Assembly: GCA_021324265.1 (NCBI GenBank)
Contig: JAJPJK010000001.1
Location: 1 to 64,000 of the forward strand
Reading direction: 5' to 3'
Source: Thermoproteota archaeon
GTDB taxonomy: Archaea; Thermoproteota; Thermoprotei; Gearchaeales; Gearchaeaceae
Length of the DNA: 64,000 nucleotides
Part shown: one piece after another, positions 1-64,000 of the stretch
Numbering within the stretch: position 1 is the first letter of the stretch
Layout: each line of letters opens with the position of its first letter
Notes under the pieces: model-generated
Seen by the model: the letters and a program-made list of their open reading frames with translations, nothing else
Database searches by the model: none
What the model was told of the DNA's origin: nothing
Made by a program: the position numbers and the translations under genes

Positions 1-246
1 TATCGCATGACCATGGCATCTATAAGTTGTGACGACCAAATCTTCCCTCCTTAAGTTCATGCAAACTCCTGTAGCAACGGCTTCCTGACCCAAGTATAGA
101 TGTGCTGGCCCTATCAAGATGCCTCTTATCAAAAATAATTCTTCGATCTTTTCCTCAAACTTCCTTATTTCTAGCATCTTTCTTAAAGGCAATATAGGAT
201 CGTCCACATCTTCAAGCGTGCTATGTTCTATAGCCCGAATTGCCAT
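1..246 (-). CDS. Pyruvate/2-oxoacid dehydrogenase E1 component, alpha subunit (N-terminal part, runs off window)
   Basis: The minus strand from the ATG at 246 reads 82 codons without a stop to the window edge. The peptide contains GPAHLYLGQEAVATGV and then TTYRCHGHAI, the hallmark start of the thiamine-diphosphate-binding E1-alpha fold (family consensus TYRGHGHA). E1-alpha works with E1-beta, E2 and E3 to decarboxylate pyruvate, acetoin or branched 2-oxoacids; the substrate cannot be told from this fragment. The Cys in TYRCHGHA replaces the usual Gly. The family is recognised with good confidence. The start is less sure, because a second Met lies at codon 24, but 20-odd residues before the conserved helix is normal. 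Confidence 0.8.
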   Translation of the reverse strand, partial: MAIRAIEHSTLEDVDDPILPLRKMLEIRKFEEKIEELFLIRGILIGPAHLYLGQEAVATGVCMNLRREDLVVTTYRCHGHAI

Positions 247-318
247 GTGATAATAAAATCTTGGGCAGATATATCTCTAAGAAAAAATAAAAGAAGATTC
301 TCTGATTAATTAAAGGAG

Positions 319-420
319 GCGGGGGTTCCCGAGCCAGGACAAAGGGGCAGGTCCCGAAAAGGGTGCCATACTTAAGATCCTGTGCGAAGAGCTTCGTGGG
401 TTCAAATCCCACCCCCCGCA
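319..420 (+). tRNA. tRNA-Leu (anticodon UAA) with an 18-nt intron
   Basis: Acceptor GCGGGGG (319-325) pairs with CCCCCGC (413-419), discriminator A420; no CCA is encoded. The D arm is CCC/GGG, the long variable arm folds as CGAAG/CTTCG-like (385-395), and the T arm is GTGGG-TTCAAAT-CCCAC. Removing 352-369 gives a perfect anticodon stem-loop: CAGGA, loop CTTAAGA, TCCTG, with anticodon TAA. The class II variable arm and the anticodon both say leucine. The gene lies between the E1-alpha gene, divergent from it, and glgB. Confidence 0.93.
352..369 (+). other. tRNA intron (bulge-helix-bulge), non-canonical position 30/31
   Basis: GGCA (346-349) pairs with TGCC (364-367) as a 4-bp central helix. 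It is flanked by 3-nt bulges GGT (350-352) and ATA (368-370). The inner stem is CCC/GGG with loop GAAAA. The archaeal splicing endonuclease cuts such bulges after the second base, which releases exactly 352-369 and restores the anticodon stem. The intron sits between tRNA positions 30 and 31, not at the canonical 37/38 site. Confidence 0.85.
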
Positions 421-561
421 ATGAATTATTGAATTTTGATGTTCAGCCCATTTTAGTCATAAAACATCTCATACAAATGTAAGTCCGAATCGATTGTAGT
501 AACCCTCATCCCCAACATGTGAGAAAATCAGGTAGATATGACCACGAAATGATTTTTAGTT

Positions 562-2478
562 CTACTTTTCGACTTTGAAATATAGACAGGCTAAAGGAGG
601 CAATGTTGCAGAAATAGAATATGGTCTATTATGAAAAGGAATGCTATCCGAATATATCCCTCCAAAGTTCCCCCATCCACTTCCGCCATATTCATGTGCG
701 TCTGTATTGAGGATTTCCTTCCAGTATCCATTTTTCGGAACACCTATTCTGTATTTTTCCCTCGGAACAGGAGTGCAGTTGCAAACAACTAAGATATTTG
801 CCTCATCCTCCAAGTCTTTCCTCAAAAAGCTTATGATGCTTTTTTCCCAATCGCTAAAATCTATCCACTCAAATCCTTTGTAACTGAAATCTGTTTCATA
901 CAACGCCTTCTCTTCTCTATATATTTTGTTCAGATCCTTTAGGAGTGTTTGAATCCCCCTATGTTCTGATCTATCCAATAAAAACCAATCTAGTTCTGTT
1001 TCGTGGTCCCATTCCCTCCTCTGTGCTATTTCGCCTCCCATGAAAAGCAGCTTCTTTCCTGGGTGTGCATACATGTATGCATATAGCAATCTCAGATTAG
1101 CGAACTTTTGCCAGTCATCACCTGGCATTTTCTCCAATAGCGAGCGTTTACCATGTACAACTTCGTCATGTGAAAGTGGTAGGATAAAGTTTTCTGAGAA
1201 TGCATACCATATACTAAAAGTAAGCTGATTGTGATGGTATTTTCTGTATATCGGATCCTTTGAGAAATAATCCAGTACATCATGCATCCAGCCCATATTC
1301 CACTTCATCCCAAAACCAAGGCCTCCAATATGGACTGGTCTCGATACCATTGGCCATGCAGTCGATTCCTCAGCTATTGTCTGAACATCTGGATAGTTTT
1401 TGTATACTGCAGCATTGAGCTCTCTTATGAAGGAGATTGCTTCGAGATTTTCCTTCCCGCCGTATATATTGGGGATCCATTCGCCATTCCTTCTTGAATA
1501 ATCTAAGTAGAGCATCGATGCAACAGCATCAATTCTAAGACCATCTGCATGATACTTATCGAGCCAAAAAAGTGCGCTGCTTATTAAAAAGGATCTCACT
1601 TCATTCTTACCATAGTCAAATATGTAACTGTTCCAATCTGGATGGTATCGCTTCCTCCAATCCTCATATTCATACAGATAGCTGCCATCGAAGTAAGCTA
1701 GACCATGACCATCTGTTGGGAAGTGAGATGGAACCCAATCTAGTATTACGCCTATATCATTGTTATGAAGTGTATCGATTAGATACATGAATTCTTCAGG
1801 CTTTCCGTATCTACTAGTAGGGCAAAAGTAGCCAGTTATTTGGTAGCCCCAACTTCCATAAAAAGGATGTTCCATTACTGGTAAGAACTCTACATGTGTG
1901 AAGCCCATATCTTTGACATATTCTGCAAGCTCGCTAGCAAGCTCGGTATAGCTCATGAATTCATTGCCTTTCTTCCTTTTCCATGATCCAAGATGAACTT
2001 CATAAATTGAAATAGGCGCATTCAATGCATTCTTTTTACTTCTTTTCTCCATCCATTCCCGGTCTTTCCATTGATATTCCAATGACCATATTATCGACGC
2101 AGTATTGGGAGGCTTTTCGCTATAAATTGCGAAAGGATCTGCTTTATCCGCTTGATAGTAATCCGAAACTATTCTGTACTTGTATCTATCTCCTAACCTC
2201 GCTTCTTCTATGAAACCCTCCCAGATTCCTGATCCATCGTTTCTCTTGAAAAGCATGTGCTTATTTGGATTCCATCCATTGAAGTCTCCAATTACAGCAA
2301 CTCTCTTAGCATTGGGGGCCCAGACTGCGAAATAGCATCCCAATTTTCCTTCCAACTCTAGCAAATGTGCTCCGAATTTTTCATATAATCTGTAATGCCT
2401 ACCTTCCTTGAAGAGGTAAATATCGAAATCTGTGAACAATGAATATCTTTGAACGCTCATTTCTATCTTATGCTTCAA
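562..2478 (-). CDS. glgB: 1,4-alpha-glucan (glycogen) branching enzyme, GH13
   Basis: It transfers alpha-1,4-glucan segments to alpha-1,6 positions in glycogen, in the cytoplasm. The 638 residues hold an N-terminal CBM48 domain (about 44-130, [17 protein letters not shown]) followed by the GH13 barrel. Visible catalytic regions are [10 protein letters not shown] (~247-256), GLRIDAV with the nucleophile Asp317, AEEST (~369-373) with the acid/base Glu, and [10 protein letters not shown] with Asp438. The length fits bacterial-type GlgB. The start at 2478 gives [10 protein letters not shown]; a second ATG at 2460 is possible. The gene is divergent from the SHMT-like gene, with only 28 bp between them, so the two promoters overlap. 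No other glycogen gene lies in the window. Confidence 0.93.
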
Positions 2479-2506
2479 GTAATAAAGCCCAATGTAATAT
2501 AATATA

Positions 2507-3739
2507 ATGATGGTTCAAGAACTGGAATCGCTGCTCAATGCATTGAAGGGACACAAAGAAATGAGATTGAATAGCTCGCTCAATTTAATCAGTTCAGAAA
2601 ATATTTTAAGCAATGAAGTAAGGGCTTTGCTTGCTTTGGATTTTGCTGGAAGATATACTTCTCGCGATGGATTCTATCGAGGTTCCAAATATTTAGATGA
2701 GATAGAAAAAATAGGCATTGAAGTAGCGAAGCAAGTATTCAAGGCAGAGTATGCAGATCTAAGATCGCTTTCTGGCCATATCGCAACATTAGCTTTTATT
2801 TCTTCTCAGTTAAAAGCCGGTGAATTGATATTCTGTGTTTCTCCCAGCGATGGCGGATATCCTGGAATGGCTAAGGATGCACTTCCAAAGGTGTTGGGCA
2901 TTAAAGTTGAATATCTTCCTTTCGATAAGGAAAAATATGCAATAGATGTTGATTCGACAATAGAACTTGCAAAGAAGCTTAAGCCTAAGCTTATTATCAT
3001 AGATTTCAGCTTAATATTGAGGAGACAGCCTGTAAGAGAGCTCTTCGATAAGCTAAATGGGTTTACAAAGATCGCCTATGATGGTTCACATGTACTAGGT
3101 CTTATTGGGGGCGGAGAATTTCAAGACCCGCTGAGGGAAGGAGCGATAGCGCTTTATGGTTCTACACATAAAAGCTTTTTTGGCCCACAGGGTGGCATAA
3201 TATTAGCAGAAAAGCAAGTAGGCGAGGAAATTGATGCGCTTATATATCCCTCGATCGTTGATAATGCTCATTGGAACAGGATTGCTGCTTTAACACTTGC
3301 ATTGCTAGAACTCAAGGAGTTCGGAAGAGAATATGCTAAGCAAGTGATAAGGAATTCAAAGGCTCTGGCCAAGTCATTGAAGGAGCTTGGGTTACCAATC
3401 AAGGGTCCCGAGGACATTCTTACAGAAACCCATCAGGTTTATCTCAATTTCGATGAACCTTTCATGAATGTAGCCTTTGCTAGAGAGCTAGAAAGGGCAA
3501 ACATAATTACAGACTCTGCGATAAGGCTGGGAACGAATGAAGTTACTAGATTGGGGATGAGGGAGCAAGAAATGGAAAGAATTGCTGAATTAATCCATAG
3601 TGTGTATAGGAAAGAAAATTTAGAAAATATAAAAAGATCTGTGAGCAGATTAAGGAGCGATTTCGATGAGGTTCAATATAGGTTTAGTGATCTAAACTTA
3701 GAATCGCTACTTGATTTGATTTTTAAGAATGGATCATAG
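2507..3739 (+). CDS. Serine hydroxymethyltransferase-like PLP-dependent enzyme
   Basis: This is a fold-type I PLP enzyme of 410 residues resembling [16 protein letters not shown] (~24-35) matches the SHMT opening motif. The PLP ring and lysine regions are visible as [11 protein letters not shown] (Asp192, His195) and [13 protein letters not shown] (Schiff-base Lys222). The canonical SHMT signatures NKYAEGYPG and PHSGSQAN are replaced by [21 protein letters not shown] and RSLSGHIAT. The protein may therefore be a divergent GlyA or a paralogue acting on another beta-hydroxy amino acid; this is unresolved. The start is ATGATG at 2507/2510. The 3' end overlaps the next gene by 11 bp, which suggests cotranscription. 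Confidence 0.72.
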
Positions 3740-4160
3740 ATTCCTTATTTTAGCTCTAATATTGGTATTATTGGTAGCTATTTTCGCTATCAGTTTACCC
3801 ATGTGGCAGATGCATATGCAGATGATGGGCTTCTATTTCCCGATGTATGGTTTCCTGATCTTGGCTACGATCTTTTCACTTTTGATTGTTTTCTTTGCAT
3901 TTTATATCATGAAACCATCCGAAACTGTTTCAAAAAAAGCACACTACGTTTATCCTCTCACAAATGAAGAAATGGCGGTTGTGAACTTTTTAAAAAATAA
4001 GGATTATCGTAGCACTCAAAAGGAAATTCAGATCCACTTCAATTTCTCAAAGGTTAAGGCTCATAGGATATTGAGAAGCCTTGAATCTAAAGGCGTAATT
4101 ATAAGGACTAAAAGGGGCAGAGAAATGCTTGTTGTACTGAAGAGGGAAGAAGTTTCTTGA
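3729..4160 (+). CDS. Membrane-anchored winged helix-turn-helix protein
   Basis: A 143-residue protein. Two hydrophobic segments (about 5-25 and 37-57) are joined by a short loop rich in Met and His (MWQMHMQMMGFYFPM). A cytosolic winged-helix domain follows (about 77-140, with STQKEIQIHFNFSKVKAHRI as the helix-turn-helix and GVIIRTKRGR as the wing). The layout is that of archaeal one-component membrane regulators, with an outside or in-membrane sensor and a DNA-binding tail. The Met/His-rich loop could bind a soft metal such as copper (inference). It overlaps the upstream gene and is followed 72 bp later by another Met/His-rich small protein, which supports a shared role. Confidence 0.7.
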   Translation: MDHRFLILALILVLLVAIFAISLPMWQMHMQMMGFYFPMYGFLILATIFSLLIVFFAFYIMKPSETVSKKAHYVYPLTNEEMAVVNFLKNKDYRSTQKEIQIHFNFSKVKAHRILRSLESKGVIIRTKRGREMLVVLKREEVS

Positions 4161-4232
4161 TTTGCCTGAAACCATCTAGAAGGAAAGTTTCAGTAAATAC
4201 AAAAATTAAAGTAAGATGAAGACAAACTCGAA

Positions 4233-4460
4233 ATGGAAAGAAATTTAATCCTTGGTTTGCTGATAGGCGTTCTAGTGAGCATTTCTGTACTTAGCCTTCT
4301 AGGAATTGCTGTGAACGCGTATTACGGCAATATGATGTGGAATAATCAAATGATGGGTCCACATGGTGGGTATGATCACAACAATGCGATGCAGCACATG
4401 CATGATGAATGTGAAGATATGATGAACGAATATACGAATTCTACAACTCATATAGATTAA
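4233..4460 (+). CDS. Small exported or membrane-anchored Met/His-rich protein
   Basis: A 75-residue protein. It has a hydrophobic N-terminal segment (about 5-28), which is either a signal peptide or an anchor. The tail is dominated by Met, His, Asn and acidic residues (for example NMMWNNQMMGPHGGYDHN and MQHMHDECEDMM). Such composition is typical of periplasmic or extracellular copper/silver-binding peptides, but no family is recognised. It lies directly after the membrane winged-helix gene. A T7 run follows the stop. Confidence 0.6.
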   Translation: MERNLILGLLIGVLVSISVLSLLGIAVNAYYGNMMWNNQMMGPHGGYDHNNAMQHMHDECEDMMNEYTNSTTHID

Positions 4461-4467
4461 TTTTTTT
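4461..4467 (+). terminator. Oligo-T tract after the Met/His-rich gene
   Basis: Seven T residues directly follow the stop codon. Archaeal RNA polymerase commonly terminates at T runs on the non-template strand. The luciferase-like gene starts only 9 bases later, so termination may be partial. Confidence 0.3.
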
Positions 4468-4475
4468 ATTATTTT

Positions 4476-5339
4476 ATGTCTAGAAATGTCTTCTTTGCCA
4501 TTCAACTTTGGGGTCATGAAATCGATAGGGTATTTAAAGAAATTGAAGATTTAGGTTATGATGCAGCATATTACGGCGACGGTCCTTTTGATTGGCTTCT
4601 AGATTGCTATTCTGTCTTAGGGTATGCCATTGCTTTAACGAATCGCATTAAATTGGGTCCAGCTGTTACTTATCTTGAAGGCAGTTACAGACATCCAGTT
4701 GCTGTCATGAAAGCGCTGTTTACGCTGGCAAGGATAAGTAAAGGAAGATTCGAGGCAAGATTAGGCTTCATAAGGAATGAAGCTGAGCAATTCTGGTCTA
4801 AGTATGGGATTCGGATCAAAGATATGGAAGAAAGGATAAAAAATTTCGAGGAAGCAGTGAAGATGGTTAGAGAAATAATGGAGAAGGGTAAATCAAAAGC
4901 AGCTAACGTAGAGATTTCGAATTTTGTTCCAGTTGCTAAATTTCCTATATGCATCGCTGCTATGGGTAAAAAGACCATCCCAATAGCTTTGAAATATGCA
5001 GATATCTGGGAATTATCATACGTAACACCTGAGAAGCTTAGAGAATTGCTCGATAGATATAAGAAGGCTAACATAGAGATTTCCATAGAACTTGATGTAA
5101 TAATAGCAAAGGATCATGAAAGCTTCAGGAGAAAGTACTCAGAATATCTGAACATGAGGAGTTCAAAAGCAGAGGAGAGTTTTAGACTTTCAGCTATTGC
5201 TGGAACGCCTGACCAATGCATAAAGAAAATACAACAGTATCTAGATCTAGGCATTAAACGTTTCACGCTAGCTTTCAATGAATATCCTGCAATGGATGGA
5301 ATAGAAGTATTCAGCAGAGAGGTGCTGCCCAGTTTTTAA
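4476..5339 (+). CDS. Luciferase-like (LLM family) oxidoreductase, probably F420-dependent
   Basis: A 287-residue TIM-barrel flavin/F420 oxidoreductase of the luciferase-like family. It is recognised from the N-terminal strand with EIEDLGYDAAYYGD (~22-35), NRIKLGPAVTYLEGSYRHP and the helix ISKGRFEARLGF. The conserved C-terminal IAGTPDQCIKKIQQYLDLGI is also typical. It is shorter than the usual ~330 residues. In archaea such proteins normally use coenzyme F420; the substrate is unknown. Its stop TAA abuts the ATG of the DUF488 gene, so the two are almost certainly cotranscribed. Confidence 0.75.
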   Translation: MSRNVFFAIQLWGHEIDRVFKEIEDLGYDAAYYGDGPFDWLLDCYSVLGYAIALTNRIKLGPAVTYLEGSYRHPVAVMKALFTLARISKGRFEARLGFIRNEAEQFWSKYGIRIKDMEERIKNFEEAVKMVREIMEKGKSKAANVEISNFVPVAKFPICIAAMGKKTIPIALKYADIWELSYVTPEKLRELLDRYKKANIEISIELDVIIAKDHESFRRKYSEYLNMRSSKAEESFRLSAIAGTPDQCIKKIQQYLDLGIKRFTLAFNEYPAMDGIEVFSREVLPSF

Positions 5340-5876
5340 ATGGATTCTAAGCTTGAGCTATTCACGATAGGTCATTCAAATAGGCACATTGAGAATTTCT
5401 TAGATTTGCTCAAAAAATATGAAATAGAAATCCTTGTAGATATTCGGCGATGGCCATCAAGCTCAAAGTTCCCTCATTTCAATCGAGATAATTTACGTGT
5501 TTCTTTAGAAAGTTTAGGCATGAAATATATGTGGATTGAAAGTCTTGGAGGTTTCAGGAAGTTTGGAAGGGATGTAAATGAAGAGGGTATTGCTAAATGC
5601 TTTAAAGGGGAGAGCTTCAGAGCTTATGCAACATACATGCTTCGAAGTGAAGAAGTTAGAAGAATTCTTAATGCGCTCATGGATCTTTCAAGAGAGCATG
5701 AATTGGTCTTGATGTGTGCAGAGAAATTCCCATAGAATTGTCATAGAAAAATACTCGCTGACTGGTTCATTAGCAAGGGCTTTGAAGTTTTGCATATTAT
5801 AGACTTTGATAGGGTGCTTATTCATAAGCTAACAGATTGCGCTAAAATCATCAACGGTTCGCTCACATATGTATAG
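5340..5876 (+). pseudogene. DUF488 family protein interrupted by an in-frame TAG
   Basis: The first 131 codons encode a clear DUF488 domain (FTIGHSNR near the start, VDIRRWPSS, then LMCAEKFP). A TAG stands at 5733-5735. Reading on in the same frame gives NCHRKILADWFISKGFEVLHIID and ends at a TAG at 5874-5876. The stop thus sits inside the conserved CAE-x-x-P-x-x-CHR motif, and one base change (GAG to TAG) would explain it. DUF488 function is not established. Other genes here use TAG as a normal stop, so a nonsense mutation or sequencing error is more likely than recoding. The gene directly follows the luciferase-like gene. Confidence 0.75.
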
Positions 5877-6893
5877 CTATGCAAAGAATCCATTCCGAGC
5901 CTTCTGCATGATCTCGGGAGCATAATGGCATGCTGAAAAGTGACCCTTTCCCAAGTCTATTAAAGGTGGTTCTTCTACTCTGCACTTTTCAGTAGCAAAG
6001 GGGCATCTAGGATGGAATCTGCAACCACTTGGAGGATTCTTTGGATCGGGTATTTCGCCTTTTATTTTGATGCCTTTTATCTTCGTTTTTATTGAAGGGA
6101 TGGAAGATAGAAGAGCTATCGTGTAAGGATGGGCAGGAGTATTTACAATGTCTTCGAGAAGCCCTAGCTCTACCAATTTCCCCAAATACATCACGCCCAT
6201 GCGCTTTGCTATGATAGACGCAACACTTATATCATGGGTTATGAACATCATTGCAGTATTCAATTCCTTTCTAAAGTTCTCAAGTAGCTCAAGTATAGAG
6301 ATCCTCAAAGATACATCGATCATTGAAACAGGCTCATCTGCTACAACGAAGCTGGGCTTTAAGATCATTGCCCTGGCAATTGCAATCCTTTGTCTTTGTC
6401 CACCACTAAGCTGATGCGGATACTTGTTAGCGAAGTTTTCTGAAGGTATTAGCCCTATCCTTTCTAGCATACCTTTAGCTTGTCTTCTAGCTTCATCTCC
6501 GTCACAGATCTCATGTTCTATGAGTGGTTCTGAAATTATGTCTATGATCTTCATCCTTGGATTCAGTGAGGCATATGGATCTTGATAGATCATTTGCATA
6601 TACTTTCTCATCCTCCTTAATCGCTCACCTTTGAGGAAAGTGATGTCTTGATTATTGAACAAAATCCTCCCATCTGTTGGGTCTAATAGCTTGAGCATGA
6701 GCTTACCCATCGTAGTCTTTCCGCTTCCAGATTCCCCTACAAGTGCAAAAGTTTCGCCCTTGTTTATTGTCAAGCTAACGCCATCTACAGCTCTTACGAA
6801 TAAATTCCCCCCTCTTATGCGTTCTAGGAAGGACTGCTCTACAGGAAAATATTTTTTTAAGCCCTCTGCTCTAATTATCTCTTCCATTTTCAT
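5877..6893 (-). CDS. Oligopeptide/dipeptide ABC transporter, ATP-binding protein (OppF/DppF type)
   Basis: ATPase subunit powering peptide import at the cytoplasmic face. Counted from a TTG at 6914, Walker A is GESGSGKTT (~60-68), the signature LSGGQRQR (~169-176) and Walker B VVADEP (~190-195). The C-terminal oligopeptide-ABC tail has GCRFHPRCPF and further Cys residues. I place the start at the ATG at 6893 (another lies at 6887); the longer reading to 6914 would need a TTG. The gene is last in a five-gene operon and overlaps the OppD gene by 23 bp. Its stop abuts the stop of the convergent DUF488 reading frame. Confidence 0.92.
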   Translation of the reverse strand: MKMEEIIRAEGLKKYFPVEQSFLERIRGGNLFVRAVDGVSLTINKGETFALVGESGSGKTTMGKLMLKLLDPTDGRILFNNQDITFLKGERLRRMRKYMQMIYQDPYASLNPRMKIIDIISEPLIEHEICDGDEARRQAKGMLERIGLIPSENFANKYPHQLSGGQRQRIAIARAMILKPSFVVADEPVSMIDVSLRISILELLENFRKELNTAMMFITHDISVASIIAKRMGVMYLGKLVELGLLEDIVNTPAHPYTIALLSSIPSIKTKIKGIKIKGEIPDPKNPPSGCRFHPRCPFATEKCRVEEPPLIDLGKGHFSACHYAPEIMQKARNGFFA

Positions 6894-7845
6894 CGCTATA
6901 AAGCCAGCAAGCAACCTTTCTTCCCTTCAAGCTAATGAGCGGTGGCTCTTTTTCTTTGCATATTTCCATAGCAAATCTGCATCTCTCATGGAATCTGCAT
7001 CCCTTAGGTGGATTGGCGAGATCTGGAGGATTACCAGGTATCGAGGTTACATTTTTTCTTTCCCAAATATCGGGAGTAGCTGCCATTAAGCCCTGCGTGT
7101 ATGGATGCATTGGCTCAGCTATGATTCTAGAAGTCTGTCCTTGCTCTACGATTTTTCCGGCATACATTATAGCGATTTCATCGCTTCTTTCGCTGGCCAG
7201 AGCAATATCATGCGTTATGAAGAATATCGACATGCCTTTCTTTATCAAGGATTGCAGTAAGTCCATTATCATGCTCTGGACCATAACATCCAGTGCCGTT
7301 GTCGGTTCATCGGCGATCAACAAAGAAGGTCTTAGAGCTATTGCAATGGCAATAGCTACCCTTTGTCTTTGTCCACCACTAAGCTGATGTGGGTAATAAT
7401 TATACCTGTCTTCTGTTAAACCTACTTCATTGAGGAGTTCCATGGCCCTTTCCTTTGCATCCTTCTTCTCTATTTTTAAGTGTTCTATTAGCACTTCTGA
7501 GATTTGGTCTCCTACACGCTCAAGGGGGTCAAGTGAAGTGAAAGGGTCTTGGAAAACAAATCCTATTCTATGGCCCCTTATTTTTCTGATATCCTCATCG
7601 CTCAAGCTCAAAAGATCCTTGTTCTCGAAGAATATATTGCCTGAAACTATTTTCCCCGGAGGCCTTACTAGCCTAGGTATCGCATGTGCAAGCGTGCTCT
7701 TTCCGCATCCTGATTCGCCCACTATGCTAAGGAATTGGTTTTTCCTTAGCTCTAGAGATACGTTGTCTACCGCCTTAACGATCCCTTTTGCAGTATAATA
7801 ATGAACCTTGAGTTCCTTTATTTTGAGTAGCTCTTCCCCGCTCAT
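6871..7845 (-). CDS. Oligopeptide/dipeptide ABC transporter, ATP-binding protein (OppD/DppD type)
   Basis: A 324-residue ABC ATPase partnering OppF. Walker A is GESGCGKS (~43-50), followed by QDPFTSLDP, the signature LSGGQRQR and Walker B LLIADEPTTALD. The C-terminal oligopeptide-transporter tail contains GCRFHERCRFAM with spaced Cys. The ATG at 7845 overlaps the stop of the upstream permease in an ATGA arrangement, which indicates translational coupling. Confidence 0.93.
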   Translation of the reverse strand: MSGEELLKIKELKVHYYTAKGIVKAVDNVSLELRKNQFLSIVGESGCGKSTLAHAIPRLVRPPGKIVSGNIFFENKDLLSLSDEDIRKIRGHRIGFVFQDPFTSLDPLERVGDQISEVLIEHLKIEKKDAKERAMELLNEVGLTEDRYNYYPHQLSGGQRQRVAIAIAIALRPSLLIADEPTTALDVMVQSMIMDLLQSLIKKGMSIFFITHDIALASERSDEIAIMYAGKIVEQGQTSRIIAEPMHPYTQGLMAATPDIWERKNVTSIPGNPPDLANPPKGCRFHERCRFAMEICKEKEPPLISLKGRKVACWLYSDENGRDN

Positions 7846-8708
7846 TTCCTAGGATTGTATATGTCTCCCAGTGCCTCGCCTATGAGTGCGAAGCCCAATG
7901 ATAATAGCACGACCATTAAACCTGGGAAGAAGCTAAGCCACCAATAGCCTGAAAGTAAGTAGTAACGGCCCATATAGAGATCGTATCCCCAGTCAGGTGT
8001 TGGAGGTACTACCGAATATCCAAGGAAGCTCAGTCCTGCTTCAGTAAGTATGGTATCTGCAGCGTTTATCGAAAAAATCACAACCAATGTTGGTAAAAGA
8101 TTGGGCATTATATGCTTGATCAGTATTGTCCTTGTCCTCGTTCCTGAAGCTATTGCAGCTTCAACGAAAAGCTGTGACTTTATCGAAAGCGTTTGGCCTC
8201 GAATCATCCTGAAGTAAGTAGGCACATATACAAAAGCAATGGAAATCGCGGTATTTAAAGGACTTGGCCCTAGCATAAGCGCTATTACTATAGCGAGCAA
8301 TAAGCTCGGAAAGGCGTATATGCTGTCCATGACGAAAGAAAGCACTCTATCCAGCGCACCCTTATAGAAACCAGATATCAACCCGATTGGTAAACCTATG
8401 GATATAGATAGTGCAGTCGAGAGAGCCAATATTATGAGTATTGTCCTAGTGCCATAAAGAATCCTTGAAAGCAAGTCTCTCCCTAAACTATCAGTACCCA
8501 ATGGATGCTCGGCAGACGGCGGCAAGAGAACATTGTATGAGCCCTTTGTTGGGTCATAAGGCGTCAAAATTGGCGCTGCTATAGCGATGAAGATGAAAGA
8601 AAGAACTATTGATAAACCACTTATCATGAAAGCAGTCCTCCAGCCAGCGAATCTTTTGCTAAGCCTAGATATAAGCCTTGAAAATAAACCATGGCTAGCA
8701 GGTTTCAT
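7842..8708 (-). CDS. Oligopeptide/dipeptide ABC transporter, permease (OppC/DppC type)
   Basis: A 288-residue inner permease with about six membrane segments. The N-terminal segment (~28-50) precedes the typical LTPYDPTKGS region and HPLGTDSLGRDLLSRILYG, a signature of the DppC group. The EAA loop is visible as EAAIASGTRTRTILIKHIMP. It pairs with the DppB-type permease to form the translocation pore. One base separates it from the upstream permease gene. Confidence 0.93.
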   Translation of the reverse strand: MKPASHGLFSRLISRLSKRFAGWRTAFMISGLSIVLSFIFIAIAAPILTPYDPTKGSYNVLLPPSAEHPLGTDSLGRDLLSRILYGTRTILIILALSTALSISIGLPIGLISGFYKGALDRVLSFVMDSIYAFPSLLLAIVIALMLGPSPLNTAISIAFVYVPTYFRMIRGQTLSIKSQLFVEAAIASGTRTRTILIKHIMPNLLPTLVVIFSINAADTILTEAGLSFLGYSVVPPTPDWGYDLYMGRYYLLSGYWWLSFFPGLMVVLLSLGFALIGEALGDIYNPRK

Positions 8709-8709
8709 C

Positions 8710-9711
8710 TCAATAGCTTATCCTAGGATCTAGGAAGGCATAAATTATGTCCACGATCACATTAACTATAGCTACAAATATTGCGAAGAACACGACTGCG
8801 CCTTGTACAGCTGTGTAATCCGTGTACTGTATTCTCTCGACGATCATCGTTCCCAGGCCTGGCCATGAAAAAGTAGTCTCAGTTAGTATAGCTCCAGTTA
8901 AGAGTATCGCGAATTGCAGCCCCATCATGGTGAGCACTGGTATGAAGGCATTCTTAATTGAATGGAGCAATATCTTTGAATCGCTAATTCCTCTTGCTCT
9001 ATATGCGAGGATGAATTCCTGTCCAAGGATATCTATCATGTTATTCCTTAGCAATCTAGTATAGACACCTGAAAGAACAATGCCCAGCGTGAGTGCAGGG
9101 AGTATGAGATGCTTCAATGAACTAATGAACATATCCAGATTACCTGCAATTAAGCTATCCAATACGTAAATTCCAGTGTATCGAGGAGGTGCCAATCCTG
9201 CATCTGCCATGCCTCCAGTGGGTAGAATCCTTAGATAAACACCGAAAACTAGCTGGAGCAAAAGTCCAAACCAAGGTATGAAGAGTGCATAGGATACAAT
9301 ACTATATATCCTCACGGATGCATCTAACTTACCTCTCTTCCATCCTCCCATTATACCTGTTAACATTCCTATAAGAACACTAACTATGAAGGCAGCTATC
9401 GTCAGCTCTAATGTAGCAGGAAATCTATCCATAATCACATCTAAGACAGGCCTGTGATCAACAGCCATCGTTGTGCCGAAGTTTCCAGTGAACAAGTTGT
9501 AGAGATAATCTATGTATTGCTCATACAACGGCTTGTTCAGTCCAGCCTCCTCCCTTAAGCTAGCAATGACATTTGGAGGGGCCTTCATGCCTACCATCGC
9601 AGTAATGGGATCTCCTATCATCCTAAGAACTATGAAGACTACAGAAAGTAGAACTAAAAGTGTGGGTATTACTAACAGTACCCTAATTAAGATATATTTC
9701 CATAACTTCAC
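8710..9711 (-). CDS. Oligopeptide/dipeptide ABC transporter, permease (OppB/DppB type)
   Basis: A 333-residue permease with about six membrane helices. It opens with an N-terminal helix (~8-28) and the DppB-type region DPITAMVG and YLYNLFTGNFGTTMA. The EAA loop appears as LAYRARGISDSKILLHSIKN, followed by the conserved ETTFSWPGLGTMIVERI. The gene lies 30 bp after the binding-protein gene and 1 bp before the second permease. Confidence 0.93.
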   Translation of the reverse strand: MKLWKYILIRVLLVIPTLLVLLSVVFIVLRMIGDPITAMVGMKAPPNVIASLREEAGLNKPLYEQYIDYLYNLFTGNFGTTMAVDHRPVLDVIMDRFPATLELTIAAFIVSVLIGMLTGIMGGWKRGKLDASVRIYSIVSYALFIPWFGLLLQLVFGVYLRILPTGGMADAGLAPPRYTGIYVLDSLIAGNLDMFISSLKHLILPALTLGIVLSGVYTRLLRNNMIDILGQEFILAYRARGISDSKILLHSIKNAFIPVLTMMGLQFAILLTGAILTETTFSWPGLGTMIVERIQYTDYTAVQGAVVFFAIFVAIVNVIVDIIYAFLDPRISY

Positions 9712-9741
9712 AATCTATAAAAAAAGTTCAGTTTAATTAAT

Positions 9742-11319
9742 TTAGCTAGAAAAGCCTATGAGCCAGTATCTCAGAAGCATATCTGGCCCTAGTACAACGC
9801 CTGTAATCCCTTTTGCAACTACTATTGATAGCTGTCCTTGAATTAAGGGTATGAAAGGAACATCATTTGCAAGGATGTTCTGGACATTCTGGTAAATGCT
9901 TGTCCTTTGATTTATATCTGTCAATCCCCTAGCTTGAAAGAGTAGCTGGTTTACCTGTGTATTATTATAATGTGAACCTGTCCATGTATTGGCGCTTGCA
10001 TCCAAGAAAGGTGATGTATAGTCATCCGGATCCAAATAATCCGGGTACCAGCCGAAGAGGCTTATCATCATAGTGCCATTCGCAGCTTGCTTTAAATAAG
10101 TGCTCCATTCAGCGCTGCGCAGTGTTACTGATACCATGCCTGTGCTTTCCCATTGTTCTTTTAGGACTTGTGCCAAGTTAGCTTCTGTAGATCCATAATG
10201 CGATGGTGTATACCATAGGTCTATTTGCAGCTTATTAGAGGAAGAATAACCAGCTTGCTGAAGCAATTGCTCTGCATATGTTAAATTTCCATCTCCATAT
10301 TTCTTGAATACTGGTGAATAACTCCACATCCCTATCGGTATTAGGCTATAAAGTGGTACTACTGTTCCGCTAAATACCCTATTTACTATGTCTGTCCTGT
10401 TTATCGCTGCTGCAAGCGCTTGCCTTACTTTCACATTATTGACGGGGCTCATTTCAGTGTTGAATATTAGGTATCTTATGAAGGCGCTAGGGGCTTGGAT
10501 TACATTGAAATTGGGATTGGACTTCAGATTGCTAATATCCACTGGGTTCAATGTCCTCCATGCTATGTTTATTTCTCCACTTTGAAGAGCAGCTCTCAAT
10601 GCAGTTGCATCGCTATAGAACTTTATTATGACCTTACTTACTTTAGGTGTACCGTTGTAGAAATATGGATTTGCTTCGAGATCTAATTCTTGATCTCTTA
10701 CCCATTTCGTGATCCTGTAAGCACCTGCTCCTCCTGCGGTCTGATCTGAATCAACTGCATTTGGCTTGTAAGCTGGGTTTATGGGGAAATAGGGGGGTGT
10801 TGCTAGTAAGGCTAGGAAATAAGAAACAGGTTGGAATAAGTGAAAGACCACTGTCTTGTTATCCGGCGCTGTGACATTTTTAACAAAAGAAGTTATGAGC
10901 CATTCAGGACCCTCTGGTGCATTTATTGCTACGGCCCTATTTATTGATCTTACAAAGTCCTGTGCAGTTAAGGGCCTACCATCTGAAAACTTTAAGTTAT
11001 CCTTGAGCGTAAAAATATAAGTCGTGCCGTTATCCTTGATCTCGTAGCTCGATGCGAGCGCAAGTTCTAGATCAGCTGTTCCTGGTTTATAGGTAACTAG
11101 TCCGGCCATTATGTTATTCAGAACTTCCCATGTGAAGAAGTCATATGCACTCGCTGTATCTAAGTCTGAGATTTTATCAGTTACACCTATTACAAGCGTC
11201 TTTTGTACTTGCTGTTGAGGACTAGGCTGATTTAGGATTAGATATGCTGCCACAGCTGCTACAACGATTATTATTACTACAACAACTGCAAGAATCCCTC
11301 TAGAAATTGCTTTGTTCAT
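9742..11319 (-). CDS. Oligopeptide/dipeptide ABC transporter, substrate-binding protein
   Basis: A family 5 extracellular solute-binding protein of 525 residues. A hydrophobic N-terminal helix (~8-30) serves as membrane anchor or signal. Recognisable motifs include YTFTLKDNLKFSDGRPLTAQDFV (split around 90-112), the lobe sequence VRQALAAAINRTDIVNRVFSG and a C-terminal NDVPFIPLI. It captures peptides or related compounds outside the cell and delivers them to the two permeases. It is the first gene of the operon. Peptides fit the predicted secreted sedolisin at 46.3 kb as a possible supplier (inference); sugar uptake by relatives is known in archaea. Confidence 0.92.
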   Translation of the reverse strand: MNKAISRGILAVVVVIIIVVAAVAAYLILNQPSPQQQVQKTLVIGVTDKISDLDTASAYDFFTWEVLNNIMAGLVTYKPGTADLELALASSYEIKDNGTTYIFTLKDNLKFSDGRPLTAQDFVRSINRAVAINAPEGPEWLITSFVKNVTAPDNKTVVFHLFQPVSYFLALLATPPYFPINPAYKPNAVDSDQTAGGAGAYRITKWVRDQELDLEANPYFYNGTPKVSKVIIKFYSDATALRAALQSGEINIAWRTLNPVDISNLKSNPNFNVIQAPSAFIRYLIFNTEMSPVNNVKVRQALAAAINRTDIVNRVFSGTVVPLYSLIPIGMWSYSPVFKKYGDGNLTYAEQLLQQAGYSSSNKLQIDLWYTPSHYGSTEANLAQVLKEQWESTGMVSVTLRSAEWSTYLKQAANGTMMISLFGWYPDYLDPDDYTSPFLDASANTWTGSHYNNTQVNQLLFQARGLTDINQRTSIYQNVQNILANDVPFIPLIQGQLSIVVAKGITGVVLGPDMLLRYWLIGFSS

Positions 11320-11593
11320 ATTTTTAAAATTAGTTATCGCTTAATAAATCTGAAAAGTCTATTCATCTAACTCCCTTGCAGCTCCGAAAATATTCTTAAG
11401 CATTCGGCTGATACAAAATGAAAGGCGCATGCCAAGGACGCCAATAGCCTTGAAATTGCGAATTAGTTGTGAACCCAGATCTATGCGAATTTTAATTTCT
11501 TTCTAATTTTAGGCTTAAAATTTGAGATTTTTTAAAAAAAACGTTGCTCTAGATATTTCACATGTTGAAATAAAATCTTTCATAGTGGCGAAA
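11320..11593. other. Intergenic region between divergent transporter and surface-protein operons
   Basis: No coding sequence is seen. The AT-rich stretch must hold the promoter of the peptide-transporter operon (minus strand) and the upstream part of the surface-protein promoter. No repeat or RNA gene was recognised. Confidence 0.5.
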
Positions 11594-11620
11594 GATTTAT
11601 ATACTAGATTTATATACTAG
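11594..11620 (+). promoter_or_regulatory. Tandemly duplicated TATA box upstream of the surface-protein genes
   Basis: GATTTATATACTA occurs twice in a row (11594-11606 and 11607-11619), so there are two TTTATATAC boxes 13 bp apart. The upstream box is centred about 28 bases before the ATG at 11628, the normal distance for a leaderless archaeal start. The second box is too close for that same start. Confidence 0.75.
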
Positions 11621-11627
11621 CTTTATT

Positions 11628-12233
11628 ATGGCTTTACAAAGGGTATCAAGGAGAGCAAAATGGTTATTAGCTATATTGGTGGTGGCGACATCTATTGCTA
11701 TAGTAAACGCTTCGGTTTTCGTGTTTTATCCCATTAACGTAAGTTTACAAGGTCAGGCGCCTCCTATAGTGTTTTCAACTGGTAAGAATGCAAACCAAGC
11801 AGATCTTTGGGGTAACACGATCGGTGTAACCTTAGATTCGACAAATACTACGTTGACTTTAACTTTGCACCCAACATGGCGCACTAATTTATACAAGAAC
11901 ATATCTCTGATCGTGAACTTAGATACTACTAGAACATACTACATTAAATTCAACGTCACTTCTCCATTCACTAATGCAAAAATAACCAGTGCAATTTTAT
12001 ACATTAAGAATTTAGCTGGAACTACAACATATGGGACTGTTAATCTCCTTACAAGTGGTCTTCAACCTAATTCATGGATATCTATTTCCAATAATCCTTC
12101 CAAGCTCAGGCTAGATTTAATAGTTATCTATACACCTGCAAATACTGATACACCAAATAGCGCAGCACCTAACGATAGTTGTACGATACAGCTAGTATAC
12201 AGTCCGCAGAACGCAGAGAATCCATCTCCATAA
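11628..12233 (+). CDS. Secreted beta-rich surface protein 1 (candidate filament subunit)
   Basis: A 201-residue exported protein. A basic N-terminus and hydrophobic helix (~10-31) are followed by VSLQGQAPPIVF and then a Thr/Asn-rich beta-strand domain. The domain is paralogous to the protein at 13728: both have a DLWG segment, a TLHPT / TVHPT strand, an N-LDTTRTYYIKFNV / N-LDAITHYIAFNI strand and a later LQPNSWISI / FRPSNNIANWISL turn. No named family is certain. The shape (signal, short strand, one small beta domain) resembles donor-strand filament subunits such as TasA-like archaeal pilins or Sulfolobales threads, which is inference. It is first in a three-gene run. Confidence 0.65.
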   Translation: MALQRVSRRAKWLLAILVVATSIAIVNASVFVFYPINVSLQGQAPPIVFSTGKNANQADLWGNTIGVTLDSTNTTLTLTLHPTWRTNLYKNISLIVNLDTTRTYYIKFNVTSPFTNAKITSAILYIKNLAGTTTYGTVNLLTSGLQPNSWISISNNPSKLRLDLIVIYTPANTDTPNSAAPNDSCTIQLVYSPQNAENPSP

Positions 12234-12236
12234 TTT

Positions 12237-13697
12237 GTGAAAAAATATATAGCTATTTTTTTAATTTCCTTTTTAATCTTCCTTCCTCAGCTTCATGCTT
12301 CACGTTTTACGCTTGATACTATTAGCGCAAGCCTAGTTGGCCAGGCTCCGCCTGTTACGCTAAATCAGCCCGCTTATACCTACACATGTCTATATTTAAG
12401 CAGGACTTCTAGGGCAGCATTAACTTATCAAGACTTTGAGGGTACTTCATTACCTTCAAATTGGGCTAGCATAGGCAGTACGTGGAGTATGATTCCTGGG
12501 GGAGGATATAAAGGAGGTGCATTGCAAGGCACTGATAATGGTGGGGGTATTGGAGGAAGTACCGAGTTCTATTGGAATACTCAAGTATCCTTTACCTCCG
12601 GATCTTCTTACAATATAACAGCCAAAGTGAAAATATCAGCGGTACCTTCAAATAGTATTGTGTATGCAGGAATTGCTATAATTCGTAACCCAACCAATAT
12701 GCTTTATGAGATTTCGATATCCTCTAATAATAGATTTAACATACGCTTATTTTCACCAAGTCCTACAACCTTAGTTTTCGCTCAAGTAACAATAACACTC
12801 AATACTTGGTACATAATTTATGTATCCATAACAAGGACTACTACAAACATAATCAATGCATACTTATACGATGTAAACGGCAATCTTTTAGCTAATATTA
12901 GTGCAACAAATAACAACTTTAATCCAAATAGTGGATTTTTTGGTGTCGATGTAGATACAAGAGGCAGTGCTACTAATAATGGAGTTGCTCGCTTTGATGA
13001 TTTCTTAGCTGGAAATGGAGATTTAAGGTTCATTAGAATAAATAATCTTCAATCCGGAATGCAAGCGCAGATCATCGATAACCTAGGAAATCTAGTCGCT
13101 TCTGGAAGCGCTACCACTTCCAACCTTGCCTTGAATGTTTTAAGTGATGTCGTTGTTGGGACGGGCACCGATGGTCGCATTATCTTGAAATATCCAAGTG
13201 GGCAAAACTGTCTCATATATAACAATCCTACTAGCAACGCAATCCTAGGCGGAGATACGTATACTTTAATTACAGCGACGATGACAATAGCTATTGATAG
13301 CACCAAAACACTGGCAAATAATACTTTTTATATTTCTCCCAGTAACGCAAACATAACGCAAACTATTGCTATAGTTATCTCTATTGTGGATTCCCGAACA
13401 TATTACGCTTTACTGAACTTAACATCTTCTTCTTCGCTAGCCAGTGGCTTATATGCGAATATCACGCTTTCAGGTTCTTCAAATAGCACTAGCATTGTAA
13501 TCACAAATAGCGTTGTTAGCACTAGTATAACGAGTGAAGTCTCGATTTCAGGCTCCAATAACTACATACTCATCAGCGCTTATTATACAACGGCAGCCAA
13601 GACTTCAACGCTTAACTTAATGCTCCAGTATTGTACCGTAGCTAACGGCAATGGGGCATGTGTTCTTTATCCTATAAATTTAATCATAAAATCATAA
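12237..13697 (+). CDS. Secreted surface protein 2 with concanavalin/laminin G-like domain
   Basis: A 486-residue exported protein starting at GTG 12237, three bases after the previous stop. It has a signal peptide (~3-21) and then ASLVGQAPPVTL, matching the same post-signal strand in protein 1. Residues ~62-260 look like a concanavalin-A/laminin G-type sandwich (DFEGTSLPSNWASIGSTW at one end, VARFDDFLAGNG at the other). A short beta module (~262-335) follows. The C-terminal domain (~340-486) is similar in style to proteins 1 and 3 (TMTIAIDSTKTLANNTFYIS, SRTYYALLNLTSS). It may be a tip or adhesive component of an assembly built from its small neighbours (inference). Confidence 0.65.
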   Translation: MKKYIAIFLISFLIFLPQLHASRFTLDTISASLVGQAPPVTLNQPAYTYTCLYLSRTSRAALTYQDFEGTSLPSNWASIGSTWSMIPGGGYKGGALQGTDNGGGIGGSTEFYWNTQVSFTSGSSYNITAKVKISAVPSNSIVYAGIAIIRNPTNMLYEISISSNNRFNIRLFSPSPTTLVFAQVTITLNTWYIIYVSITRTTTNIINAYLYDVNGNLLANISATNNNFNPNSGFFGVDVDTRGSATNNGVARFDDFLAGNGDLRFIRINNLQSGMQAQIIDNLGNLVASGSATTSNLALNVLSDVVVGTGTDGRIILKYPSGQNCLIYNNPTSNAILGGDTYTLITATMTIAIDSTKTLANNTFYISPSNANITQTIAIVISIVDSRTYYALLNLTSSSSLASGLYANITLSGSSNSTSIVITNSVVSTSITSEVSISGSNNYILISAYYTTAAKTSTLNLMLQYCTVANGNGACVLYPINLIIKS

Positions 13698-13727
13698 AAA
13701 CACGCAAGAGGTATAAAATATAGAGAA

Positions 13728-14273
13728 ATGTCATTCTCTAAAAAGAATTGGTTATTTTTGTTTTTAATTGTAGCATTAATTAATTCTGTATTTAACGCTA
13801 TTACACCTCTATCTTATGCTCAGAATAAAGGAGAACTTGTAATCTTTCATGTACCATCTAATATCGTAAGCTCAGATTTATGGGGTGCAATTGTTTCAAT
13901 TTCGATTTTCCAAAATACCAGTGCAACTATAACAGTCCATCCAACATATGGTACTAACTATTACAGTGATGTCCTTTTGATTACCAATCTCGACGCGATC
14001 ACGCATTATATTGCTTTCAATATAACAGATCCTTTAGCGATGAATGTATTTTCTAGTGCTGAATTGTACTTAAGGAATCCCGCTAATGGAGAATTGGTTG
14101 CTAAGATAGATATCGGGTCTACTGGATTTAGACCAAGTAATAATATAGCGAATTGGATATCATTGGGAAGTAATTCTTCATTGATGGTCGATTTGGTCAT
14201 CTCAATTAAGGCTTCCAGTAATACTCAAAAGTTCTTTTTTGAAAATTTGACGCTTTATCTAGTATACATGTGA
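13728..14273 (+). CDS. Secreted beta-rich surface protein 3, paralogue of protein 1
   Basis: A 181-residue exported protein with a hydrophobic N-terminal segment (~8-30) and a beta domain paralogous to that of the 11628 gene (see shared DLWG, HPTYGTNYY and NWISL positions). It lacks the GQAPP segment but has FHVPSNIVSSDLWG at the corresponding place. It lies 30 bp after surface protein 2, with GAGGT 15 bases before the ATG. It is probably cotranscribed with the other two and likely part of the same surface structure. Confidence 0.6.
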   Translation: MSFSKKNWLFLFLIVALINSVFNAITPLSYAQNKGELVIFHVPSNIVSSDLWGAIVSISIFQNTSATITVHPTYGTNYYSDVLLITNLDAITHYIAFNITDPLAMNVFSSAELYLRNPANGELVAKIDIGSTGFRPSNNIANWISLGSNSSLMVDLVISIKASSNTQKFFFENLTLYLVYM

Positions 14274-14325
14274 TGATAATTCAAAAAAAACTTTGGAATC
14301 TTTAGCCAAAGGCATCTGCTAAAAA

Positions 14326-14336
14326 GTTATATATTG
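14326..14336 (+). promoter_or_regulatory. TATA box of the proC gene
   Basis: GTTATATATTG is centred about 24 bases before the ATG at 14355, a strong match to the archaeal leaderless promoter layout. This is important because that ATG is out of frame with the ProC coding sequence. Confidence 0.6.
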
Positions 14337-14354
14337 TCTAGAATCTCTATTACT

Positions 14355-15159
14355 ATGCAAGGTGAGTTGATTCCAGAAGGAGCTTAGAATTGGCATTCTA
14401 GGAGCAGGAAGAATTGGGAAAGCTATGATAAAGGGCTTCTTGAATGCTGGGCTCAGTAACATTATGGCCTCGACCAAAACAGCTAGCTCTGCTGAATTAT
14501 TGCAAAAATTAGGAATAAGCGTAACGTTGGATAACCATTCCCTAGCAAAAGCCTGTGATGTGATCATTGTGGCACTTAAACCCTTCAATGTTCTCGATGA
14601 ACTCAAAAATCTTGCAGCATGTTTAAAGGGCAAGGTTATAATCTCGGTTGCAGCGCTCATCCCACTAAAGGCATATAACTCAGTGATAAAGGATGCAGAG
14701 ATCTACAGAGCGATGCCCAATATATGCGTAGAAATAAACAAGGGCTTCATACCTTTGACTGGTGAGAAAGGAGATAATCATAAATTAGTGGAGAATATCA
14801 TGAAGCTTTTAGGCGAAGTGACTTGGGTAAGTGAAGAAATGCTGGATAAGTTAACGCTCTTTTCTGCTTCGACGCCTGCGCTCGTTGCAGAGCTCATGGA
14901 TGCCTTTTATCTCGCAGCTATGGAGATTGGCATTACACAACAGCTTGCCAGTGCAGCTATAGTTAGCGTCTTCGCCGGCGTGGCCGAGCTCTATAGAGCA
15001 GAAGAGGTTACAGCCATAAGGAATAAAGTCATAACTCCTAAAGGCACGACGATAAAGCTACTTCTTGAGACTCAAAGGCGCAATGTTAAGCTATCCATTC
15101 AAGAATCCATAATAAAGGCGAGCTCATTGCTGGAAGCACTTTTAGAAAAGTTTAGATAG
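14355..15159 (+). CDS. proC: Pyrroline-5-carboxylate reductase, 5' end out of frame
   Basis: It reduces 1-pyrroline-5-carboxylate to proline with NAD(P)H. The dinucleotide motif is IGILGAGRIGKA (from 14389), followed by VIIVALKPFNV, SVAALIPLKAY, YRAMPNICVEINKG and the C-terminal dimer helices. That frame has no ATG, GTG or TTG between an upstream TGA (14368-14370) and the glycine motif; the first ATG in frame (14425) would delete the nucleotide-binding loop. The promoter-proximal ATG at 14355 reads MQGEL and is one base out of phase. A one-base insertion near 14370, a +1 frameshift or a non-standard start are the options. Aligned, the protein would be about 267 residues, normal for ProC. Confidence 0.82.
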
Positions 15160-15182
15160 TAGTTTGTTATAGCTAGATTAAC

Positions 15183-16283
15183 GTGATAAAGGAAATTAGA
15201 CAAGTACTCCAGATTTCCTTTTCTGCATTCTTCGCCGATCTAGGCTATCAGGCTGCAGTTTCAGTGTTTCCTATCTACTTGGTATACGTGCTAAACGCTC
15301 CTGTTGCGCTTTATGGATTGGCAGAAGCTATAAACTATGGAATAGGAGCATTGTTCGGTTTCATAGGAGGCTGGTTAGCAGATATTTATGGAGCGAAGAG
15401 AATGGCTATACTTGGCAATGCGCTAATTCCAATACTCTCGTTCTTCGTTTTCACTCAAAATTACTACATCGCCATCGTGCTTTTCTCTTGGGGTTGGTGG
15501 ATGCGTAATTTCAGATCTCCTCCTAGAAGAGCATTACTTGTAGGTATAACAAGCGAAGAAGAAAGGCAAGAAGCATATGGCATACTTCACGCACTTGATA
15601 TCGCTGGCGCTACTATAGCAGTTGCCTATATTACAGCAACGCTCTATTTCAACGTAGATTTGAAGATCATCATGCTTACAACGATCTTGTATCTAGTGAT
15701 CAGCACACTCTTACTTATTCCAGTGAAGCAAGTGATTAAGAGGGAGGAGAGGATGGCAATAAGGAAAAATGTCAAACTCTTCAGCGGCATAATGGTAGCG
15801 ACAGCGCTTTTCGGCTTCGGCTACTTTTCATTTGGCTTTCCAATTCTAACGATTACACAAAGAACAAATGAACCATATCTTGGAACACTTGCATACCTAA
15901 TTTTCCTCGCCATATCATCGCTTGCAGGCTACGTATTCGGTAAAGTGAAAGCCAACGAGATCATGCTTTTATCAGCAGGCTATATAGTAGCGGCGATCGG
16001 TAGTCTAGTTTTCCAGCTCTTCTCCCAACTTTCCCTGCTTTTCTTGGCTTCTTCATTGATCGGAATAGCTGTTGGAATTGTAGAAACTGTCGAGCCTACT
16101 ATAATCTCGAAAATATATCCACAGGAAGGTCAAGGAATGGGCTTCTTACTTGCTTTTAGGAGTGCAGGCTTCTTCTCAGGCAACTTGATAATGGGCCTGC
16201 TTTATGATCTCAACCTTGCTTATCTTTATGCATTTGCTGTATCGTTAGTTGCAGCATTGATAGTTTTCGTTTCTTCCAAATGA
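15183..16283 (+). CDS. MFS transporter
   Basis: A 366-residue major facilitator family carrier with about 10-11 hydrophobic segments; it is slightly short for a 12-helix member. The loop between helices 2 and 3 reads GGWLADIYGAKRM, the MFS signature. A RSPPRRALLVGIT segment (~118-130) is also typical. The start is GTG at 15183, 23 bp after proC. The substrate cannot be assigned. Confidence 0.8.
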   Translation: MIKEIRQVLQISFSAFFADLGYQAAVSVFPIYLVYVLNAPVALYGLAEAINYGIGALFGFIGGWLADIYGAKRMAILGNALIPILSFFVFTQNYYIAIVLFSWGWWMRNFRSPPRRALLVGITSEEERQEAYGILHALDIAGATIAVAYITATLYFNVDLKIIMLTTILYLVISTLLLIPVKQVIKREERMAIRKNVKLFSGIMVATALFGFGYFSFGFPILTITQRTNEPYLGTLAYLIFLAISSLAGYVFGKVKANEIMLLSAGYIVAAIGSLVFQLFSQLSLLFLASSLIGIAVGIVETVEPTIISKIYPQEGQGMGFLLAFRSAGFFSGNLIMGLLYDLNLAYLYAFAVSLVAALIVFVSSK

Positions 16284-16342
16284 TGGTGGAAATTCTTAGA
16301 TTGAAGCTAAAAGCTGAACTTGAGGATTGTCGTAAAAAGTTC

Positions 16343-16759
16343 TTATTTCTGTTCCAACTGCTTTAGATATTCTTCAACCTTTTCCTTAGGTATGAATTTT
16401 ATCGAAACCGAATTCACGCAGTATCTTGTATCTTTTGGAGTGAAGCCTTCGCCATAAAACACATGCCCAAGATGGCCTCCGCACTTTGCACACTGTATTT
16501 CTATACGTATGCCATCAGGATCTGGCAACTTCTTAACTGCATTGGGTATTTCATCATCGAAGCTTGGCCATCCGCATTCGGAGTGGAACTTGTCCTCGGA
16601 TCTAAATAGCGGTGCACCACAGCGCTTGCAAACATAGATACCTGGTTCGAAATGATTTACATATTCACCTGTAAAGGGAGGTTCAGTTCCCTTGTGTATT
16701 ATGACCCACTCTTCAAAGGGATTGAGTTTATTGAATTTGAGTTTTCTAGTTTCGCTCAT
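16343..16759 (-). CDS. msrB: Peptide methionine-R-sulfoxide reductase MsrB
   Basis: It repairs oxidised methionine (R isomer) in proteins. The 138 residues show the full MsrB fold: two zinc CxxC pairs (Cys44/Cys47 and Cys90/Cys93), ECGWPSFDDEI (~61-71), GHLGHVFYGEGF and the catalytic Cys114 in RYCVNSVSIKFIP. Cys62 may serve as the resolving residue. No MsrA lies in the window. It is transcribed alone, between the MFS gene (convergent) and the coiled-coil gene. Confidence 0.95.
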   Translation of the reverse strand: MSETRKLKFNKLNPFEEWVIIHKGTEPPFTGEYVNHFEPGIYVCKRCGAPLFRSEDKFHSECGWPSFDDEIPNAVKKLPDPDGIRIEIQCAKCGGHLGHVFYGEGFTPKDTRYCVNSVSIKFIPKEKVEEYLKQLEQK

Positions 16760-16888
16760 ATGCCTGTTCTATTCTATAAAATCTATAAACATTTCGAAAA
16801 GATCCTCTTCGATGAAAATATTAATAAAAAAGATGTATTCTCCCCATGAATCCCCTCATAGATAAATTTTTCAAATAGGAAGCAAGAA

Positions 16889-17803
16889 CTATTGAGCTCT
16901 TCGTCTATATCTTTTTTCAATTACTGCACCGTAAATGGTCTCTATGCCGAATTCTTTTGCTTTTTCCAATGCTTCGATGTCTATGTTCACTGCGATGAAT
17001 ATCAGCCTTGAAGCTTTTCTATTTATTATCTTTTCAACTATTTTAGCCTTCTGTATAAAATTATATATATCTTCTTCTCTGCAATGTGCAGTTACTTCTA
17101 TGAAATAAATATCTTTATTATGTACATATATATCTATTTCGATCTTCACTCCTTTTGGAACATACTTTCCCTCCTTATCTTTATAGGTGAACTTTTCGAT
17201 TTTTTCTGCCTTAATGCCTTCTTTTTCAAGGATGTCTTCATAAATTTTTAATATTGTTCTTTCTAGATCAATTCCCCATCTTTCTCCTATGGAACCCATA
17301 ACCACTCTTAGCGACGTAATTTCCTTCCAAGTCATGTTCAGGCTTTCCCATATTTTGTTCTGTCCTTCTCTAAGCGCTCTAATTTCTTCCCATACTTTGT
17401 TAAGATTCTCCCATATTTTTGCCTGTTCTTCTTTTATTCCCTTTATCTCATTCCATATTAAATTCAAATTCTCCCATATTTTCGCTTGCTCAACTTTTAT
17501 CGCTTTAATTTCATTCCATATTAAATTCAAATTCTCCCATATTTTCGCTTGCTCAACTTTTATCGCTTTTACTTCCTCCCATAGCCTGTTCTGATTTTCC
17601 CACAATTTATTCTGATTTTCCCATAGTTTCATTTGATCCTCTCTTATACCTCTTACTTCCTCCCATAGTTTGACTTGGTTTTGTTCAAGCTTATCTAGTC
17701 TGTTGAGAATATCGGATAATCCTAAATAGCCAGCTATTGCATAGCGGAATTCTGTATCTTTGCCGAGTAAGCTCAATATTTCTTTTTTTAACTTTGTGCT
17801 CAC
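16889..17803 (-). CDS. Coiled-coil protein with PD-(D/E)XK nuclease-like C-terminus (paralogue A)
   Basis: A 304-residue protein with a GTG start. Residues 1-40 form a small conserved module (KDTEFRYAIAGYLGLSDILN) shared with the genes at 34807 and 59918. A long coiled coil follows (~40-165), made of repeated units such as VEQAKIWENLNLIWNEIKAI. The C-terminal domain (~175-295) has IEIDIYVHNKDIYFIEVTAH, the core of a PD-(D/E)XK fold (Glu222, Asp224, Glu236); the usual Lys is Thr238. Family resemblance is to DUF3782-like archaeal proteins; function is unknown. A TTTAAAT box lies at about 17826-17836. Confidence 0.7.
   Translation of the reverse strand: MSTKLKKEILSLLGKDTEFRYAIAGYLGLSDILNRLDKLEQNQVKLWEEVRGIREDQMKLWENQNKLWENQNRLWEEVKAIKVEQAKIWENLNLIWNEIKAIKVEQAKIWENLNLIWNEIKGIKEEQAKIWENLNKVWEEIRALREGQNKIWESLNMTWKEITSLRVVMGSIGERWGIDLERTILKIYEDILEKEGIKAEKIEKFTYKDKEGKYVPKGVKIEIDIYVHNKDIYFIEVTAHCREEDIYNFIQKAKIVEKIINRKASRLIFIAVNIDIEALEKAKEFGIETIYGAVIEKRYRRRAQ
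17448..17569. repeat. Tandem 63-bp in-frame DNA repeat inside coiled-coil gene A
   Basis: The 59 bases at 17448-17506 recur identically at 17511-17569, a period of 63 bp or 21 residues (three heptads). A more diverged copy lies just before. Identity at third codon positions shows recent duplication, not selection on protein sequence. Confidence 0.85.
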
Positions 17804-18081
17804 TAAAATTATTTAAGTAAAAAGGTATTTAAACCCATTATTTATTCAGTTAATCGTATGCTTGCTCTGTTTAAAATTTAGCGTAAAAACTATTTTCTTA
17901 AAATATGTATTTAGGATCAAAGGAATTACATTCATAAATATTAGATAATATTTATCCGATAATTATCAATTTGAGAAACTAATTATATTACTAAATCCAT
18001 TGTAATAGAGCAAAAAAGCTTATAGCTAACACTAGGTTTGAATTGGGAAAACAAGAAATATTTCGACAGCTGAATATTATT

Positions 18082-18630
18082 ATGGGGGAGAAGAGAAAAT
18101 TCTGTAGGTTTTCTAAATACTGGCCATCTAATTTGGCAATAAACGAGATACCTGAAGGAGGCTTTTGTCTATCTACATTTCTTGTTCTTAGAAATAAGGA
18201 GCGACCTAGTGAGATCTTGCTCGGTAAGATAAATCCTACAGAAGATTGGGAATACATTGGAGCTTTGGATAAAGATAGGGCACAGAAAATTAGCCAAGGC
18301 TGGATGCTACCCTCATCACACCTAATTTTCGGTGAAGACCCCTTGGAATCTGCGAAGAGAATAGCTAGAGAACAGCTAGGGATTGAAATCAATGGTTTGA
18401 GGCAGCCAATCATAATTTCCTATTTGTATCCTTCTTTGCGTGATCCTAAGCTAATTCACTGGGATATTGAATTCGTCTTTTTGCTCGATATAGATCCTAG
18501 CATTATAAAGCAACATAAAGCTTGGAAAGAGCTGAAATTCATAAAAGTTCAGGATTTGGCTAAGAAGGATTTCTCAAGAGATCATGGAGATGTGCTAGAA
18601 AGTATTGGCTATAGAATTAAATCTGATTAG
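18082..18630 (+). CDS. NUDIX-fold protein with degenerate NUDIX box
   Basis: About 183 residues from ATG 18082 (195 if a TTG at 18043 is used). The middle reads [20 protein letters not shown] and continues [11 protein letters not shown], which aligns with the end of the NUDIX box (REUxEExGU). Two expected Glu are replaced (RIAREQLGI), so metal binding and hydrolysis may be impaired. An [13 protein letters not shown] strand follows, as in GDP-sugar-type NUDIX proteins. The substrate is unknown. The 3' end overlaps the convergent MFS gene by 14 bp. Confidence 0.62.
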
Positions 18631-20287
18631 CTTTCCTAACGTAGCTTTTTTCGCTGAAAGATGCCGCTATCGCTGCAATGAAGCTTAAAACCGCTCCGAT
18701 GTAAAAAGAGAATGCAAGTGCAGACATGAATGGTGGTGCTATCGCACTTGAGAACCATGAGCTATTGTTCAATATTGAAAGCGTATTTGGATCAATTTGG
18801 GTTTTCAAGTTATTTGGCATATCATTGAACATCATGCCTATTGGATTATAGCCTAAAAAAGCTGCGAAAATCGCAGATGTTGGAGGTATCGATTCAACCA
18901 ATGTAGCGAGTTGCTGCGATCCGCCGGCCTTTATGATCATGTCATAGAGCTGTTGCGGAAGTTGGCTCGATAGTGCTGTAATTACAATCGTGAAGAAAAG
19001 TGTCATGCTAATTGTTTGTGCTATGTTCATCATCGTGGCCCTCATGCCTGATGCGCTTCCTCTATCTTCTTTTGGAACGCTACTCATTATAGAAGCATTT
19101 ATAGGGCTTCCAAAGAGCCCATTACCAATGCCCATGAGGAATATGATTACTGCGAATTCTTCATAAGAGAAGTTATAAGGTAAATGAGCAAGCCATATGA
19201 AACAAATGCCTGTCAAAAACATTCCAGAGACCGTAAAATATCTCGGTCCATGCTTATCAGCTAGTATACCGCTTATAGGTCCTGCTATGCTAAAGCCAAT
19301 TATGAAAGGTATCATGTATATTCCAGCCCAGAAAGGTGTATCTTCGAATTTATAGCCATGTAAGGGAAGCCATATTCCCTGCAAAAGTATTATGAGCATG
19401 AAAGTAACACCACCTCTTGCAATTGAGCTGAGAAAGTTTGCTAGATTACCTGCAGCGAAATCCCTAATCTTGAAGAGTCTAAGGTTGAACATCGGTTCTT
19501 TTTGCTTCATTTCCACAAAAGGAAACGCTACCATAAACGCTCCTCCTATTGCTAGCGAGGCTATAACATATGGATTATTCCACCCCATGCTATCGCTCTC
19601 ATAGGGCATCAATCCATATGTCATTCCTACAAGAATCAATGTAAGTCCAATAACGAAGATGGCATTTCCAAGGATATCGATCCTTTGCTTAACTGGTGTG
19701 ATTATTTCTCTTAGGCTTAAATAGCTCCATATCGTGCCTACTATTCCTATGGGGACATTAACTAGAAAAACCCATCTCCAATCTATCGCTGATAAAATCC
19801 CACCTAGTATTAGGCCTAAGATATTTCCTACAAGGAATGTTAACTGGTTTATACCCAACGCCTTTCCACGCTCATTTGGAGGAAATGCATCAGTAAGTAT
19901 TGCTACACTATTTGTGAAGAGAAATGCGCCACCTACAGCTTGTATAAGCCTATAAGCGATGAGCTGGATGCCTGCGATATCTCCTTGGCCATATATTAAT
20001 GAGAGCATAATCGAGCCTAAAGTGAAAATTACGAAGCCTAAGTTGTATAGCTTCACTCTTCCGTACATATCTGAAAGCTTGCCGAAAGTTACTAGCAACG
20101 TTGCAGTGACCAAATTGTAGCCCATCAATGTCCAAAGTAAATAGGCAAAAGAATCAGGCGCTAAAGGATCTATACCTATTCCTCTAAAGATCGCAGGTAG
20201 AGAGATTAGGGTAATGTTAAGATTTATTGAGGAAAGAAGCGTGCCAAGGCTCGTGTTTGAAAGTGCAACCCACTTGTACTTTACCAT
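18617..20287 (-). CDS. MFS transporter, DHA2 (14-helix drug/H+ antiporter) type
   Basis: A 556-residue membrane protein with about 14 hydrophobic segments. [16 protein letters not shown] (~70-85) is MFS motif A, and [18 protein letters not shown] with [13 protein letters not shown] (~114-145) are the motif B/C region typical of EmrB/QacA relatives. [11 protein letters not shown] (~171-181) is a DHA2 hallmark. A probable multidrug or small-molecule exporter; the substrate is unknown. It is encoded singly on the minus strand. Confidence 0.87.
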
Positions 20288-20420
20288 ATTGATTGAAGTT
20301 ATTTATCATGCTAGTTTCATATATGTTTTGTTTTCAATTTGGTTGAAATTCTTTCTCTGATATTCTTCGATATCACTTTTGAGTTCGTGAAACTTATTTA
20401 GCCTAAAATTAACTTTTTAT

Positions 20421-21611
20421 GTGGGCTATTCTGTCAATCGCTGGTTAGTTCTTCTATCTTATATGTTCGTAGCTTCGATTTCACAACTGATCTGGCTAAA
20501 TTTTGCTCCTATTACTACACCAATTATGGTGGATATATTTCATACTTCTGAAGAAAATCTCGGGTGGCTTTCAGCTTCATGGCCACTTATATTCATCCTA
20601 TTATCCATCCCTGCAGGCATTGTAGCGGACAAAAAGGGATACAGATTTACAGTGCTCATAGGGTCGTTCATAATCGCTTTCTTTGCTTTACTTAGGCTTG
20701 CAGCAGATTCAAATTTCATGTTTTTACTATTATGCCAGAGTCTCGCTGGTGTCGGCCAGCCTTTTGTCTATGTTGTCATATCAATTTTAGTTGTTCAGCT
20801 TTTTCCAGAAAATGAAAGAGCTCTAGCTACGGGCCTAGCAATCTTAGCTCAACTTGTAGGCCTTGCTTCAGCACTTATCTTCACACCCTTGCTAGTGCCA
20901 TATACGGACTTTTTAGCTTACAGGAACATGCTTTTAATTTATGGGCTCATAGCTTTGCTTTCCTTCGTTTGTTTTTTTCTATTTGGCAAAGGTGAAAACA
21001 ATAAAGAAATTGTAGCATCGCATCGTGCTCTAGATGCAATGAAGGAATTTTTTAGGAATTCTGAGCTAGGGATATTATTAGTTCTGTTTTTCATAGGCAT
21101 AGGTTTCTTCACAGGTTTGCTGACTTGGTTGGAGAGTGCTCTTGTTCCTCGTGGCATAAGCGTCATTGATAGCGGGCTCATTGCTAGTTTGATCCTTATA
21201 GGGGGGATATTGGGATCGTTTGTTATCCCATATGCATCCGGAAAACTGAGGAAAAGGAAGGTATTTTTCCTATCAAGTTTTTCGATTTCTGCATTAATGC
21301 TTTTGGTCATAACTTTTAGCTATGATATATATGAGCTAGCGCTTGCTAGTTTTCTCTTGGGTTTCTTTCTTGTACCATCATTGCCTATAGCGCTAGATTA
21401 CTCAAGTGAAATTGTGGAAAAGAGCATTACTGGGACTGTTCAAAGCATACTTTGGCTTGGAGGTCAAGCAGGAGCTGTCGTCATCATACCTGTGATGGGC
21501 TCGCTTGAAAATATGGGCATGGTTTCGAATCCTTTCATGTTTTCTCTCCTATTCATATTTTTCCTCGATATCATTGCCCTTATTCTGTGTCTCTTCATTA
21601 AAACAAGATAG
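20421..21611 (+). CDS. MFS transporter (12-helix type)
   Basis: A 396-residue carrier with 12 predicted hydrophobic segments. SIPAGIVADKKGYRFTVLIG (~62-81) is MFS motif A, and SLAGVGQPFVYV fits the helix-4 region. The reading frame starts at GTG 20421; an ATG two bases upstream is out of frame and stops after nine codons. The protein is unlike the neighbouring DHA2 carrier and is divergent from it. It resembles oxalate/formate or nitrate/nitrite group MFS proteins only loosely, so no substrate is given. Confidence 0.8.
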   Translation: MGYSVNRWLVLLSYMFVASISQLIWLNFAPITTPIMVDIFHTSEENLGWLSASWPLIFILLSIPAGIVADKKGYRFTVLIGSFIIAFFALLRLAADSNFMFLLLCQSLAGVGQPFVYVVISILVVQLFPENERALATGLAILAQLVGLASALIFTPLLVPYTDFLAYRNMLLIYGLIALLSFVCFFLFGKGENNKEIVASHRALDAMKEFFRNSELGILLVLFFIGIGFFTGLLTWLESALVPRGISVIDSGLIASLILIGGILGSFVIPYASGKLRKRKVFFLSSFSISALMLLVITFSYDIYELALASFLLGFFLVPSLPIALDYSSEIVEKSITGTVQSILWLGGQAGAVVIIPVMGSLENMGMVSNPFMFSLLFIFFLDIIALILCLFIKTR

Positions 21612-22487
21612 TTATAGAATTATATCTGAGATTAGAATGCCAAATATATATAGGATACCGAATATTAAAGTAATCTGCGCTACGAGAGGGTCTGCATTGT
21701 CAGGAACCTGTTTTTTGAAAGTTCTAATCACTCTAATGCTCATGGGAAGCGCAAGAAATGAAATCAAGCAAAAAGGTTTAGCTAGTATAGCTATTATAAA
21801 TGCAAATACATAGGGCAACAACATCAAAATTTGGAATGCGGTAAGCGAGTTCTTTCTTCCTAAAATAATAGGTATAGTCTTTATATTTGCCGAAGCATCA
21901 TAATCGATATCTCTTATGTTGTTAGCCATCAATACTAGTGCTACAAGGATTCCTATTGGTAAGCTAGCTATTATCGCCTCAAGGTCTATTGTTTTAGTCA
22001 GCACATAATACATGCCGCCAACCATAAATGGACCCCATATTATGAATACAGCTGGCTCTCCTAGTGCCTTGTATTTCAGAGGTAACAAAGGAATTGTATA
22101 AAAAATACTTATAAAAAGTCCAAAGAATAGCAAAAAAATAACAACGCTACTTATCAGCGTATAAATATAAATTGCAATTGCAATTACAGCGATATAGAGT
22201 GCGATAGTAACAGCTAGGAAGTCTCTAGTGCTTATAGCTCCGAATAGATACGGATGCGGCCTGTATTTGGAAGTAGGTGCACCGGGCCTATCAACCTTTG
22301 ATTTCACATCGAAATAATCATTGAGCATATTAGTTGCAGCATGAGCTAAGATCAAACCTACTGTTCCAAGAATGAATAAGAAGGCATCAAATCTGCTTAA
22401 AGCTAAGGAGGCTCCTAGCGAAGCAGAGATTATGGTCATTATAAAAGACCAAGGCCTAGTAGCTAAAAACCAGATTTTCAAGTTCAT
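21612..22487 (-). CDS. UbiA-family prenyltransferase (MenA-like)
   Basis: An integral membrane prenyltransferase of about 291 residues with eight or nine helices. The two Asp-rich prenyl-diphosphate motifs are present: NMLNDYFDVKSKVD (~53-66) and NNIRDIDYDASANIKTIP. It resembles 1,4-dihydroxy-2-naphthoate prenyltransferases of menaquinone synthesis, but archaeal UbiA members also make ether lipids, so the substrate is open. I start at ATG 22487, which overlaps the upstream stop as ATGA; extension to 22538 is less likely. It is the last gene of an operon with a CPBP protease and a luciferase-like enzyme. Confidence 0.85.
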   Translation of the reverse strand: MNLKIWFLATRPWSFIMTIISASLGASLALSRFDAFLFILGTVGLILAHAATNMLNDYFDVKSKVDRPGAPTSKYRPHPYLFGAISTRDFLAVTIALYIAVIAIAIYIYTLISSVVIFLLFFGLFISIFYTIPLLPLKYKALGEPAVFIIWGPFMVGGMYYVLTKTIDLEAIIASLPIGILVALVLMANNIRDIDYDASANIKTIPIILGRKNSLTAFQILMLLPYVFAFIIAILAKPFCLISFLALPMSIRVIRTFKKQVPDNADPLVAQITLIFGILYIFGILISDIIL

Positions 22488-23068
22488 GTTAGTGGGAGTG
22501 CTACGAATACCATCTCTGTCCATGTGATGTGGGAGCATATTACGGAGATCAGTGAATTAGTGAAATAATATAGATACCCCCATGCTAGGCCCATAACCAA
22601 TGCTATAAACATGAGCGGAGGATTTAAAGACCAAACATGAATTGCGCCATATATTAAAGATGTCATGATGATGCCCTTCTGTTTACCAAATCTTTCATAA
22701 AATTCCCTTTGTACAAATCCTCGCCAAAAGCTTTCTTCTGCTATTGAAGTGATGATGAGTAAAGAAGCAATGAGCGATAATGAAGCTTCTGTTCTCAATG
22801 CATATATCGCGCTGGCTCCATTGTAAACGAGTCCTTTAAAAGCGTTATAGCCGAGATAGAGAAAAGCATAAAATAGTAGCCCGCTGAGCACACCTATACT
22901 TGCGTTTTTCCAGTCTAAGCTTGGCTTTATTTTATCGTAGCTTGTTATCGCTATTATGAACAAAATGGAAGCTGCAAGTGTAATCCTAAGCCAGAAATTC
23001 AAAATCTCTGCTCTGAATGCAAATAGCCAAAGTATAAAAGCAAGAACAATCGATAGTTCAAGTTTCAT
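22484..23068 (-). CDS. CPBP-family intramembrane metalloprotease (CAAX/Abi type)
   Basis: A 194-residue membrane protein with about six helices. The family's catalytic motifs are present: EESFWRGFVQ (Glu111, Glu112, Arg116), GAIHV (His144) and CSHITWT (His180). Homologues include Rce1-like CAAX proteases and bacteriocin-immunity proteins; the substrate here is unknown. It overlaps the luciferase-like gene upstream by 11 bp and the prenyltransferase downstream by 4 bp. Confidence 0.82.
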   Translation of the reverse strand: MKLELSIVLAFILWLFAFRAEILNFWLRITLAASILFIIAITSYDKIKPSLDWKNASIGVLSGLLFYAFLYLGYNAFKGLVYNGASAIYALRTEASLSLIASLLIITSIAEESFWRGFVQREFYERFGKQKGIIMTSLIYGAIHVWSLNPPLMFIALVMGLAWGYLYYFTNSLISVICSHITWTEMVFVALPLT

Positions 23069-24059
23069 GTTCGAATGTAAGTATCGCTTCTTCTAGATTC
23101 CCTACAGGCGATATAATATAAAGATCATGTCCTGTTTTCGTATATTCCCTAAATTTATTCAAAGCTTCTTCAGGTCTGCCAGTTGCTGTAAGGGCAAGTA
23201 CCATGTCATCTCCAATCAACTTAGAAGCTGTTGCTAGATCTCTCTTCCTCCACGCTTCTCTTATATCTTGAAGCTTTTCAGTTTTCACTCCATATTCTTT
23301 CAAACTCTCTTCAGGCGCAACTTCAGATAGTTGGTATATGAAATATGGATCCTTTTTCACTGCCTCGATGGCCTCTCTTTCATCTTTACTTACTGATGCA
23401 TGTATGTATGTTGCCTTATCTACCTTTCTTCCATACTTAGTTTCACCCTTCTTAACATAAGATACTAGTCTATCCAGATCTCTAGGCGTCAGGACTCCTG
23501 GTGAAGTTATTGCACCATCTGCAATCGCGGGCACATAGCTTAGTGTCATTTTGCTTAGTGATGCAATATATATGCGTGTCTCATATGGTGTTTTGAACAT
23601 AAGCTTAAAGCCTTTCACACTATAGAATTCACCTTCATGAAAAGCTTCACTTTTTGTTATCAAATCCTTAATTATCTTCACTGCCTCGATCATTCGCTTC
23701 AATGGCTTTGTTTGTTTTATAGGGTATATTGGATACCCTATCAGTGGTAGCCATGGAAATCCTCCTAAGCCTAGGCCTAAAATGAACTTCCCTTTAGAGA
23801 GGTTTTGAATCGTAGCCGCGGTAGCTGCGATCATGATCGGATGTCTTGTGACTATGCTCATGCAACCTAAGCCAAGCTTGATGTTGCGTTTAAGTTGTGT
23901 TAAAACTGAAATAATTGATATACTATCTCCATACATCGGGTTTTCATGAATCCAGAATGAATCATATCCATGTTCATCAGCTTTGATGACCAAATCTATA
24001 ACTTTCTCAAGAGGCAATAGATTTGCAGGTATAGATAGACCGAAGGCAATTCTCATCAC
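23058..24059 (-). CDS. F420-dependent LLM-class oxidoreductase (Mer-like)
   Basis: A 333-residue luciferase-like barrel. Visible are ADEHGYDSFWIHENP (~28-42), IKLGLGCMSIVTRHPI (~60-75), the glycine-rich GKFILGLGLGG (~91-101) and PLKRMIEAVKIIKDLI. This pattern matches F420-dependent methylene-tetrahydromethanopterin reductase relatives. Many members act in other F420 reactions, so a Mer role is not claimed. It is the first gene of the operon with the CPBP protease and the prenyltransferase. Confidence 0.82.
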   Translation of the reverse strand: MMRIAFGLSIPANLLPLEKVIDLVIKADEHGYDSFWIHENPMYGDSISIISVLTQLKRNIKLGLGCMSIVTRHPIMIAATAATIQNLSKGKFILGLGLGGFPWLPLIGYPIYPIKQTKPLKRMIEAVKIIKDLITKSEAFHEGEFYSVKGFKLMFKTPYETRIYIASLSKMTLSYVPAIADGAITSPGVLTPRDLDRLVSYVKKGETKYGRKVDKATYIHASVSKDEREAIEAVKKDPYFIYQLSEVAPEESLKEYGVKTEKLQDIREAWRKRDLATASKLIGDDMVLALTATGRPEEALNKFREYTKTGHDLYIISPVGNLEEAILTFEHET

Positions 24060-24293
24060 TCTTTACTCTTATTACATGTATAATAACGTTATTTGCATCA
24101 TGCGTAGTGTCTAGATTGAACTAAAGGTACACTGAATAGATTCGATTTCTAAAACTGAACTCTCAGAGGAACTTCTCCAACATTTCTTGACTGAATTTAT
24201 TATTTAATGAGTTTTTATAAAAATATATTTTAGCATATGTTTATTTATTATAGTATACATTAAATCGAATGTAAGCATTTTAGAAAAAGTTAA

Positions 24294-24303
24294 TTTTTTA
24301 TAA
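24294..24303 (+). promoter_or_regulatory. TATA box of the SDR gene
   Basis: TTTTTTATAA lies about 25 bases before the ATG at 24324, fitting a leaderless start. The 260 bp upstream show no coding sequence. Confidence 0.5.
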
Positions 24304-24323
24304 TAAAAAAGTATTATATCTTA

Positions 24324-25070
24324 ATGGATATAAAATTAAATAACAAAGTAGCTATAGTGACTGGTTCTGCAATGGGAATTGGAAAAGAGATCTCGCGATC
24401 CCTTGCCAAAGCAGGTGCCAATGTAGTATTATTTGATCTCTCAGACATGGTTTTCGAGCTTTCCAAGGAAATAGAAGGATATGGGATTAAAGCTTTGGCA
24501 ATAAAGGGTGATGTTTCTAAAAAGACAGATGTTGATGATGCCATGCATGAGGTCATAAAATCTTTCGGTAAGATAGATATACTCGTAAACAATGCAGGGA
24601 TTTATCCTTTCAAGCCTTTTATAGAAATGGAAGAGCGAGATTGGGATCGCGTCATCGATGTTAACTTGAAAGGTACTTTTTTGTTCACTAAGGCAGCAGT
24701 ACCTCATATGATTTCTCAAAAGTTTGGTAGAATAATCAATATAGCAAGCATAGCTGGTGCTGTTGTCGGTTGGCCAAACCTTGCCCATTATTGTGCAAGC
24801 AAGGCAGCGATACTCGGCTTCACTAGGGGGGTCTCGTTAGAACTTGCGCCATATCATATAACTGTAAACGCAATAGCACCAGGCCCTATTGAAACACCTG
24901 GGACGCAAGTAACGCAAGCACAATTGGAAATGATAGTCAAAGCTATTCCTGTAGGAAGAATAGGGAGGCCATCAGATATCGCGAATATGGTTCTGTTTTT
25001 ATGCTCAGATGAGGCTAGTTTCATAACTGGGCAATTATTCGTTGTTGATGGAGGATATACTGTGCCTTAA
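24324..25070 (+). CDS. Short-chain dehydrogenase/reductase (FabG-like, probably NAD-dependent)
   Basis: A classical SDR of 248 residues. It has the cofactor loop TGSAMGIG (13-20), NNAG (~89-92), the active-site Ser near ASIAG (~141-145), and Tyr156/Lys160 in YCASK. An Asp at the end of the second strand (VLFDLS) favours NAD over NADP. The C-terminal FITGQLFVVDGGYTV is typical of FabG-like and sugar or alcohol dehydrogenases. The substrate is unknown. It is monocistronic, followed by a T8 run at 25093. Confidence 0.87.
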   Translation: MDIKLNNKVAIVTGSAMGIGKEISRSLAKAGANVVLFDLSDMVFELSKEIEGYGIKALAIKGDVSKKTDVDDAMHEVIKSFGKIDILVNNAGIYPFKPFIEMEERDWDRVIDVNLKGTFLFTKAAVPHMISQKFGRIINIASIAGAVVGWPNLAHYCASKAAILGFTRGVSLELAPYHITVNAIAPGPIETPGTQVTQAQLEMIVKAIPVGRIGRPSDIANMVLFLCSDEASFITGQLFVVDGGYTVP

Positions 25071-25092
25071 TTTAAGAATAATTACTGAATTA

Positions 25093-25100
25093 TTTTTTTT
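25093..25100 (+). terminator. Oligo-T tract after the SDR gene
   Basis: Eight T residues start 23 bases after the SDR stop codon and lie just before the TATA box (about 25106-25117) of the next gene. A plausible archaeal terminator. Confidence 0.35.
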
Positions 25101-25137
25101 AAAGTAAATTTTTATAAAATTTTCTATTTGACTTAAT

Positions 25138-25806
25138 ATGAAATGGGAAAAATTATTTAGCCCTACATATACGATATTAAAGATTGAACTTGAAGCAGGA
25201 GAACAAATTACAAGCGAAGCAGGCGCTTTTGTATATGGCAAGGGGGATTATGAAATAAAAACAAGCACTGGAGGCATAGGGAAAGGTCTTTTGCGAGCCA
25301 TAGCAGGCGGTGAATCTCTTTTTCTCAATACTTATATAGCAAGGAATAAGACTGAGATAGGTCTTGCCCCTGATCTTCCTGGTGATGTCGAGAAGATAGA
25401 AATAAACGGAGAAGTATTTGTGCAGGATTCCTCATATCTAGCCCATATTGGAGATATTGAGGTAACTGTAGGCTGGAGGGGAATAAAAGGGCTGTTCGCA
25501 GAGCCTTTCTCTGGTTTAGTATGGCTTAAATTGAAAGGTAAAGGCACAGCATGGCTAGATGCTTACGGAGCTATAATGCCCATCGACTTAAAGAGCGGTG
25601 AAGTAATAACTGTAGATAATGCACATTTCGTTGCCATGGATGCAAGTATGAAGTGGAGCGTAAGGAAATTCGGAGGCTTGAAGTCATTCTTTTTCGGTGG
25701 CGAAGGCTTTGTAGTAGATATCTACGGTCCAGGAAGGCTTTACATTCAAACTAGAAACTTCAGCGGTCTCATAGATATCATTAAAAATTCAATAAGAGGC
25801 AGATGA
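25138..25806 (+). CDS. AIM24 / TIGR00266 family protein
   Basis: A 222-residue all-beta protein. The family is recognised by ITSEAGAFVY (~23-32), GGIGKGLLRAIAGGESLF (~46-63), and a central region with SSYLAHIGDIEV and GWRGIKGLFAEPFSGLVW. The later GEVITVDNAHFVAMD strand is also typical. The biochemical role of this widespread family is not established. A TTTTTATAAAA box lies about 26 bases before the ATG. Its neighbours give no further clue. Confidence 0.85.
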   Translation: MKWEKLFSPTYTILKIELEAGEQITSEAGAFVYGKGDYEIKTSTGGIGKGLLRAIAGGESLFLNTYIARNKTEIGLAPDLPGDVEKIEINGEVFVQDSSYLAHIGDIEVTVGWRGIKGLFAEPFSGLVWLKLKGKGTAWLDAYGAIMPIDLKSGEVITVDNAHFVAMDASMKWSVRKFGGLKSFFFGGEGFVVDIYGPGRLYIQTRNFSGLIDIIKNSIRGR

Positions 25807-25970
25807 ATTTTCTAGCTAATATTCGATTCGCTCAGCATTACACATTCGATCAGTCCAATTCTTTTTAGTAAGGATATTTTCGAATGCCAAAGATTCTTTA
25901 GTAGGTTTATGAGAAGATTTTATCCCATTAAGATTCCATACAATTTTAGCTTAGATATCTTAACTATTTC

Positions 25971-26600
25971 ATGGATACGCTAGTTATATACAATCATCCT
26001 TCCGAAACACTGGGAACTTTCAAAGCCGCATTAAAAAATTACAGAGAAGTATTTGCAGAGGAGCTTAAGGATATGGAAAATTTCGATGCGCTAGTTATTA
26101 TGGGAGGCCCGATGGGCGTCTATGAAAGAAAAAAATATCCTTTTCTTGAACTGGAGATGAGAATGATAAGGAAGGCCTTCATGGAAAACAAGCATGTATT
26201 AGGTATTTGTCTTGGCTCGCAGCTCATTGCTGAGGCCTTAGGTGGAACTGTTATTAAAGGATGCTTTGGTAGAGAAATTGGCTTTCAAAAAGTTAGGCTT
26301 ATAGGAAGTTTAAGGGATTTCCTTAATCTAGACGAATTGGTTGTTTTCCAGATGCATGGAGATACCTTTTCATTGCCTGAAAAGGCTGAACTGCTGGCAT
26401 ATAATAGGAATTATTTTCAAGCTTTTCAAATTGGTAAGATTTTAGGTCTTCAATTCCATGTGGAAGTCAACTCTGAACTCATGGAGGAGTGGGTAAGGCT
26501 ATATAATGAATCAAGAGAATTATTGAATGAAATCAAACATTACGAATCTGAACTGAATCAGATCTCTAAGAAAATACTAGATTACTGGCTATCGCTATAG
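25971..26600 (+). CDS. Class I glutamine amidotransferase (GMP synthase-like domain)
   Basis: A stand-alone GATase1 protein of 209 residues. GICLGSQLIAEALGG carries the nucleophile Cys80; GLQFHVEVN carries His163 and Glu165, completing the triad. VIMGGPMGVYE (~42-52) is the oxyanion-strand region. Such proteins supply ammonia from glutamine or hydrolyse gamma-glutamyl compounds; the partner or substrate is unknown. No synthetase domain is fused. The C-terminal ~40 residues are charged and helical. Confidence 0.85.
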   Translation: MDTLVIYNHPSETLGTFKAALKNYREVFAEELKDMENFDALVIMGGPMGVYERKKYPFLELEMRMIRKAFMENKHVLGICLGSQLIAEALGGTVIKGCFGREIGFQKVRLIGSLRDFLNLDELVVFQMHGDTFSLPEKAELLAYNRNYFQAFQIGKILGLQFHVEVNSELMEEWVRLYNESRELLNEIKHYESELNQISKKILDYWLSL

Positions 26601-26624
26601 TTTGTGTCTTTTGAAAAGTCTAGC

Positions 26625-27266
26625 CTAAACTTCTTTTTCCATTCTCCTTTTCAACTCTGCCATCAAGACGTTTATCACATTTTCTCTGAGAGAATCCAAA
26701 TTCGTTTTCAGATATTCAACACTCCTTTCCAATGAGCCAGTTCTGTCCTTTAGTGAGTCAGAACTCGCTTTTAAATATTCAACGCTCTTTTCGAGCGTAC
26801 TAAATCTGTTTTGTAATTCTTCAACCGTATCTTCCAATGTTTCAAATCTTTTTTCCATAGCATTGAGCCTATTTTCTATGTTATTCAACCTATCTTCTAA
26901 AGCCCCAAGCCTATTTTCAAGCGCATCCAACCTTTTTTCTAACGAAACTAGCCTATTTTCCATAGCATTGAGCCTATTTTCTATGTTATTCAACCTATCT
27001 TCTAAAGCCCCAAGCCTATTTTCAAGCGCATCCAACCTTTTATCCATGAAATTAAAGGCGTTCTCAAAGCGTTTTTCCAAGGAATCAATTCTGCTATCTA
27101 AAGATACTCTTATGAAGTCCATCATGAGTATACCAATCTCCCAATCGCTTAGCCTTTTACCGCTCAAGGCTTTATCTAAAATTTTCTTTGTATATTCAAG
27201 AAGGATCTTCTCTATGACGCTTGCTGCCGCTGTTTCTACCACAAATGAATTTAGGAAACATGACAT
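26625..27266 (-). CDS. Coiled-coil protein built from 35-residue repeats (no nuclease domain)
   Basis: A 213-residue protein. Residues 1-55 form a helical head (YTKKILDKALSGKRLSDWEI). The rest (~57-205) is one long coiled coil of heptads such as LENRLGALEDRLNNIENRL. A 35-residue unit (five heptads) is repeated with identical DNA. The tail (LMAELKRRMEKEV) is basic. The head is unlike the head module of the three coiled-coil nuclease-like genes here, and no PD-(D/E)XK core is seen. A scaffold or trimerising stalk is possible; function is unknown. Confidence 0.65.
   Translation of the reverse strand: MSCFLNSFVVETAAASVIEKILLEYTKKILDKALSGKRLSDWEIGILMMDFIRVSLDSRIDSLEKRFENAFNFMDKRLDALENRLGALEDRLNNIENRLNAMENRLVSLEKRLDALENRLGALEDRLNNIENRLNAMEKRFETLEDTVEELQNRFSTLEKSVEYLKASSDSLKDRTGSLERSVEYLKTNLDSLRENVINVLMAELKRRMEKEV
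26851..27041. repeat. 105-bp period in-frame DNA repeat inside the coiled-coil gene
   Basis: The 86 bases at 26851-26936 recur identically at 26956-27041. The period of 105 bp equals 35 residues or exactly five heptads. Perfect identity implies a recent in-frame duplication or gene conversion. Confidence 0.85.
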
Positions 27267-27320
27267 AAAAGCCTGTGAAGTCTACAAACCTTCATGGAAA
27301 ATCAAATACGTATTTCCCCG

Positions 27321-29183
27321 TTAAATAATCTTAAACTCGTTATAATATGCTCGTTTAGCTGATATTGGGATTGGAGGTTTAACTTTTGCAACCCTTATCC
27401 TTGCATCCACGACCTTAGCTCCTTCTTCTTGAACGATTACGGGGTTTAGATCAAGCTCAGCTATTTCTGGGAAATCGAATGCCAGTTGAGCAATATTCCT
27501 GACTATGTTCTTCAAAGATTCAGTATCATACTTTGCACCCCTATAGCCAGTGAGCATTCTGTAACCTTTTAAAGAAACCAACATTTCTTCAAGGTCCTCT
27601 TCAGTTAGGGGCGTAAATCTAGCCGAAAAATCTTTGAAAACCTCTGCATAAATTCCTCCAAACCCGAGAAGCACAAGGGAACCAAACATTTCATCATAGT
27701 TTATTCCTACCAGCATTTCCATTCCCTCGACCATTTCTTGAACGATGAAACCCTCTAGCACCAGTCCATGATTTGCGATTTCCTTCTCCATTTCTTTCGC
27801 TGTACTATGGACGTTCGCAGGTTCTATTCCTAACTTGACCAAACCTACTTCACTTTTATGCAGTATTCCTTTGACCAATGCCTTTAAAGCGACTTCATCC
27901 TTGAACTCGAGCGCTAGATTTCCTGCTTCTTCAGCAGACTTTGCGAAATGTGTTTTCGCTACGGGTATTGAGTATGCATTAAGGATTCGCAGGATTTCAG
28001 GGAAGCTAAGCCATCCACTACCACGTCCTAGAGCCTCCGATACTACAGCCGCAACCTCATCCTTACTGCCCTTTACAAAAATCTCTTTCCCGCTAGGCTT
28101 TTTCAACCAGTCAGAGTAGGCTACTGCATGATATAGCGCCTTGGCAGCTTGCTCAGGGAAAGGATATGTAGGTAACTCTATCTCTCCAATCTTAGTAACG
28201 CCAGTTAAGCCCTTCGAAGTTCTTATCACTAGCAGCACCGGCTTTGATTTTCCTGTTTCGCTAATGGCTTGTACAATAGCTTCCTCAACTCTTTCTGGTT
28301 CTATTAGCATAGGCGGTATGAATACAGCTATTAGCGAATCCACATTTTCATCGCCGAGCACAGCTTTGGTTGCCATGTAATAGTGATCCGGCGTAGCCGA
28401 GGCTATCATGTCTATGGGATTTATTACGCTTGCCTCCTTTGGTAAAAAGGTTCTCAGTGATTTCTTTGTGCTTTCTTCCAGTTCTGCTAATTCTAAGCCT
28501 AGATCGTTTAAATAATCCGATAGTAAAACTCCTATTCCACCTGCATACGTTATCACCGCAACTCTCTTACCCTTTGGCAGTGGCTGAGTTGAAAGTAATG
28601 CTGCTACATCTATCATCTCTCCTAGCGTATCTACCCTTATGACGCCTGCTTGCTTGAACAATAGCATCTCGCATCTCGAAAATTCTTATCGAATTTGAAT
28701 CTATAGAGGTCGGGAACGTTATTTTGATCATACCTTCTTGGATTTTGAACTCTGTAGGGAAGCCAAGATTTGTCAAAACTCTTATCATCTGAGTGTATCT
28801 GAAAGAACATGCGCTTCAAAAACCTCGACACCTTTTCTATGTGCAAGCTCGGTGAGGATTTCCAAAAGTTTTGTTCCAAGGCCCTTGCCTTGAAATTCAT
28901 CATGCACCACGATGCTCATCTCAGCCTTCTTATCATCCTTTAAATGGCAGCTCGCATGGTCTATGACTTTTCCTTGTCTTAAAGCTATGAGAGAAATTCC
29001 ATCGCCTTCGAGCAAATGTTTAATGACTTCATCTTTATTTATTCCTGCACTGAAAAACCTGTATGCCAAAGTTGAAGCTGAGAGAGAATAAAGGAAGCTT
29101 TTTAAGAGCTGATAATCTTCACTCCTAACCTCTCTGATCGTGACCGTGGATCCATCTGCAATAATTACATCTACTTCAAACAC
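27321..29183 (-). pseudogene. GNAT acetyltransferase / ADP-forming acyl-CoA ligase fusion, decayed
   Basis: Reading from 29183, a GNAT domain (VHDEFQGKGLGTKLLEIL, acetyl-CoA loop) runs to HVLSDTLR and then meets TGA TAA at 28785. One base back in frame it resumes as MIRVLTNLGFP and IKITFPTS, the expected end of the domain. A 7-bp tandem copy (GCATCTC twice, 28664-28677) shifts the frame again. Without it, IRIFEM joins LLFKQAGVIRVDT, the inner part of an NDP-forming acyl-CoA ligase. That open part (to 27321, 448 codons) holds the third ligase domain and the ATP-grasp domain. The N-terminal CoA-binding and phospho-His domains (about 270 residues) are absent. The protein is unlikely to work as a ligase. 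Confidence 0.75.
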
Positions 29184-29237
29184 GAAAACAATTGTGTTAT
29201 GCGATTAATAATATTTAGCCTTATTATTAAAGCGATG

Positions 29238-29810
29238 TCATACCCTTAGCATACCCCTGAATCCCCTTCCTTTATAGAATGACCAAGCGCTGTTGTGATA
29301 AAGAAATACATGTCCATATCTGCGATCTGCGAAAAGCGCTCCTCCAAGTCTTCTTATTTCTATAGGTGTGAGTATCCAACTCTGTGTTTTATTATCGAAA
29401 CTTCCTAGGCTCTGTAGTTTGAGATATTGATCCCAATTGAGCACCTGAATACCAATTTCTTTCGCCATATCAATTACATTTCCTGCTAAGCGCAGTCCTT
29501 TCTTTTCTCTCTTTAGCTGTGCTTCTTTATCGTAGCAAAGGTTTCTCCTTCCAATAGGGCTTTCGATGGAGCAATCCATGAATATGTATTCGTCATTATT
29601 TCTATCATAATCAACGATGTCGGGCTCGCCTCCTGTGATTTCCATTTTGTAAAGCGATTCTAATTTTTCGTAATTATCTTCGATTTTTCTTTTCACAGAA
29701 TTCCATTCAATTAACCTATGACGTTGTCTATTCTTTTCAAATCTAGTCTTCAGTATTTCGATCAGTTTTTCTAATTCATTTTCATTTAATGGCCCCTCTA
29801 TAGGAGTCAT
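29238..29810 (-). CDS. DUF4256 family protein
   Basis: A 190-residue cytosolic protein. The DUF4256 hallmarks are clear: TGGEPDIVDYDRNNDEYIF (~59-77), CSIESPIGRRNLCYDKEA (~80-97), a middle WDQYLKLQSLGSFDNKTQSW and a C-terminal GALFADRRYGHVFLYHNSA ending in RGFRGMLRV. The biochemical role is unknown. Its ATG overlaps the stop of the winged-helix gene by four bases, making it the last gene of the ABC-2 exporter operon. Confidence 0.85.
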   Translation of the reverse strand: MTPIEGPLNENELEKLIEILKTRFEKNRQRHRLIEWNSVKRKIEDNYEKLESLYKMEITGGEPDIVDYDRNNDEYIFMDCSIESPIGRRNLCYDKEAQLKREKKGLRLAGNVIDMAKEIGIQVLNWDQYLKLQSLGSFDNKTQSWILTPIEIRRLGGALFADRRYGHVFLYHNSAWSFYKGRGFRGMLRV

Positions 29811-30190
29811 GATCTAGCTATATTTTTATTTAATTTCTCCATTATCATTAAGTATTTCTCATATACTTGCATTCCTTTTTCGGTGATTTCCACAACTTTC
29901 CTAGGCCCTGAAAGTGTCAAAATCGTTTTGGTTTTTGCGTATCCGTTCATCACTAACTTATCTATATGATTGCTTAAGCTACCTTTACCTGTTCCTATTA
30001 TCTCCAGAAGTTCTGTAAATCCAAGCCTTTTATTTAAAGCTAATAGGATCAGGATCAAAAGCCTTACTGAGGATTTCAGCGCTTGATCTTGAAATAAGTC
30101 TGAAAGTTCTATGAATTGACTATCTTTTGCGTTTTCATAGCCAGTTAAGTCATTTTTATTGAAATCATTCTCTTTTTTGTTTTCATTCAA
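29807..30190 (-). CDS. Winged helix-turn-helix transcriptional regulator
   Basis: A 127-residue DNA-binding protein. After a charged N-terminus (~1-28), the domain reads LKSSVRLLILILLALNKRLG, FTELLEIIGTGKGSLSNHID (recognition region) and a beta wing TILTLSGPRKVVEITEKG. This matches the winged-helix HTH_34/ArsR-like class that often sits with ABC exporters. It overlaps both neighbours, so it is made with the transporter it probably controls. The palindrome at 32489-32505 upstream of the operon is a candidate operator. Confidence 0.82.
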   Translation of the reverse strand: MNENKKENDFNKNDLTGYENAKDSQFIELSDLFQDQALKSSVRLLILILLALNKRLGFTELLEIIGTGKGSLSNHIDKLVMNGYAKTKTILTLSGPRKVVEITEKGMQVYEKYLMIMEKLNKNIARS

Positions 30191-30830
30191 GTTTTATCAG
30201 CTCTTCATGTGCTTGATAAATTGCATAAAATCCTGAAAAACCCCAAATGAAGCTTTCAATTGCCCAAATGGCGTAAAGTATGTCATTTGCAAAGTACTGC
30301 ATAATCACTATGCTCAAAATACAAGCAATGAAGAATGACGAGTTGCTAAGCAAGCCTTCAAAGGGGATTTTATCAAAAGTTCTCTTTAGAGAAAATAAAT
30401 TAATTATAGGTATGACCAAGAGCGATATGTATAGAAGTGATAATATCCAATAATAATAAATAACTATTGAAAGAACAATAGAATATAACAACCAAAATAT
30501 CCAGTATTTTCTCCTTAATTTATTATTATTTGTTGTTTCGAATATTTTTTTAAATGTAAGGATTTTATAGGTTTTTGAAAAATTATACCAAGTGGTTATT
30601 CCAGCAATCGTTAGAGCTAATATATATTCTATATAATTTAATAAGTAGTTATCATTTACTTGAAAATAATTATTTATAATAGGTAAAAAGAAGAAAATTG
30701 TAAATGAAATGGCCCAAATAGCATAATACACTCCCCATGCCCTCCTAAGAATGAATCTCTGGATTATTAATGCCCTAAGCCCTATCCTCATTAAATCATC
30801 GGCAAAATTTTTTATTTTATCGTTGGACAT
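30183..30830 (-). CDS. Multi-pass membrane protein in the ABC-2 operon
   Basis: A 215-residue protein with about six hydrophobic segments (roughly 35-52, 66-83, 110-128, 130-148, 163-180, 185-203). No family is recognised. It has no nucleotide-binding motif. The position between the exporter permease and the winged-helix gene, with an 8-bp overlap with the latter, suggests either a second permease subunit or an accessory membrane factor. Confidence 0.65.
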   Translation of the reverse strand: MSNDKIKNFADDLMRIGLRALIIQRFILRRAWGVYYAIWAISFTIFFFLPIINNYFQVNDNYLLNYIEYILALTIAGITTWYNFSKTYKILTFKKIFETTNNNKLRRKYWIFWLLYSIVLSIVIYYYWILSLLYISLLVIPIINLFSLKRTFDKIPFEGLLSNSSFFIACILSIVIMQYFANDILYAIWAIESFIWGFSGFYAIYQAHEELIKLE

Positions 30831-30853
30831 CTGCTATATAATAAAAATTTTAT

Positions 30854-31666
30854 TTAAATTTGTCTCATTTCTTCAATCATTCGAGGCTTAATTCTAGAGA
30901 GGAAGTATGAATCTATCAAGAGCAGTATTGCAGCCCAAGAAGCTAAAGATATAATCAAGTAGTTTACATCCAAGCTCCCATTATCTAGACCAATAGCTAA
31001 GGTTACAGGTACACTAAGACCTGAATAACCATGATATAATAGCCCAATAGCAGCTGTAAAGGGAGAAGCATATAATAATAGCGTAGGCAATGAAAGGTAA
31101 AGCTGCCCAAAGCCGAATCCGAATCCAAGTAAAAGAGGGATGAAGCTAATGAATGATTGATTCCTCAACCCAAGATAGTTTATTAAGAGTAATACAAGTA
31201 GTGTAGAAAAAGCGAACATAAATATTGAGCTTAGCACAAGTGTTCCTGCGATGAATAGCAAGTTTGCAGGTGCTAGATTCATGTTGAACTGATAGCTGAA
31301 TAGTCCATATGTAGAAATCATTATCGCTGAGCTCATTGTTAGACCAACAATTATAGAGGAAAGTACAAAGTTAAGCAAATAACTCATGGGTTTTAACCTT
31401 GTGAATCTGAAGCAATATGAAAGCGAATATGTAGCGAACATTATCGAATTAGATATCGAGATAGCAAGTGAGGATAATGTGTATAGATTTATTAGTGCAT
31501 ACCAACTAGAAGTATAGCTTACATAAGCATATACTGGCAGATTTTTAGGTAATTCATTTCCAAAGACTAGTGCACCCAATACGAGATAAAAAACCATGAA
31601 TAATACTCCCCATCCCCATAGTGCCTTTATCCTCAATAATGATTTTGTGAAGTATGAAAAGAGCAT
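30854..31666 (-). CDS. ABC-2 type transporter permease
   Basis: About 270 residues with six hydrophobic segments, in the manner of ABC-2 exporter permeases. I choose the ATG at 31666 because GGAGGT stands eight bases upstream, a textbook Shine-Dalgarno site; a start at 31708 would overlap the ATPase gene more. It pairs with the ATPase encoded immediately upstream. The substrate is unknown; relatives export drugs, lipids or peptides. Confidence 0.75.
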   Translation of the reverse strand: MLFSYFTKSLLRIKALWGWGVLFMVFYLVLGALVFGNELPKNLPVYAYVSYTSSWYALINLYTLSSLAISISNSIMFATYSLSYCFRFTRLKPMSYLLNFVLSSIIVGLTMSSAIMISTYGLFSYQFNMNLAPANLLFIAGTLVLSSIFMFAFSTLLVLLLINYLGLRNQSFISFIPLLLGFGFGFGQLYLSLPTLLLYASPFTAAIGLLYHGYSGLSVPVTLAIGLDNGSLDVNYLIISLASWAAILLLIDSYFLSRIKPRMIEEMRQI

Positions 31667-31667
31667 T

Positions 31668-32450
31668 TCAAGCGACCTCCTCAATGACTTGATTAAAATT
31701 CGTAGCATACTTCAGTGCAACCTCTCCTATTTCCTTTGTGATTGAGAATATCCCAATGCTTGTTTGTATTGTCATTAGTGCATTTTCTTTTATGCCCTTG
31801 GATAGATATAGATCATCCATATCGCTGACCTTGAATGGCCCATAAAGCTGGCCTTCAAGAACGAAATAAAGATTCCATTCAGGAAATTTTCTTAGTATTT
31901 CTAATTCGTGTGTAACCAAGATTATTGATTCCTTAAAATTTTGTAAGATTCGAATAAGCTTTATCCTTTTAGTCTGGTCAACATTCTCAAATGGTTCATC
32001 GAGCAGTAATAGTTTTGGGTTTGGAGCAAGAGCCATGATGTTTGCAAACATCTTGACTTGCCCTGCACTCAATTCGTGCATTCTCTTATCTAAAATATCA
32101 TCAAGATCAAAATAGTTGCATAGATTGAAGTAAGCAGCTTCATCAACTTCCTTGAGCATTGAAAAGACCTTGAATAAGTCCTTTATGTTTGCATTGAAGA
32201 GTCTATACAATTCGGGTAGATTTGCTGAGACTCGTAATTCATTTTTTAAATTTTTTACATCAAAATTGAATATTTTCACATAGCCTCCGCTAATAGGAGC
32301 AATTCCTAATACAGCTTTTATCAGTGTTGACTTACCAGAGCCATTCGGGCCTATGATCGCAACTTTTTCTCCATATTCCAATTCGAGCCTAATATTTTTT
32401 AAAATAGATCTTCTTCCATAACTTACTATTAGGTCTTTTATCTCTAGCAT
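31668..32450 (-). CDS. ABC transporter ATP-binding protein (ABC-2 exporter)
   Basis: A 260-residue ATPase. Walker A is GPNGSGKS (34-41), the signature is LSAGQ (127-131, Ala for Gly), Walker B is LLLLDEP (147-153) and the switch His181 is in LVTHE. I start at ATG 32450 (MLEIKDLIVSYG), where homologous ATPases begin; the longer frame to 32495 would run across the promoter. TTTAAAT lies at about 32472-32478. It leads the operon ATPase, permease, membrane protein, regulator, DUF4256. Confidence 0.88.
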   Translation of the reverse strand: MLEIKDLIVSYGRRSILKNIRLELEYGEKVAIIGPNGSGKSTLIKAVLGIAPISGGYVKIFNFDVKNLKNELRVSANLPELYRLFNANIKDLFKVFSMLKEVDEAAYFNLCNYFDLDDILDKRMHELSAGQVKMFANIMALAPNPKLLLLDEPFENVDQTKRIKLIRILQNFKESIILVTHELEILRKFPEWNLYFVLEGQLYGPFKVSDMDDLYLSKGIKENALMTIQTSIGIFSITKEIGEVALKYATNFNQVIEEVA

Positions 32451-32470
32451 AAAGATATGTTGCATAAGGG

Positions 32471-32505
32471 AATTTAAACCATGTAACAAGTTCAATTTTT
32501 GAACT
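32471..32505 (-). promoter_or_regulatory. Promoter and palindromic candidate operator of the ABC-2 operon
   Basis: On the minus strand GGTTTAAATT (about 32471-32480) is a BRE/TATA-like element about 25 bases before the start region. Ten bases further upstream lies AGTTCAATTTTTGAACT (32489-32505), a perfect 7-bp inverted repeat with a 3-bp spacer. The position, just upstream of the TATA box, fits binding by a dimeric winged-helix regulator, and the operon encodes one. Confidence 0.6.
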
Positions 32506-32581
32506 CAAAACAAAAGATGATTTATTAAAAGTATTTATTTTTTTATATTGTTATATTTTTATTTATTTTCTATAGGAAAAA

Positions 32582-32591
32582 TTTATATATT
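32582..32591 (+). promoter_or_regulatory. TATA box of acetyl-CoA synthetase
   Basis: TTTATATATT is centred about 25 bases before the ATG at 32612, a near-ideal archaeal TATA element with a leaderless start. Confidence 0.7.
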
Positions 32592-32611
32592 TCTTAGCTA
32601 AATATATAAAT

Positions 32612-34633
32612 ATGTCTGTTAATTGGGCGTTGCCCTTCGAGGAGCGTCTTCTTCCCGCAGATAAAAGTAAGTTACTTGATCCCAAGATTTATCTTGAATT
32701 ACATAAGCAAACTGTAGAAAATTTTAAGGAATTTTGGGCTGAAAGAGCAAAGGAGTTACCTTGGTTTAAGCCATGGGATCGAGTACTTGATGATTCTAAC
32801 CCTCCTTTCTATAAGTGGTTCGTTGGCGCAGAAACAAATGCTTCTTGGCTTTGCTTAGATAGGCATGTTGCTTCTTGGCGTAAGAATAAGGTTGCGATAA
32901 TTTGGGAAGGTGAACCATTGGATAAAAATGGTAAGCCTTTGGAGATCAAGAAGTATACGTATGCCGATCTTTACAAAGAAGTGAACAGGGTAGCGTATCT
33001 ATTAAAGACTAAATACAATTTGAAAAAAGGCGATACTGTAACGATTTATTTACCTATGATACCAGAGTTGCCTATTTTCATGCTCGCATGTGCAAGGCTT
33101 GGTGTCGTATTTAATGTTGTCTTTGCAGGCTTTAGTTCGGCATCTCTTTCAGATAGGATTAATGACTCTAAGTCAGCACTTCTCATAACAGCTGATGGTT
33201 TTTGGAGGAATGGAAAAATCTTACATTTGAAGGATATAGCAGATGAAGCATTGAAGACAAGTCCAACGATAAGAAATGTCATAGTTGTGAGAAGGCTAGG
33301 GAATAAGATCAATATCGTTGAAGGCAGGGATGCATATTTGGATGATTTATTAAGAGAAGTACCTGAAAATGTTTACGTCGAGCCAACGAGGCTCAAATCA
33401 GAAGATCCGCTCTACATTCTCTACACATCAGGAACAACTGGAAAGCCAAAGGGACAGGTTCATGATATAGGCGGCTATATGGTCCTTTTGGATACTACAA
33501 TGAAATGGGCATTCGATGTGAGGGATGAGGATGTATATTGGTGCACAGCAGATATAGGATGGGTTACAGGTCATTCCTATATAGTATTTGGTCCTCTTAT
33601 GGAAGGAGTTACAGAGATAATTTACGAGGGCTCTTTAACTTATCCAGATGCTGCAAGATGGGCAGCGATAATAGAGAGATATGGTGTAACTATTCTCTAC
33701 ACTTCGCCTACTGCGATTAGAGGATGGATGAAGAATCCGAAGGAATTCTATACTCGATATAACTTAGCAAGCGTAAGGGTAATGCACTCAGTAGGTGAGC
33801 CCATCAACCCTGAAGCCTTCAGATGGTTCTATGAAGTAGTAGGCAAGAACAGGAATCATTTCGGGAGCACGTGGTGGATGACAGAAACTGGGGGCTTGTT
33901 AACGGCTCATTGGGCAGGGCTTTATACTACACCCATGAAGCCAGGGACGAATGGCATGCCCTTATTTGGCGTAGATCTAGAAGTCGTCGATGATAAAGGT
34001 GATCCTCAGAGGCCAGAGGAAAGAGGCTATCTCGTAATAAGAAAACCTTGGCCAGGCCTATCATTGACGATCTGGGGAGATCCGCAGAGATTCATACAAG
34101 TTTACTTTTCGAGGTTCAAGAACCATTATTTCTGGACAGGTGACTACGCAGTTAGGGATAGAGATGGATACTTTTGGATTCTAGGAAGGGCTGATGAGGT
34201 AATAAAGGTCGCCGGCCATAGGCTAGGAACCTATGAGCTAGAATCCACACTTATACAGCATCCAGCGGTAGCTGAAGCAGCAGTAGTAGGCATTCCGGAT
34301 GAAATAAAGGGAGAAGTTCCTGTAGCGTTTGTGATATTGAGGCAAGGTTATACTGGCGATGACAAATTAGCAACTGAACTCAACAACCTAGTAAGGGCAA
34401 AGGTGGGACCGATAGCGACTTTAAAAACTGTAATATTTGTTAGTAAGTTACCAAAGACCAGGAGTGCAAAGATTATGAGAAGAGTTGTCCAAGCAGTTGC
34501 CACTAATAGACCCATTGGCGACGTTACTACGCTTGAAGATGAAGCATCCGTTGATGAAGTTAAGAAAGCTTATTTAGAATTTTTAGCTGAAGTAGAAAAA
34601 ATAAAATCAGATCCCAATAACAAGCAATCGTAG
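32612..34633 (+). CDS. Acetyl-CoA synthetase (AMP-forming) or close acyl-CoA synthetase
   Basis: It activates acetate (or propionate/3-hydroxypropionate) to the CoA thioester through an acyl-AMP. The 673 residues match ACS throughout. The P-loop-like motif is YTSGTTGKPKG (271-281). CTADIGWVTGHSYIVFGP, SVGEPINPEA and STWWMTETGG (Trp421/422, acyl-pocket region) follow. The C-terminal acetylatable lysine is Lys620 in TRSAKIMRR, where Ala replaces the usual Gly. The tail after the core is about 50 residues of charged helix. The gene is divergent from the ABC-2 operon. Substrate preference cannot be read with certainty. Confidence 0.9.
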   Translation: MSVNWALPFEERLLPADKSKLLDPKIYLELHKQTVENFKEFWAERAKELPWFKPWDRVLDDSNPPFYKWFVGAETNASWLCLDRHVASWRKNKVAIIWEGEPLDKNGKPLEIKKYTYADLYKEVNRVAYLLKTKYNLKKGDTVTIYLPMIPELPIFMLACARLGVVFNVVFAGFSSASLSDRINDSKSALLITADGFWRNGKILHLKDIADEALKTSPTIRNVIVVRRLGNKINIVEGRDAYLDDLLREVPENVYVEPTRLKSEDPLYILYTSGTTGKPKGQVHDIGGYMVLLDTTMKWAFDVRDEDVYWCTADIGWVTGHSYIVFGPLMEGVTEIIYEGSLTYPDAARWAAIIERYGVTILYTSPTAIRGWMKNPKEFYTRYNLASVRVMHSVGEPINPEAFRWFYEVVGKNRNHFGSTWWMTETGGLLTAHWAGLYTTPMKPGTNGMPLFGVDLEVVDDKGDPQRPEERGYLVIRKPWPGLSLTIWGDPQRFIQVYFSRFKNHYFWTGDYAVRDRDGYFWILGRADEVIKVAGHRLGTYELESTLIQHPAVAEAAVVGIPDEIKGEVPVAFVILRQGYTGDDKLATELNNLVRAKVGPIATLKTVIFVSKLPKTRSAKIMRRVVQAVATNRPIGDVTTLEDEASVDEVKKAYLEFLAEVEKIKSDPNNKQS

Positions 34634-34806
34634 ATCTTTAGCATAAAAGGATTTATTCATCTTAAATTTATAAAGTATAATATAGACAAATTTCCTTATC
34701 TACTTATTCTTTCTAACACTTATCAAAAAATAGAGCAAGATACTGATATGGAGGTAAAGAGATAACCTTAACTATCTATATATATGACTTAGATCCAATA
34801 CCATTC

Positions 34807-35595
34807 GTGAGCATGAATGTAAGCAAGGAGGATCTAAAGAAGATATTATTAGACATGCTTCTAACTGATTCTGAGTTCAGATATGCTGTTGGGGGCGCTA
34901 TAGGATACAAAGAGATTCTTGACAGAATAGTAAAGTTGGAAAAAAGAACAGCAAAGTTGGAACAAATGATAGCAGAAAATCAAGCAAGAAATGAAGAACG
35001 TTTCCTAAAGTTGGAACAAATGATAGCAGAAAATCAAGCAAGAAATGAAGAACGTTTCCTAAAGTTGGAACAAATGATAGCAGAAAATCAAGCAAGAAAT
35101 GAAGCGAGATTCTTAAAGGTAGAGGAGGAGATTAAGTCTCTGAGGGAGGACTACAAATTGTTAAGGAAAGATATGCAAGAAGGATTCAAGAGACAAGATA
35201 GAAGGCTCAGATACATAGAGTCTTTCATAGAGAATCTCTCACTTAGCGTAGAGGAAGAAGCAAGGGAAGTTGTAGAGTACTGGTTGAAACAAAAAGGCAT
35301 ATCCGTAAAGATAAAAGGTCTAGTTTTGCCAGAAGTTGAAATTGATCTATATGCAACTGATAACAACATATGCTTTATAGGGGAGGCAAAAACGAAAGCA
35401 GCAAGAAAGGCAATTATGAAGGTCGAAAACGATATAAAAAGACTCCAAAGAAAATATCCTTCTTATCTAAGGGAGAAGATAGTCAAAATAGTTTATGCAA
35501 TACAGGCCATGCCCGATGCTGTGGAAGAAGCAAGGAAAAGGGGCATATGGCTAGTAACAGCTAAAGGAGAGCTCACTGAGTTGAAGATAAGTTAA
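34807..35595 (+). CDS. Coiled-coil protein with PD-(D/E)XK nuclease-like C-terminus (paralogue B)
   Basis: A 262-residue protein starting at GTG 34807 (or ATG 34813). The head module (TDSEFRYAVGGAIGYKEILD, 20-39) is shared with paralogues at 16889 and 59918. The coil (~43-135) contains three 18-residue units KLEQMIAENQARNEERFL. The C-terminal domain begins LSVEEEAREVVEYWLKQKG and has a complete PD-(D/E)XK core: VEIDLY (Asp180) and GEAKTKA (Glu193, Lys195), then WLVTAKGELTEL. Nuclease activity is plausible but unproven. A CTATATATATG box lies at about 34774-34784. Confidence 0.72.
   Translation: MSMNVSKEDLKKILLDMLLTDSEFRYAVGGAIGYKEILDRIVKLEKRTAKLEQMIAENQARNEERFLKLEQMIAENQARNEERFLKLEQMIAENQARNEARFLKVEEEIKSLREDYKLLRKDMQEGFKRQDRRLRYIESFIENLSLSVEEEAREVVEYWLKQKGISVKIKGLVLPEVEIDLYATDNNICFIGEAKTKAARKAIMKVENDIKRLQRKYPSYLREKIVKIVYAIQAMPDAVEEARKRGIWLVTAKGELTELKIS
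34953..35104. repeat. Tandem 54-bp in-frame DNA repeat inside coiled-coil gene B
   Basis: Units at 34953-35006 and 35007-35060 are identical; the third, from 35061, stays identical to about 35104. The 54-bp unit encodes 18 residues, which is not a heptad multiple but equals a heptad plus a hendecad (7+11). Confidence 0.88.
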
Positions 35596-35992
35596 AACAA
35601 TTTAGAACGAAACTATCTTCTTGTTAAATCGCTATCTAGTTTTACTTTAGATTGATACCTATACTAAACATAAGGAATTATCCCCATTTTACTTCTATTA
35701 ATGCTTGAGCTTTGGAATGGCTACAGTTTCATCCTTAAGTTTTAGAGAGATCTGAAAAGATATACGTAATCATCCAAAATTTGGTTGAGTAAAGGTCTTA
35801 GAGCACAATTTTAAGCTTGATTTTTAAAAGAGGACTGCGTTCTCTAGAATATGAATATTGGAAATTTTTCTGCTGTTTAAAACTTTCTTTGTTAATTAAA
35901 AAATTCCATAAAATTCTTTTCAATTTGTATAAGGTAGCTCATTTAAGCTCTAATTTAGAAAATTTAATATATTTTTTTATTGACATAATTTT
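35596..35992. other. Intergenic region, promoter of the CHAT gene at its end
   Basis: About 400 AT-rich bases without a supported gene. TTTAATATAT at 35963-35972 is centred about 25 bases before the ATG at 35993 and is the likely TATA box. Nothing else was recognised. Confidence 0.5.
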
Positions 35993-38587
35993 ATGAACTC
36001 TTCTCAGTATAGCGTTGACTTAAAAAAACTCTTGGATGAGCATAGATATAATGAAATTATAGCCTACGTTGACAGATTAGATTTATCACGAATGGATATT
36101 TATGCAAGGATAGGCGTTCTCTCATATAAACATGCGGCTCTTTTCGCCTTAGGAAGATATCTAGATGCCTTAAATATATCATATGAACAGCTCAGATTGG
36201 CAAAGTCAATAAACGATCCTAATACTGAGCTTTCCGTTATGCAGAAGCAATACATTACTCTTGAAAATATAGGCGATATTGAGGGTGCGTTGAGGGTCAT
36301 CGATGATATTCTCTCGCGAATTGAAAGCGAAGTTTCTTTACGCAAAACCAATATTTTAATAGATAAAGCGAATTTATTAGCTAGAGTTGGTAAAATAGAT
36401 TCTGCAATAGATATTCTGGAAGAATTAAAAAAGAATAATAATTATTATATAAAATATCAAGCTTTTTCTAATTTAGGGATATTATATCTTTACACATTGA
36501 GAAATTTTGATCAAGCAAAATCATGTTTTGAAAACGCAATGAATATTTCTTATTTGTTTGAGGATCTAGTAAATGATTTAACTCAAAACTTAAATGAAGC
36601 TGGATCATATCTAAGTAAGGCTCGCGATATTGCTAGAGATTTTGAAGAAAATGTAATTAGGGCTCTGGATATAGCTTTTTCGAACCTCAGCTCTGCTGAA
36701 GAACTGGCTAAGCGTTGTGTTTTAGATATGAAGAAAAATGCTCGACGTAATTATGCCATGTATCTTATAGAGAGAAAAGACTTGGTGCAAGCAATTAAGA
36801 TTCTCAATGAACTTTTATCAAGAGCTGATAGCGATTTAGAGAAAGCTGACATATATCATGAGCTAATAAGCCTTGATAACAAAAATAAGGAAGAATACAT
36901 ATCTAAGGCACGCGAAATTTATGCAAGATACGGATTAAAAGAAATGGAAGCAAGCTTATTGTTAGATGTTGGAAATAATGAAAGTGACTTGGATAAATCA
37001 ATAGGTTATATTAAGGAAGCAATATCAATTTTTTCTTCTATAAACTCTAAGCTGAATGAGTTAAACGCAAAGAATATGCTCGCTTTGAAGCTCTATTACA
37101 AAAAGGATTATGAAGAAGCTAAAAAACTTCTCGTTGAAACGCTGGAGCACAAAGAATATCCTTGGATTATTGTTTGGGGCTATATAGGCCTTGCTACAAT
37201 TGCTAGAGAGGAAGGTGATAAGTCCTCATCTCTAGATTATTTGAAGGAGGCTGAAAAATTTATAGATGCTCAAAGAAATGAACTTTTCCTTATTGATAGA
37301 TTGACTTATATGAATATTTATGCTACTGTTTATAGAGAGCATTCTAGGCTGGCATCAGATATTGATCCTGTTCTATCATTGAACAAATCCGAGCAAGCTA
37401 AAGCAAGGCTTTTGCTCGATGCTATTTCTACATCTAAGCTCGTGAGCCCTTCTGACGATCCAAGATTTTCTATGGAAGAGCAGTTATTGGAACAGTTGAA
37501 TAAGGCAATTTTGTATAAAGATCCTTCAGCTAAGAAAATTTATTCAGATCTCAATGCTCTGTGGGATGAGCTTGAAGAGAATCCAGATTACAAAGACTAT
37601 ATTAGCATAAGAAAAGGTAGAATGAAATCATACGAAGAATTCAAGAATGATCTGGAGGACAATTTAATAATAGATTTCCTCGTTACGGATAACGAGCTTC
37701 TTGTATACTTGGTCGATAATTCATCGATAGAGATAGTGAGAATAAAAAAGAAGAAAAAAGAGATTGAGGAATTGTCTTCTAGATTTTTCAATTTGACAAA
37801 AGATATCGACTTAAAGGTATTCGAAGAAGCCTCAAAAATATTAGTAGAACCGCTTTATGACAGGATTAAAAAGGCGAAACGCATCGGCTTTTCTCCAGAT
37901 CTTTCTCTATATTACATACCCTTTCATGCTTTATTCATCGATGACCGTTTCCTCATAGAAGAAAAGCCAATTTTTTATGTGCCGAATCTAAACTTCCTTT
38001 CCTATTCAAAAAAGAAAACTAATGGTTCTGGATCTTTGATCGTCTATGGTTCTCCGAATGATGATCTAAAATTCGCGATGAAGGAGGGAGAAGAAGTTTT
38101 AAGGCTTTTGGGTTCGCAAACATTCAGTGCAGGAGATAAGAATTCAGTATTAAGCATGCTTGAAGGCAAAGAAATATTACATTTCGCATGTCATGCTACA
38201 TATTCTCAGATCGAAAATGGTCTTGCTTCTTTTATAGTACTTCCTAATGGTGAAAGAATATATGCTAGGGATATCTTAACGAAAAGGCTTAGTGCAAAGC
38301 TTGTATTCTTGAGTGCATGCGAAACGGCTAAGCTTGGTTATACGCTAGGAGGCGATATATTAGGTCTTTTAAGTTCATTTTTATACGCAGGAGCCAAAAG
38401 CATAATCGCTAGTTTATGGAAACTTAATGACTATGCAGCATATCTTCTAGTCACTGATTTCTACAAGAATTTCTTAAAAATACAAAATAAGGCTGAAGCG
38501 CTGAGAAATTCAATCTTGAATGCTATGAAGGAATTCGAGCATCCATATTACTGGGCGCCCTTTGAGCTTTTTGGTTCTTGGGCATGA
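35993..38587 (+). CDS. TPR-CHAT protein (caspase-like protease domain)
   Basis: An 864-residue cytosolic protein. Residues ~1-460 are helical tetratricopeptide-type repeats (for example AIDILEELKKNNNYYIKYQ and LNELNAKNMLALKLYYKKD). A helical linker reaches ~540. The CHAT domain follows (~550-864) with the caspase-like dyad His734 in LHFACHATYS and Cys776 in FLSACETAKLG, then AGAKSIIASLWKLND. CHAT proteins are clan CD peptidases, including separase-like proteins and the TPR-CHAT partner of the type III-E CRISPR effector. No CRISPR array or cas gene is seen here. The partner may be the convergent gene whose stop abuts this one. Confidence 0.85.
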   Translation: MNSSQYSVDLKKLLDEHRYNEIIAYVDRLDLSRMDIYARIGVLSYKHAALFALGRYLDALNISYEQLRLAKSINDPNTELSVMQKQYITLENIGDIEGALRVIDDILSRIESEVSLRKTNILIDKANLLARVGKIDSAIDILEELKKNNNYYIKYQAFSNLGILYLYTLRNFDQAKSCFENAMNISYLFEDLVNDLTQNLNEAGSYLSKARDIARDFEENVIRALDIAFSNLSSAEELAKRCVLDMKKNARRNYAMYLIERKDLVQAIKILNELLSRADSDLEKADIYHELISLDNKNKEEYISKAREIYARYGLKEMEASLLLDVGNNESDLDKSIGYIKEAISIFSSINSKLNELNAKNMLALKLYYKKDYEEAKKLLVETLEHKEYPWIIVWGYIGLATIAREEGDKSSSLDYLKEAEKFIDAQRNELFLIDRLTYMNIYATVYREHSRLASDIDPVLSLNKSEQAKARLLLDAISTSKLVSPSDDPRFSMEEQLLEQLNKAILYKDPSAKKIYSDLNALWDELEENPDYKDYISIRKGRMKSYEEFKNDLEDNLIIDFLVTDNELLVYLVDNSSIEIVRIKKKKKEIEELSSRFFNLTKDIDLKVFEEASKILVEPLYDRIKKAKRIGFSPDLSLYYIPFHALFIDDRFLIEEKPIFYVPNLNFLSYSKKKTNGSGSLIVYGSPNDDLKFAMKEGEEVLRLLGSQTFSAGDKNSVLSMLEGKEILHFACHATYSQIENGLASFIVLPNGERIYARDILTKRLSAKLVFLSACETAKLGYTLGGDILGLLSSFLYAGAKSIIASLWKLNDYAAYLLVTDFYKNFLKIQNKAEALRNSILNAMKEFEHPYYWAPFELFGSWA

Positions 38588-39106
38588 TCATTTATTTTCA
38601 AAGGAAAAGGAGAAAAGTCCCAAACTTATGCTAAACTTGAATTTAATATTTACTTGCTTCAAAATATCCTTTATTAGATTTTGAATCTCTTTTTGCTTTT
38701 TATCAAGCATGAACTTTTTAAGTGCTTCTTTTTTCTCATCTATAAGAATTAGCTGAGAAATATTATTCAATATTATTTTTAATCCTTCAATATCTGTAAG
38801 TGTTTTCAAATCCGTTATCTTTATCAAAAGTGACTGTTCGTTAGGCTTGTTACTGTCTGTTAATATTAGTGCGGGCCTAGCTTCCAATTTAATCTGTTTA
38901 GAGAACGTTATATACGAAGGATCCTTTATGTCCCATGTTGCAACGAAGATATTCTTCCCAAGGTTATTCCCCCATTTTTTCAGCTCTTCGATCAGTTTCA
39001 TTTCAAATTCTTCATCGAATCCGCTGGGCACGTATATGCAATAAACAGGGTAACCTGTAGGTAAATCTATGACATCAGGCCTGAATTCTCTTGTTTCTGA
39101 ATCCAT
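38588..39106 (-). CDS. Hypothetical protein, possibly thioredoxin-fold, convergent with TPR-CHAT
   Basis: A 172-residue protein with no family I can name. A YCIYVPSGFD strand (~22-31), KNIFVATWDIKDPSYITFSK (~51-70) and EARPALILTDSNK (~75-87) give a beta-alpha-beta pattern with a cis-Pro-like RPAL, as in thioredoxin-like folds; no CxxC is present. The C-terminal half is a charged helix (DEKKEALKKFMLDKKQKEIQ) ending in FSFENK. Its stop abuts the TPR-CHAT stop. Function is unknown; a regulator or substrate of the CHAT protein is speculation. Confidence 0.55.
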   Translation of the reverse strand: MDSETREFRPDVIDLPTGYPVYCIYVPSGFDEEFEMKLIEELKKWGNNLGKNIFVATWDIKDPSYITFSKQIKLEARPALILTDSNKPNEQSLLIKITDLKTLTDIEGLKIILNNISQLILIDEKKEALKKFMLDKKQKEIQNLIKDILKQVNIKFKFSISLGLFSFSFENK

Positions 39107-39227
39107 GACTATGTTTACAACTTTAAGCCATTAAATTCTTATGTAGAATTATGTTGTCTCACAATAAGCTAAAAAAGGTCAAAAAAAGGTGAATACTTAT
39201 ATTGAACATGGTATCATTTAAGAACAT

Positions 39228-39776
39228 ATGAAATGTTTTAACCACCCAGATAGAGAAGCATTCGGTATTTGCGTAACTTGTGGTAGAGGACTGTGCGAAG
39301 ATTGTTCAGTTGTTTTCAATGAAAAGCTATACTGTAAAGATGATATTAAAAAACTAGCAGCTTCAATCGTTTCAAGACCAACCAATACAAAATCAAACCG
39401 AAATGTTCTAATTACGGCCTCTTCAATTATATATTACATTATAGGTTCTTCTTCTCTTGGCATTTCTGTCTTACTTCTTTTATCTTTTTATTTAGAAAGT
39501 AGAATACCTTTTATAGGAAATGTATTGACGGTATTTACTCTTCCTATTTTATTAGTATCGCTTATGATAAGCGTTATAGGTTTCCTTTCTGCTGATTTGT
39601 TATGGAAATCCTCTTTGAAAGGCGGTCTTCTAGGAATTGTTACTTCGATTATAGTTGTTACCGTAACTTCACCGTCGCTTTATATACCGATTATCTCAAT
39701 CTTTTATGTTGGCGTCATGCTCATAAACCTCATTGCCATAATCCTAATAGTTCAAGGATGGCAATATCTAAGTTAA
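39228..39776 (+). CDS. B-box-type zinc finger membrane protein
   Basis: A 182-residue protein. Residues 1-40 are a B-box-like zinc-binding module (CFNHPDREAFGICVTCGRGL, then CEDCSVVF and YCKDD). Four hydrophobic segments follow (about 64-85, 95-118, 133-150, 153-178). Such zinc-finger/membrane proteins are common in archaea and have unknown roles. A CTTATATTG box at about 39196-39204 precedes the ATG. No operon partner is evident. Confidence 0.7.
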   Translation: MKCFNHPDREAFGICVTCGRGLCEDCSVVFNEKLYCKDDIKKLAASIVSRPTNTKSNRNVLITASSIIYYIIGSSSLGISVLLLLSFYLESRIPFIGNVLTVFTLPILLVSLMISVIGFLSADLLWKSSLKGGLLGIVTSIIVVTVTSPSLYIPIISIFYVGVMLINLIAIILIVQGWQYLS

Positions 39777-39780
39777 CAAA

Positions 39781-40366
39781 TTAGCTAGCCGTGTTATAAT
39801 GTGTCGTAAATTTCCTTTTAAGTTCAAGTTTATTGATCTTACCTGTACTGGTTAGTTGGATTTCATCCGTAAAGATTATTTCTTCTGGAAGCCACCATTT
39901 AGCTATTCTACCATCCTCGACTGCTTTGTTTAGATATTGAATTATCTCTTCTTTTGAAATGTTCATCCCCTTTCTAAGTTTAATTACAGCTATAGGCCTT
40001 TCCCCATATTTTTCACATGTTTCGGTAATGGCAAGAAATCCTTCGATAAGTACAACCATTCAACATCTGCATGCTTAAGTGTATATATGATTTGCTAAGT
40101 AGGCAATCTTATGTTGACAGGATATATAATTGCTCCTATGAGGCTAGAAACGTATAAAAGTTCTACATACCTATGCGTATTGAAATTTGCAACGCCTATA
40201 ACGGTTCCTTTGGATACCCCATAGAAATTAGTGAATTTGCAAGCCCTATGATCCTTTCGTATGTTTCTCTGTATGTCTGTCTATAGTCATTATGCACAAT
40301 TTCTTTATTGGGCGCTAAACTTAGAGCTCTCTTTAGGAACCTGAAAACTGTTAAACCTCTATGCAT
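39781..40366 (-). pseudogene. Medium/long-chain acyl-CoA synthetase, decayed remnant
   Basis: From ATG 40366 the frame reads a typical N-terminus (VFRFLKRALSLAPNKEIVH, YRETYERIIGLANSLISMG) and stops at about 40196. Shifted by one base, it continues GVANFNTHRYVELLYVSSLI and GAIIYPVNIR, classic acyl-CoA synthetase sequence, then stops. The whole central AMP-binding core (roughly 400 residues) is missing. At 39781-40059 the C-terminal domain resumes (EKYGERPIAVIKL, AKWWLPEEIIF, TSTGKINKLELK). The ATG overlaps the stop of the upstream acyl-CoA dehydrogenase, so the two were once an operon. Confidence 0.8.
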
Positions 40367-42014
40367 ATTTAATGATCGCCTTTGGCCCAAGTTCTTCAAT
40401 CGTAAACAACTCTCTAGCGTTTTCTACTGAAAAATATGAGAATGTGTTCTTCTGAAGGTATCTATCGAAATATAATTTCGCTAAATAAGTGAATCTCTCT
40501 AGATTGAATTTGTAGCCTATATGACTCAAAACTATGACCGCAACTGAATGGCCAATTTTCATTAGTATATGCTTTGCATTGAATAGAAGATCTTTTTCTT
40601 TTAAATTATTTAGATCTGCGAAAACTTGCTTTAGCAAGGAATATGCTGAAAGTGCGGTTTCATCGTCCTTCATATCTTCAATTAAATTTTCCATGTCGAG
40701 AATGAGTTGATTATGAGCGTTTTTCTTGAATATCACTTCAAGCATATCCAGCGCTTGTATATTGCTTCCACCTTCCCAAATTGGGGTGATCAGTGCTTCT
40801 CTATGAAGCCTTGCTATAGGGAATTCCTCTAGGAAGCCAATTCCACCGAGGATCTCCATTGCCATTTTTGAAACAAATGCTGCTGTTTCAGCAGTTATGG
40901 TTTTTGCTACATGTGTTAGTAGCCTTGCATAATGGTAGTTCGCATCATAAGGTGGCTTAGAGAGCCGTGATTTCTGGAATACGTCTATTGCTTTGAAAGT
41001 TAGCGCCATTGCCCCTTCTATGAGCAATTCCATTTCCAATAGATCTCTCTGGATTAGAGGATGTTCTATCAATGACTTGCCGAAAGCCTTTCTATATTGG
41101 GCGTAATAATATGCTTCTAGGAAAGCTTTTCTCGCAATGCCCAGTGCTCCTGCCGAGTTTGCCAATCTTGATACGTTCAAGTCTTCAATCGTGTAATAAA
41201 TTCCGTTTTTCGCTTCTCCAAGAAGATATGCCTCAGAATCTTCAAATTCTACCTCTCCTGTAGGTACGCTAATTGTTGCGCTTTTCTCTTTCAATCTTCT
41301 AATTTTAAAGTTCTTTTTTCCAGCACTGCTATATTCAGGCACTAGGAATAGAGCAAGACCCTTGGCCCCTGCTTGGGCACCTTTTGGTCTAGCAGTTACT
41401 AATGCCATATCTGCGACTCCTGCATTGCTGGCGAAGTATTTTTCTCCCTTTATTAACCATTTATTACCATTGTAATATGCTTCAGTGATATTGGCTCCTA
41501 GATCGCTTCCGCCCTGTATTTCTGTGAACCACGTTGCACCGAACATGATTGGCTCCGCATCTCCTAATAGATTTGGGATATATTTTTTGAGTTCTTCACT
41601 TCCGTATTTATATATTGCATAGGCAGTTTGATTTGTGACTGTTATTATGCATGCTATGCCTGGATCAGCGATCAAATATATCATTGCATAATGTTTGTGC
41701 CAATTTCCTTCTTTGTAAGGAGGCATGTTCACTTTGTAGTATCTTATCAATCTATCGATAACCCATCGCTCTGAGAAATCGAGCCATGTCTCATCGATTC
41801 TTTCTCCTTTTATGCTCCACATCACGTGCTTGGGATTTGCTTTCTTATCTACGTAATCTGCAACTTCATAGAGTTCTTTTCCTGCAAATTTCCCTAATTC
41901 GCTCAGTGTGGGATCATCGTAGTTAAAATACTTGAGAATTGTTTGGAAGGGTTTGTCGATTTCGTAATGGTTTCTGTCGTAAGCATTCGATAGGAACCTA
42001 TAAACATCTTTCAT
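40359..42014 (-). CDS. Acyl-CoA dehydrogenase family protein (AidB-like)
   Basis: A 551-residue flavoprotein of the acyl-CoA dehydrogenase superfamily. FGATWFTEIQGGSDLGAN (~153-170) is the FAD-contacting motif, followed by KYFASNAGVADMALVTARP. The C-terminal half has RKAFGKSLIEHPLIQRDL, MEILGGIGFLEEFPIARLHR and TPIWEGGSNIQALDML, typical of the AidB/long N-terminal branch. It probably oxidises an acyl-CoA thioester and passes electrons to ETF; the substrate is unknown. The following acyl-CoA synthetase is broken. Confidence 0.87.
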   Translation of the reverse strand: MKDVYRFLSNAYDRNHYEIDKPFQTILKYFNYDDPTLSELGKFAGKELYEVADYVDKKANPKHVMWSIKGERIDETWLDFSERWVIDRLIRYYKVNMPPYKEGNWHKHYAMIYLIADPGIACIITVTNQTAYAIYKYGSEELKKYIPNLLGDAEPIMFGATWFTEIQGGSDLGANITEAYYNGNKWLIKGEKYFASNAGVADMALVTARPKGAQAGAKGLALFLVPEYSSAGKKNFKIRRLKEKSATISVPTGEVEFEDSEAYLLGEAKNGIYYTIEDLNVSRLANSAGALGIARKAFLEAYYYAQYRKAFGKSLIEHPLIQRDLLEMELLIEGAMALTFKAIDVFQKSRLSKPPYDANYHYARLLTHVAKTITAETAAFVSKMAMEILGGIGFLEEFPIARLHREALITPIWEGGSNIQALDMLEVIFKKNAHNQLILDMENLIEDMKDDETALSAYSLLKQVFADLNNLKEKDLLFNAKHILMKIGHSVAVIVLSHIGYKFNLERFTYLAKLYFDRYLQKNTFSYFSVENARELFTIEELGPKAIIKYA

Positions 42015-42094
42015 AATGAATAATTCCTTGGGAATTAGATTAAGCTATTCCATGTGTCCAGTTTCTTAAGGTCGTAGCTCTTTTAGCTAAAAAT

Positions 42095-42490
42095 TTGAAA
42101 TTTAAGTTAATCAACAATTGTTATTACAGAGTGGGAACGAGGATATCTATAGAAAAAGACGTTCTAAAGATAGAGCTAACCGGTTTCGATGAATTTTTCA
42201 CATTTAAGAGGATTATACGGATACCCTTGAATAAAATCGTAGAAGTTTCCACAGAAAAAGTTGATTGGGGTAGTTACTTAGGTTGGAGGATATTGGGTGC
42301 TAACATTCCAAAAATTATAAAAGATGGGATTTATTCAACTAGTGAGGGTCTTATCTTTTTTGTTGAACATAATCCTGAGAAATGCATCACTTTAACACTT
42401 AAAGATTTTAAATATAAAAAGATTATTATAGAAGTAGATAATAAAGAAGAAATTGCAGAAAAAATTAGAGAGATAATAAAAAATAGATAA
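42095..42490 (+). CDS. PH-like domain protein
   Basis: A 131-residue soluble protein. The strand pattern fits a bacterial/archaeal pleckstrin-homology-like fold: ISIEKDVLKIELTG, IIRIPLNKIVEVSTEK, SYLGWRILGANIPKIIKDGI, EGLIFFVEH, CITLTLKDFKYKKIIIEV and a final helix KEEIAEKIREIIK. The frame starts at TTG 42095, so the start is uncertain. Function is unknown. Confidence 0.55.
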   Translation: MKFKLINNCYYRVGTRISIEKDVLKIELTGFDEFFTFKRIIRIPLNKIVEVSTEKVDWGSYLGWRILGANIPKIIKDGIYSTSEGLIFFVEHNPEKCITLTLKDFKYKKIIIEVDNKEEIAEKIREIIKNR

Positions 42491-42498
42491 CAAATATT

Positions 42499-45400
42499 TT
42501 ATTTCTTAATAATTTTAGATCTAATTAAAATAATTATAGTTACAGCAAGAGCCAATGTGATTATTGCTATGATTAATATGTTAGTATAATTATAGTCATA
42601 TTTTGTTTGGAGTGTCAATGGTCCGCTAGCCTTTACTTGGACAACGTTGGAATTTGAATTTACCGAACCTGACCAGCCACTAAATGTATATAAGAAAGAT
42701 GATGGGTTCGCTGTCAACGTTATCGTAGTGTTCTGAGGCACGAAAATATCTATGCTTTCGCCAGGGCTTATGCTACCGCTCGTATTGTTATAGCTGTACT
42801 GTATCGTTACTCCATTGGAGTTATGGATGGAAACATCTACATAGAAAACTGCAGTTTCGACAACACTTCCTTTTACTTCAAGATCCAATTCTTTTTCTAC
42901 TCCACTATAGGAGCCTGTTCCGTTACCTATCCATTTTTCGAATTTCCATCCTGTATTCTCAGTGGGTACTATTTTTAAAACACTTGTAGCATTGTACCAT
43001 CCGCTGTTGAAATTCAGACTTCCACCTTGAGGAGGAGATATCATTAATTCTATGAAATATTGATGATAATATGTTATCGTAGTATTTAACGGAGATGTTA
43101 ATTCTATCTGCAAAGGACCGTTTGTTATCCATCTTTCGTTTTGAATGTTAAATGAAATTATTGATTGGTATGAAATCGTTGAGTTAGCATCAATCCAAGC
43201 AGATAATGGCAAAGTCTTGTTGAAGAGCTGCCCTGTGCTGAAATAATTAACCCAAGGCGAGATCTGTCCTCCACCTGCTATATTTAAGTTTAAATTGACT
43301 AGGAACTGGATCCAATAAATCAGCTTAGAGCTTATACTTCCATTTACCGTTATATTTGTAGAGTTCGTTGAATAAAGTCTTTCATTGCTAGATATCATAA
43401 TTGGATTTGTAACGTTGAGCAGCGACATTGAGTCGACCCAGCCGTTGAAGGGTAATGTGTTTTGTGTTTCATTTCCTCCATAAAAATAGGAAACAGAAGG
43501 AGAAATAGAGTTTTCTCCATTAACTAATTGATACGATAAACTAACATAGAACTGTCTATAATAAATGAGATCCAATGATTCTGGTTTTTCAATTAAATAG
43601 TTTGTTTGAAAAGTAATCCATCTTTCGTTATTGTTCGAGGGATTCAATATGCTTTGTATCTCTAATGTGCTGTTAATATCTATCCAAATATTTGGCGTTA
43701 GTGTGTTGTTTTGAAGACTTCCGAACTGGTAGTAAGCTAACCATGGATTATCAGGGTTTCCTCCTCCAATAATTTTAAAATCTAAGTTGATAAGAACTTG
43801 GAGGTAATAAACAATGTTAATGTTTTTGCTACTCATTATTGTGGCAGTTGTTGCATTACCGCTCATCCACCGTTCAGTAGCATTTGAGTTAATTAAAGGA
43901 TTATCCATGCTCCACACAGATTTTGAATCCACCCAATCACTAAGGGGCGCTTTGTCCACTTTTTTTAAACCAAAACTATAATAGGTAACATTAGGCGTAA
44001 TGTAGCTCCCGATTCCTATGACTTTGAAGCTGAAGTTAATGAAGAATTGATGATAATAAATGATCGTTACGCTTATTGGGCCCTGAATATTACCATTCGT
44101 CGTATTTTCTGTAATCCATCTCTCTGAAGTGCTAGAATTCTTGAGGAGTTTCTGAACAGACCAAGCAGTGCCAGCATCTGCCCAGTCGTATGTAGGCATA
44201 ATCACAGAAAACTCTTTAGAGAATTTCGTATAGTTTATGCTTGGAGGGATTGTATTAGAGTTATCTGAGATCTTGTATGTAAAGGCAATACTATACTGTT
44301 GAAAATATAAAAAGTTTAGTACAGCGTTAGAGCTCGCTATACCACTTGTTTGATTTCCAGTTGCCCATCTCATACTTTGCGTTGAGCCAGCTAGTATGCT
44401 TGTTATATTCCAGCGTGTGTTCATATCGACAGAATATTGAGTCGGCGTTGTGCTTAACGTGGCTGTTTGCTTTTGGCCATTTAATATATAAGAAAAAACT
44501 GGCGGAGAATACCCTGCATTTCCTATGACAGAATAACTTAATGTCATCGTTACCTTTTGAGTCGTTGGGGTAGTTATAGATACCTCACCTATATATGTTC
44601 CCCAATCGTTATAGCTAGGCATATATTGACCTGCAACCCATACCTTAGTGGGATCCTGTGGATCAGTAGCAGCTCCAAAGTAGTCTCCATATCTTCCTCT
44701 GGTCTCTACACTGGCCCCAGTCTTTAATGTTACAGGTGATAGCCAATGGCTCAAGTTATTATTCAATAAGGTTGTAACATTAATGCTTGGGTAATCTGAA
44801 GGAGAGGAATAGCCATAAACGATTATTACATTGTTGTTCTGATCCAAGCTTAGAGCGGGATAAAATAGGTATTTTCCTACTTGAGATATTGTTGTATTGG
44901 CTATTAGCGTATAATTTTTCGTATTTATAGAAAATACTCTTATACAATCTCTGTTGTATGAATCACCTTGAGGTATGCAACTTGTTTCAGTCGCAAACCA
45001 TAACATGTTTTGTTTCCATACAGGATTAGAACTTATTCTTGCATCATTGGGATTTATTGTCGCATTAGTGTTAGGTTGAGGCGCACCAAAAGGTTGGTAT
45101 ATGGGGGATATAGATAAATCTGTCTCGTTTATGACAACATTATTTTGTGTAGGATTTCCCGTTACAGCGAAGATCATTATTGGAGGATTATAATTGTTGT
45201 AGGACCCCCAATCATCACTCGCCATATAAAGAGTTGTTGTATTCGTCAAGGAAACAACAGGTTTAAAATTGAAATATGTACATATATAATAGTTATTAAT
45301 CATACAATTGTAATTCACAGTATATAATGCCAGTGGACTTGAATTACTTATAAGTTGGTATTTATCGAATATCCAAATCCTTACATGATCAGAAATATAT

Positions 45401-46134
45401 GATGACGTGCAATTTGGGTAAACATTGGCAGTTAAAGCAACTTTATCGCTGCTAAACCCTATCGAATCAAAATCTGGGCAATAACCTTGTTCTTGATTCA
45501 ATGTATAGATCCACCAAGCTCCTGTAGGATCGCTTGTCTTTGAGACTGCTAGCTTAACTATTCCAGTATTGAAGTCAATAGCTGATATAAACCATCTTTG
45601 GCTTTGCCAGTCGTATAGAACACGTGGATCTCCAACGTTATCATTAATAGGAAAATTGAATAAGTCGTTTAATATTTGGGGTTTTATGAGATTCCCTAAT
45701 TTATCAAATACACCAATTTCTGTATTTACGGCTTCTACTATATAATTTGATCCTGCTGCTAAATTAACATCTGAAGGATAACCGTTGTCATACAACCCAT
45801 ATTTTTCTTGAATACCTCCGAACGAATTCACTAAGGTGATCTGAGGTGTAAGCAGAGGTTCTTGATTTGGGCTGTATGTAGCTGTTTGTTTAGTGATGGA
45901 TAAATATTTGCCAGATATCTTGTTTGCTGTTCCTTGTGTTGAGGATAATATAGAATGATAGGGTCTTGCAAAAGACCTTATACTAGCTTGTGTGTTTACA
46001 GGTATGAGGAGTTGGTGTGAAGACTTCAAATAATTGTTGGGCTGATAGCTTGTTTGCATCACTTGACCGCTTGGAATGAAATATACGATAACAGTAGCTA
46101 AAAGGAAGGCTAGAAGAATTTTTTTCATGCTCAA
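42499..46134 (-). CDS. Large secreted, membrane-anchored repeat protein (propeller, thermopsin-like repeats, InlB-like module)
   Basis: A 1211-residue surface protein. It has a signal peptide (~4-25) and a beta-rich region (~95-530) that looks like a propeller (for example DPRVLYDWQSQRWFISAIDF). Six ~80-residue repeats follow (~540-1015), each with a strand like YYHQFFINFSFKVIG, a Tyr-rich strand, a W-x-D turn and ERW. These resemble the repeats after the catalytic domain of thermopsin-type proteins. A divergent InlB-type module comes next (GWKFEKWIGNGTGSYSG), then a C-terminal helix (~1183-1203) and a basic tail. No protease motif was found. The protein is probably exposed on the cell surface. 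Confidence 0.72.
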   Translation of the reverse strand: MSMKKILLAFLLATVIVYFIPSGQVMQTSYQPNNYLKSSHQLLIPVNTQASIRSFARPYHSILSSTQGTANKISGKYLSITKQTATYSPNQEPLLTPQITLVNSFGGIQEKYGLYDNGYPSDVNLAAGSNYIVEAVNTEIGVFDKLGNLIKPQILNDLFNFPINDNVGDPRVLYDWQSQRWFISAIDFNTGIVKLAVSKTSDPTGAWWIYTLNQEQGYCPDFDSIGFSSDKVALTANVYPNCTSSYISDHVRIWIFDKYQLISNSSPLALYTVNYNCMINNYYICTYFNFKPVVSLTNTTTLYMASDDWGSYNNYNPPIMIFAVTGNPTQNNVVINETDLSISPIYQPFGAPQPNTNATINPNDARISSNPVWKQNMLWFATETSCIPQGDSYNRDCIRVFSINTKNYTLIANTTISQVGKYLFYPALSLDQNNNVIIVYGYSSPSDYPSINVTTLLNNNLSHWLSPVTLKTGASVETRGRYGDYFGAATDPQDPTKVWVAGQYMPSYNDWGTYIGEVSITTPTTQKVTMTLSYSVIGNAGYSPPVFSYILNGQKQTATLSTTPTQYSVDMNTRWNITSILAGSTQSMRWATGNQTSGIASSNAVLNFLYFQQYSIAFTYKISDNSNTIPPSINYTKFSKEFSVIMPTYDWADAGTAWSVQKLLKNSSTSERWITENTTNGNIQGPISVTIIYYHQFFINFSFKVIGIGSYITPNVTYYSFGLKKVDKAPLSDWVDSKSVWSMDNPLINSNATERWMSGNATTATIMSSKNINIVYYLQVLINLDFKIIGGGNPDNPWLAYYQFGSLQNNTLTPNIWIDINSTLEIQSILNPSNNNERWITFQTNYLIEKPESLDLIYYRQFYVSLSYQLVNGENSISPSVSYFYGGNETQNTLPFNGWVDSMSLLNVTNPIMISSNERLYSTNSTNITVNGSISSKLIYWIQFLVNLNLNIAGGGQISPWVNYFSTGQLFNKTLPLSAWIDANSTISYQSIISFNIQNERWITNGPLQIELTSPLNTTITYYHQYFIELMISPPQGGSLNFNSGWYNATSVLKIVPTENTGWKFEKWIGNGTGSYSGVEKELDLEVKGSVVETAVFYVDVSIHNSNGVTIQYSYNNTSGSISPGESIDIFVPQNTTITLTANPSSFLYTFSGWSGSVNSNSNVVQVKASGPLTLQTKYDYNYTNILIIAIITLALAVTIIILIRSKIIKK

Positions 46135-46262
46135 TTAAAAAAAGCCACCTATAAAAATATTATGTAAACGTCAAAATTTTAAAGTTCTCATTCGTTTCTT
46201 TTATTACAATCTTGAGAAATATCTAGGATAAATCTACGGATTATTAGCGGAGAATAGATAAG

Positions 46263-46270
46263 TATATATA
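46263..46270 (+). promoter_or_regulatory. TATA box of the sedolisin gene
   Basis: TATATATC-type element centred about 26 bases before the ATG at 46292; a leaderless start is likely. Confidence 0.6.
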
Positions 46271-46291
46271 TCTATAACAAAATACTGTGAC

Positions 46292-47497
46292 ATGAATTAT
46301 AAAATATCTGCAATGGTTTTGCTTCTTGTTATTTCTGCTGGAATTTCAAGCACGTATATAGTATATGGAACAATTCTAGACAACATATACGCTAGCCCAC
46401 AACTGCATTCAGTCAAACCTACAAGCTCTACTCCAATAGGCTATAGTCCTGTCCAAATAAGGCATGCGTATGGCTTTGATCTGTTAAGTTGTAGCTTCAC
46501 TGGCACATTTGGAAGTTCTAACCTTTGTGGGTACGGGCAAATAATAGCGATTGTGGATGCTTATGATGATCCTAATATAGAAAATGATTTGAACGTATTC
46601 AGTAGTCAATTTGGCCTTCCTTCATGCACTAGCTCAAATGGTTGCTTCATTAAGGCAATGCCTCAAGGTAAACCTAGAGCAGATCAAGGATGGGCTCTCG
46701 AAATATCTTTAGATGTTGAATGGGCTCATGCTATTGCCCCAGGCGCTAAGATTCTCTTAGTTGAAGCCAAGTCCAATAGTTTGAGCAATTTATTGGCCGC
46801 CGTCGATTATGCAGTTAGCCAAGGAGCCAAGGTTGTTTCAATGAGCTGGGGCGGATCTGAATTTTCAAGCGAAAGCTCCTATGACTATCATTTCAATGTT
46901 GCAGGCGTTAGCTTCTTCGCAAGTTCAGGCGATAGTGGTCATGGCGTTATTTGGCCTGCAGCTTCTCCCTATGTAATTGGTGTAGGAGGCACGACACTAA
47001 ATTTAGATGCTCAGGGAAATGTTCTTAGCGAAACTGCATGGAGCGGCAGTGGAGGAGGTATTAGCGCATATGAAAAAGAACCTTCTTATCAAGTTAATTA
47101 TGGAATAAGCAGTAATGGTATGCGAGCTGTTCCTGATGTTGCATATGATGCTGATCCAAATACAGGATTCGCAGTTTACGATAGCTATGGCTATCAAGGA
47201 CAAAAAGGCTGGTTTGAAGTAGGCGGCACCAGTGCAGGTGCTCCTCAATGGGCAGCACTCACAGCAATTGTAGATAGTGGAAGGAGTACGCCAATATCTG
47301 CAAGCAATTTCGGTTCAGGAACTGAAATATATTTAGCTGCAACAGGTTCTGTCTATAGCACCAATTTTAGAGACATAACTTCTGGCACAAATGGGAATTG
47401 TGGTTCTGTATGTACTGCAAGTTCAGGTTATGATTTCGTCACAGGATTGGGGAGTCCACAAGCAAACAACCTAATACCTTATTTACAAACACATTAA
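46292..47497 (+). CDS. S53 family peptidase (sedolisin/kumamolisin type), without large propeptide
   Basis: An exported acid serine-carboxyl peptidase of 401 residues. After a signal peptide (~5-27) the mature-like sequence begins within about 25 residues (YSPVQIRHAYGFD), whereas typical sedolisins have a ~190-residue propeptide. Catalytic residues are visible: Glu137 and Asp141 in WALEISLDVEWAHAIAPGAK, Asp214 in FASSGDSGHG, and Ser314 in GGTSAGAPQWAAL. The C-terminal calcium-site region has FRDIT and GYDFVTGLGSP. Several Cys pairs are present. It probably digests protein outside the cell at low pH and may feed the oligopeptide importer (inference). Confidence 0.88.
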   Translation: MNYKISAMVLLLVISAGISSTYIVYGTILDNIYASPQLHSVKPTSSTPIGYSPVQIRHAYGFDLLSCSFTGTFGSSNLCGYGQIIAIVDAYDDPNIENDLNVFSSQFGLPSCTSSNGCFIKAMPQGKPRADQGWALEISLDVEWAHAIAPGAKILLVEAKSNSLSNLLAAVDYAVSQGAKVVSMSWGGSEFSSESSYDYHFNVAGVSFFASSGDSGHGVIWPAASPYVIGVGGTTLNLDAQGNVLSETAWSGSGGGISAYEKEPSYQVNYGISSNGMRAVPDVAYDADPNTGFAVYDSYGYQGQKGWFEVGGTSAGAPQWAALTAIVDSGRSTPISASNFGSGTEIYLAATGSVYSTNFRDITSGTNGNCGSVCTASSGYDFVTGLGSPQANNLIPYLQTH

Positions 47498-47504
47498 TTT
47501 TTTT
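47498..47504 (+). terminator. Oligo-T tract after the sedolisin gene
   Basis: Seven T residues begin at the stop codon's end, a common form of archaeal terminator. Confidence 0.35.
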
Positions 47505-47599
47505 ATTGATTAACTAAAATTGTATATTATTTAAGAAGAATATATTCTTTTTATTTTGAATGATTCTACCCATGTTGTGAGTATTAATGAAACTAACAA

Positions 47600-47905
47600 C
47601 TAAAAAGTGTTGTATTTAAGTGGAGTAGAAAGCTGATAAAGCACCTAGTCTAAGAATGAAGATGGCGATGGGTGTACTTTCGCATAGATGCATGGCGGTA
47701 ACGTAGTGGTAGTTGGAAGCGGAATAGGGCAGAGCAATCAATCGTTAAACTTATTAAAATAAGGTCTTGAACAAGTTTCCATAGACAGCGGAAGGTATTA
47801 CGCTAAATGGGTTCGCAGAGCTGTTGAAGTACGCCGCAATGCTCGATATATTCCACTAAATTTAATTGAATGCTATCTTCTATTCCAAGGACATAGATTA
47901 CTTTA
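47600..47905 (+). other. Non-coding stretch with a possible gene remnant
   Basis: The ~700 bp between the sedolisin and the giant surface protein hold no intact gene. Fragments read VVVVGSGIG near 47705 and, in another frame, GITLNGFAELLKYAAMLDIF near 47790-47860, broken by stops and frame changes. The latter faintly recalls the dehydroquinate synthase / glycerol-1-phosphate dehydrogenase superfamily. A degraded gene is possible but weakly supported. Confidence 0.2.
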
Positions 47906-48150
47906 AGAAAAATTAAGCTTTCTTAAAATGTTTTATTAAGTAATATTAACAAATTATTTTCTTTTTATTAATTCTTTAAGTAAGCATCTATTCAATTTTT
48001 GTATTTACCTAGGAAGCATTCTCATCATTCCAGAGACCTCTGAGTAGTCTAAGTAATATCTGACTATTTAGGAAACATACTGCAATTTAGCACTAACTAA
48101 ACTCTCTATTTCCGCTGGCTAAGTATATTTAAAGTTTGCTATTTTAAAAT

Positions 48151-48158
48151 TTATATAG
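48151..48158 (+). promoter_or_regulatory. TATA box upstream of the giant surface-protein gene
   Basis: TTATATAG is centred 25 bases before an ATG at 48179. That ATG opens a 20-codon frame (48179-48241) out of phase with the large gene, so the first AUG of the transcript is not the main start. Confidence 0.55.
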
Positions 48159-48224
48159 TTTTATTGATTTATCGTGCTATGACGCAGCGCAAAATTTTTG
48201 CTTGCGTTCATAAAGCCTATTACC

Positions 48225-51200
48225 ATGTCGCTTCTCATTAAATCTCTGGCTATAGTATTCCTAGTTTTGCTTACAATGAACATGTATACCAGCATTGCCA
48301 AGGCTGAAGTAAATCCTTATCAAGATCTCTTTAATTGGCTGATCCAAAATCTCGATATAACTGCTTTCTTTGTTTATAGAGGGCCGCTTTACCCCGTAAT
48401 AGGCGAATACCATGAACCTACAGTTACATTTGCACAGAAAAATTTGGATACAAACCAAGTCACTGAATACTCTATGCCCTACTCAAAGTTCATCAAGGAG
48501 TATGTATTACAGAATAAGGCAAATGTGACGATGAAAGCATACTACTTTGGTTTCAATCGTAGTGGCCCTATTCCTTTCTATTTCCCCTCCTTCAACTTTA
48601 CAGGATCGGTAGCCCCATCTTATGAGCTTTATTACGGCGGTGCTTACATACCTCAAAACTGGCCTTCCTATTCTTCTTCTTTTTCTGAAGGTGATGTAAC
48701 AATAAATTACTGGAAATACAATGTAGCTGAGCCTATTTTCTTGAAAAATCCTGAGTATCTATATTCATATGTTAGATTGAGTAATGGTTCTAGTCTCACG
48801 ATTCCTAAGGGAGAAGATGTCATCCTTGCTCTTACAGTCAAGAACAGTGATATATTAAGTGTTCTTGGTAGTGTTCTAGGCAATAAGCAAGAGGTGCCAT
48901 ATCCCGATTCTTTACAAAAAATACTTCAGAGATTGCCGCAAGATGATATGTTCGCAACAAGCTTCGATATAGAATGGGTCACAACTGGAAAAGTTGGTTA
49001 TTTCAAGCAAGCTATGGTTAACCAGTACAACACTACGTATCCTTGTGGTTTCGATTTAGGCTTATCTATACTCGGCGTAGGCACTGGTGATGGAAGTCCT
49101 AAAGGTTTGCAGAATGCGATTCGACAAGGAATAGAGGAAAACAAGAAGAAATTATCGATGGAGGAAGGTTATGTGTATAATTGTCCAATCTTATTTAGCC
49201 TTTTCAGCCCAGTAGGATCTCCCGCTTATAACTATACAACAAACATTGATATTTCAACAAGCTTAGGAGGTCTTCTAAGCTCTAGTTCAATTTTCTACAT
49301 AATTAAACCCAGCGCTTATCAAGGTCAGGATACTATTACGTTAACACTGAAGGATGCCAGAGATTCGATGAAAACAAGCTTTACTATAAACGTGAACGTA
49401 GGAAAAGAAAGATTTTCCGACCTAGATCTTAATTATTATGACTATGAAACTGAACAAAGACAAACCCCGCCTGATGAATATGGATTGACGATAGATGAGA
49501 AGTATTATGCTAGGCTTAATCAAAGCCTTCAAGGATATGATGAGGATGGTTCAGCAATATATCAGCTAGATTTTAAAGCTTTTCGAACACAATATGCGCC
49601 TTTTCCGAATTATGAACCAGGGGGAGCATCTTTCTACATGTACGAAGATTATAATGCTTCAATAAAGCTCAAATTGGGCGGGTGGTTACCTAATCCTATG
49701 CCTCCTGGCTTTCAGCTTATCGGTGATATTACTGAATCTAATTCTAAAGCCACAGGTTCAGGGTACGAAATACAGCGGCTTTATTCAGATGCGGGAATAT
49801 TCAAAGCAGATTGTGAACGCAGTACTGTGAAGGACAATAATGGTAATCCTTTATATGATTATGTTTCTTGTAACGAGTCGACATCGCATCTTTTCACTTT
49901 GACCTTTGACCTTGTTGGGCAAGAGTATTTGATGAATGTTAAGAGAGGTTCAGGAGCCAGCAAACTTACGCTAATGGGCGATCATCTCAAGCTTATATTA
50001 CCATCGTTTGAAAATGTTTACTATTATTACACTAGCTTATCTTATAAAGAAATGCACACAGTTACCGAGATATACAAACCATTTTATCTTTGTAATTATC
50101 AAACTTCTAATTGTAGCTATGCAAATGTGCTCATATTCAGTGCCGCCTATCAATATATAGTTCCAGTACCTGATCCATTGCATATCATCACCTTTTACTA
50201 TGCAGGGTCTCAAAACATATTTGAGCTTTATAAGAAGGGTTCTGAAACTGTTTCTCCTCAAGGTGAAGTTAAATCATTGTTTATACTTACAGACAAGAAC
50301 TACGTTTTGCCATCTGATGATCTAGGTATTGTAATTAACAGCTATGGATCAGGCTCTGCGAATTCAAATGTGAATCTGAAGTTTACTTTGTTGTTAGGGA
50401 ATAAAACTCTAGCATTGTCTTCAAAAAGTGTTAGAACCAATGAAGCTGGTACTGCTAGTATAAACTTGAAGCTACCTTCTTTCTCCGAGCTAAATAATTA
50501 TTTTGGAAATCTCAGTAACTATGGCGATAGAGGATTATTATTAATTAATGCGACGGATTCTAGAGGCATTTCAGCATTAACAACGCTCATTTTCTACATA
50601 TCCGGTACCATCGTAGAATTGAAGCCTATTGATCTCGTCCTACCAATTCCTGACGATCCTTGGAAGCAAAATGTTTTAGGAAGCGTAAAAGATGGCTATT
50701 TTTCTAATAAGTTAGAAAAACCGCTTTCTGGGGATTTCAAATTATACCTACGCATTAAGGAAAAAGATACTGGGAATATTGTAAAATACCTAGAATTGGA
50801 AAGTGGTTCATATGTTGCTACAGCAGATGAGCTAAATCTAACAAGCGGAAAGACCTATATCATAGCTGGTGAACTGCTATATCAAGACCCAGAATATTAT
50901 AATTGGCATAGTCTTAAAATAGACGATTTCGGAATAGATCTCGTAATCCCAGAGAACAATCAACAAGGCATTAAGAGAGTCGTTTTGAAGATTTATGTTC
51001 CTTATTCGCTTATAATTCAGTATTATAAGCTCGCATCTGCTCTTGGAGGTCAAGATGATAGGTTCTATAAACTATTGGCAGATCAGGCAATATTGAATAT
51101 ATTCTTTGAATTGGTCAAAAAGATCTCAACTGGCATAGGAAATGCGATAGGAACTCCTGAGGAGAACAACGTAGCAGCTTCCATTACTGGTGCATTACTA

Positions 51201-54035
51201 AACTTTTACAATACAACAATAGCTCATCTTAGACCACTTGTAGCTCTTCCTGACCCCTCCAACTTGCCGAGCGGTTATCAAACTGAACTCGACTTCCTTA
51301 ATCTACCCATTAATTACAGAGATCCTGCCTACAACTTTTCCAGCGACGCCCTATATTATGGCACAAACAACTACTGGAGCAAATTGGCCAAACTTGTTAT
51401 CTTACAAGCAGAGTTGCTCAGAACTTACAAATATGTCATGAATTCTGCGATCGTCATTTCTAAGCTACTAGCACTTGCTATTACACTTGAAATATTCAAG
51501 GGCTATTTCGATACCAAGAAGTTTTTCAACAAAAAGAACATATTTGCAGAGTTTGCTAAGAAATACGGCAATAAAATTTCTGGTCCACTTGCTCAGTATC
51601 TTGGTGCAGCGAAGATATCGTTATTAGAATTAGTGGGCTTTTTAACCTCAACTACAAGCTTATTCGGTAATAATTTCATTTACAACACTTTTAAAAACTG
51701 GTTCAAGAACAGCGAAACTGCTTCAATAATGCTAGCTCTTACTTTCAAAATAATAAGATTCTTTTTCGTAGCTATCATAGGAAAGGCTGAACTATTTTCA
51801 GAGTTGAAGTTTGAGGTTATTTTCCAAGTAATTGCAACGCTAATTGCACATCTACTTATGCTCCTTTACAATGGATGGAATTCATATTTGCTCATCAATG
51901 AGATCATGGTCTATCCTTACATATCCATGTCCTTATTAGGCTTCTTAAAAATCTTCCCTGTATCAATTGATCAATATGGAAACATTTCCTTCAATTCCTT
52001 GTTAACGAGTATTACAATTGGCACGAAGCCCACTGATGAGCAATGGTCTTCAAGAAATGAAGAGCATGGCGCTATTGAAACTGCAGCGCTAGGAGCAGAT
52101 ATGGAAGCACAATTCTTCTCAGTTGCAGATGCTTATTCAAACATTGAAAATGCAGTCGGCATAGTTCTAGCATTAGTAAGAGCATTGGATGGAATATTTG
52201 AAAAACTGAAGAGAACGAAATTCGAGAATGCTCTTGCATGGTATAACAAGGAATTCCAGATAACATTTGGTGGAAAAAGCTATAATATAAATATTAAGAA
52301 TCTAGTTTCCCAGCTATATCTATCCTTGGTTGCAGCGATTTTAACTGACGGCCTTATGAAAGGAATTTGGGGCTATGCAATAAAGAAGTTCATTACCGTA
52401 AACCAAGATATAGCAGCTACTTTGACGCTCGTAACTTCAACGATTGCGCCGCTTGTAGCAGCAGTGGTAACATTCTTTACACTTGGGAAAATAGTGAAAA
52501 CTCCAGCTATTAGTAAGCTTGGTTTCATAAAAGCTGCAAGCTATCAAGATAATGATGCTATAAGGATGGCATATCTTTCAAATGAGATAAATAGACTAAA
52601 ATTTGGCCTCAATGATATGATGGGTCAGAGTTCTTATCGCATTGATTTAATCCAGAATTTAGTCGCAGACATCGAAGAAGGAAGTGTTTTAGTACAAAGG
52701 GCAATCTTTAGATCCAGTGATGCAAACCTGACAAGTGAACTTATTGGAGTTCAATCTCAGATTTCTGCATCTGCAGGCTTTTTATATTCGACGCTAAGCT
52801 ACATTATAACGCATCCAAGCCTTAGGCCAACTGCAACGATCTTCTCAAATGTAAATGACTATTTAGACACAATATCGAGTAGTTTAAGCTATGCTGCAAA
52901 CTTAACCGATGCAGCTTATCAAGAATCTAAGCTAAGCACAACGTTAGGGCCTGCGATTTTTGTTAAGAACATATTCACTGAGAACTTCCCCGATACTGGA
53001 GAAATGAATGTCATTGTGTATAACTTAGGTGACAGTAGCGCGAGCGTTAAGCTAAGGCTTCTTGATAATGGGATTCTCAATAGCTATACAACAGATGCGA
53101 TTACGATAAATGCTAGGAGCTCACATATCTTTACTTTAAAGCCTACTATTGCGAATAATGCCAATAGCACTAGTGCTACGATCGTAGTTAATGTAAATGA
53201 TTTCGATGCTTATACTGTCGAGTTCGACATGCCTTTGGTTCAACAACAATTATATAGTGCAAGCAACGGGGGTGTGACAGCGATAAGCGATGGGCCTGTC
53301 TCGTTTGATGGATCGAAGATAAAAGTAAGCAATGCGAATACGCTCATAGTTTATGTTCCAAGCAGTGTAGCTCAGCCAAGGTTTGGTGCTACATTAGATG
53401 GTTATCTCATTCGCAGTGGGGAAGTTAAATTCGACGACTTCGCAATATTGGGCGTTTCCTTCAGTAATCCTGTCACAGGAACTATAGAATACAAAAGTCT
53501 TAAACAAAGCACTGAGTTTTTACAAGGAATGGGCTCGAAGACTACACAAAGTGGAGTAACCATAGAATCCAATGGAAACTTTTCGGCGCAAATAACGAAA
53601 TTCGATGAGAATCCATTCCCCGAAGCTTCGCTAAGCGGTGCAAATAATGTTAAGATAATAGCCATTGACCTTTTGGATGCCGGTGCAGGCTTCGTTACAG
53701 TAAAGATAAGTTTTTCAGATTTGGGCATAAGCGATCCTACACAACTTCACGTTTACAAATATAATGCAACCTTAGAGCGCTATCAAGAAGTCAGTAACTA
53801 CCAAGTGGATATGCAGAATAAGCTCGTAATATTCACTATGAAGCCTGGCGATCCTGTATTTGCTCTTACAAACGGTCAAATAACAGGAGGTAAAACAGCC
53901 CCAGGTCAAGTAGGTGGAGGTGGAATACAAATCTTCGGAGGTCTGAACTGGATACAGATAGCGATATATTCAGTTATTGCATTTGCGCTTTTAGTTGCGG
54001 CAATCTATGCAATAAGGAAAGTAAAGAAAAAATAA
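48225..54035 (+). CDS. Giant membrane-anchored extracellular protein (~1936 residues)
   Basis: No family is recognised. From ATG 48225 the protein opens with a signal peptide ending AKA; the same frame extends to a TTG at 48198. A large extracellular part follows (roughly the first 1000 residues) with Ig-like or carbohydrate-module-like strands. Several membrane-type segments lie at about 1075-1100, 1175-1235 and 1400-1435 (counted from 48198). A helical stretch follows, then a CARDB-like beta domain (~1590-1670, NVIVYNLGDSSASVKLRLLD). The end is a Gly-rich linker (GGGGIQIFGG), a membrane helix (~1918-1939) and RKVKKK. It may be an S-layer-associated or surface-assembly protein (inference). 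Confidence 0.65.
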   Translation: MSLLIKSLAIVFLVLLTMNMYTSIAKAEVNPYQDLFNWLIQNLDITAFFVYRGPLYPVIGEYHEPTVTFAQKNLDTNQVTEYSMPYSKFIKEYVLQNKANVTMKAYYFGFNRSGPIPFYFPSFNFTGSVAPSYELYYGGAYIPQNWPSYSSSFSEGDVTINYWKYNVAEPIFLKNPEYLYSYVRLSNGSSLTIPKGEDVILALTVKNSDILSVLGSVLGNKQEVPYPDSLQKILQRLPQDDMFATSFDIEWVTTGKVGYFKQAMVNQYNTTYPCGFDLGLSILGVGTGDGSPKGLQNAIRQGIEENKKKLSMEEGYVYNCPILFSLFSPVGSPAYNYTTNIDISTSLGGLLSSSSIFYIIKPSAYQGQDTITLTLKDARDSMKTSFTINVNVGKERFSDLDLNYYDYETEQRQTPPDEYGLTIDEKYYARLNQSLQGYDEDGSAIYQLDFKAFRTQYAPFPNYEPGGASFYMYEDYNASIKLKLGGWLPNPMPPGFQLIGDITESNSKATGSGYEIQRLYSDAGIFKADCERSTVKDNNGNPLYDYVSCNESTSHLFTLTFDLVGQEYLMNVKRGSGASKLTLMGDHLKLILPSFENVYYYYTSLSYKEMHTVTEIYKPFYLCNYQTSNCSYANVLIFSAAYQYIVPVPDPLHIITFYYAGSQNIFELYKKGSETVSPQGEVKSLFILTDKNYVLPSDDLGIVINSYGSGSANSNVNLKFTLLLGNKTLALSSKSVRTNEAGTASINLKLPSFSELNNYFGNLSNYGDRGLLLINATDSRGISALTTLIFYISGTIVELKPIDLVLPIPDDPWKQNVLGSVKDGYFSNKLEKPLSGDFKLYLRIKEKDTGNIVKYLELESGSYVATADELNLTSGKTYIIAGELLYQDPEYYNWHSLKIDDFGIDLVIPENNQQGIKRVVLKIYVPYSLIIQYYKLASALGGQDDRFYKLLADQAILNIFFELVKKISTGIGNAIGTPEENNVAASITGALLNFYNTTIAHLRPLVALPDPSNLPSGYQTELDFLNLPINYRDPAYNFSSDALYYGTNNYWSKLAKLVILQAELLRTYKYVMNSAIVISKLLALAITLEIFKGYFDTKKFFNKKNIFAEFAKKYGNKISGPLAQYLGAAKISLLELVGFLTSTTSLFGNNFIYNTFKNWFKNSETASIMLALTFKIIRFFFVAIIGKAELFSELKFEVIFQVIATLIAHLLMLLYNGWNSYLLINEIMVYPYISMSLLGFLKIFPVSIDQYGNISFNSLLTSITIGTKPTDEQWSSRNEEHGAIETAALGADMEAQFFSVADAYSNIENAVGIVLALVRALDGIFEKLKRTKFENALAWYNKEFQITFGGKSYNINIKNLVSQLYLSLVAAILTDGLMKGIWGYAIKKFITVNQDIAATLTLVTSTIAPLVAAVVTFFTLGKIVKTPAISKLGFIKAASYQDNDAIRMAYLSNEINRLKFGLNDMMGQSSYRIDLIQNLVADIEEGSVLVQRAIFRSSDANLTSELIGVQSQISASAGFLYSTLSYIITHPSLRPTATIFSNVNDYLDTISSSLSYAANLTDAAYQESKLSTTLGPAIFVKNIFTENFPDTGEMNVIVYNLGDSSASVKLRLLDNGILNSYTTDAITINARSSHIFTLKPTIANNANSTSATIVVNVNDFDAYTVEFDMPLVQQQLYSASNGGVTAISDGPVSFDGSKIKVSNANTLIVYVPSSVAQPRFGATLDGYLIRSGEVKFDDFAILGVSFSNPVTGTIEYKSLKQSTEFLQGMGSKTTQSGVTIESNGNFSAQITKFDENPFPEASLSGANNVKIIAIDLLDAGAGFVTVKISFSDLGISDPTQLHVYKYNATLERYQEVSNYQVDMQNKLVIFTMKPGDPVFALTNGQITGGKTAPGQVGGGGIQIFGGLNWIQIAIYSVIAFALLVAAIYAIRKVKKK

Positions 54036-54319
54036 TTTTTCTCAATTTTATACTGAATATTCCATCATTATTTAGTTCTATCTAGGATCTCTTTATGAAT
54101 TTTCAAGTGAGTTACATATTGCTGGATATCTATTGAAATCATTCTTAATCCTTAAGATTCTCTAGAGAATTAAGTGCTTCTTAAGACGTTCGAGATTAGC
54201 ATAAAGCTAGTTGTCAAAATATGAAATCATTGCATATCTTAAGATACTTTCAATAGAACCTCTTCTTAAAGATAAGGATTTATAAGCGTTGAAACAATTT
54301 TGTAGTGTTGCCTGCATAG

Positions 54320-54844
54320 ATGGGTTCGTCAGATAAGAGCGTAGCCAGATTTTTCCCATTGAATATTAAAGTAGAGAGTGTACTAGGTCTACTAAATGCA
54401 TTGTACAACACATTCAATAAGCATGCAGACATATTTGCGTTAGCTAATCATTTCGATCTTGATGCGGATGATCTTCTTCCGCTTCTTTCAGTCATAGAAT
54501 TACTTGGGTTCTCTCTTATCCAAGGAGGAGACGTAATTTTGACTCCTCAAGGAGAAAAATTCTTAAATGCATCATCTAACCTTAAAAGGCAGATCTTGAG
54601 AGAGAAAATAAAAGAAATAGAACCTTTTAAAACTAGTATATCATTGTTGAAAGAAGTTAAAGAAGCTAAAATTGAGGATATAGCCGAGGAACTTCGAAAA
54701 TTAGGATATCCTGAAGTCAACGAATTCGCTTTTTTAGAAAAGTTGACCAATACTCTAATGGAGTGGGGCGTATATACAGGCATAATGCGTTATTCAAGTG
54801 AAAGTCGAAGCTTTAAGCTCAATGAAAAAGTCTTCAAATCATAA
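54320..54844 (+). CDS. Stand-alone ABC-transporter AAA-associated domain protein
   Basis: A 174-residue protein matching the AAA-associated domain (PF09821 type). That domain is usually the C-terminal extension of NitT/TauT-like ABC ATPases. HADIFALANHFDLDADDLLP and LLSVIELLGFSLIQGGDVIL, then LTPQGEKFLNASSNLKRQ, are its hallmarks; the second half repeats a winged-helix-like pattern (IEDIAEELRKLGYPEVNE). Here it is a separate gene, convergent with the ATPase gene that lacks it. It probably regulates the adjacent transporter. A TTTATAAG box lies about 38 bases upstream. Confidence 0.75.
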   Translation: MGSSDKSVARFFPLNIKVESVLGLLNALYNTFNKHADIFALANHFDLDADDLLPLLSVIELLGFSLIQGGDVILTPQGEKFLNASSNLKRQILREKIKEIEPFKTSISLLKEVKEAKIEDIAEELRKLGYPEVNEFAFLEKLTNTLMEWGVYTGIMRYSSESRSFKLNEKVFKS

Positions 54845-54924
54845 CTTTAATGTTAAAATCTCGATTTCAACTGATCTTTGAACAGGCCAGCAGGTTACAA
54901 GTTCACCAACTCTAAAGCTTGATT

Positions 54925-55704
54925 TCAGCCTAGATAGCCATAAATCATATCAACATAGCTTGAGAATTTAGGTAACCTAACACTCCTAGGATGTGGTATG
55001 TCTATGTAAATTTCTTTTACAACTTCTGCAGGCCTTTTTGACAAAATTATAACACGATCAGCAAGCTCTACGATTTCCTCTATGTTATGGCTTACCATGA
55101 TGATAGCCTTCAAGGTAGGAGACGATCTCAATATATTCAAAATCTCGTATCTTAAGTTACTAGCTGTAGGCTGATCTAAGTTAGAGAAAGGCTCATCCAT
55201 AAGTATAATCTCTGGGTCTGGCATAAGCGCTCTTGCAATTGCAACCCTTTGTCTCATACCTCCGCTTAGCTCTTTTGGGTAAAAATATTCAAATCCTGCT
55301 AGCCCAACAATTTCCAATAGCTTCATCGCTTTCTCTTTCCTCTTTTCTTTATCAGGTATCAATCTCAGCGCTGAAAGTTCAACATTCTCCAATGCAGTTA
55401 GCCATGGAAGAAGGGCAAATTGTTGAAAGACCATGGTTATTTTTTCGGTTGGGCCGTTCAATGGCTTTCCTTCAAGTAAAATTTCTCCGTTTGTTGGCTT
55501 AATCAATCCAGCGATGATTCTAAGTAGGGTGCTTTTTCCGCATCCACTAGGGCCTGTTATAGCTATGAATTCTTTTTCATTGACCTCCATATTTATTTTA
55601 TGGATTATTTCAAATTTAGATTGTTTATTTGTTATAATAAAACTAATATCTTTTAATATTAAAATAGGATGATGAGATTCTTCTTTAATTCCTTCTAAAC
55701 TCAT
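54925..55704 (-). CDS. NitT/TauT-type ABC transporter ATP-binding protein
   Basis: A 259-residue ATPase. Walker A is GPSGCGKST (51-59), followed by the Q-loop VFQQFALLPWLTALENVELS, the signature LSGGMRQR and Walker B IILMDEPFSNLD. The sequence pattern (FALLPWLTALENV) is that of nitrate/sulfonate/taurine importers. It ends without the AAA-associated domain, which is encoded separately at 54320. Its start overlaps the permease stop by four bases. Confidence 0.88.
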   Translation of the reverse strand: MSLEGIKEESHHPILILKDISFIITNKQSKFEIIHKINMEVNEKEFIAITGPSGCGKSTLLRIIAGLIKPTNGEILLEGKPLNGPTEKITMVFQQFALLPWLTALENVELSALRLIPDKEKRKEKAMKLLEIVGLAGFEYFYPKELSGGMRQRVAIARALMPDPEIILMDEPFSNLDQPTASNLRYEILNILRSSPTLKAIIMVSHNIEEIVELADRVIILSKRPAEVVKEIYIDIPHPRSVRLPKFSSYVDMIYGYLG

Positions 55705-57299
55705 GTTTCGTATTTAAATTTATTTGTTACATAATTATATAATCTTTTCCAAAAAAGTCTATCTAATAAGACAACAATAATTACCATAAAGAGGAGAGAG
55801 GCATATAATAAATTTAAATCTCCTATGTTTGCTGCTTCATCCAAGATTTTACCTAGACCAAAATTCACTGAATACACACTATTCCCGATTTGAATCCATT
55901 CTGCAACAATAAGAGCATTCCATGCGCCGCCTATGGCAGTGACGAGGCCTGTGACTAGGCCAGGCAGCATAGCTGGTAAATATAGTTTCGTGAATTTCTG
56001 AAGCTTTGATAGCTTCGATAGTTCAACAACTTCCTTTAGATCTGAAGGAAGCAAGCGCAGTGAAGAATAGGTATTATAAAAGATATACCAAATACTTCCT
56101 GAAATAATTACTGCAATCGATATGAGCTCTACGTTATTCCCAAACAATATGAACATATAAGGTATGAACATAGGAGCTGGAAAAGAAGCGAGGAATAAGA
56201 AAATAGGAAGCAAAAACCTTTTCGTGAAGCTATTCGTTACTGCCAAGATGGCTAGGAAGATGATTGGAAGCATTATAGCGGTAGCGATTGCAATCCTCAG
56301 AGCGGAATATGCAGCTGAAGTCACAAGCAATAATAGCATATCTTGTTTGAAATAATAGTTCACTATATTGATTATCGCTTTCAAATCCAAAAATACTCCC
56401 AATAAAATTAATATTATGAAGATGGGAGTGATGATCCATTTAAAAAATTTTATTAACTTACTTAGACTGATGATTTTATCTTTTTCGTGACTCTCAAGTG
56501 TATATGGGGGTTCGGCATATTGTTTTTTGAATATAGGAGCCAGCGGCCTTCTAGGTATGAACACATGCTTTGCTAAGATTTTTAAAGGTTTAGTTGTTCT
56601 AAAGAAAGAACTTATGAACCATGGCACCTTAGCAGTAGCTTCTGCGGTGGTTTCATACTTAAATTTTTGGCTCCATATGTTCAAAGGTCTAAAGAAGAGC
56701 ATGTGTGTAGCGACCAAAGCAAGAAATAAGAGTAAAAAGGCAATAGCTATATCGTTGTAATCTCCAAGGCTGAATAATATAAAAGTCATCGATCCTATTC
56801 CCAAGAGTTGATATGAGGTTGTTCCTAGGCTAATTATTTCAGAAGAAGACAAAAAGAACAATCCACCGGCCCATGAAAGAGGGAGATTATCTATTATCCT
56901 TGGCCATGAGCTGGGAATATATACTTTTGCTATCTTTTGAAGAACCGATAGCTTCGATAGTTCTACTGTCTCTAATATGTAGGAAGGTATAGATTTAACA
57001 GATTCATAAACTGCGAAAATCAAATTCCATAACTGGCTTGTTATTATTAAGAAAACTGCTGCCATTTCAGCGCCTATAATTGGGAAAAAAGTGATGAAGA
57101 AAAGAACTGCAACAGGAAAGAAACCCAAAATGGGTATGGATTGAAGAATATCTATTAAAGGAATGATTATTCTCTCCGCAGTTCTATTCACGCCGGCCAA
57201 TATTCCTAAACCAAACGCTAGTAATATAGAGATGACGATGCCTATGAAAAGCCTCAGCCAAGATAAGGCGAGAGCTTCTATCAGCGTAACTATTAACAT
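55701..57299 (-). CDS. Fused double permease of a NitT/TauT-type ABC transporter
   Basis: A 532-residue membrane protein made of two tandem BPD-type permease domains. Each has an EAA-like loop: ILETVELSKLSVLQKIAKVY (~118-137) and LKEVVELSKLSKLQKFTKLY (~430-449). This duplication makes a complete two-domain pore from one chain. The linker (~230-280) is charged. No substrate-binding protein gene is adjacent. The substrate (nitrate, sulfonate, taurine, metal or other) cannot be assigned. The ATG at 57299 is the first in frame. Confidence 0.83.
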   Translation of the reverse strand: MLIVTLIEALALSWLRLFIGIVISILLAFGLGILAGVNRTAERIIIPLIDILQSIPILGFFPVAVLFFITFFPIIGAEMAAVFLIITSQLWNLIFAVYESVKSIPSYILETVELSKLSVLQKIAKVYIPSSWPRIIDNLPLSWAGGLFFLSSSEIISLGTTSYQLLGIGSMTFILFSLGDYNDIAIAFLLLFLALVATHMLFFRPLNIWSQKFKYETTAEATAKVPWFISSFFRTTKPLKILAKHVFIPRRPLAPIFKKQYAEPPYTLESHEKDKIISLSKLIKFFKWIITPIFIILILLGVFLDLKAIINIVNYYFKQDMLLLLVTSAAYSALRIAIATAIMLPIIFLAILAVTNSFTKRFLLPIFLFLASFPAPMFIPYMFILFGNNVELISIAVIISGSIWYIFYNTYSSLRLLPSDLKEVVELSKLSKLQKFTKLYLPAMLPGLVTGLVTAIGGAWNALIVAEWIQIGNSVYSVNFGLGKILDEAANIGDLNLLYASLLFMVIIVVLLDRLFWKRLYNYVTNKFKYET

Positions 57300-57418
57300 G
57301 TGGCTGCACTCAATATTTACTTCGCTATATATATTTTTTCAAAGCGGAGCATGATAAAGCTTAAACAGTAAGAAATGATTAAAAAAGAGGTTTTAAAAGT
57401 TTTAAATTTAAAAAAAAT

Positions 57419-57787
57419 TTATAGGAATCTATTTAAGAGAAATACCAAGAATATTATTACACTAGGTATATCATCTCCAAGAGCATCTGGATCTGCTGCC
57501 TCAATAACTATTGCAAATATCTTGATTATTAAACCTATGGCAAATATTATAGCTGCTATATTGTTGAATCTCTTTAGATCCATCTCATTAATTTTATTTC
57601 TGTAAAGTAGAAAGAGAACAATTATAACAATTCCTAGTAGTAGAAGGGCTGCATCATCTGCAATATATAGAACGCTGTCGCTGATTTCCTCTGTTATTGT
57701 AAATCCAAATACAAGGGAAAGAAAGGCACCGACAAAAGCAACACGTCTTCTTGCTATTTCTCTTGCCAGATTCCTGTTTTCTCCCAA
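57419..57787 (-). CDS. Small multi-pass membrane protein
   Basis: A 122-residue protein with a basic N-terminus (AREIARRRVAFVGAF) and about four hydrophobic segments (roughly 15-32, 45-62, 76-95, 108-122). Acidic loops (EAADPDALGDDIPS) separate the last two. No family is recognised. It lies alone between the ABC permease gene and the dehydrogenase gene. Confidence 0.6.
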   Translation of the reverse strand: MGENRNLAREIARRRVAFVGAFLSLVFGFTITEEISDSVLYIADDAALLLLGIVIIVLFLLYRNKINEMDLKRFNNIAAIIFAIGLIIKIFAIVIEAADPDALGDDIPSVIIFLVFLLNRFL

Positions 57788-57985
57788 TTTAGGTCTTTGC
57801 GTAGTAAGATTTTGTAAACCTATTTAAATTTAACATTAGATGATTCTTTAATTTTTCATTTTTTTGATGTTATCGAATTCATGATAGCAGCAGATTAGCA
57901 ATGCGAGCACGTCGAAGTATGCATGATCTTTATTTTATGTTTCGAAAAAGTTAGATTTTTATCTCATATTAAATCACGTTCTCAC

Positions 57986-59047
57986 ATGGACGTCATGGTT
58001 ATTATGGGCGATGGTATAGGCCCAGAGGTAATGAAGGCTGCGCTTAGAATCTTAGATGTACTCAATGATAATTATAGTGCAGAAATAAATCCTGTGATTT
58101 ATGATATTAATAGCGAAACTTTAATTTCCAAGAAATGGACGCTTGATAAAATAATTGAGGAAGCGAAGAGATTTAAGGTCATATTAAAGGCCCCGCTCGG
58201 CAATCCTAAGATCAGAAGTGCAGAAGGAACTGAGCTCGCGCTAGATATTGTCCTTGGTCTTAGATTTGGTCTTGATCTTTATGCTAACATAAGGCCTATT
58301 AGACTTTTGCCAAGTGTCATTTCTCCTCTTAGATACTTCGGGCCTGGTTCAATTGATTACGTGATCGTAAGAGAGAACAGCGAAGGACTTTATGCAAGTC
58401 ATTTTGGGGGCCTAATATTAAGGGATGAGCTTGCTATTGACGTCCAAACCATAACTAGGAAGGGAACGGAAAGGATAGCTGAAATAGCCTTTGAGCTTGC
58501 TAGGAGTAGGAAAGGTGCGCCTTCAGATGGTATTAAAAAGGTTCTTTGTATCGATAAAAGCAACGTATTAAAGAGCTTCGCCTTTTTCAGGAAGATTTTT
58601 TCTGAAGTAGCGAAGAGGTATAGCGATGTGGAAGCAGAGTTCATGTATGCAGATGCAGCTGCACAGTATATGATACTTCATCCTGATAGACTTGATGTCA
58701 TCGTTACTGAAAACATGTTCGGCGATTTACTTTCAGATCTCGCTGCAGCTACTGTAGGAGGCTTAGGTCTAGCTTATAGTGCAAATGTATCCAAAGAAGC
58801 TGGTATGTTCGAACCTGTGCATGGAAGTGCTATCGATATTGCTGGTAAAAATATCGCTAACCCTGTTGCGATGCTTCTTTCTCTATCAATGATGCTATCA
58901 TGGTTGAACATGAAAAACCTTGCTGAACTGGTCGAGGGTGCAGTAATAAAAGCACTCGAATCGGGTCATGCTACACCCGATCTTGGAGGGAAAGATACAA
59001 CAACTAGCTTTACGGAGTTTGTAATCTCTAATTTGCTTAATAACTAG
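57986..59047 (+). CDS. Isocitrate/isopropylmalate dehydrogenase family protein
   Basis: A 353-residue beta-decarboxylating dehydrogenase (oxidises 2R,3S-hydroxyacids with NAD(P) and a divalent metal). IMGDGIGPEVM opens the fold; RENSEGLYASHFGG (~123-136) and DKSNVLKSFAFFRKIF carry substrate and catalytic residues; TENMFGDLLSDLAAATVGGL (Asp-rich metal site) and EPVHGSAIDIAGKNIANPVA finish it. The absence of leucine or TCA neighbours leaves the substrate open (3-isopropylmalate, isocitrate, homoisocitrate or tartrate). I start at ATG 57986, about 25 bases after an ATTTTTATC box; upstream extension is improbable. Confidence 0.87.
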   Translation: MDVMVIMGDGIGPEVMKAALRILDVLNDNYSAEINPVIYDINSETLISKKWTLDKIIEEAKRFKVILKAPLGNPKIRSAEGTELALDIVLGLRFGLDLYANIRPIRLLPSVISPLRYFGPGSIDYVIVRENSEGLYASHFGGLILRDELAIDVQTITRKGTERIAEIAFELARSRKGAPSDGIKKVLCIDKSNVLKSFAFFRKIFSEVAKRYSDVEAEFMYADAAAQYMILHPDRLDVIVTENMFGDLLSDLAAATVGGLGLAYSANVSKEAGMFEPVHGSAIDIAGKNIANPVAMLLSLSMMLSWLNMKNLAELVEGAVIKALESGHATPDLGGKDTTTSFTEFVISNLLNN

Positions 59048-59081
59048 CATTAAGAATTTGATAAATGAAATTTCATTCAAG

Positions 59082-59921
59082 ATGAAAGGTAAGACAATAT
59101 TAATAACTGGCGCTAACTCGGGAATAGGTAAGGAAGCAGCAAAGGAGCTCGCGAAAATGGGAGCAAACTTAGTAATCGTTTGTAGAAATAAAGAAAGAGG
59201 GGAAAAGGCAGTGAAGGAGATAAAAAGTTATAGTGCCAATGAAGCCGTTGAACTTTATGTCTGCGATCTTTCTAAACAAACTGAGATTAGGGATTTCGCA
59301 AGAGCTTTTAGCTCAGAACATTCGAGGCTTGATGTGCTTATAAATAACGCAGGCACAGTATACATGAGCTATGGAGAAACGGAGGAAGGAATAGAAAGGA
59401 CGATGGCAGTTAATTATTTTGCACCTTTTCTCCTTACGAATTTATTGCTTGATATGCTTATTAAAAGCGCACCTTCAAGGATCATAAACGTTGCATCTGA
59501 TGCCCATTTCAGTGGCCACATCGATCTCACAGACATAAATAGCAAAAAGAACTGGAATCCTTGGAGGGCCTATGCGAATTCAAAGCTTGCACTCGTCCTC
59601 TTCACTTATGAGCTTGCAAGGAGATTGAAGGATAAAGGCGTTACAGTGAATTGCTTGCATCCAGGAGCTGTTAGGACGAATATATGGACACATACTGGTA
59701 TTTTGCGACCGTTTATGATGTTCGCTTCTCTGTTCATGAAGAGTCCAAGGAAAGGTGCTGAAACAATTATATATCTTGCATCATCTCAAGAAGTTGAGCA
59801 TGTCACAGGGAAGTACTTTGTAAACAATAAAGCAAGGCCATCATCGAAAGAAAGCTATGATAGCGATCTCGCGATTAAATTATGGCAACTAAGCATGGAG
59901 TTGACGAAATTGTCTGTTTAG
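59082..59921 (+). CDS. Short-chain dehydrogenase/reductase (retinol dehydrogenase-like, NADP type)
   Basis: A 279-residue SDR. TGANSGIG (~8-15) is the cofactor loop and an Arg at the end of the second strand (VCRNKERG) favours NADP. NNAG lies near position 85; the active-site Ser is in NVASDAH, and Tyr/Lys in AYANSKLALVLF. NCLHPGAVRTNIW is typical of the retinol dehydrogenase/WWOX-like branch. I start at ATG 59082 because the upstream frame would need TTG 59058. It closely follows the dehydrogenase gene, and its stop overlaps the convergent coiled-coil gene by four bases. Confidence 0.85.
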   Translation: MKGKTILITGANSGIGKEAAKELAKMGANLVIVCRNKERGEKAVKEIKSYSANEAVELYVCDLSKQTEIRDFARAFSSEHSRLDVLINNAGTVYMSYGETEEGIERTMAVNYFAPFLLTNLLLDMLIKSAPSRIINVASDAHFSGHIDLTDINSKKNWNPWRAYANSKLALVLFTYELARRLKDKGVTVNCLHPGAVRTNIWTHTGILRPFMMFASLFMKSPRKGAETIIYLASSQEVEHVTGKYFVNNKARPSSKESYDSDLAIKLWQLSMELTKLSV

Positions 59922-60805
59922 GATAGCCTCAACTCGGTCAATTCTTTCGTAGCTGTTACAAGCCAAATATTGCGCTTTTCTGCTTCTTTTATTGCTTCAG
60001 GAAGAGCTTGCATTGTATATATAACCTTTATTATTTTCTTTTTTAAATATTGTGGATACTTTGTTTGCAATATACTAATATCGTTGTCTATACTTTCTAT
60101 AAGCTTTTGGCTTGCTCTAGTTTTAACTTCACCAAAAATGGTAATATCTTCATTTGTTCCATATATATCGATCTCCAGTTCAGGAAGACTCAGAGGCATC
60201 AGGCTTATATTCAATCCTTTCTCTTTCAATCTATAAGACAAGACTTCTCTTGCTTCTTCTTCTAGCGTTAAAGATGTTCTCTCGATATATGCCTCTATAG
60301 CCCTCAGTCTTTTGTCCATAAGTTCGAATCCTCTCTGCATATCTTTTCTGAGTTCGTATACTTCTTTAGCAAGTCTATTGTGGTCTTCCCTTAAGTTCTT
60401 TGTTTCTTCTCTTAAACTTCTTGTTTCCTCCCAAAGCTTTTTAATTTCCTCCTTTAATAGATAAATTTCCTGCCACATTTTTTTGGTTTCTTCTCTTAAA
60501 CTTCTTGTTTCCTCCCAAAGCTTTTTAATTTCCTCCTTAAGCAAATGAATTTCTTCCCATATTTTCTTTGTTTCTTCTCTTAAACTTCTTGTTTCCTCCC
60601 AAAGCTTTTTAATTTCTTCTTTTAGGAAATAAATCTCTTCCCATATTTTCTTTGTTTCTTCTCTTAGAGCTTTTATCTCATCTTCAATTTTGGTAGTCCT
60701 ATCGAGTAATTCCTTGTAACCTATAAGACCTGCAACAGCATGTCTGAATACTGTATCCTTTTCAAGTATATTGAGAAATGTCTTCTTTAGCTCTTCCTCT
60801 TGCAC
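59918..60805 (-). CDS. Coiled-coil protein with PD-(D/E)XK nuclease-like C-terminus (paralogue C)
   Basis: A 295-residue protein with a GTG start. The head module (KDTVFRHAVAGLIGYKELLD, ~16-35) is shared with the paralogues at 16889 and 34807. The coil (~40-160) is built from 28-residue units (four heptads) around EEIKKLWEETRSLREETKK. The C-terminal domain starts LEEEAREVLSYRLKEKGLNI and has a complete PD-(D/E)XK core: EIDIYG (Asp213) and GEVKTRA (Glu226, Lys228), then WLVTATKELTEL. Activity is unproven. The last ~120 residues align with paralogue B almost without gaps. Confidence 0.72.
   Translation of the reverse strand: MQEEELKKTFLNILEKDTVFRHAVAGLIGYKELLDRTTKIEDEIKALREETKKIWEEIYFLKEEIKKLWEETRSLREETKKIWEEIHLLKEEIKKLWEETRSLREETKKMWQEIYLLKEEIKKLWEETRSLREETKNLREDHNRLAKEVYELRKDMQRGFELMDKRLRAIEAYIERTSLTLEEEAREVLSYRLKEKGLNISLMPLSLPELEIDIYGTNEDITIFGEVKTRASQKLIESIDNDISILQTKYPQYLKKKIIKVIYTMQALPEAIKEAEKRNIWLVTATKELTELRLS
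60402..60670. repeat. 84-bp period in-frame DNA repeat inside coiled-coil gene C
   Basis: Units start at 60402, 60486 and 60570, with a partial fourth at 60654. The first two share 53 identical bases, the third shares 48 of them. The 84-bp period equals 28 residues, or four heptads. Confidence 0.85.
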
Positions 60806-60859
60806 AAAAATAAAACATGAGTGAACATATATTTATGTTATGATAGCCATAATCAATTC

Positions 60860-61048
60860 ATGGTCAATCCTGCATACTTTCAAGGTGTAGCTATTGGCCT
60901 TTTGATAGCTTGGGTTACGGGCTTAATAGCTTACTTAAGAGTTAGCAATGATTTGAATAGTTTGAAATCAGCTTTCCTTTATTTAATCATACTTGAAGCT
61001 TTGCTATTTGTTGCATTTTCGGTCATCTCACTGTTGTTACGAAGTTAA
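60860..61048 (+). CDS. Small two-helix membrane protein
   Basis: A 62-residue protein from ATG 60860 (a GTG at 60821 would add 13 polar residues). Two hydrophobic segments (~7-24 and ~39-59) are joined by a short loop with LRVSNDLNSLKSAF. No family is recognised. It is divergent from the coiled-coil gene C. Confidence 0.5.
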   Translation: MVNPAYFQGVAIGLLIAWVTGLIAYLRVSNDLNSLKSAFLYLIILEALLFVAFSVISLLLRS

Positions 61049-61191
61049 ATCAAGTTAGCTCTTTGTTTAGTTAATGTATTCTGCGTGGGCTAAAACTTTT
61101 GGTAATAATCTAAACAAAAATAAGAGAATATATATAATTTTTAAACAGAATCAAAAAAATATTAGCGATTTTATTCGACACTTTAAAATGA

Positions 61192-61386
61192 TCATTTAGG
61201 ATTTACCTTCTTGAATCCTCCTTTACCCTTAATATTGCCGAGATAGAAGCTTGGCTTACCATTTTTGAGATATTCTCTCGTAACAGCATTGCATGAGCAA
61301 ATGTATTCCTTCACGTCGAATATTCCATACTTCCACGTTCTATTAACCTTGCTCAAATCTTTTCCGCAATTCCAGCAGCGAACCAT
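61192..61386 (-). CDS. Small zinc-ribbon-like protein
   Basis: A 64-residue basic protein. CWNCGKDLS near the N-terminus and YICSCNA near position 29 give four Cys suited to zinc binding. The C-terminal part (GNIKGKGGFKKVNPK) is rich in Lys and Gly. No family was recognised; a nucleic-acid-binding role is possible. Confidence 0.5.
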   Translation of the reverse strand: MVRCWNCGKDLSKVNRTWKYGIFDVKEYICSCNAVTREYLKNGKPSFYLGNIKGKGGFKKVNPK

Positions 61387-61533
61387 GATCTTAGATTTTT
61401 TAGAGAAATAAAAATTTAAGAATAAATTTTCTATCTGTATTAGCGCAGATCATGAATGGTTACCTTATGATAAGTAGTTTGCATATAAAAGTATCGAAGA
61501 GGTATGTCTATCTAAGTTTGTATACGCTCAATT

Positions 61534-63759
61534 ATGAACAAGATTATTGATGACTTCAACAATATCATATCAAGCAAACTAGGTTTCGAGCTTAGGAAAT
61601 ATCAAGTCCATGTTGTGAAGGAGGTTATCGAAAAGATTGAGGCCGGCCAGAGATTCATAATAGTTTCGATGCCGACTGGAAGTGGCAAGACATTGCTTGA
61701 AATGTGCGTTGCCTACTATGCCTTTACTCAAAATAAAGGCCGCATTCTAGCCTTGGAACCTACAAGGTTCCTTTGTGATCAGATGTATTCTGGCGTAAAT
61801 CGCGGTCTATGGAGTGCTGTATTTGAAGAGAAAGTTGGTAAAGAATATGAAGGCAATTGTGAAAGCTTTTTTGAGAATAAAAAAATCATCATCTCAACGC
61901 CCCAAACAGCGCTCAAATGTTCTTCAATGCTAAAGAATGAGTTCAATTTCGTCATAATAGATGAGGCACATCATGCTTTTGGGGGCAAGTATTATGCTGA
62001 TTTGCTTTTGAATCTCAAGCCACAAGTTGTTATTGGATTCACAGCATTGCTCCCATCATATAAGAAATATGAACTCCATGATGAATTAAGGAATGAGTTA
62101 GGCGATCCATGCTTGCTTTTCTATGATTTCAAGAAATTAAAGGAAATCGATCCAGATTATGATCCTCCTAAAGCAATCGCTGATTTATTTGATGCAGAGT
62201 TTAGCGATGGTGAGAATAGCATCTATGATATGCTATTTAGAGGCATTATCGAAGGAAATCCGCAAAATATCAAGTTCTTGGGACTTACTTTAGCTAGATT
62301 TGGCAAGGAAGCTTTCTGTGAAAGCTATGGAAATGCGAAGACTAAGAATAAAGTTGCTTCAGAGGCAATCATTGAAGAGTTCTGCAGCAGAAATGACCCT
62401 TCGCATAAGTCTAGGAGTTTGCTCGAAATATTAAACGTGTATGACGTGATGAACAATGATGCGCTTAGGCCTGTGCTAGTATTTACTTCCCGCAAGGCTA
62501 CAGCTAATGAGTTCAAAGAAATCATTGCTAACCATTTCAAGCCTATTGAAGAAAGGATAATAGTTCTTACGAGCGATATTAGCAGAGAAGCAAGAGCTGA
62601 GCTCGTTAACAAAGCCAAAAACAAGGGCATTGATATAATCATATCTACACTTGTTGGAGAGGAGGGCGTTGATATACCTGAAGCGGGCCTTCTCGTTATG
62701 ACAGATGTTCCCAAGAGTCCGCTTAGATTTTATCAACGTCTTGGTCGTCTTATTCGTGGGACTAAAAATCAAAGGCTTAAATATCTTGTAGTTACGTTAA
62801 CACCCAAAACTGTTGAATATCTTGATCTCGACGAAGCTCTACATAGGTTAAGTTACGAAGGCGTTGATGTTAGCTATATTGTAGTAAATCTCAGCGATAA
62901 GCTTCCTAGCGAAAAGGTTCTAGATATAACGAAAAATTATTTAGAAATATACAAAGAAAAATCCATACCATACTCTGTCTTAGCTTTCGGCAAAGAACTT
63001 GGGAATCCTTTAGAGTACATATTTAATTACATAAAGAGTAATGAAGGCTTCGCAAGTAAAATCAAAGAATCATTGGAAAAATGGGGTCTGAAGATAGAAA
63101 ATGATGATGAGCTCTACTACGCGATTCTAGAAATCCTTACATTTAACTTCCTTAGAAGTAAAGAAATCTCTGATATTTTCACTAAATTTGATAAAGGAAT
63201 CAGCAAAAGCCAATTTAGTAAGGAGTTCGGTCATGCAATTCTTGAGAAAAAACTCTTTTATATCTATGATATCGAATACCTTTCGGAAATCATATCTTTA
63301 GAGCTGATGACTCTTTATCATAGTGCTTCAAGCATTAATAAAAAATTCATCGAAAACCCTTTTTTCAGACTAGATAGGAAGAACATACTCAGACTTTTCG
63401 CTAGAGCGTTTCCATTTTCGAATATAGGAAGTGTTATATCTGAGTTGGAAAATCTTGAGAAAGGCTATAAAGATGAACTCGAATATGCAATAAATGACAA
63501 ACTGATCGAAAGCTATAGTGTTTGGGTTTTTGATGGGGATTATAATGAAATAAACAAATCGCTCCCTTGGACAGTAAATATTCAGCTAAGCATAAAAAAT
63601 ATCTACATCTCTCTTCCCGCTCAAATAAACTATTATGATATAAGCAATGAACTTTGTGAAGACAAAGATGTTAAGAAGCTAATCGAAAAAAACCTAACTG
63701 CAATTGGATATAGAGCTATAATGAAACTCTTGGATGAGCTCGGTCTAATAAAGGATTAG
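61534..63759 (+). CDS. SF2 DEAH-box helicase (Hef/FANCM-like) with uncharacterised C-terminal region
   Basis: A 741-residue ATPase. Motif I is MPTGSGKT (46-53), motif II DEAH (143-146) and motif VI QRLGRLIR (~400). An ALEPTRFL strand, ISTPQTAL and FTALLPSY fit motifs Ia-III of Hef/Mph1-type helicases. The insert between the two core domains (~190-270) is long. The C-terminal ~280 residues (after IVVNLS) are helical, without a recognised nuclease or HhH motif. It probably remodels branched DNA or duplex RNA. The ATG at 61534 gives MNKIIDDF. Confidence 0.8.
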   Translation: MNKIIDDFNNIISSKLGFELRKYQVHVVKEVIEKIEAGQRFIIVSMPTGSGKTLLEMCVAYYAFTQNKGRILALEPTRFLCDQMYSGVNRGLWSAVFEEKVGKEYEGNCESFFENKKIIISTPQTALKCSSMLKNEFNFVIIDEAHHAFGGKYYADLLLNLKPQVVIGFTALLPSYKKYELHDELRNELGDPCLLFYDFKKLKEIDPDYDPPKAIADLFDAEFSDGENSIYDMLFRGIIEGNPQNIKFLGLTLARFGKEAFCESYGNAKTKNKVASEAIIEEFCSRNDPSHKSRSLLEILNVYDVMNNDALRPVLVFTSRKATANEFKEIIANHFKPIEERIIVLTSDISREARAELVNKAKNKGIDIIISTLVGEEGVDIPEAGLLVMTDVPKSPLRFYQRLGRLIRGTKNQRLKYLVVTLTPKTVEYLDLDEALHRLSYEGVDVSYIVVNLSDKLPSEKVLDITKNYLEIYKEKSIPYSVLAFGKELGNPLEYIFNYIKSNEGFASKIKESLEKWGLKIENDDELYYAILEILTFNFLRSKEISDIFTKFDKGISKSQFSKEFGHAILEKKLFYIYDIEYLSEIISLELMTLYHSASSINKKFIENPFFRLDRKNILRLFARAFPFSNIGSVISELENLEKGYKDELEYAINDKLIESYSVWVFDGDYNEINKSLPWTVNIQLSIKNIYISLPAQINYYDISNELCEDKDVKKLIEKNLTAIGYRAIMKLLDELGLIKD

Positions 63760-63791
63760 CTTATTATTATATTCAGCTTACAGTATCAAAT

Positions 63792-63983
63792 ATGTTTTAT
63801 TTATGTTTTCTTATTGCCCTATTATTTTTCCTTGTTTTTAATTCAAAAATTTTTAAAATTTTTATCTTATTATCTTTTATTATAATAGTAAGAGGATATA
63901 ACAAAGATTTCATAAAACATGCAAATTTTTATCGCCTGTTTTGGATATTATTAGATTGGGCATGTCGAATTGGTGGGACTTAG
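63792..63983 (+). CDS. Possible small membrane protein
   Basis: A 63-codon frame with one or two strongly hydrophobic segments (FLIALLFFLVF, IFKIFILLSFIIIV). It is AT-rich, lacks a clear promoter and overlaps the start of the next frame (63962), so it may not be a gene. Confidence 0.25.
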   Translation: MFYLCFLIALLFFLVFNSKIFKIFILLSFIIIVRGYNKDFIKHANFYRLFWILLDWACRIGGT

Positions 63984-64000
63984 CTTATAGTAATGATTTT
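63962..64000 (+). CDS. Start of a gene running off the window
   Basis: ATG 63962 opens a 13-codon frame MSNWWDLAYSNDF that reaches the window end. A TTTTTATC element lies about 25-35 bases upstream. The W-W-x-x-x-Y pattern is seen at the start of some class I methyltransferases, but the fragment is too short to assign. Confidence 0.35.
   Translation, partial: MSNWWDLAYSNDF

Follow-up and report, generated by a model that had tools for sequence, protein, structure and literature searches.

A three-gene archaeal locus encoding a probable adhesive pilus assembled by donor-strand complementation

Three co-directional genes of the + strand occupy positions 11628-14273 of the window, the whole stretch of 64,000 nucleotides that was analysed, and encode the secreted beta-proteins P1, P2 and P3. 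The coordinates and the cluster proposed by the initial annotation are borne out. P1 and P2 are separated by 3 nt, P2 and P3 by 30 nt. The features of the locus are as follows:

11595..11620, + strand: tandem pair of TATA-box-like ATTTATATACTAG (11595-11607 and 11608-11620) directly upstream of P1, a probable promoter.
11628..12233, + strand: P1, candidate major pilin of 201 aa (match to 7pnb, match to SVF pilins, AF2 model with Foldseek); Sec signal peptide, residues 1-28; donor strand and PP turn, 29-49; beta-sandwich, 50-192.
11712..11774, + strand: codons of the P1 donor segment SVFVFYPINVSLQGQAPPIVF, aligned with the thread donor strand DVIYYYQGQITVGNVAPPMYF.
12237..13697, + strand: P2, candidate adhesive donor-strand subunit of 486 aa with a GTG start (full-length relatives, predicted fold); signal, residues 1-21; donor strand, 22-42; concanavalin-like lectin domain, 47-259; small beta-domain, 260-339; C-terminal P1-like domain, 340-486.
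12300..12362, + strand: codons of the P2 donor segment SRFTLDTISASLVGQAPPVTL (strand comparisons with P1 and across loci).
13728..14273, + strand: P3, a P1 paralogue of 181 aa without donor strand (33% identity to P1), which would probably end the chain.

The cluster is flanked by ordinary transport and metabolism genes, namely an oligopeptide ABC-transporter cluster on one side and a P5C-reductase-like gene on the other. Pfam and NCBIfam searches of P1-P3 returned only sub-threshold, chance-like matches. Neither a class III signal nor an assembly ATPase of type IV pili was found among the genes of the locus, in agreement with the initial annotation, and the three T2SSE-family ATPase matches in the genome all lie on other contigs. 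N-glycosylation sequons were dropped as evidence, their count not exceeding that of shuffled sequences. Elsewhere in the window we noted a secreted subtilase-family protease (46292-47497; Peptidase_S8, E 7e-12), perhaps a sedolisin by its residues, and two very large proteins that are secreted or lie in the membrane, one of 1211 aa with InlB-type repeats (42499-46134) and one of 1945 aa with no Pfam match (48198-54035). Three further proteins (16889-17803, 34807-35595 and 59918-60805) carry coiled heptad-like repeats in differing number ahead of a nuclease-like end; that at 16889-17803 matches DUF3782 and PDDEXK_10, and repeat number may vary.

When P1 was searched as a single sequence against all PDB sequences, the first match was Saci_0406, the thread subunit of Sulfolobus acidocaldarius (7pnb, E 0.0028), in an end-to-end alignment that takes in the donor strand and the APP turn. 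This phmmer match is weak taken alone. Profile tests were run since T/S/N-rich proteins such as P1 can mislead single-sequence searches. The P1/P3 profile aligned with that of Vulcanisaeta/Caldivirga threads (hhalign E 3e-7), and after removal of the signal peptides the same pair scored 31.1, whereas none of 60 column shuffles exceeded 18.4 and the reversed profile reached 18.9. We use SVF, after the mature N-terminus, as the name of the clade to which 18 P1-like pilins belong. Their profile, the SVF profile, matched only 7pnb (7e-6) and 8rzl in the PDB and did not match the bundling pilin AbpA (7ueg) at E<=1; the hhalign comparison of P1/P3 with the AbpA family was likewise not significant. 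The profile of all 20 superfamily members, AbpA-clade rows included, matched both 7ueg and Saci_0406. In addition, the similarity of the P1 donor segment to one Vulcanisaeta thread donor amounted to 9 SD.

The AlphaFold model of P1 (20-row alignment, mean pLDDT 76.7) consists of a signal helix and a ten-strand sandwich. A closed domain without an exposed N-terminal strand, which the initial annotation had named as evidence against a filament, was not seen: residues 30-46 are extended, unpaired and of low confidence (pLDDT about 47). In the structure search against thread and AbpA subunits that it had proposed, Foldseek ranked 7pnb first (2.7e-7) and 7ueg second (1.2e-4). The fold and sequence results are not independent, because the alignment behind the model contained threads and AbpA, favouring those folds. 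In P1 an exposed N-terminal strand comes after a Sec/SPI-type signal, as it does in P2 by sequence. P1 is a homologue of Saci_0406 by sequence, profile and fold.

In a midpoint-rooted tree of 60 pilins, P1 and P3 belong to the SVF clade (97/85). Next to it stands the thread clade (99/97), which holds Saci_0406 and the Vulcanisaeta/Acidianus threads, and AbpA groups separately with Thermofilales-type pilins (100/100). Because of this placement in a sister clade, P1 is a relative of threads and does not count as one in the strict sense. Its best SVF match is the pilin of locus L138 (42% identity over 194 aa, E 4e-39). At E<=1e-8 the SVF profile detects 41 of the 397 sampled genomes, a few of these detections being threads or Thermofilales-type pilins. 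SVF is a third branch of the thread/bundling-pilus superfamily of archaea and is widespread; it is not mentioned in the available portions of the thread papers (PMC9715654, PMC11607397) or of the TasA literature.

Similarity between P1 and P2 is limited to the signal/donor segment (...ASLxGQAPPV; E 8e-4), and their mature N-termini score 7.7 SD above shuffles. The post-signal GQAPP strand first noticed in the initial annotation is therefore indeed common to both proteins, and it is absent from P3; GQAPP is this genome's form of a family-wide motif, [x]PP[IV]x[FL]. Residues 47-259 of P2 were modelled as a beta-sandwich at pLDDT about 80-95, with legume lectins and CBM66 (4b1m, TM 0.71, 3.8 A) as the best PDB matches. 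Of the laminin G/concanavalin-like domain originally assigned here, the concanavalin-like part holds, whereas P2 gave no match to Pfam LamG. The alignment used for this fold excludes P1 and P3, which MAFFT had placed on the lectin domain. P2 has full-length relatives in the large proteins of L148 (37% identity, E 3e-52) and L138 (27% identity, E 1e-30). Similarity to the P1 core was found in the C-terminal domain of P2 (Smith-Waterman 5.7 SD, 0/500 shuffles), and the C-terminal third of the model is of low confidence (pLDDT 35-49). Should this be a pilin domain, the lectin part would lie between the first and second strand as an insertion.

The lectin-like domain of P2 also occurs in proteins beside or within type-IV-pilin-like clusters in genomes of family f5 (L022-L033), where one neighbour gave a weak Pilin_N match. 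The domain has therefore moved between unrelated pili and serves two pilus types. A match to the P2 strand in Pyrobaculum (L034) was discarded, the frame being full of stops.

Within loci, the pilin and the large protein have matching donor strands. Across 15 related loci that have both proteins, with the segments chosen by hand, the mean score was 58.5 within loci against 45.4 between them (SD 2.0), a value reached in 0 of 5000 permutations. A control pairing the pilin core with the last 150 residues of the large protein showed no such excess (367/5000). Relatedness alone would not predict an excess in the strands if the pilin and large-protein genes parted before the lineages did. An excess is what would be expected if both strands fit the same groove. 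The matched strands thus support a model in which P2 would plug into the same groove as P1.

The paralogy of P1 and P3 that had been proposed is confirmed by 33% identity over 187 columns (E 1e-25). Among 18 aligned family members, P3 alone has no donor segment and, for this reason, could act only as the acceptor of a strand; judging from its sequence, it would probably end the chain. The donor strand being missing nowhere else in the aligned family, together with a long branch (1.66) and a weakly supported pairing with P1 in the tree (49/63), could also point to a decaying P1 duplicate without a role. We regard such decay as rather unlikely, as P3 retains an open frame, a signal peptide, the pilin core HPTY..YY and the hydrophobic pattern, and its gene is co-directional and follows P2 closely.

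The tandem of a pilin and a large donor-strand protein, present here as P1-P2, is part of a larger conserved operon. We surveyed 29 SVF loci of the phylum, some of which were used to build the models and match them by construction. A signal-peptidase-like protein is encoded in 27 of them (one of the two exceptions lies at a contig end). Of the same 29 loci, 24 encode a multi-pass membrane protein of roughly 200 aa and 18 a lectin-type large protein (E<1e-15); another five (L142, L145, L151, L153, L156) have a donor strand that can be read on a different kind of large protein. Eight loci (L146, L161, L162, L163, L167, L168, L169, L170) encode the membrane protein and the large lectin-type protein as one fusion, with the junction just before the donor strand. 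Since all eight keep Ala at -1, the signal peptidase cut may persist in the fusions.

Genes for the signal-peptidase-like and multi-pass membrane proteins are absent from the P1-P3 locus. Two adjacent genes on another contig of this genome (C11; L175:7034-8432) are their homologues: one matches the signal-peptidase-like protein in its extracytoplasmic part only (E 1e-27) and has no catalytic part, and the other matches the membrane protein (E 5e-10 in a direct HMM search, 7e-15 with an enlarged model). A first search of the genome for the membrane partner had given nothing at E<=10, a false negative, and the gene was found by HMM search and reading of the neighbourhood. A general signal peptidase gene lies on contig C5. 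The pilin was not found in the same-family and same-order genomes examined, and a scan of genome contigs with P1/P3, in which this genome itself may be hidden, gave no confirmed locus. With a peptidase homologue that has no catalytic part and relatives without the pilin, the system is isolated in this genome and may be reduced. The three-gene set is therefore real as a cluster but not the whole set, and its composition looks new relative to the available literature on threads and TasA, although the pair of pilin and large donor-strand protein recurs in many genera.

Considering all the above results, we favour, with a probability of roughly 0.8, the hypothesis that these genes specify an adhesive pilus of archaea whose subunits are joined by donor-strand complementation. 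The homology to Saci_0406, the predicted fold and the operons conserved elsewhere support the kinship with threads and bundling pili that was suggested at the outset. P1 would be exported by Sec, its signal peptide being cut after VNA, and the freed N-terminal strand SVFVFYPINVSLQGQAPP would occupy the groove of the following P1, so that a bead-on-string fibre forms. P2, which has a strand of the same kind and a lectin-like domain, would plug one end of the P1 chain or nucleate it, and would add binding or anchoring. P3 would accept a P1 strand, give none, and close the other end. The homology of P1 and P3 to Saci_0406, the conserved operon, the lectin fold of P2, the matched strands and the lack of a strand in P3 are established by computation; polymerisation, its direction, the nature of the ends, adhesion and the ligand are what we infer beyond these. 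For a polymer held together by donor strands, their co-variation gives indirect support.

Other assignments deserve consideration. P2-type proteins may sit at the membrane or wall as cell-proximal anchors or nucleators that supply the first donor strand, with the lectin domain holding the cell's own S-layer glycans or lipid. In eight loci such proteins continue the multi-pass membrane protein at its C-terminus, which argues for this, as does TapA of B. subtilis, which nucleates and anchors fibres and has a TasA-like N-terminal donor strand, according to the available text of PMC9674648. However, the Ala before the donor strand in 8/8 fusions looks as if the cut were still made, and P2 is here a separate secreted protein without a membrane anchor. 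We consider the anchor a realistic possibility, somewhat short of even odds; given the eight fusions, a cell-proximal role of P2-type proteins is as possible as a role at the tip.

That P1-P3 form an S-layer or a non-fibrous coat, in which the shared N-terminal strand would join subunits into a sheet, is very improbable. Such a reading would suit secreted, beta-rich, abundant-looking proteins whose donor-type contacts could form sheets, but the nearest solved relatives (7pnb and 7ueg) are thin filaments, no S-layer family of Pfam or NCBIfam is matched, and S-layer proteins are usually much larger. We judge it highly improbable that the three proteins have nothing to do with filaments and are instead secreted carbohydrate-active enzymes or binding proteins, despite the resemblance of P2 to lectins and CBM66 and the sub-threshold Pfam matches of P1 to CBM96: no enzyme family is matched, the operon of pilin, signal-peptidase-like and membrane protein is conserved, and the donor strands co-vary. 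Assignment of P1-P3 to S-layers or enzymes was accordingly rejected for want of a matching family.

The candidate pilus shares with Sulfolobales threads (Saci_0406; 7pnb, 8rzl) a homologous subunit, a Sec/SPI signal, an N-terminal donor strand ending in APP, the fold and, reading from the sequence of L141, a large donor-strand-like protein adjoining the subunit gene (Saci_0404-type). It differs in its clade and its accessory genes; the thread membrane partners A7 and A8 had no match in this genome by a search tool that also missed the divergent C11 membrane gene. It also has no Asp24, the N-terminal isopeptide donor of the inter-subunit bond in threads, as the available text of PMC9715654 describes it: Ser29 of P1 aligns there, and Asn63 with Asn57. 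AbpA bundling pili (7ueg) belong to the same superfamily by profile search and fold, and their cluster holds a large protein with the same N-terminal strand (L086, weak), but they form their own clade, and the SVF profile misses 7ueg. The principle of donor strands, an adhesive end subunit and one strand-less subunit are common to chaperone-usher pili (FimA/FimH), in which FimH is the subunit without a donor strand. Here, by contrast, there is no chaperone, usher, outer membrane or sequence relation, the lectin protein P2 has the donor strand, and the strand-less P3 has no lectin domain. Closest in gene logic is tapA-sipW-tasA of Bacillus, where the available text of PMC9674648 describes a donor-strand fibre, a TapA partner with matching strand and the dedicated signal peptidase SipW alongside; likewise, SVF loci combine a fibre subunit, a matching-strand partner and a signal peptidase-like protein. 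Unlike the TasA system, this one has a lectin-bearing partner and a multi-pass membrane protein, with no catalytic signal peptidase at the locus, and no sequence match to TasA-system proteins was found for P1-P3.

In thread clusters of Vulcanisaeta/Caldivirga and S. acidocaldarius (L036, L070, L074, L077, L141) we noted a large secreted protein of about 440-520 aa with a thread-like strand at its start, smaller candidates taking its place in L084 and L085. This protein (Saci_0404-type in L141) is possibly an end subunit of threads, whose function is called elusive in the available text of the thread papers. The two latter Vulcanisaeta clusters also encode, beside the normal subunit, a second, larger one of 335-337 aa with an insertion of several cysteines (L084:4647-5654, L085:4265-5278).

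Tentatively, and close to an even bet, we propose that SVF loci encode a third, widespread and so far unrecognised archaeal donor-strand pilus, the counterpart in gene logic of tapA-sipW-tasA. Signal-peptidase-like and membrane proteins of its own would belong to it, and two subunits would define the ends of the fibre: one bearing a lectin domain and a donor strand that co-evolves and, in the present locus, a paralogue without a strand. The assembly pathway of threads is called unknown in the available part of PMC9715654. For the initiation, ending, processing and adhesiveness of archaeal threads and bundling pili, the SVF family suggests testable answers, namely a partner resembling signal peptidases, a membrane partner that in some loci is joined to the adhesive subunit, and end subunits that can be recognised by the presence or absence of a donor strand. 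The family also carries the range of donor-strand pili beyond Sulfolobaceae, Vulcanisaeta and Pyrobaculum into many further genera of the phylum.
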